Below are positions 1 to 24,124 of a stretch of 24,124 nt of DNA, one piece after another. Under the pieces are notes generated by a model. It made no database searches. It was not told where the DNA came from and saw only the letters and a list, made by a program, of their open reading frames with translations. This DNA comes from a virus, in the IMG/VR virus record IMGVR_UViG_3300009068_000188, positions 1-24,124 of that record; one strand, given 5' to 3'. The translations under genes and the position numbers were made by a program. Every line of letters begins with the position of its first letter. The stretch's first letter is position 1.

Positions 1-14
1 AAAGTAACTTGCTG

Positions 15-671
15 CTAGATAAAAAAACTTAGGAAACCAGATACCTCGCTTTCAGTGTTTTCTTTTTGTATTTTAAACCATAGTCTTGGTTCATTTTTTA
101 CAAATTCATTAATTTGTTTCATAGTAAACAAAGGAAGATTGTCAATAATTTCTTTACACTTTTCATTTACAAATTTATCTAAGTAAAAAACTTGACCGGC
201 AATTGTTATACTTTTTATGCATGATTTAGAGTAAACCTCATCTGAGAATGAATCTTGTTTTAATAAATCACTCAAAGAAGGAGTTTCCAAACTAATTGTA
301 ATTGATTCCCCGACGGATATATTTAATGATTGAATTTTATTTTTATTTTCAATATTAGGTATTCCAATTTGAGCCTTTTCTTCATTCACAATAATATTAA
401 TCAATTCATCAACGCTTTTAGATCTGATTTGCAGAAATAAGTATTCTGCATCGGCAAGACATAGATCCTGTATATTATTTAAATCAGAATTTTCTTTTAT
501 GCATTCATATAATGCCAATAATGATAATTTTTTATTATCTTCATTTAGTATTAAAGATATTTTTTTGGCATCTTTTACTTTAAATGGAGTAAATAAAACT
601 TTCTTTTTACTAAAAGGAAGTGTAGTTTCAAACTTTGGTTGCGATTCTTTAAATAAATTTAAAATATCCAT
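15..671 (-). CDS. 26: T4 gp26-like baseplate hub assembly protein
   Basis: This 218-aa protein resembles the T4 baseplate family that includes gp26 (about 208 aa in T4), a factor needed to assemble the central hub. The sequence shows the family's N-terminal pattern at about residues 14-35: an F-x-x-x-LPFS stretch, a basic turn, then FTPFKVKDAKK. It is otherwise acidic and helical, with no signal peptide or membrane segment, as expected of a cytoplasmic assembly factor. The ATG at 669-671 has a GGAA about 8 bases upstream on the minus strand. It is the last complete gene of the minus-strand trio and lies 15 bases after the tube-fold gene, so the two are probably co-transcribed. Assignment rests on the N-terminal motif and the baseplate context. 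A related chaperone such as gp51 is a less likely alternative. Confidence 0.7.
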   Translation of the reverse strand: MDILNLFKESQPKFETTLPFSKKKVLFTPFKVKDAKKISLILNEDNKKLSLLALYECIKENSDLNNIQDLCLADAEYLFLQIRSKSVDELINIIVNEEKAQIGIPNIENKNKIQSLNISVGESITISLETPSLSDLLKQDSFSDEVYSKSCIKSITIAGQVFYLDKFVNEKCKEIIDNLPLFTMKQINEFVKNEPRLWFKIQKENTESEVSGFLSFFI

Positions 672-686
672 AATAATTCCAAAAAT

Positions 687-1283
687 TTATAATATAGAAG
701 ATCTATTAATAGATCTGTAATTCAATACAACTTGATACAGTAAGGGAGAATCTGCCTTGGCAGATAATTGAATAGGCATTGCTTCAACGGGATATACTTC
801 TTGAAATGTCCATAGAGACTGATTATTTGTTGAAATGGTTTGATTTCCATTTAAATTCAAATAGGTTAATTGTAAATTTGCAGGTTGTACAGTTTCATCG
901 TACCAAGGAACAAAAAAACTATTGTTCTTTATATTATACATGGCATCAAACCAGTCATTGAAATAATTCAAAACAAATAGGTCTCCAGTTACATAAAAAG
1001 TCATTACAATTCCACCAACAAATTTTGTAGAATTGGGAACAGCTCTACCATAATTGTAACCCTGTAGACCATCATATATGTAATTTGTTGCACGCGCACC
1101 AAATGATATTTCTGATGGGTAGACAGTTATGTATGATGATGATTGTGGACCATTAGGAAGGTCATTTAATTTTGGTCTATAAATTTTTACAGCATATCTA
1201 TTTGCTCTTTGAAGACCACCACTGGCATTCAAATAACTTTTTAAATTTTCAATATTGTTGGCATTTATGGGTAAGGATGACAT
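687..1283 (-). CDS. Tail-tube-fold baseplate protein (gp54/gp19-like)
   Basis: This 198-aa protein begins with the signature shared by phage tail tube subunits: a short helix followed by GGLQRANRYAVKIYRP (about residues 22-37). The same GG-x-x-x-NR-F/Y pattern opens the two tube proteins at 17423 and 17965. A middle segment, YFNDWFDAMYN (about residues 106-116), also matches the tube-family helix W-x-x-W/F. In T4, gp19, gp48 and gp54 share this fold, and gp54 starts tube polymerisation on the baseplate. A third tube-like gene beside gp26 and gp4 genes and away from sheath and tube genes fits a baseplate tube initiator. It overlaps the upstream nuclease gene by 19 bases, implying coupled translation. 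T4 gp54 is longer (about 320 aa), so the name gp54 is tentative while the tube fold is well supported. Confidence 0.65.
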   Translation of the reverse strand: MSSLPINANNIENLKSYLNASGGLQRANRYAVKIYRPKLNDLPNGPQSSSYITVYPSEISFGARATNYIYDGLQGYNYGRAVPNSTKFVGGIVMTFYVTGDLFVLNYFNDWFDAMYNIKNNSFFVPWYDETVQPANLQLTYLNLNGNQTISTNNQSLWTFQEVYPVEAMPIQLSAKADSPLLYQVVLNYRSINRSSIL

Positions 1284-1696
1284 TTGTTGTATAACTCTTT
1301 TTCTGTTAAAATTTTGAATTCTATATTGTATTTTTTACAATAACTTTCTGCTGCCTTCCACTTTGCAGTATTTACTGCCCATATATACTTTTCATTTTTG
1401 GTGGCATTTTCCTTTAAGAACGTTTGTTTTTTGGGTTTGACTTCCACCATCCAAATTTTTTTATTATTGTTTTGCATTATCTCTATTAAAAAATCTGGAT
1501 AATAGTTTTTAATCTTATTCTCTATTGGGTGCACATAAGGAATTGCAATTTCTTCAGATGACCATTTTATTATATTTGGATGATCGTCGCAAAATTTACA
1601 AACAGTTCTTTCCCATAGCGATCTGCAGACGATTTTTTCACAATCGCCTATATATTTTTCTTTATTTTTTGGAAAAAACTGTGTTCTATACGCCAT
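1265..1696 (-). CDS. 4: Head completion nuclease gp4
   Basis: This 143-aa protein matches T4 gp4 (about 150 aa), a head-completion protein with a TnsA/restriction-endonuclease-like fold thought to trim DNA ends before tail joining. The predicted active site is complete: Glu29 in SLWER, Asp68 in YYPDFLIEI, and Glu85-x-Lys87 in MVEVKPK, the E...PD...ExK arrangement of PD-(D/E)xK nucleases. Several cysteines (19, 24, 33, 36) cluster before the active site. The ATG at 1694-1696 has no Shine-Dalgarno. Instead CATAAATA sits 6 bases upstream, so the gene may be read from a nearly leaderless late transcript. It is the first gene of the minus-strand trio and overlaps the next gene by 19 bases. Confidence 0.85.
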   Translation of the reverse strand: MAYRTQFFPKNKEKYIGDCEKIVCRSLWERTVCKFCDDHPNIIKWSSEEIAIPYVHPIENKIKNYYPDFLIEIMQNNNKKIWMVEVKPKKQTFLKENATKNEKYIWAVNTAKWKAAESYCKKYNIEFKILTEKELYNKCHPYP

Positions 1697-1702
1697 TTTA
1701 AA

Positions 1703-1710
1703 TATTTATG
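1703..1710 (-). promoter_or_regulatory. Late-promoter-like CATAAATA upstream of gene 4
   Basis: Read on the minus strand this is CATAAATA, one base from the T4 late promoter TATAAATA. It ends 6 bases before the gp4 ATG. If T4 spacing holds (the element covers about -13 to -6), transcription would start within a base or two of the ATG. There is no Shine-Dalgarno between. It lies back-to-back with a plus-strand copy at 1716-1723. Confidence 0.5.
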
Positions 1711-1715
1711 ATATT

Positions 1716-1723
1716 GCTAAATA
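1716..1723 (+). promoter_or_regulatory. Late-promoter-like GCTAAATA upstream of gp48-like gene
   Basis: GCTAAATA ends 7 bases before the ATG at 1731 and shares CTAAATA with the sites in front of genes 18, 22 and 23. The intervening bases (TTGTAGC) contain no Shine-Dalgarno. With the minus-strand element at 1703-1710 it makes a compact divergent promoter pair that would drive both arms of the structural region. Confidence 0.5.
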
Positions 1724-1730
1724 TTGTAGC

Positions 1731-2537
1731 ATGGCATCAACATATATATACCCAATTGCAGGTAGTGCCTCTGGCATTGAAGTACCTTTACAACTAAGAT
1801 TTGATGTTGCAACGTATTCTTTGAAGAATTACGAAAGAACCAGAGATTCTATAGTAACTAGATCTGATGCCACCATAGTGCTTCCTATGCCAAAAGAACC
1901 TGGTTATAGTGTCATTCACCAATTTGGTGAGGGTCAAAATCCGGTTGGACCTGTAATATCTATGGCGGGTGCAGCAAATAGCGGTGGATTAGAAAATTTT
2001 GGAACTTTATATTCAAGAGTAATGCAGCCAGTAGCATTTTTTGCTGAAAGGCAATATGCAACTGATACTTATAGAAGATTTAGTAATATAACAGAACTTA
2101 CTATGGTTTCTGAGGCTAGAAAAAGTTATTACTTTGAATATTTGTTTGTCCCAAAGTCACCAGATGAATCAAATGTTGTTACTGATATAGTTGGAACCTT
2201 TAGAAAAGGTTCATATCCAGTAGTTGCTACAGGCTTGCCAGAAAGATCATATCCACAAAGACTATGGAATATTTCTGTAATGAACGGTGGAGAGATGAAT
2301 CCAAATAGAACTGCTGACTGGTTTGGTGAACCTCTTCCATGTGTTTTAAGTGGTATTGTTGTAAAGCATGCTGATTACGGTGACCCAGTATTACGATATC
2401 TCAAAGATTATCGTTCATCTGCTGTAATGCTTGGATTAAATTTTGTTGAATTTGAAACTGGAACATATGTCCCAGATGCAAATGCTACTTGGTCTAAATC
2501 TGAAATTTCTGATTATTATTTTGGATACTCTGGATAA
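1731..2537 (+). CDS. 48: Baseplate tail tube cap protein (gp48-like)
   Basis: This 268-aa protein fits the T4-like baseplate tube cap/initiator group. Visible marks are an N-terminal YPI start, the IVLPMP stretch (about residues 48-53) followed by a FGEGQNP turn, a conserved central block (FFAERQYATDTYRRF, about residues 104-118), and a C-terminal FVEFETGTY close to the end. In T4, gp48 (about 364 aa) sits on the hub and, with gp54, nucleates tube and sheath. It starts the long plus-strand run and its stop overlaps the gp53 start (TAATG), so the two are translationally coupled. No Shine-Dalgarno precedes its ATG; a CTAAATA motif is 7 bases upstream. Whether it is the gp48 or gp54 equivalent is not certain, but a baseplate tube-junction role is likely. 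Confidence 0.65.
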   Translation: MASTYIYPIAGSASGIEVPLQLRFDVATYSLKNYERTRDSIVTRSDATIVLPMPKEPGYSVIHQFGEGQNPVGPVISMAGAANSGGLENFGTLYSRVMQPVAFFAERQYATDTYRRFSNITELTMVSEARKSYYFEYLFVPKSPDESNVVTDIVGTFRKGSYPVVATGLPERSYPQRLWNISVMNGGEMNPNRTADWFGEPLPCVLSGIVVKHADYGDPVLRYLKDYRSSAVMLGLNFVEFETGTYVPDANATWSKSEISDYYFGYSG

Positions 2538-3364
2538 TGAAATATTTTGATAAACTTCCAAAACGAACTTACGAAACTACACTAGGATCTTTTTCTATTA
2601 GTGATTATTTTAGTTATTATAAGTTTAACTTTGATCTAATCAGTAAACGTCAATTTGAATTTGACAGTAAAACAACACTGGTAGAAGCCGCATCCAGTCT
2701 ATATGAAGATCCGAATTCGTTTTGGTTGATTCTATTAGCTAATGAAACTATAAATCCATTTTTACTGTTTGTTAATAACTATACAAATTATATTCAAAAT
2801 AATCAAAATAAAGTTACTTCTATAATTGCAGATGTAACTTATGGAACTGATGTTGGAGCTTACATGGCATCTGGAAGTTTAGTAACGTTGCAATCATTGA
2901 CAAGTGGAAAACCATATGATTTTAGTTATGTTGGAAATTTTAATTTAGATGGACCAATTTATATTGTAGAAGAACAAAATTCATATACAAAACGATTAAC
3001 AATAAAGCCCACACCCAATAATACACCAATTCCTATAGAAGATTTAACTTCTGTGCAGTACATAGATCTATCTTTGCCTTCAGAGTGGGAAACATCCGCT
3101 AATACGACACTATTTGTTACAAATAGTGTAGAACCTTATCTTGAAGCCACTGAAGCTATTTTAGATTCTGCCCCTGCAGGAACTATATCATTTAAAAATA
3201 TGCAGACTGGAGATGCGCCAATAGTCTATACCGCATCAGGATCTCAACAAACAAAACAAACATTTCAAGAAGTTTCAGAAACTGCAAATAGAAAGGTGAA
3301 TATATTTAATCCAAGTGAATTGTCTAAGGTGACAAGTCGTTTAATTACAATTAAATATACATGA
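2537..3364 (+). CDS. 53: Baseplate wedge protein gp53
   Basis: This 275-aa protein opens with MKYFDKLPKRTYE, the typical start of T4-like gp53 wedge proteins, followed by an aromatic-rich segment (about residues 23-32) and a segment around residues 56-80 (LYEDPNSFWLILLANETINPF). That segment matches the family's LysM-like region, in which a D/P-x-x-FW-x-I-L-x-A/L-N motif is usual. In T4, gp53 (about 196 aa) binds gp6 and gp25 at the inner ring of the baseplate wedge. The extra 80 or so residues are C-terminal, with a Thr/Ser-rich linker and a predicted beta segment that I do not recognise. Its ATG overlaps the preceding stop and it ends one base before the hub gene, placing it in a tight baseplate operon. 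Confidence 0.8.
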   Translation: MKYFDKLPKRTYETTLGSFSISDYFSYYKFNFDLISKRQFEFDSKTTLVEAASSLYEDPNSFWLILLANETINPFLLFVNNYTNYIQNNQNKVTSIIADVTYGTDVGAYMASGSLVTLQSLTSGKPYDFSYVGNFNLDGPIYIVEEQNSYTKRLTIKPTPNNTPIPIEDLTSVQYIDLSLPSEWETSANTTLFVTNSVEPYLEATEAILDSAPAGTISFKNMQTGDAPIVYTASGSQQTKQTFQEVSETANRKVNIFNPSELSKVTSRLITIKYT

Positions 3365-3365
3365 T

Positions 3366-5342
3366 ATGCCTCCAAATTTACAATCAAATCCATTTGATTC
3401 ACCATTAAGTGCAATTGTCCTCACAAGTTCTTTGAAGCCAGATTATGCCTTTAATATTTTAAACAGAAATAGTCAATGCCAGTTTCAACGGCTGGAATTA
3501 GAAGAAAGTGCATTTGAAATATTTCCTGTTGGTGCTATAGTTGTACGTGATACTCAGGACATTACCACTTTCATTCAAAATAATAATATTGATTATGCTT
3601 TGATGTATATGATTGATGGAACCATTATTAGACTTTCTATTACTAGCACAACTTATGTAAACAATGCAGCTGCTGAAACTGAAGAAAATTTTGTATCTAT
3701 AAATGTTACAAATAGTTTTTATAAATTATCTCAAAAAACTTCAGCATCGGATTTATTAACATCCAATGGAAAACTTGAAGATAGAGTTGATTCTTTACAA
3801 AATATTTTAACTTATTTTGATCAAAATGTTTTTAATAAATTGGGATATGGTAGCCCTACTACAACATTTAAAGGTGAAAGTATTACTACAAGTCCTAGTA
3901 ACTTTTTTTGTTTAAAAATGTTAAGTCCGGGAAATAATAACCTAACATATGCAGCTACAGATAATGCTTTTCAATACTTAAATTATATCTCTAGTTTAGC
4001 TGTTGGGCCACAAACATCAACAGGAACAAGAGAACCAAGATACTTGTTTTGGTCAGAATTTGGTGATTATATCAATTTTAAATATTTTTATGAAAATAAA
4101 ATTGAAGATACTCAAACATTTACAAAATATAAAAACAAGAATTATAGATATAGCGTTTATGATTCAGATGTTCCATCACAAAAATCAACCAATGGTAATA
4201 TATATAAAAAAATCTATAATCTAAGAACAGATCCTACAAATCAATGGGTATCTAAAAATTATTTCTATGTTAGAAAAACACCAAAATTTTTAGATAGTGT
4301 GCCAACATTTTTAACTACTGCGCAAGAAAAACAAAATTATACTACAAAGGCTCTAACATATCATTTTCAAGATGATGGAGAAAAATATAATATTGAAGTT
4401 ATAGCATCTAGTGGAGTAGTAAATGGAGTTACTTCTGGTGCTGATGAAATGATTTATGAAAAAGACTGGGGTTGGGTTTCTGATCATAACACAACAAATG
4501 ATAATGCCCCACCTACATATGGTTCTGGAGAATTTGGTTTTGGAAAATCATATTCTCAAATAAATTATATGGGAAATACAGGTTATTTTTCACATTCAGA
4601 TAATATTGATATGTGGAAAAATATGTTCGATACCACAGAAATTCATCCAAATTATCCAAATCCAGTTAATGCACCCACACCAGTAAATAATTTTTTATAT
4701 AATGTAATACAAACAAACTTAACAAATTTGTATAAATCAAACAGTTACATTCCTAAAAATTTAGAAATAAGACGACAAATAGAAAGAGAAAATTTTGTAT
4801 TATATTCTCTATGTTGTATGGGTGATGGTGAAGAATCATTCTTTGCAAATTTAATTCGTTATGAGCTAGATCCATATACTCTTCCACCTACGCCACAAAG
4901 TGCAATTGATATAATTTCAGGTGTTGGTCTAAAATGGCGTTATATGTGGGAAGGATTAAAATTTACTAATGCTGCAGGTAGTTCATACTGGATAGCAATG
5001 GAATTATGGGATATTGATGAAACAAATAAATCATCAGGTATAACAGCAAATGACACTTGGGCCATAAATTTAAACGAACGTACAGCGGGATTGGGAAATC
5101 CCAAATATTATCCGCCAGGTTGGGTTGGAAACAATATTCCTTCTGGGTTTACTTATAGGCCAATTGGATGTAACACGGCTAGTCCTAATAAAGAAGGTGC
5201 TACAATTGCACATATTGTAAAAATGTATAAAACTACTGCAGAAAGATTAGCTGTTGATGGTGGTGTAAGTATACCACCAGAATTAAAAGGAAAAATATTG
5301 TATTATTTTAGTGCCGAAAATGTAGTGGACGGGAGCTGCTAA
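3366..5342 (+). CDS. Baseplate hub protein (gp27-like), N-terminal part of a split hub
   Basis: This 658-aa protein is probably the main part of the tail hub that sits over the spike and opens the tube. The first 120 residues form a beta-rich domain with the T4 gp27-type pattern: a strand region ending in FQRLELEESAFEIFPVGAIVV, then DGTIIRLSI. A helix around residues 133-157 (KLEDRVDSLQNILTYF) follows. The segment with NAFQYLNYISSLAV and EPRYLFWSEFGDYINFKYFY (about residues 199-240) matches the hub pattern in which a helix precedes an FVFxW strand. It lacks the usual C-terminal beta-barrel, which appears in the next gene; the join is TAATG, so the two are translated together. It is longer than T4 gp27 (391 aa). 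No lysozyme domain is visible. Hub assignment is from motif order and context. Confidence 0.6.
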   Translation: MPPNLQSNPFDSPLSAIVLTSSLKPDYAFNILNRNSQCQFQRLELEESAFEIFPVGAIVVRDTQDITTFIQNNNIDYALMYMIDGTIIRLSITSTTYVNNAAAETEENFVSINVTNSFYKLSQKTSASDLLTSNGKLEDRVDSLQNILTYFDQNVFNKLGYGSPTTTFKGESITTSPSNFFCLKMLSPGNNNLTYAATDNAFQYLNYISSLAVGPQTSTGTREPRYLFWSEFGDYINFKYFYENKIEDTQTFTKYKNKNYRYSVYDSDVPSQKSTNGNIYKKIYNLRTDPTNQWVSKNYFYVRKTPKFLDSVPTFLTTAQEKQNYTTKALTYHFQDDGEKYNIEVIASSGVVNGVTSGADEMIYEKDWGWVSDHNTTNDNAPPTYGSGEFGFGKSYSQINYMGNTGYFSHSDNIDMWKNMFDTTEIHPNYPNPVNAPTPVNNFLYNVIQTNLTNLYKSNSYIPKNLEIRRQIERENFVLYSLCCMGDGEESFFANLIRYELDPYTLPPTPQSAIDIISGVGLKWRYMWEGLKFTNAAGSSYWIAMELWDIDETNKSSGITANDTWAINLNERTAGLGNPKYYPPGWVGNNIPSGFTYRPIGCNTASPNKEGATIAHIVKMYKTTAERLAVDGGVSIPPELKGKILYYFSAENVVDGSC

Positions 5343-6190
5343 TGCCAAAACGTGGAAAAACTGTAACTCTTGGTGCAAATGTTTTAAATGTCCCGCTTGG
5401 AAATTTTGGTGCCAGAGATGAGTATATATGTGCAAATGCACAATTAGTTCAGGGAGTAACTAGTATACCGTCTTCATTAGAAGAATGTTTTTCTAAATTT
5501 CCCGGCGTATTAGCTATTGCTTCTGCTATAGGGGTAACCGGATCAAATTCTCTTTGGTCATTTCCTGGTATTACATTTGGACCTACTGGACTTACATATC
5601 CTATAGACATATATCTTGGTACTGCTTCAAATGAATGCCAAGAAATAAATAAAAATAGTAAATTAGGACCAGATTTTTTTGGTTGTCTGTGGGGAGTACC
5701 AGAAGCTCCATATAATTGTAGCTGCCCTGAATTGGGTTCAAAATTTGAAGCATATTTAAAACTTAGATTAAATGTTGCTACTTTTTGGAATACTCCAAAA
5801 GCTACTCCAGTTAAAAGAAAAGAATTTTTGGATGCTTTAAAATATGCAAGAAAACTAACGATCAATATTGCAGGAGACTATACAATAAAAGTTGGTAACT
5901 TTGTAGAAATTTTAGCAAATAATATAAGTGGCTATCCATATTATTCAGGAGCATCTGTAATAAATGGTATTTATTGGGTACTTGGTGTAAAAAATGTTTT
6001 TACTAATTCTGGTACACATGAAACCATATTAACCTTATCTGATATTTTACCATCGACTTCAGTAGCACCAAATACTACACCTACTACACCCCCTACAGTT
6101 CCCCCTTGGAATACTAGTTTAAATATTCCAAATAATCCAAATAATTGGAATGATCCTTTCCAACCAAACAATGATCAGATATGGTCATAA
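5342..6190 (+). CDS. Hub-associated protein carrying a gp27-type C-terminal barrel
   Basis: This 282-aa protein overlaps the hub gene stop (TAATG). Residues about 135-225 look like the last beta-domain of phage hub proteins: a helix RKEFLDALKYARKLTI, strand pairs with DYTIKVGNFVEI, a small loop with SGYPYYSGAS, then GIYWVLGVKNVF and a T-x-LTLSD strand. The first 130 residues are Gly/Ser-rich and hold four cysteines, three of them closely spaced (FFGC, then NCSC), which suggests a loop-rich or metal-binding segment. The last 45 residues are a Pro/Thr/Asn-rich tail (PNTTPTTPPTVPPWN). I infer that the hub is built from this protein and its upstream neighbour. It could also be an independent spike-proximal protein, since no gp5-like gene is otherwise visible. 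Confidence 0.45.
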   Translation: MPKRGKTVTLGANVLNVPLGNFGARDEYICANAQLVQGVTSIPSSLEECFSKFPGVLAIASAIGVTGSNSLWSFPGITFGPTGLTYPIDIYLGTASNECQEINKNSKLGPDFFGCLWGVPEAPYNCSCPELGSKFEAYLKLRLNVATFWNTPKATPVKRKEFLDALKYARKLTINIAGDYTIKVGNFVEILANNISGYPYYSGASVINGIYWVLGVKNVFTNSGTHETILTLSDILPSTSVAPNTTPTTPPTVPPWNTSLNIPNNPNNWNDPFQPNNDQIWS

Positions 6191-6192
6191 TG

Positions 6193-6200
6193 TATAAATA
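6193..6200 (+). promoter_or_regulatory. T4-type late promoter motif TATAAATA upstream of gene 25
   Basis: This is an exact match to the T4 late promoter element TATAAATA. It follows the stop of the preceding gene by 2 bases and ends 7 bases before the ATG of gp25. By T4 spacing the transcript would begin about 2 bases before the ATG, so the mRNA would be nearly leaderless. No Shine-Dalgarno is visible. Confidence 0.5.
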
Positions 6201-6207
6201 AATTAGA

Positions 6208-6591
6208 ATGAGAACTAAAGATTTTTCAATATTATTAGAAAAAGTATCTACAACAAATACTAAAAAAGATTTGGCATTTGTTGACGGTACTAATTCTATA
6301 GTTCAGCAGATTGAAAATGTATTAAAAACAAATAAAGGTGAAAATGTTTCAAATATGAATTTTGGAGCTAATATTAGAGACTATACTTATGATCTTGCGG
6401 TCAATAGACAAATAATTACAAGCACTCTGAGATCAGTGATAAAATCTTCAATAAGAAAAATCTTTGATGTGTCTGTAAGTGTTAATTACTATTCGGATAC
6501 AGTAATAATATTTGATATTATGTTTTCAACAGAAATATCATTAAATGCACGAAATAAATCATCCTGTCAAATAGAAATACCATTATCATGA
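6208..6591 (+). CDS. 25: Baseplate wedge protein gp25
   Basis: This 127-aa protein matches the gp25/P2 gpW family of inner wedge proteins (T4 gp25 is 132 aa), which link wedge, hub and sheath and are conserved in contractile injection systems. It shows the family layout: an N-terminal strand (FVDGTNSIVQQIENVLKTNKGE, about residues 24-45), then MNFGANIRDYTYDL (about 49-62), the gp25-type FG-x-x-I core motif, then a helix (about 69-86) and two closing strands. The ATG has no Shine-Dalgarno but has TATAAATA 7 bases upstream. Its stop overlaps the gp6 start as ATGA. The 25-6-gpI order is the same as W-J-I in P2. Confidence 0.88.
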   Translation: MRTKDFSILLEKVSTTNTKKDLAFVDGTNSIVQQIENVLKTNKGENVSNMNFGANIRDYTYDLAVNRQIITSTLRSVIKSSIRKIFDVSVSVNYYSDTVIIFDIMFSTEISLNARNKSSCQIEIPLS

Positions 6592-7661
6592 CATACAATT
6601 TAAAAACTTTAAATGTTGCTTCTTTGGATTTTGAAGATATTAAAAATTCATTGATTTCTTTTTTAGAAGTTCAACCGGGTTTAACTGATATTGATTTTAG
6701 AAATGAAGCAAGTACGGCTAACCTATTAATTAATATTTTATCAACGGCTACGGCTTATAATGGAATATATTCTCAATTTGGTTTTACAGAATCATTTCTA
6801 TCAACATGCACTTTATTAGAATCTGTAATATCAATTGCCTCAAATCATTCAATTGTTGTACCTTTAACTCAATCTGCCAAAGTAAAAGTTTCTACTCGTG
6901 CACAACTTCAAGATTATCAATCTTATGCAGCCACTGCTACTGATGGAAGCAATGTTAATTTCTTTGTTATCAATGCAACATCACCAGGAATGACAAATGC
7001 AGAAGAAATATATTTGTATTCTGGGTCAGGAGTGCAGACATTCAGTGATTATGACTTTATAAGTCAATCAATTCTTTTACCCTATAATATTGATCCCGAT
7101 ACAATATCTTTTTATGTATTGCCAAATTCTGCAAGCAAATCTTCAAAAGTTAAATGGACTAGGGTCAGCAAAGGTAATCTAACTTCCAATTCAGATAATA
7201 ATTATTTTACTGTTATAAATTCTGCCAATGGATATCTTGTAACTAATAATTTTGCAAATGCTGCAACTGTTCCCACTTCAAAAGCAGTTTTAGTTCGTGC
7301 ACTTACTTCAAATGGAACAAGTGGAAATAGCGCAGTATTGTCTGACCCAAATAGCAATTTTGATCTTATCGGTACAGCAGGTGGTGGTTATAATATAATA
7401 TCTATCGATACGGCCAAAGCAAAACTTTTATTTGAATTAAATTATGATAGATGTGTAACTCTTAAAGATTTTACAAATGCTATAGTTGGATCTGGAATCG
7501 ATGGTACTTCAGATCCTGATATGGTTTCAGTAAGAAATGGTTATATTCCGGGATCAGTTAATGTATATGTAACTAATATTTCTACTGGAAGCCAAGCAGC
7601 ATTGATGGAATATCTAAAAGCAAAAACTATTGCTGGAATTCAGGTGGTTTACGGATTATGA
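6588..7661 (+). CDS. 6: Baseplate wedge protein gp6 (Baseplate_J family)
   Basis: This 357-aa protein fits the gp6/P2 gpJ family, which forms the dimeric inner ring of the baseplate and triggers sheath contraction. The N-terminal helical part (about residues 11-90) shows DFEDIKNSLISFLEVQPGLTD followed by ANLLINILSTATAYN, where wedge proteins pack as a core bundle, and then RAQLQDYQ with a beta-rich middle. The C-terminus (MEYLKAKTIAGIQVVYGL, about residues 338-355) matches the gpJ-like helix plus strand at the end of short family members. It is roughly half the length of T4 gp6 (660 aa), so T4 extensions are missing. It is joined by ATGA overlaps to gp25 and to the next gene. Confidence 0.8.
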   Translation: MTYNLKTLNVASLDFEDIKNSLISFLEVQPGLTDIDFRNEASTANLLINILSTATAYNGIYSQFGFTESFLSTCTLLESVISIASNHSIVVPLTQSAKVKVSTRAQLQDYQSYAATATDGSNVNFFVINATSPGMTNAEEIYLYSGSGVQTFSDYDFISQSILLPYNIDPDTISFYVLPNSASKSSKVKWTRVSKGNLTSNSDNNYFTVINSANGYLVTNNFANAATVPTSKAVLVRALTSNGTSGNSAVLSDPNSNFDLIGTAGGGYNIISIDTAKAKLLFELNYDRCVTLKDFTNAIVGSGIDGTSDPDMVSVRNGYIPGSVNVYVTNISTGSQAALMEYLKAKTIAGIQVVYGL

Positions 7662-8281
7662 TTCCACTGTTCTTTAATAGATTACCAGTTAGTCTAGACC
7701 AAAAAGTAGATATATTTATAAGAAAAGCCATTCAACAATATGGTTCTGAATATTATAATGTTGGAAAAGATAAGTTTATTGGTGACAACTTAACAGTTGA
7801 CTCATTATTTCCAGAATGGATTCTTCAAGCATATCAAAGTAATACTTTAAATGTTACAATTGTTCCTATTATAAAACAATATCTTCGTTGGTTATTCAGT
7901 ATAAAATATGGATATGGTGCATATATTTCGTGGGAAACTTTAAGAAGTCCAGTATATATGCCAACTGAACTATTACAGGGATTGGCTGAATTATATTTTC
8001 CTGGAGAAGATTTTTCATCTGATGAATTGTCAGATATTCTTCTAAATATTCCAAAATTTTCGATACAAGTAGATTATCAATACTTTGGAAAAAAAGGAAC
8101 TCCTGATGGCATTCGTTATGTGTTGACAACTCTAATGGGTTATAGTTATACAACTACTAAAGTTATTACTTTTAGCAATACAGTAATAAAAATTATTGCA
8201 AATATTTCAGATAATCATAAAGGATTTTTAGAAAGAAGTGTCATACCAGCAGGAATGGTCATTATATATGAGGCTCCATAA
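7658..8281 (+). CDS. Baseplate wedge protein, gp7/P2 gpI-like
   Basis: This 207-aa protein follows gp6 with an ATGA overlap. The N-terminal half is helical with FFNRLPVSLDQKVDIFI (about residues 4-20), the FPEW-x-L-x-AYQ motif (about 51-60) and KQYLRWLFSIKYG. The C-terminal half is beta-rich with YQYFGKKGTPDGIRYVLTTLMG (about 132-153), close to the GT-x-x-G/A-I/V-x-x-x-L motif of P2 gpI-type tail proteins. In P2, gpI follows gpW and gpJ; in T4 the corresponding wedge protein is the much longer gp7. Position and these motifs suggest it completes the inner wedge with gp25 and gp6. The homology to gp7 itself is inferred from position. Confidence 0.5.
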   Translation: MIPLFFNRLPVSLDQKVDIFIRKAIQQYGSEYYNVGKDKFIGDNLTVDSLFPEWILQAYQSNTLNVTIVPIIKQYLRWLFSIKYGYGAYISWETLRSPVYMPTELLQGLAELYFPGEDFSSDELSDILLNIPKFSIQVDYQYFGKKGTPDGIRYVLTTLMGYSYTTTKVITFSNTVIKIIANISDNHKGFLERSVIPAGMVIIYEAP

Positions 8282-8727
8282 TGTTAAAAAAGATTGTTTC
8301 GTTTGCCATGGCGATTGCCTCGCGTGGTTTTAATAATTATAAAACTGATCTGCCGACAAAACAACTAAGATACATTTCTTGTTATGGAAATGGTACTATA
8401 CCACCTTGTAAATTCTTAAAGAAAAGTAAAGATTCCAATCATTATTACTGTGGAAAATGTGGATGTGGGGATCACAAACATACTTGGCTTATAAGAGATC
8501 CGGGTGAATATTGTAAACTTGATTATCCTAAAATCGATTGTCCTTTAAAAATGCCCGGATTTAGTAATTATGATCCTAGCTTTTATGATAAAGAAGATGG
8601 AAATAGAAAACATTCTATTGAAAATTTGGATCCAGCATTCATTCAGTTGATACAATTAACCGTAAATAATAGTGAAGATAATCAGCGTTTATTTGAAAAA
8701 CTGAATAACATTATGAAAAATACATAA
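8281..8727 (+). CDS. Cysteine-rich protein of unknown function
   Basis: I do not recognise this 148-aa protein. It has seven cysteines at about residues 34, 43, 57, 60, 62, 78 and 87, arranged C-x8-C-x13-C-x2-C-x-C-x15-C-x8-C, with His54, His65 and His67 nearby. This could bind zinc or an Fe-S cluster. A conserved-looking block follows (CPLKMPGFSNYDP, about 87-99). The N-terminus (MLKKIVSFAMAIASRGF) is basic then hydrophobic, resembling a short amphipathic helix more than a clear signal peptide. The C-terminal 40 residues look helical. Its start overlaps the gp7/gpI-like stop (TAATG) and gp13 begins 9 bases after it. Its place between baseplate and neck genes suggests a late role, perhaps assembly or a redox or metal function. 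Confidence 0.75.
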   Translation: MLKKIVSFAMAIASRGFNNYKTDLPTKQLRYISCYGNGTIPPCKFLKKSKDSNHYYCGKCGCGDHKHTWLIRDPGEYCKLDYPKIDCPLKMPGFSNYDPSFYDKEDGNRKHSIENLDPAFIQLIQLTVNNSEDNQRLFEKLNNIMKNT

Positions 8728-8730
8728 ATA
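8723..8730 (+). promoter_or_regulatory. Late-promoter-like CATAAATA upstream of gene 13
   Basis: CATAAATA overlaps the stop codon of the cysteine-rich gene and ends 5 bases before the gp13 ATG at 8736. With T4 spacing the transcript would begin at the A of the ATG. No Shine-Dalgarno is present (TTTTC between). The same base string and near-identical spacing appear before gene 4 on the minus strand. It could be chance in AT-rich DNA. Confidence 0.4.
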
Positions 8731-8735
8731 TTTTC

Positions 8736-9563
8736 ATGGCCATTACAACCCGTCAAAATTTTATAGACTATTGCTATAGATCCCTTGGTGCTCCTGTTAT
8801 TCAGGTAAACATAGACCCCACTCAAGCTGAAGATCGTCTTGACGAAGCACTGGAATATATGTATGAAAGACACTTTGATTTTAATCAACGTGCTTTATTT
8901 GCATATAGAATAACAGAAGCAGATCGACACAATCGCTATTTTGATACAACTCAATTTGGACCAGCTTTAGGTGCACAAATTAAAACAGATGAAGATGGCA
9001 ATACTGGTTATTGGCCTTTGGCAACCGATATTCGTACTATTACAAAAGTATATGCACCAAGCGATATTGTTGGTGATTATATGTTTGATTTACGATATCA
9101 AATGACATTATTTGATTTCTTTGGCTTGTATTTTAATCAATCTGGTGCACCTCAGGGACCAATGGCCGCATATATGGAAGGTATGAGTTATATCAAGCTA
9201 GTAAATGATGTATTCAATTATCCAACATCATTTACATACACAAGAACAACCGATAGGCTTTTCTTGGATACAGAACATAGTAAACTTCCAGCAGGAGCAT
9301 ATTTAATGGTGGAAGCCTATGTTCAAATTGATACCAGTCAATACAATAAAGTTTGGAATGATAGAGTTTTTAAAAGATATTATACTGCATTATTGAAAAA
9401 ACAATGGGCACAAAATTTATTAAAGTTTGCTGGTGTTCCTTTGCCCGGTGGTGCTCAATTAAATGCCCCAGCAATAATGACAGAAGCCATGACTGAACTC
9501 AATGCCATAGAACAACAGCTAGTTAAGACACAAGAACTGCCACCAGATCCACTAATAGGTTAA
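8736..9563 (+). CDS. 13: Neck protein gp13 (head completion)
   Basis: This 275-aa protein matches T4 gp13 (309 aa), which with gp14 forms the neck collar below the portal and closes the filled head. The N-terminus shows the family pattern: an FIDYCYRSLGAPVIQVNID block (about residues 9-27), then the helix AEDRLDEALEYMYERHFD (about 31-48). Later it has an IRTITKVY strand and a long helix near residues 208-225 (KRYYTALLKKQWAQNLLK), as in other gp13 proteins. It is followed after one base by gp14, its usual partner. The ATG has no Shine-Dalgarno and CATAAATA lies 5 bases upstream. Confidence 0.88.
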   Translation: MAITTRQNFIDYCYRSLGAPVIQVNIDPTQAEDRLDEALEYMYERHFDFNQRALFAYRITEADRHNRYFDTTQFGPALGAQIKTDEDGNTGYWPLATDIRTITKVYAPSDIVGDYMFDLRYQMTLFDFFGLYFNQSGAPQGPMAAYMEGMSYIKLVNDVFNYPTSFTYTRTTDRLFLDTEHSKLPAGAYLMVEAYVQIDTSQYNKVWNDRVFKRYYTALLKKQWAQNLLKFAGVPLPGGAQLNAPAIMTEAMTELNAIEQQLVKTQELPPDPLIG

Positions 9564-9564
9564 A

Positions 9565-10194
9565 ATGGCTATTAATCCATATTTTTCAAAATACCAAGGC
9601 GAACAAGATTTAGTTGAAGGAATTACCATTGAGATAATTCAAGCAACTGGTATTGAATGCATTTATATACCAAGAGAATATCTTTCAATAGATAGAATAT
9701 TTGGTGAAGATCCAGGATCATATTTTGATGAAGTTTTTCGTTTAGAAATGTATTTACAAAGTTATAAAGGATTCGAAGGCACCGATGTCATAACTCAGTT
9801 TGGACTAGAAATTAAAGATAAAGTAAATTTAGTTTTTGCAAGAAAAAGATTTAAACAAGAAGTCACAGATAATAAATCTTCAATTACAAGACCCCGTGAA
9901 GGAGATTTAATATATTTTCCACCATCAAAATCTTTGTTTGAAATAAACTTTGTAGAACATGAAAATCCATTCTATCCTCTAGGAAGATTGTATTCTTATT
10001 TTATAACTGCTGAACTCTTCACATACAGTTATGAAAAGATAGATACTAATGTTAAAGAAATTGATGATGTATATACAGAAACAAAATTAGAAAATCAATA
10101 TATTGTTTCTGAAGGATCTGGTCAATTTAGAGTGGGTGATACAGTTACATTATATAAAATATTAGGATCTGATAATATAAACATTAATAATTGA
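9565..10194 (+). CDS. 14: Neck protein gp14
   Basis: This 209-aa protein matches T4 gp14 (256 aa), the second collar protein. The sequence has the familiar opening with NPYF near the N-terminus, then the GIECIYIPREY strand (about residues 29-39), DRIFGEDPGSYFDE (about 43-56) and EGDLIYFPPSKSLFEI (about 112-127), where T4-like gp14 proteins carry the GD-x-x-Y-F-P motif and F-E-I-x-x-V. It begins one base after the gp13 stop and ends 10 bases before a large RCC1-type gene, whereas gp15 would normally follow directly. The C-terminus is shorter than in T4. Confidence 0.88.
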   Translation: MAINPYFSKYQGEQDLVEGITIEIIQATGIECIYIPREYLSIDRIFGEDPGSYFDEVFRLEMYLQSYKGFEGTDVITQFGLEIKDKVNLVFARKRFKQEVTDNKSSITRPREGDLIYFPPSKSLFEINFVEHENPFYPLGRLYSYFITAELFTYSYEKIDTNVKEIDDVYTETKLENQYIVSEGSGQFRVGDTVTLYKILGSDNININN

Positions 10195-10204
10195 TAGGAA
10201 TAAT

Positions 10205-13200
10205 ATGGCAATTTTTATTAAAAGTAGAGAAAGAGCACCAACTACTCCAATAAGTATTTCTCCAACTGGTGCAACTTTGGGGCCAGCAGCACATTTATTA
10301 GTTTGGGGTAAGTTTGGAAATACATATGCACACAATCCAGCTTTTTATTCTTTGGCATACTATGATGGTAATAGTAGATGGAACAGGGGACCATCATATC
10401 CAGCACTAACATGGGCGATTCCTTGCATAACTCCAAATCTGTATCCTCAATGGGATAATTTTAATATTGAAAATTTTGTGATGGGAAATGATTCTGGTTT
10501 TGGTATTGGAACCAGATATGTAAATTATCAAAATGGATGTAAACTAAACAATTTGGAAAACTTTGATGTAGGTACTTCACAAAAACTTTTAATTTTTATT
10601 AATAAATCTGGTTTTACTTACAGCGATCCTAGTTTAAATAACATTGTAAATCCTCCATCATTTATTAATGATTATTTAAATTATTACAAATTTCTAGACT
10701 CATTATATTATCAGAGATATAACAGTGAAGCAATGTTATCATCTTATTATGATACAAATAATCCAGAATATAAATTAAAAGATTTAACAAATTATGATTT
10801 GTTGGCTGCTGGCACTTATCATTTTATGATGGGATATGGTAATACTTTATACGCTTGGGGCGAAAATTCAAATAATCAATGTAATATACCGGCTAATGCT
10901 ACTTCTACAATAAATTTAAAACAAATAACTGCTGGCAATGCTCATTCGCTTGCTTTATATTATACTGCAAACAAAGGAAGCACAATTATAGGATGGGGAT
11001 TAAACTCAAATGGGCAAATTACAATACCAAGTTCAATAGGAACAGGTGCAATACAAATTGCGTCTGGTTTTGATCATAATTTAGCATTAAGTGCAACTGG
11101 AGGTGTTGTTTGTTGGGGAAATAATAGTTATAATCAATGTAATATTCCCGTTGGTTTATCTGGAATAACTTTTATTGCTGCAGGCCACTACCATAGTATG
11201 GCAATAAAAACTGATGGAACTGTATATTGCTGGGGATTGAATACATCGGGGCAGTGCAATATTCCAAATGGAACTACTAATGGTTTTAGAATTGATGGTG
11301 GTTTGGAACATACTGTATTATTAAAAAAAGACGGAAGCATAAGTGCATGGGGAGGAAACACATTTTATCAAACTACTTTGCCAGACTGCCCAGGAAACAC
11401 ATTATTTAATAATAATGGTTTTGCAGAATTAGATTCAGGATTTAGAAATAATTGGCCAGTAAATATTCCAAATTCAGTAAGAGACATAAGATGTGGTAAA
11501 TATTCAAGTATTGCACTACATAATGGAATAATGATGTGGTACCATAAAGTAGTAATAGGTACAGTTTACCCAAATAATGGTCCAAAGTATCTTGCATATG
11601 CAAATAGTATCATAAATGAAGGATACAACCAGTATTACATACAGGGATTGACAAATAATTCAAATTTTCCTGGATGTACAGCAGCACATAAGTTGAGTTT
11701 GGTTTCAAATTCTAAACGATATGACATATACGATTATGATGATACAATACCAATATATCCACCTGATCCGAATATTCCAAATTCTGATTCTAGAGGCTAT
11801 AGATGGCCTATTAAACGAAATGGTTCTTTTTATAATACTTCATCATATGGTCAGGGGAATTCTGTTGGAAACACTGGATGTTGGTCTTTTGGTTATGGTG
11901 ATGATGGTATTTTTAGATCATATGATTATTTTGCACCACCAGATTTTAGTGGAGTTGGTTTAAGACGTAGACGTTGTTCTAATGCAAATTTATTTTGGCA
12001 ACCAGGACCGCCATCAAGGTATTCACAAAGACTATCTGGAGACTATTTTACAGATAATGGTTACGGATCAGATTTTAATTTTTATAACAGTGGTGGAATT
12101 CCTTGTTTATTAATATCTAAAAAACATTTTGTAGTTTGTCAACATTGGGCTTATCCCCATGTCTATTGGGAACAGCAATTTATGAGAAGAGATGGTAAAA
12201 CATTTAATGTTGCTGGAAATTTGGTTTCAAGAATATCAAATGGTCTGGGCGAATTTCCAGATCTTATGTTATTTGAAATGCAAAAGGAATTGGATCCAGA
12301 TGATGCACAAAATATTGCAATTTATAATAAATGGGCAGATTATTCAGGATTTACGGGAACACAAATGATAGATCCACAAGCAGTAATATTAAAAGGAATT
12401 ACTATTGCTGATGTTACTTCTAGTTTGGGTAAAATTAAATCTGCTATTGGACGTAGAATCTGGTGTATTGACGCCCAAGATAGAGCTTATGGTGGTAGAG
12501 TACAGGCTGTTAACAGAAATCTTAATTCAACATCAAATAAAGGATATTATTTAAATTTTATTCAAGCTAGTCCTAGCATATATGAACCATTAAATTGTTA
12601 TAATTTGGTATATTTGGGAGATAGTGGTTCGCCTTGGTTTATAACGGGTAGAGGACACACATATCATGCATCTTATGATGCATCTTTGGGAATTACTTTA
12701 CAGCCAACAATATTCTTAGGAATTGATACAGGTGCTAGAACTCCATTTTATAATGAAATTAATAATACTGATTATGATAGTCAGAATTCATTTAGAGATT
12801 ATGGAGCAACATTTGCTGACGGTGTTAATTTTCAATTTTTAACTAAATCACCAATACAGGTAATTAATGAATATTTAATAGCAGCTGGACAGCAACCTAT
12901 AGAACAAATTCCAATTGATGTTGGAAATCCACCATGGCCACCTTATATAATTCCTGTAGCAGGAGCATGTGCTAATCCAAATGAAATTGTAACGTCTTTA
13001 AATATTGATCCAAACTCTTTATTTTCAAATCTTAAAAATTCACCAACAGGAAATGAAATTATAGGAACAGCAAGTGTAGAATCAATTGATGGTAATATTT
13101 TAACTTTATCTGGTATTAGTGGCACTTTTATTATTTCGAATGATCAAAATAGTTATTCTATTGCAGGTGGGACTGCCGGAGCAGTATATAATAAAATAAA

Positions 13201-13324
13201 TCCATTTATAACTCCTTTGAATAATGGTTTGGGTACAACAGCAGGAGTTGGGAGTATATTAAATAATGAAGCGGCTGGTTATACTTTTGACAGTAATGAC
13301 CCTTTTGAAATATTTAATGGATAA
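10205..13324 (+). CDS. RCC1-repeat protein with chymotrypsin-like protease domain
   Basis: This 1039-aa protein is the largest gene here and has no T4 counterpart at this site. Residues about 200-400 contain at least five RCC1-like repeats of about 40 residues, each ending in a [AGC]WG-x-N-x3-Q-x3-[IL]P motif at 217-229, 263-275, 303-315, 342-354 and 381-393; a related VWGKFGN lies at 33-39. Such repeats usually build a beta-propeller. The C-terminal half carries a candidate serine protease triad: His647 in CQHW, Asp686 in FPDLMLFEM and Ser807 in GDSGSP (805-810), in the chymotrypsin order. About 145 residues follow, ending in a Gly/Asn/Ser-rich tail. AGGAA lies 5 bases before the ATG. The position between gp14 and gp15 suggests a virion neck or whisker-type protein, possibly host-facing. 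Whether the protease is active is unknown. Confidence 0.75.
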   Translation: MAIFIKSRERAPTTPISISPTGATLGPAAHLLVWGKFGNTYAHNPAFYSLAYYDGNSRWNRGPSYPALTWAIPCITPNLYPQWDNFNIENFVMGNDSGFGIGTRYVNYQNGCKLNNLENFDVGTSQKLLIFINKSGFTYSDPSLNNIVNPPSFINDYLNYYKFLDSLYYQRYNSEAMLSSYYDTNNPEYKLKDLTNYDLLAAGTYHFMMGYGNTLYAWGENSNNQCNIPANATSTINLKQITAGNAHSLALYYTANKGSTIIGWGLNSNGQITIPSSIGTGAIQIASGFDHNLALSATGGVVCWGNNSYNQCNIPVGLSGITFIAAGHYHSMAIKTDGTVYCWGLNTSGQCNIPNGTTNGFRIDGGLEHTVLLKKDGSISAWGGNTFYQTTLPDCPGNTLFNNNGFAELDSGFRNNWPVNIPNSVRDIRCGKYSSIALHNGIMMWYHKVVIGTVYPNNGPKYLAYANSIINEGYNQYYIQGLTNNSNFPGCTAAHKLSLVSNSKRYDIYDYDDTIPIYPPDPNIPNSDSRGYRWPIKRNGSFYNTSSYGQGNSVGNTGCWSFGYGDDGIFRSYDYFAPPDFSGVGLRRRRCSNANLFWQPGPPSRYSQRLSGDYFTDNGYGSDFNFYNSGGIPCLLISKKHFVVCQHWAYPHVYWEQQFMRRDGKTFNVAGNLVSRISNGLGEFPDLMLFEMQKELDPDDAQNIAIYNKWADYSGFTGTQMIDPQAVILKGITIADVTSSLGKIKSAIGRRIWCIDAQDRAYGGRVQAVNRNLNSTSNKGYYLNFIQASPSIYEPLNCYNLVYLGDSGSPWFITGRGHTYHASYDASLGITLQPTIFLGIDTGARTPFYNEINNTDYDSQNSFRDYGATFADGVNFQFLTKSPIQVINEYLIAAGQQPIEQIPIDVGNPPWPPYIIPVAGACANPNEIVTSLNIDPNSLFSNLKNSPTGNEIIGTASVESIDGNILTLSGISGTFIISNDQNSYSIAGGTAGAVYNKINPFITPLNNGLGTTAGVGSILNNEAAGYTFDSNDPFEIFNG

Positions 13325-13332
13325 GGTATAAT

Positions 13333-14016
13333 ATGTTTCCAAATCAATATTTTTACAATAAAAGTTTAAGAAAACTTGTAGTTGGTTTTGGTTCTTTGTT
13401 CAGCAACATTTATGTTGAGCACCCAAATCAAAATGATGAGGTAAATACTCAAATTTTAGTTCCAATAACTTACGCACCACAAGAAAAATTTATAAGAAGA
13501 CTATTGGAACCATCTTCAATTGATAATACGACAAGAATTGAAACTCAATTACCAAAATTGAGTTATATAATGACAAATATTCAGCCAGATCCAAGCAGAA
13601 GACGAAATATTAATACTCCATCTTTAACAAGAACTACAGCAAATTGTGCAGAAAATCCATTAGTTATAAATGAAGAAGTTCCAGTTAACATTGGATTTTC
13701 ATTATTTATTTACACAAGACATATTGATGATACTTTGCAAATTATTGAACAGATTATGCCTTATTTTAATCCACAGCATGTAATAACAATGGATTTAAAT
13801 GAAGCAAAGCCCGGCACAAATATACCCATTACCATGGTATCTAATAGTATTACTGAAAGATATGATGGAGATTTTTCTAATCGTCGGGTTAATATTTCTT
13901 CGTTTAATTTTGTAGCAAAAAGTTATATATATGGAAAAGTCCAATCTGGAACTACAATCAATGCAGTTTCTGTTTCTGGCCTAACAGCTGGACTTGCATA
14001 TGGATTTGACTCATGA
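13333..14016 (+). CDS. 15: Tail completion and sheath-stabiliser protein gp15
   Basis: This 227-aa protein matches T4 gp15 (272 aa), which caps the head-proximal end of the tail and stabilises the sheath before joining. Typical marks are the N-terminal YFYNKSLRKLVVGFGSLFSN (about residues 6-25), the EVNTQILVPITYAPQEKFIRR block (about 36-56), and the LPKLSYIM strand (about 75-82), followed by a helix near 137-147 (TLQIIEQIMPYFNP). In T4 it follows gp14 directly; here the RCC1-protease gene intervenes. Its stop overlaps the next gene as ATGA. Confidence 0.88.
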   Translation: MFPNQYFYNKSLRKLVVGFGSLFSNIYVEHPNQNDEVNTQILVPITYAPQEKFIRRLLEPSSIDNTTRIETQLPKLSYIMTNIQPDPSRRRNINTPSLTRTTANCAENPLVINEEVPVNIGFSLFIYTRHIDDTLQIIEQIMPYFNPQHVITMDLNEAKPGTNIPITMVSNSITERYDGDFSNRRVNISSFNFVAKSYIYGKVQSGTTINAVSVSGLTAGLAYGFDS

Positions 14017-14453
14017 ATAAACAATTAGCTCAATTTTTTAATGTCCCAGTACACCCAGATTCCAAATCAAAAGAAATTATGGGCGGTACATATGATGCAA
14101 ATAATTTTCAAAAAGATTATATCCTTGTACAATCAAATCTAAAAGATTTGATTGGTAGCGGAAATATTGCTTTGGAGGCCGCATTGAAAGTTGCTACTGA
14201 ATCTGATGCACCCAGAGCATTTGAAGTGGTTGCTATTCTTTTAAAGACAATGGCAGATTTAAACAACAATGTATTGGATGTGCACAAAAAAGCCAAAGAG
14301 ACCACAAATAGCAAAACTGAAATAAAACAAACAAACAATTCTGTCTTTGTTGGATCTACAAAGGATTTGCAGAATCTCTTAAATAAAGATAGAAGTACGG
14401 AAAAAAATGTGATTGATGTAGAGGCAATAAAGAATGAGTTTAAACAAGAATAA
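14013..14453 (+). CDS. 16: Terminase small subunit gp16
   Basis: This 146-aa protein is in the T4 gp16 position (164 aa in T4), immediately before the large terminase, with a 20-base overlap. It has the expected layout: a short N-terminal part, a central helical region that forms the oligomeric ring (SNLKDLIGSGNIALEAALKVA and RAFEVVAILLKTMADLN, about residues 46-92), and a charged C-terminal tail. Position and the central helices carry the assignment. It regulates packaging and recognises DNA, stimulating gp17. ATGA overlap with gp15 suggests coupled translation. Confidence 0.85.
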   Translation: MNKQLAQFFNVPVHPDSKSKEIMGGTYDANNFQKDYILVQSNLKDLIGSGNIALEAALKVATESDAPRAFEVVAILLKTMADLNNNVLDVHKKAKETTNSKTEIKQTNNSVFVGSTKDLQNLLNKDRSTEKNVIDVEAIKNEFKQE

Positions 14454-16083
14454 TCAGGGATATAGAAATAATTCAAAACTCAAACCACCGGGGATTGAGC
14501 TTCAGTATACAAAAGAACAACTAGACGAATATATTAAATGTGCAAATGATCCTGTATACTTTTGCAACAAATACATTAAAGTAAAGACTCTTGACAAAGG
14601 CATCATGCCTTTTGAACTTTATGATTATCAACAAAAATTTGTTGATTCTATTCATAAAAATAGATTTGTAATTTCAAAATGGCCTCGCCAGTCTGGTAAG
14701 TCTACTTCTGTAATTGGTTATATTTGCCACTATATTACATTTAATCAAAGTGTAAGTGTAGCCATTTTGGCAAATAGATTAAAGACTGCTAAAGATGAGT
14801 TGTATTCAAAATTACAATTAGCCTATGAAAATTTACCACAATTCTTACAACAGGGTGTGGTAGAATGGAATAAAACATCTTTAAAACTAGAAAATGGTTC
14901 CAGAGTCATATGCGATGCAACCTCATCTTCGGCAATCCGTGGTGGTTCATTTAACTTTCTTCTACTGGACGAATATGCCTTCTTGCCATCCCACGTAGCA
15001 GAAGAATTCTATTCATCAACCTATCCAACTATTTCGGCAGGTACTACAACCAAACTTGTAATTGTTTCAACCCCAAATGGAATGAATCATTTTCATAAAT
15101 TGTGGGTGGATGCAAATCGTTCCGAAGGGCATAAATTAAAAAATAAGTTCATTCCTATTGAAGTAAGTTGGAGAGATGTACCTATTACTGCTGGTGGAAG
15201 AAAACGTGATGATGTGTGGGCAGCGGAACAGATTGCCAATACAAGCCCCGAGCAATTTGAACAGGAATATGGTTGTAGTTTCTTGGGATCGTCTAACACG
15301 CTGATCTCTACCTCAAAACTAAATGTTCTTGCCCCAGAGGAGTTCTTACAAGAAGATTCTGACGGGCTTAGAATATTTGAACTTCCTAAAAAAGATGAAA
15401 TTTACTTCTTACAGGCTGATGTCTCAAGAGGACAGGGTTCAGACTATTCAGCATTTACCGTAATAAATGGCACTTCAGCACCATATAAGGTAGTTGCATC
15501 CTACCGAAATAATGCAGTCAGTCCTTTTAATTTTCCAAATGTAATTAAAAAAATTGGTGAAAGATATAACAACGCCTATGTTTTAGTAGAAACCAATGAT
15601 ATTGGTGGACAAGTTTCTTCTATTCTTTACAATGATTTGGAATATGAAAATGTTCTTATGACCAAAATTATGGGTCGTAAAGGTCAAATGTTATCACAAG
15701 GATTTGCGGGTGGAAGAAGTGAAATGGGTCTACGAACTACAGCACAGACTAAAAAACTAGGTTGTGCAATATTTAAACGATTAGTAGAAGAAGATAAAAT
15801 TTTAATAAATGATGAAAGAATATTGGCAGAACTTATAACATTTGTGTCTAAATCAAATACATTTAAAGCCGAGGAAGGTCACAACGATGATCTTGTAATG
15901 ACCTTGGTATTCTTTGCATGGCTAACACGACAGGAATATTTTGCAGATTTGATTGAAAGTGCAAAATTTAATTACGAAGAAGCCAAAAAACCTGAAGATG
16001 ACAACACTTTATTCATATTAAGTGAAGAATCTATGGAAGATGATGAATTTTCTGATGGAAATGTCGTTTGGAAGAAGGTATAA
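14434..16083 (+). CDS. 17: Terminase large subunit gp17 (packaging ATPase-nuclease)
   Basis: This 549-aa protein is the DNA-packaging motor (T4 gp17 is 610 aa). The ATPase domain has a Walker A at about residues 84-91 (PRQSGKST) and a Walker B at 175-180 (FLLLDE), with Glu180 as the expected catalytic carboxylate. The C-terminal RNase H-like nuclease shows Asp329 in LQADVSRGQGSDYSAF, Glu386/Asp389 in VETNDIGG, and Asp485/Asp486 in HNDDLVMTL, matching the three acidic positions of T4 gp17. It starts inside the small subunit gene, 20 bases before that gene's stop. The tail (about 515-549) is acidic. No intron or inserted endonuclease is seen, though such genes often carry one. Confidence 0.97.
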   Translation: MSLNKNNQGYRNNSKLKPPGIELQYTKEQLDEYIKCANDPVYFCNKYIKVKTLDKGIMPFELYDYQQKFVDSIHKNRFVISKWPRQSGKSTSVIGYICHYITFNQSVSVAILANRLKTAKDELYSKLQLAYENLPQFLQQGVVEWNKTSLKLENGSRVICDATSSSAIRGGSFNFLLLDEYAFLPSHVAEEFYSSTYPTISAGTTTKLVIVSTPNGMNHFHKLWVDANRSEGHKLKNKFIPIEVSWRDVPITAGGRKRDDVWAAEQIANTSPEQFEQEYGCSFLGSSNTLISTSKLNVLAPEEFLQEDSDGLRIFELPKKDEIYFLQADVSRGQGSDYSAFTVINGTSAPYKVVASYRNNAVSPFNFPNVIKKIGERYNNAYVLVETNDIGGQVSSILYNDLEYENVLMTKIMGRKGQMLSQGFAGGRSEMGLRTTAQTKKLGCAIFKRLVEEDKILINDERILAELITFVSKSNTFKAEEGHNDDLVMTLVFFAWLTRQEYFADLIESAKFNYEEAKKPEDDNTLFILSEESMEDDEFSDGNVVWKKV

Positions 16084-16089
16084 AAAATT

Positions 16090-16097
16090 ACTAAATA
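16090..16097 (+). promoter_or_regulatory. Late-promoter-like ACTAAATA upstream of gene 18
   Basis: ACTAAATA is 22 bases before the gp18 ATG at 16120, leaving room for a short leader. The same octamer occurs before genes 22 and 23. It lies in the 36-base gap after the terminase stop, followed by an AAAAAAGGA Shine-Dalgarno (16106-16114). Confidence 0.6.
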
Positions 16098-16119
16098 TTA
16101 GTGATAAAAAAGGACAATC

Positions 16120-17421
16120 ATGCCAACTCTTAGTTCTTTTACTAGCACTAATCAATTCCGAACTGAAACAGCATCCGATGCATTTAAAATGGATTGTGGA
16201 TATTTGATAGGTTTAACCTATGAGTCTCCAACATTTAGCTCTGTGGGTGCTTCAAATAATCCAGGAAATTTATTTGGATGGTTGATCTATGCCAGGGCAA
16301 TTAAATCTTCGCCAGCAGTAGGTAAAACTGCAGACACTTATGTGTATTATACTTCACCATCAGCAATTGTTAATGATTTAAACAAATTAAGTGGTGTTAC
16401 TGGTGTTTTAATAAACCCTATATCAACTACAGGAAACAGTTTTGGATTTTTTATATACGATGGAACAACAAACACTGATGGAACCAGCAATCTTGGAGTT
16501 ACTAGTGCGGGAAGAGAATTTTTATATGCACTAGATTATCTTTCATATGGTGGTAATCTTGTTATTGCTGGAACAACTCAAGGTTTTTCTGATTGGAAAA
16601 CTGCATATAATACAGATTTTGATTTAATTATGGGAGCAACTGGTTTAGGTTTTTCTGGCGCACAGACATGGCTTGAAAAGGAAGCACCCTACACTATAGG
16701 TGTATTTCCAAGTCTAAATGATGGTGCCGGAACAACTTTACAAAATTTTGTTTTTAATGGAACATCATTTGTTGAAGGCGCAACTGTAGCTGATCGTGTA
16801 TTTTCTGTATATGGTCAAAAAACAGTAACAAAACTTCCACTTCCATCTCTTTATAGTTCTGGTATATTAACATATATTAATAATCTAAGCGCTGATGTTG
16901 CTGGTATGTTTACACGTGTTAATGCTAGAAATGAAATTTATTTAAGTATTGCTGGAGCATCTAGAGGTTTTATTCTAAATGGAGATGTGACAACTGCAGT
17001 AAACTGGGCTGACACGGATCTTAAAACTATTCTTAGAAATGCTCGTGTAAATTATTTCTTAAATTATACCACCAAATTTCTTGGTGCTGATTTGGTTGGG
17101 GCAACTGCTTCAACGTCTAATCCAATAGTTGATGAACGAATTGGGCCGGCTCAAATGAAAGCCAAGATGAAGCGAGATATTACCAATATTGGTCTCAAAT
17201 ATCTCTATGAGTTGAATAACCCAACAACCAGAAATCTAGTTACTGGTGAAATAACAAATTACTTACTGCAATATGCTACTTATTTGGATACAACCAAAAA
17301 TCAAGTTATTTGTGACTCTACTAATAATAACGATAATACATCAACCTTGACAATTTTTGTAAATGTAACTCCATTGATTGGAACAACTTCGTTTACACTT
17401 AATATAACTCTAAACCAATAA
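16120..17421 (+). CDS. 18: Tail sheath protein gp18
   Basis: This 433-aa protein is the contractile sheath subunit, placed between the terminase and tube genes as in T4. It has the sheath pattern: GREFLYALDYLSYGGNLVIAGT (about residues 127-148), then a DFDLIMGATG strand, a middle beta domain, and a C-terminal block with GPAQMKAKMKRDITNIGLKYLYE (about 344-366) that matches the conserved domain that links subunits. T4 gp18 is 659 aa; here the surface domains appear absent, giving a minimal sheath. A clear Shine-Dalgarno and an ACTAAATA late motif precede it, suggesting a strong separate late transcript. Confidence 0.9.
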   Translation: MPTLSSFTSTNQFRTETASDAFKMDCGYLIGLTYESPTFSSVGASNNPGNLFGWLIYARAIKSSPAVGKTADTYVYYTSPSAIVNDLNKLSGVTGVLINPISTTGNSFGFFIYDGTTNTDGTSNLGVTSAGREFLYALDYLSYGGNLVIAGTTQGFSDWKTAYNTDFDLIMGATGLGFSGAQTWLEKEAPYTIGVFPSLNDGAGTTLQNFVFNGTSFVEGATVADRVFSVYGQKTVTKLPLPSLYSSGILTYINNLSADVAGMFTRVNARNEIYLSIAGASRGFILNGDVTTAVNWADTDLKTILRNARVNYFLNYTTKFLGADLVGATASTSNPIVDERIGPAQMKAKMKRDITNIGLKYLYELNNPTTRNLVTGEITNYLLQYATYLDTTKNQVICDSTNNNDNTSTLTIFVNVTPLIGTTSFTLNITLNQ

Positions 17422-17422
17422 T

Positions 17423-17962
17423 ATGGCATCATATAACTCATTAAACCAATTTAAAGCTGGGTTTAAGGGCGGTACTAGAGCAAACCGTTTTCGTGTTATT
17501 CCTAATTTTCCCAGTAGAGTAAATGTTGGAAATAATAATACTACTAGTTCATTTCTTATATCATCTGGTTCATTACCAAAAGCAGATGTTGGTGTTATAG
17601 GTGTTCCATACAGAGGAAGAATGGCCTATTTTGCAGGAGATCGTCAATATTCTGTATGGCCAATTAGAATTTATGATGATAATGATAGTGCTCTGTGGAA
17701 AGCCTTTAATAGTTGGAAAGAAAAATTAGACGGCCACCTTACACATCAAGTGGAAGGTAATAATTATTCATATTCAAATTTACAAACTACTTTTTTTATA
17801 GAACAATTAAAACCAAATGGTGAAGTATTAAGAAAAATTAAGTTAAATAGATGTTGGCCAAGTGAAGTAGGTGGAATTAATTTTGACTTAGGTTCATCTG
17901 AATTTGTAACCTTTGATGTAACTTTAACATTTGATTTTATAGACATACTTACTGGAATTTGA
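17423..17962 (+). CDS. 19: Tail tube protein gp19, first paralogue
   Basis: This 179-aa protein opens with LNQFKAGFKGGTRANRFRV (about residues 6-24), the tube family signature, followed by SGSLPKADVGVIGVPYRGR (about 48-66), a DDNDSALWKAFNSWKE helix (about 86-101), and the KLNRCWPSEVGGINFD strand pair (about 140-155) with a closing strand TFDVTLTFDF. T4 gp19 is 163 aa and polymerises into the tube that delivers DNA. It begins one base after the sheath stop and ends next to a second tube gene. The more regular core makes this the likelier main subunit. Confidence 0.88.
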   Translation: MASYNSLNQFKAGFKGGTRANRFRVIPNFPSRVNVGNNNTTSSFLISSGSLPKADVGVIGVPYRGRMAYFAGDRQYSVWPIRIYDDNDSALWKAFNSWKEKLDGHLTHQVEGNNYSYSNLQTTFFIEQLKPNGEVLRKIKLNRCWPSEVGGINFDLGSSEFVTFDVTLTFDFIDILTGI

Positions 17963-17964
17963 TC

Positions 17965-18531
17965 ATGGCATCACTAAATGAATTTAAAGATAACTTTAAA
18001 GGTGGTACCCGCCAAAATAGATTTTTGGTGACAGGAAGTTTTCCTTCTGGGGCTGGTACAGCTTCTACATCAGGTAATTCTAATAATGCTGGAACTGCAA
18101 TTCCATTTCATATTAGATCAACCCTTATACCTACACTACAGACAAGCACAGTTTCATACGACTATTTTGGTAGAAAGTTAAACTATCCCGGTGAAAAACT
18201 TTATTCTACATGGTCTGTGTCCATTGTAGATGACACGGATAGCGGAGATTTGTGGAAAAAATTTCATCGGTGGCATAATTATATAAACAATCATGTTGAT
18301 AATACAACAAGATATTCAATTACGCCAAACTATAAAGTTAACTGGTATATTGAACATCTTGGATTAAATGAAAATGTTTTGAAGCGTTTTCGTTTAAATG
18401 GATTGTGGCCTAGAACAATAAATGAGATGTCTTTTAGTATGGCTCGTCCAAATGTGTTAAATACTTTTAACGTAGTGTTTGTTTATGATACAATTTCGAT
18501 TGATAGCATAACACAAACAGACAGATTATAA
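17965..18531 (+). CDS. Second tail tube paralogue (gp19-like)
   Basis: This protein of about 188 residues repeats the tube layout of its neighbour: LNEFKDNFKGGTRQNRFLV at the N-terminus, STLIPTLQTSTVSYDYFGRK in the middle, DLWKKFHRWHNYINNH where the other has its DSALWKAFNSWKE helix, and KRFRLNGLWPRTINEMSF matching KLNRCWPSEVGGINF. I start it at the ATG at 17965, two bases after the first gene's stop, not at an in-frame TTG six bases earlier, because MASLNEF aligns with the first paralogue's start. It carries a Ser/Gly/Asn-rich insert (about residues 30-45). It may be a minor tube component, tube terminus or baseplate-proximal ring. Confidence 0.85.
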   Translation: MASLNEFKDNFKGGTRQNRFLVTGSFPSGAGTASTSGNSNNAGTAIPFHIRSTLIPTLQTSTVSYDYFGRKLNYPGEKLYSTWSVSIVDDTDSGDLWKKFHRWHNYINNHVDNTTRYSITPNYKVNWYIEHLGLNENVLKRFRLNGLWPRTINEMSFSMARPNVLNTFNVVFVYDTISIDSITQTDRL

Positions 18532-18544
18532 AAAGGAATTATTG

Positions 18545-20104
18545 ATGGAAATAGATATTTTTGGATTCCAGTTTGGTAGAACAAAAGACGAACCACAGAA
18601 AAAAAGCGAGATTGTAGCACAAAATATTGCTGCTCCCGAAATCTTTGATGGAACTGTTACAGTTGAAGCTGGTGGATTTTTTGGAACTGCTTTGGACTAT
18701 GCTGCCAACCTTCGTGATGAAGGTGCATCTATCATTCAATATCGTAATATGTCTATTTATCCAGAGGTAGACAATGCTATTGATGAAATTGTCAATGCAT
18801 CAATTGTGCCGGGCACAGACCGAAAACCAGTAAAATTAGATCTTGTCACTGTTCCAATTGCTGAGCCAATTAAATTAAAGATTTACAAAGAATTTGAAAA
18901 AATTATCCATCTAATGGATTTTAATGGAAAGTCATATGAAATTTTTAGAAGATGGTATATCGATTCTCGTATATTTTATAATATTGCAATTGATAAAGAT
19001 CAACCAATGAATGGAATTGAGGAAATTATTCCTCTTGATCCTCTAAAGATAAAAAAGATTCGTAAAGTTGAAAAACAACAAGAACGAGTTGGAAATACTC
19101 AAGTTGGTGTAATCAAAAAAATTGAAGAATATTATCTTTATACCAATACTGACAAAGAAACATACATGTTAACTGGTCCCGGTGGACTGCATCTGTCCCC
19201 AGACAGTGTAGTTTATGTTCCATCTGGTGTTGTTGATCTCAATACAAAGAGAGTTCTTGGTTATTTGCACAAAGCAATTAGACCATTGAACATGTTAAGA
19301 CAACTAGAAGATTCTCTTCTAGTTTACCGTGTTGCACGTGCACCCGAACGAAGAGTCTTCTACGTTGACGTAGGACAGCTTCCTAAGCAAAAGGCTGAAC
19401 AGTACGTTCGTGACATGATGAGCCGTTTCCGCACACGCCTGATCTACAATCAGACTACTGGCGAAGTGCGCGATGAAAGAAACCATCTTTCTGTATTGGA
19501 AGATTACTGGATTCCTCGCCGTGAAGGTTCTAATGGTACACAAATTACTACTCTTCCAGGTGGTAATGCCATGTCTCAAATTGAAGACGTAGAATACTTC
19601 AAGAAAAAGTTGTATGCTTCATTGAACGTTCCGCTCAGCCGTTTGATGTCAGATCAAACTGGATTTAATATGGGCCGTTCCGTAGAAATTACGAGAGAAG
19701 AAGTCAAGTTCTATAAATTTATTGAAAGACTTCGCCATCAATTTAGCAAGTTGTTTTTGGATCTATTGCGAGTTCAATTGATACTAAAAGGTGTAATGAC
19801 TGAAGATGACTGGCACGAACTTCGTCCAGAAATCAAAGTAGTATTCAATACCGACAATTATTTTTGGGATCTAAAGGAAGCAGAAATTTTGGCAGAACGA
19901 CTAAAGATGGTTCAGTTTGTTGATCCATATGTTGGAAAATATTTCTCTTCAGAATATATTCGCAGAAAGATTTTGAAACAAACTGAAGAAGAAATGCAAG
20001 AGATGGATAAAGAAATAGCAGTTGACAGACAGAGAATTCAAGCCGAACAAATGGCACAGATGGCTCAACAGCAGGCTGCTGCCGAAGGACAGCCACCACA
20101 ATGA
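18545..20104 (+). CDS. 20: Portal protein gp20
   Basis: This 519-aa protein is the portal through which DNA enters and leaves the head (T4 gp20 is 524 aa). The most conserved region is at about residues 260-277 (VYRVARAPERRVFYVDVG), continuing through DMMSRFRTRLIYNQ and LEDYWIPRREGSNGTQI to LYASLNVPLSRL; this is the region commonly targeted as the g20 marker. I use the ATG at 18545 instead of a TTG one codon earlier because AAAAGGA at 18531-18537 serves it. The C-terminus is Gln/Ala-rich, typical of the portal's clip-to-barrel tail. The part near 19320-19640 uses more G/C-ending codons than the flanks. Its stop overlaps the next gene as ATGA. Confidence 0.96.
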   Translation: MEIDIFGFQFGRTKDEPQKKSEIVAQNIAAPEIFDGTVTVEAGGFFGTALDYAANLRDEGASIIQYRNMSIYPEVDNAIDEIVNASIVPGTDRKPVKLDLVTVPIAEPIKLKIYKEFEKIIHLMDFNGKSYEIFRRWYIDSRIFYNIAIDKDQPMNGIEEIIPLDPLKIKKIRKVEKQQERVGNTQVGVIKKIEEYYLYTNTDKETYMLTGPGGLHLSPDSVVYVPSGVVDLNTKRVLGYLHKAIRPLNMLRQLEDSLLVYRVARAPERRVFYVDVGQLPKQKAEQYVRDMMSRFRTRLIYNQTTGEVRDERNHLSVLEDYWIPRREGSNGTQITTLPGGNAMSQIEDVEYFKKKLYASLNVPLSRLMSDQTGFNMGRSVEITREEVKFYKFIERLRHQFSKLFLDLLRVQLILKGVMTEDDWHELRPEIKVVFNTDNYFWDLKEAEILAERLKMVQFVDPYVGKYFSSEYIRRKILKQTEEEMQEMDKEIAVDRQRIQAEQMAQMAQQQAAAEGQPPQ

Positions 20105-20529
20105 GTGAAACTAGCACTACACTTCTAAAAAAGAGTTTTGAAAGTTTAATTAAAAATAATGATGAAGAATTCAAAAAATCATTGAGTACTGCTTTAACTA
20201 CAAAACTCAATGAAAATATTGAATCATTGCGAAATAACACACAGAAGAAGTTGTTTAAACCTACATTTAAATTTACTCCCAAATCAGAAGAAATTAAAAA
20301 TTTTGTTGAGTTTTTGGAATCGTATGATCCTTCAAATCCATCAAAAATTAAATTAAAAAATGAAAGTGTTATAAATATAACAGAGAAAGAACTTAAAGAT
20401 ATCAAGACACTGTTTGATCAACTTAGTCCAAAAAATAGAACTCTAATGGTTGAATCTATTTTTGAAAGCAAGGCCAATTTAGATCAGCATCTTGAATTTT
20501 GCCAGAAAGTAAAGGTATTACAAAAATGA
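20101..20529 (+). CDS. Prohead core-type protein, unidentified (142 aa)
   Basis: This 142-aa, highly charged, mostly helical protein lies in the interval between portal and prohead protease, where T4 has the small core genes 67 and 68. It starts in an ATGA overlap with the portal gene and ends in an ATGA overlap with the next small gene. A repeat-like pattern (FKKSLSTALTTKLNENIE near residues 24-41) resembles the helices of prohead-core and scaffold proteins. Lys/Glu/Asn-rich composition and absence of cysteines apart from one near the C-terminus fit a core component. T4 gp68 has a similar length (141 aa), but I see no motif that proves orthology. Confidence 0.7.
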   Translation: MSETSTTLLKKSFESLIKNNDEEFKKSLSTALTTKLNENIESLRNNTQKKLFKPTFKFTPKSEEIKNFVEFLESYDPSNPSKIKLKNESVINITEKELKDIKTLFDQLSPKNRTLMVESIFESKANLDQHLEFCQKVKVLQK

Positions 20530-20696
20530 ATCCCAAAGTAAATGAACTAATCAAGAATATGATTGACGAGAACGTAGTTGCTTTCAAAGAGAATACCTCC
20601 AAGCTTCTCTATGAAAAGACTGGCAAAAAGATTGAAGGAATGTACGAAACTGTCGCAAAAACCATCATAAAGCCCACCAATGAAACTAATAACTGA
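20526..20696 (+). CDS. Prohead core protein, gp67-like (56 aa)
   Basis: This short gene encodes about 56 residues (MNPKVNELIKNM...). I start it at the ATG at 20526, which forms an ATGA overlap with the preceding stop, not at a TTG 27 bases earlier. A helix of the form VNELIKNMIDENVVAFKENT, then KTGKKIEGMYETVAKTI, resembles the N-terminal half of T4 gp67 (80 aa), a core protein needed for head shape; the acidic tail of gp67 is missing. It overlaps the prohead protease start by 17 bases, and this position directly before gene 21 supports the call. It uses more C/G-ending codons than the gene before it. Confidence 0.55.
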   Translation: MNPKVNELIKNMIDENVVAFKENTSKLLYEKTGKKIEGMYETVAKTIIKPTNETNN

Positions 20697-21324
20697 AATC
20701 AACGAAGATATTAAGTACATCAAAGAGAACACCGGAAATGGTGATAAGGCTTACTTCATTGAAGGTGTATTTATGCAAGCCAGCGTAAAGAACCGCAATG
20801 GCAGAGTATATCCCCAAGGCATTCTTATCAAGGAATGCAAGAGATATATCACCGAGTATGTTGACAAAGGCCGTGCTCTAGGTGAACTAAACCATCCAAC
20901 TGGCCCAACTGTAAATCTTGACCGTGTTTCGCACATCGTCAAGGAACTTCATGAAGATGGCAATACCATTTACGGTAAGGCCAAGATCATGGATACCCCG
21001 ATGGGCCGCATTGTAAAAAATTTAATTGAAGAAGGTGCACAACTAGGTGTATCTACCCGTGGAATGGGTTCTTTAAAAACTAAGAATGGTTATCAAGAAG
21101 TTCAAGAGGACTTTATGCTTGCTGCGGTTGACATTGTAGCCGATCCATCAGCTCCAAATGCTTTCGTCAATGGAATCATGGAAGGAAAAGAATGGATTCT
21201 TGAGAATGGATCATGGTCTGAAAAAGAATTCAATAATGCTAAAAGAATTATTAAAGGTTCTTCCAAAAGAAATTTGAATGAAAATATGGTCAAACTATTC
21301 AATAACTATTTTAGGAGCATGTAA
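20680..21324 (+). CDS. 21: Prohead maturation protease gp21
   Basis: This 214-aa protein matches T4 gp21 (212 aa), the serine protease (family S77) that cuts scaffold, core and capsid proteins after prohead assembly. The catalytic motifs are visible: His72 in GELNHP and Ser125 in LGVSTRGMGS. The N-terminus has INEDIKYIKENTGNGDKAYF then the conserved NRNGRVYPQGIL (about residues 38-49), and DIVADPSAPNAFV (about 151-163) is also typical. It probably recognises (L/I)-x-E followed by a small residue, like T4 gp21; such sites appear near the N-termini of the scaffold and of the protein encoded just downstream. Its start overlaps the gp67-like gene. Confidence 0.95.
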   Translation: MKLITEINEDIKYIKENTGNGDKAYFIEGVFMQASVKNRNGRVYPQGILIKECKRYITEYVDKGRALGELNHPTGPTVNLDRVSHIVKELHEDGNTIYGKAKIMDTPMGRIVKNLIEEGAQLGVSTRGMGSLKTKNGYQEVQEDFMLAAVDIVADPSAPNAFVNGIMEGKEWILENGSWSEKEFNNAKRIIKGSSKRNLNENMVKLFNNYFRSM

Positions 21325-22190
21325 TGTCATTCAACTACATCACTGAAGGTTCTAAAAATTATATTAAATATGTTCTTCAATTAAATGAAGAATCTATGAC
21401 AGGTGTTACTTTTGTAGCTCCTGGTCGCAAAAAAGAAACTAGAAAAAGACCTTCTTTTGCTTTCAGTGGTGGTGCAGGTGGAAAAGGATTGGGTGGAGGA
21501 GATGATATTCAACCGGGAGATTTTCTTTCAAAAGAAAAAGATGAAAAAGGAAAAATAAAAGATCAAGGTTTGCGTGGAGCCATAATGTGGGGTAATTCTA
21601 GAATTCCAAATTCACGTACAACAAATGAAAAAGGTGAACAACAAGACGATACCCAGGGTGGTTTAGATTATATAACTTCATTAGGTCAAGCTCAAAGTGC
21701 TTTGGATTTTGCAGACCAAATGATGCCTGCAGCAGTAAAATTGCTTTTAGCCAAAGGTCTTTTTTCTTCACAAATTAAAGCTAGACCCGGCAGTACTGTT
21801 GCCGGCAATATTAAACCTGGCACCACTACCACCAACAGTAATGTTTCTTTGCAAGGTGCATTAGATGCGGCACGAAGCGGGGCTAGCAAAGAACAACAAA
21901 TGGCTCTTTCGGGATTTGAATCTGTAGCAGGTGATGTATTATCTCAAATAGAAAATTTGACTGGAACGAGTAAGATTGCAAATGAGAACAATCCACTTGC
22001 CCAAAAAGTAATGCAATATAGCAAAAATTTAGGAGCAATAGATCCGTATAATCCTCTACTGGGCCTAAAAATTGGTGTTGAAATGTTGGGTGGTAAGGAA
22101 GTTTTGAGAAGAACAAGAGAACTTGGTGCAGTCCAAAGCGCCGGAGCAGCAAGTGCAATGGGCCATCCCTCTGGTTTCAGAGGATATTAA
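21324..22190 (+). CDS. Unidentified head-region protein with gp21 cleavage-like N-terminus
   Basis: I do not recognise this 288-aa protein, which lies between the prohead protease and scaffold genes where T4 has nothing of this size. The N-terminus is MSFNYITEG, with I6-T-E-G9 matching the gp21-type cleavage pattern. Next is a basic segment (GRKKETRKRPSF, about residues 34-45), then a Gly-rich stretch (SGGAGGKGLGGG, about 48-59). A helical, mildly hydrophobic part (about 125-150) precedes a Thr/Ser-rich loop and a second helical half; the end is GHPSGFRGY. The start overlaps gp21's stop (TAATG). It may be an internal head protein processed during maturation, but this is inference. Confidence 0.7.
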   Translation: MSFNYITEGSKNYIKYVLQLNEESMTGVTFVAPGRKKETRKRPSFAFSGGAGGKGLGGGDDIQPGDFLSKEKDEKGKIKDQGLRGAIMWGNSRIPNSRTTNEKGEQQDDTQGGLDYITSLGQAQSALDFADQMMPAAVKLLLAKGLFSSQIKARPGSTVAGNIKPGTTTTNSNVSLQGALDAARSGASKEQQMALSGFESVAGDVLSQIENLTGTSKIANENNPLAQKVMQYSKNLGAIDPYNPLLGLKIGVEMLGGKEVLRRTRELGAVQSAGAASAMGHPSGFRGY

Positions 22191-22202
22191 AAATTAAAAT
22201 AT

Positions 22203-22210
22203 ACTAAATA
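22203..22210 (+). promoter_or_regulatory. Late-promoter-like ACTAAATA upstream of gene 22
   Basis: ACTAAATA followed by ATTTAA, 24 bases before the gp22 ATG, in the 44-base gap after the 288-aa gene. The gp23 site has almost the same string (ACTAAATAATTTTAA). An AAGGA Shine-Dalgarno lies at 22221-22225. Confidence 0.6.
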
Positions 22211-22234
22211 ATTTAACCTTAAGGATTAATTGAC

Positions 22235-23302
22235 ATGAAAAAGAACAAAAAACTAAATTTATCTGAAGCCGCTGCCCAAGTAATGGGTGCAAAAGGCGTT
22301 CTAGACGCAACTGGCAAGTCTGACATGGATATGACTGGTCGTGGATCCATGGTTCCTTCTCCAGTAGACACCACTGGCGTTGCAGCAACTGTATCATCTG
22401 CTGCACAGCCCGGTGTACCAGTAACTATGAGAAATGCTGCTCCCGGTACACATGCCACTGCCGCATATCAAGATACCAATGAAGAAGATGGCGATGAAGA
22501 AGATATTGCCACCCGTACCGATGCACAAGAAGATGAAGAAGTAATACCTACTGAGACCAATGAAGAATTAAAGGCACAATTCCGTGATGCCATTATTTCT
22601 CTTCTTGGTGAAGATAATGTAAATAAGTCTTCTCTAGAGCAACTTGAAGCCATCTTTGAAGCTGCTGTTTCCGATAGAGTAGAAGCAGAAGTTGCCAAAG
22701 TTCTTGTTGAACTTGATGAAAATGCCAAAGATTATCTCTCAAATGTAACCAACTCATTGGTTGAAAAGGTTGATGATTATCTTGAGTACGTTGTTGAAGA
22801 ATGGATGACAGATAACACTGTTGCCGTCGAACAAGGCATCAAGACTACCATTGCTGAGAATTTCATCAGTGGCCTCAAGAATCTCTTTGAGAATCACTAC
22901 ATTGATGTTCCAAACGAGAAGTACAATGTTCTTGATGAACTCTATGAACAAAATAGAAAACTTCAAGAATCTCTCAATGAGTCAATGAAGTTCAGCATTG
23001 ATCTTAAGAAAGAGATCGCACTCACTGAGTGTGCCGGAATCTTTGTTGCTGAAACCAAGAATCTTGCCGACACTCAAGTCAACAGACTACAAAATTTGAT
23101 GGAAAATATCAACTTCAATACTCCCGAAGAGTATCGTAACAAGTTGGTAGCTATCAAGGAAAACTATTTGCAGGGTAATAGAGTTTCTGCACCCTCAAGA
23201 GCAGTTGATGAGGATATGACCTTCTCAAAGACTGTTTCTGCTCCAACAACACTCGTAGAAAACTATGCGAATGTAATGGGTAGATTAAATAAGAAACTAT
23301 AA
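22235..23302 (+). CDS. 22: Prohead scaffold protein gp22
   Basis: This 355-aa protein is in the gp22 scaffold position between the protease and capsid genes (T4 gp22 is 269 aa). It is strongly acidic and helical: an Asp/Glu-rich stretch at about residues 83-113, then long predicted coiled helices (LEQLEAIFEAAVSDRVEAEVAKVL, about 132-160, written in parts) and a C-terminal helix (YRNKLVAIKENYLQ, about 301-314). A gp21-type site is visible at the N-terminus: L9-S-E11 followed by A12, consistent with its removal during maturation. Codons end in C more often than in most upstream genes, as expected for an abundant protein. A clear promoter-like motif and Shine-Dalgarno precede it. Confidence 0.85.
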   Translation: MKKNKKLNLSEAAAQVMGAKGVLDATGKSDMDMTGRGSMVPSPVDTTGVAATVSSAAQPGVPVTMRNAAPGTHATAAYQDTNEEDGDEEDIATRTDAQEDEEVIPTETNEELKAQFRDAIISLLGEDNVNKSSLEQLEAIFEAAVSDRVEAEVAKVLVELDENAKDYLSNVTNSLVEKVDDYLEYVVEEWMTDNTVAVEQGIKTTIAENFISGLKNLFENHYIDVPNEKYNVLDELYEQNRKLQESLNESMKFSIDLKKEIALTECAGIFVAETKNLADTQVNRLQNLMENINFNTPEEYRNKLVAIKENYLQGNRVSAPSRAVDEDMTFSKTVSAPTTLVENYANVMGRLNKKL

Positions 23303-23313
23303 CTTTACTAATT

Positions 23314-23321
23314 ACTAAATA
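23314..23321 (+). promoter_or_regulatory. Late-promoter-like ACTAAATA upstream of gene 23
   Basis: ACTAAATA lies 28 bases before the gp23 ATG at 23350, in the 47-base gap after gp22, with an AGGAG Shine-Dalgarno at 23334-23338. It shares an extended string with the gene 22 site and is likely a strong late promoter for the capsid gene. Confidence 0.62.
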
Positions 23322-23349
23322 ATTTTAACTCACAGGAGAATTTACTAAA

Positions 23350-24124
23350 ATGCAATTTCAAGACAATACCCCATATGACATTCTAACCGAGAAATGGAAT
23401 CCAGTGCTCAATCACGAAGCTCTGTCTCCAATCGGTGATGATTACCGTAAGAAGGTCACTGCCGTCCTTCTTGAAAACCAAGAACAAGCCATTCGTAGCC
23501 AACATCTTGCCGAAGATATGAGCTCAGGTAACCTCGGTGGTCCCGCCACCTCCACTGGTTATAACACTGGTGCCGTCTCTGGTTATGATCCCGTACTAAT
23601 TAGCCTCGTCCGTCGGTCCATGCCAAATCTCATGGCATACGACATCTGTGGCGTTCAACCCATGACTGCCCCAACTGGTCTCATCTTTGCGATGCGTGCA
23701 CAATATGGATCTGGTTTCCCTGGTCTCACTTATGGCGGTAACAGTTACACTGAAGCTATGTTCCAAGAACCACAACCAGTTTACGGTGGTTCAGGATATA
23801 CCCTAGCTGGTCTATCATTCTTTGGTGTTTGTGGTGGTTACGGTCTAAGTGCAGGTTGGAACTATCAAGCTGGTTGGTGTGCTGGTTCTGCTTATGCAAC
23901 CGCAGCATATCAAACTTCTGGTGTTCAATCCTTCAGCGCTCTACGTGGTATGTTGACTAACTATGGTGAAGGACTCGGTAGCAGCACTAGCGTCAGCCCA
24001 TACCAAGTCATGAACCAAATGTCTTTCTCCATCGACCGCGTTGCTGTACAAGCCCGTACACGTGCTTTAAGCAGCAACTACTCAGTCGAACTAGCACAAG
24101 ATCTAAAGGCTGTTCACGGTCTTG
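23350..24124 (+). CDS. 23: Major capsid protein gp23 (partial, 3' end outside window)
   Basis: The reading frame from the ATG at 23350 stays open to the window end, giving 258 residues of the major capsid protein (T4 gp23 is 521 aa). Conserved marks are the YDPVLISLVRRSMPNLMAYD block (about residues 81-100), DICGVQPMTAPTGLIFAMR (about 100-118), and SFSIDRVAVQARTRALSSNY then VELAQDLKAVHGL at the cut end. A candidate gp21 cleavage site is L53-A-E55 near the start, followed by Asp, which is not the favoured small residue. Between about 158 and 195 is an unusual Gly/Tyr/Trp/Cys-rich stretch (for example FFGVCGGYG and GWCAGSAYA). Codons are rich in C/G at the third position, as expected for the most abundant protein. 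Confidence 0.96.
   Translation, partial: MQFQDNTPYDILTEKWNPVLNHEALSPIGDDYRKKVTAVLLENQEQAIRSQHLAEDMSSGNLGGPATSTGYNTGAVSGYDPVLISLVRRSMPNLMAYDICGVQPMTAPTGLIFAMRAQYGSGFPGLTYGGNSYTEAMFQEPQPVYGGSGYTLAGLSFFGVCGGYGLSAGWNYQAGWCAGSAYATAAYQTSGVQSFSALRGMLTNYGEGLGSSTSVSPYQVMNQMSFSIDRVAVQARTRALSSNYSVELAQDLKAVHGL

Follow-up and report, generated by a model that had tools for sequence, protein, structure and literature searches.

The locus considered here raises the question of what a protein of 1039 aa is doing in the neck cluster of a T4-like phage, between genes 14 and 15, given that gp15 directly follows gp14 in most relatives. The stretch of DNA analysed (hereafter the window), an IMG/VR virus record, has 24,124 bases, and its terminase shares around 50% identity with those of Kyanoviridae phages. 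The ORF in question (10205-13324, on the plus strand, as are the features given below for genes 14 and 15 and the insert) is intact and begins with an ATG. It is preceded by a gene for gp14 (9565-10194; 209 aa; PF11649, E=2e-41; PHROG head closure Hc2) and followed by a gene for gp15, the tail sheath stabiliser (13333-14016; PF16724, E=1e-54), so that the position assigned to it in the initial annotation, within the neck cluster and between T4-type genes 14 and 15, is confirmed by the Pfam matches of its neighbours. However, the accompanying view that a gene has simply been added between two others does not survive, since gene 14 is not intact: judged from sequence, the ORF interrupts it, and the C-terminus of the ORF product is the C-terminus of gp14.

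The upstream ORF of the window (9565-10194) retains a complete T4-type N-terminal gp14 core (PF11649) and lacks both the C-terminal half of a small domain and the C-terminal tail, and it is these two elements that form the last ~85 residues of the product of ORF 10205-13324, placing gp14 core and tail on separate chains. The second part of the small domain occupies residues 951-1000 (13055-13204) and is followed by the tail (TPLNNGLGTTAGVGSILNNEAAGYTFDSNDPFEIF; 13205-13321), which over 33 aa shares 76% identity with the C-terminus of the gp14 of L010. Among 106 distinct gp14 sequences, the tail (for example IIPLNNGLGTTAGSNDILQTEAAGYTFDPNNPF in relatives without the insert) is present on gp14 in 96 of 96 non-carriers and in none of the 10 carriers. 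It could be proposed that this is an ordinary extra gene, its C-terminal likeness to gp14 being due to chance or independent acquisition, and the ORF is indeed separate, with its own start and a ribosome-binding-like site. Yet in BLASTP its end matches residues 211-296 of the unsplit gp14 of L006 at 58% identity over 86 aa (E=3e-31), and the end of the L033 insert protein similarly matches the gp14 of L044 (57% over 83 aa, 9e-33). Moreover, the gp14 tail is missing from gp14 in every carrier, and the tails are matched by lineage (L033 with L044, the window with L006, and L025 with L055). The notion of an ordinary extra gene is already contradicted by these observations, and we consider it very improbable.

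A third form of gp14, 287-297 aa in length (L006, L044 and L055), possesses a small extra domain ahead of the tail, and it is this domain that is cut in carriers, with its first hairpin (SEGSGQFRVGDTVTL) ending the short gp14 and its remainder, together with the tail, ending the insert protein. In the window the first part (YIVSEGSGQFRVGDTVTL; 10099-10155) closes the truncated gp14; it is kept in all carriers and matches the intact domain of the three unsplit long forms. A DNA pattern for the small domain plus tail, scanned across all of IMG/VR, identified 23 contigs, each containing either an unsplit gp14 or an insert ORF, and no case outside these two contexts. At the DNA level, the alignment of L106 with L009 breaks at one point and resumes after 22 bp in the former or 2.68 kb in the latter, while the window and L047 match outside 10065-13347, to which 176 bp correspond in L047. 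Homology at this level reaches ~140 nt into the insert ORF at its beginning and ~250 nt at its end, as if the part between these two conserved segments could be swapped. On a tree of gp14 cores, carriers require about 5-6 gains or losses and adjoin unsplit long forms in three places, and the arrangement may have originated by insertion into a long gp14 or, conversely, excision may have yielded the long form. A mobile element was considered and rejected, as the insert showed no target duplications and no inverted ends, apart from AT-rich 9-mers in L033. In the Synechococcus phage S-SRM01 (L092:5992-7948), gp14 contains repeated insert domains and reaches 463 aa, and genes 14 and 15 are separated by an HNH gene, indicating that the C-terminal part of gene 14 tolerates other expansions.

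The two parts of gene 14 are probably not joined during translation. In carriers the start codon of the insert lies 2-21 nt past the gp14 stop, and an AGGA-like site is often present; in the window, the intergenic gap (TAGGAATAAT; 10195-10204) has a Shine-Dalgarno-like AGGA immediately 5' of the ORF, at 10197-10200. Since the relative frame of the two ORFs differs among carriers, a programmed frameshift fusing gp14 to the insert is ruled out, and the two may instead be translated separately, possibly in a coupled manner.

Searches with gp14, a protease profile and a full-length profile recovered the insert gene in L001, L003, L004, L005, L007, L008, L009, L025, L033/L037 and L085. In all of these it follows gp14, and it precedes gp15 wherever the contig continues, with a cargo of ~2.7-3.2 kb (750-950 residues). 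The window protein (10205-13324) comprises an N-region, an RCC1/BLIP-II-type propeller, a putative PA-clan serine protease and the C-terminal half of gp14; its N-terminal ~40 residues (10205-10324), which precede a hypervariable stretch, are 70-75% identical to those of the closest carriers, the L003 group. A stand-alone protease of 434 aa without a propeller was found in a different gene context in L043 (L043:5679-6983), 17 bases upstream of gp14. Neither gp13 nor gp15 was found in this 64.7-kb record, which is possibly a fragment. The gp14 homologues of L043 (within L043:5163-7654) and L059 are located outside the usual neck cluster, and in L043 a 170-aa ORF, the end of which appears Fn3-like by eye, also precedes gp14. 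Among 50,697 records of cultured phages none contains the protease, and RCC1-only matches occur in 14. A single scan of bacterial genomes gave 22 pattern matches and no relatives, and no match to psbA, a marker of cyanophage hosts, was detected in six larger relatives, which are possibly fragments.

Concerning the first module of the cargo, the five RCC1-like repeats initially described are all present, with WG-x-N-x3-Q motifs at W218, W264, W304, W343 and W382 (spacings of 46, 40, 39 and 39 residues). RCC1_2 (PF13540) matches in five stretches (E=4e-34; 115.9 bits against a cut-off of 22) and WD40_RLD matches with E=8e-48, and on these grounds the repeats are not due to chance. The propeller spans residues 196-450 (10790-11554), comprising the five Pfam repeats and a degenerate sixth near W445. 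AlphaFold2, given an alignment of 11 sequences, returned pLDDT values of about 75-93 over residues 201-380, and Foldseek ranked chains of BLIP-II (1jtd_B, E=2.7e-22, 28-32% identity) first, with eukaryotic RCC1-like domains further down. The expectation of a propeller is therefore upheld, and the repeats are of RCC1 type, but their description as eukaryotic is not, given that the closest structural match is a secreted bacterial protein. The likeness to BLIP-II (1jtd_B, 3qhy, 3qi0) extends to blade type, a repeat spacing of ~40 residues and TM-scores to target of 0.69-0.72. Unlike BLIP-II, the window propeller is fused to a putative protease and a neck tail, and its ligand need not be a beta-lactamase. 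In the two large carrier records, of 126 and 137 kb, RCC1_2 matches the neck ORF only. Upstream of gp48, two non-carriers encode a Cys-rich protein of ~1835 aa in which RCC1 repeats are present in degenerate form (L255:1619-7126 and L256:5354-10879).

The second module, at about residues 500-895 (11702-12889), is a putative protease domain supported by invariant columns, Foldseek matches and the stand-alone L043 homologue, which fixes the start of the domain. His647 (12143-12145), Asp686 (12260-12262, in D-[LMI]-x-[LV]-[YF]-E) and Ser807 (12623-12625, in GDSGSP) are exactly as initially described and in chymotrypsin order. These predicted catalytic residues are invariant in all carriers and in L043, and when 11 proteins sharing 24-86% identity with the window protein are aligned, His, Asp and GDSG are among 21 invariant columns. 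Similarity to characterised families is more remote. A profile search of PDB sequences aligned all three residues with those of its best match, the thrombin-like enzyme 4gso (E=0.055), and a single-sequence search of the PDB gave nothing useful. Pfam Trypsin (PF00089) does not match the window protein; its best score, obtained for L043 only, is 13.8 bits, short of the 20.6 required. NCBIfam gave only a weak unrelated match. The full-length AlphaFold2 model did not resolve the protease region. For a low-confidence model of the L009 protease domain (pLDDT 51, pTM 0.57), Foldseek matches in the PDB were mostly chymotrypsin-fold proteases (prothrombin, trypsinogen, SplB, EV71 3C, DegS), with a best E of 0.018 and none below 1e-3. 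In a viral structure library an uncharacterised phage protein ranked first (1.2e-3), and most of the entries below it were picorna-like polyproteins, matches that presumably reflect 3C-type proteases. The domain shares with chymotrypsin-fold (PA clan, S1-like) proteases the His-Asp-Ser order, GDSG, D-[LMI]-x-[LV] after the Asp strand and the alignment to 4gso; it differs in its sub-threshold Pfam score, its long insertions and an N-terminal extension of its own (HDxYxY ... DxSG). On the strength of these models and alignments, a PA-clan fold is probable. The conserved residues of the initial annotation thus stand, whereas membership of the S1 family is not secured, the Trypsin score being below threshold and the model of low confidence.

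The cargo diverges strongly between otherwise similar phages. Between the window and L004, gp14 and gp15 are 96-97% identical and the cargo ~51%; in phages with near-identical gp14 and gp15 the catalytic region (616-700) shares only 34-36% identity, as compared to 96% over the last 29 aligned residues. The window gp15 is 96% identical to that of the carrier L004 and 78% to that of the non-carrier L047, flanking gp13 and gp17 being 97-99% identical in both, and gp15 consequently varies together with the insert cassette. The propeller is under strong constraint (pN/pS of 0.09-0.23 in the carrier pairs tested), and higher values were obtained for the N-region, 431-615 and 841-895. Segment 841-895 between the window and L001 has a pN/pS of 3.3 (P=0.028, uncorrected), the only nominally significant value above 1, and from one pair. 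Since the cargo diverges while gp14 and gp15 remain near-identical, a changing partner outside the virion is favoured over a fixed virion substrate, and the variability suggests a host-facing role, although recombination without host selection could also generate it. The propeller, which is the likely binder, is the most conserved part of the cargo, contrary to what would be expected of a changing receptor-binding surface, and it is thus probably not the receptor binder that changes.

These patterns bear on what the protease might do, for which the initial annotation offered both cleavage of a host structure and cleavage of the protein itself or of a virion partner; sequence variability leans towards the former. 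Under the latter, the enzyme would act in assembly or maturation, cutting either a neck partner or its own chain, for instance within the Pro-rich stretch at 896-950 that links it to the gp14 half-domain, so that the half-domain and tail stay in the virion and the propeller-protease is shed. The protease does lie directly upstream of this variable linker and the gp14 tail, and the protease-adhesin Hap, which autoprocesses to control adhesion, is among the PDB fold matches of the L009 model. Against this, the linker has no conserved motif resembling a shared cleavage site, and the low identity of region 616-700 between phages with near-identical necks is unexpected if the substrate is a conserved virion protein; we view maturation as a minority possibility, at roughly one chance in five. 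Another potential explanation is that the whole assembly is a structural or adhesive decoration of the neck, in which the propeller binds and the protease-like fold serves as a scaffold, with no relevant proteolysis. Similarity to known proteases is low, as this would predict, and neck decorations consisting of binding modules are known elsewhere, such as the neck passage structure of lactococcal phages (PMC6669499). However, structural reuse would need none of His, Asp, Ser and GDSG, which are invariant despite high divergence, and pure decoration appears the less probable of these two alternatives. Given this conservation and weak fold evidence, an active serine protease of chymotrypsin fold is the most likely identity of the domain. 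Its most likely substrate is a protein in the host envelope or surroundings, cut outside the virion during adsorption, with the propeller presumably serving as a binding or presenting scaffold.

How the cargo could be held on the virion is suggested by the structure of the T4 neck, where region 178-256 of gp14 remains disordered until the tail joins, whereupon it contacts residues 203-245 of gp15 extensively (PMC12270204). Because its end is homologous in position and NPF-like ending to that of T4 gp14, the insert protein appears to carry this gp15-docking element, which would make it a neck component present in up to six copies, one per gp14 subunit. On sequence evidence, the first ORF supplies the gp14 core and the first hairpin of the small C-terminal domain, and the second the propeller, the putative protease, the remaining small domain and the tail that docks to gp15 in T4. 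Most likely, the two gp14 pieces come together again on the gp14 hexamer through non-covalent contacts, which would lock up to six propeller-proteases into the head-tail joint, from which they would project. The ORF product is, on sequence grounds, most likely an obligate neck subunit displaying the propeller and protease, and the neck location first proposed for it is much strengthened by its bearing gp14's own tail. Taken as a whole, a split gene 14 with re-joined halves, a neck-mounted propeller and an active, outward-acting protease is the reading that we favour, with somewhat better than even confidence.

Comparisons with known systems set this arrangement apart. Carriers share with T4 gp14 (PF11649; PHROG 679/460, head closure Hc2) the core, the gene order 13-14-15 and a tail with a [DE]x[NS]PF-like motif at its end, but differ in having gp14 in two ORFs with a cargo of 750-950 residues, the tail being provided by the second protein. 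T4 fibritin (Wac) whiskers are likewise neck appendages; however, fibritin binds domain III of gp13 (PMC12270204) and wac lies before gene 13 in RB6, whereas the insert ORF follows the gp14 core, carries the gp14 tail and would attach at gp14/gp15. Consequently, of the original proposal of a neck or whisker protein, the neck is retained and the fibritin-type whisker is not, as the gene does not precede gene 13. In lactococcal phages, the neck passage structure and the evolved Dit also place accessory binding modules on conserved virion positions (PMC6669499, PMC10688798). These are carbohydrate-binding modules of siphophages and are not known to involve a split head-closure protein or a protease. 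Fragment shuffling in phage proteins is already known (PMC10684548). The literature searched, mainly open-access papers other than bioRxiv preprints, describes neither a split gene 14 nor an RCC1-protease neck protein. Within that literature, accessory neck and tail modules are known, and no head-closure protein divided by a protease-bearing insert was found. It seems reasonably probable that head closure is here performed by a two-chain split protein, the docking chain of which is an enzyme-bearing appendage, so that head-tail joining commits every virion to six propeller-proteases, with cargo exchanged among phages in the manner of a cartridge between two conserved ends. Such a natural split of a highly conserved head-closure protein would imply that the neck is usable as a mounting point for host-interaction machinery, and would mark a place in the necks of T4-like phages where large domains are naturally inserted. 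It makes two questions testable, namely whether a gp14 tail can act in trans and whether phages carry neck proteases.

Several further observations concern the surroundings of the locus. Between gp53 and gp25 (3366-6190) lie two ORFs, one of 658 and one of 282 aa, that recur in many relatives and gave no significant Pfam or PHROG match, and a Cys-containing ORF of 148 aa ahead of gp13 (8281-8727), conserved in relatives, matched no family in the same two collections. Gene order upstream of gp13 is rearranged with respect to the window in L001, L006 and L007, and in the L007 record the block from gp48 to gp3x is inverted and lies at another place. Finally, the window contains two adjacent gp19-like (tail tube-like) genes (17423-18531), the second of which is also found in many relatives and is 26-36% identical to the first.
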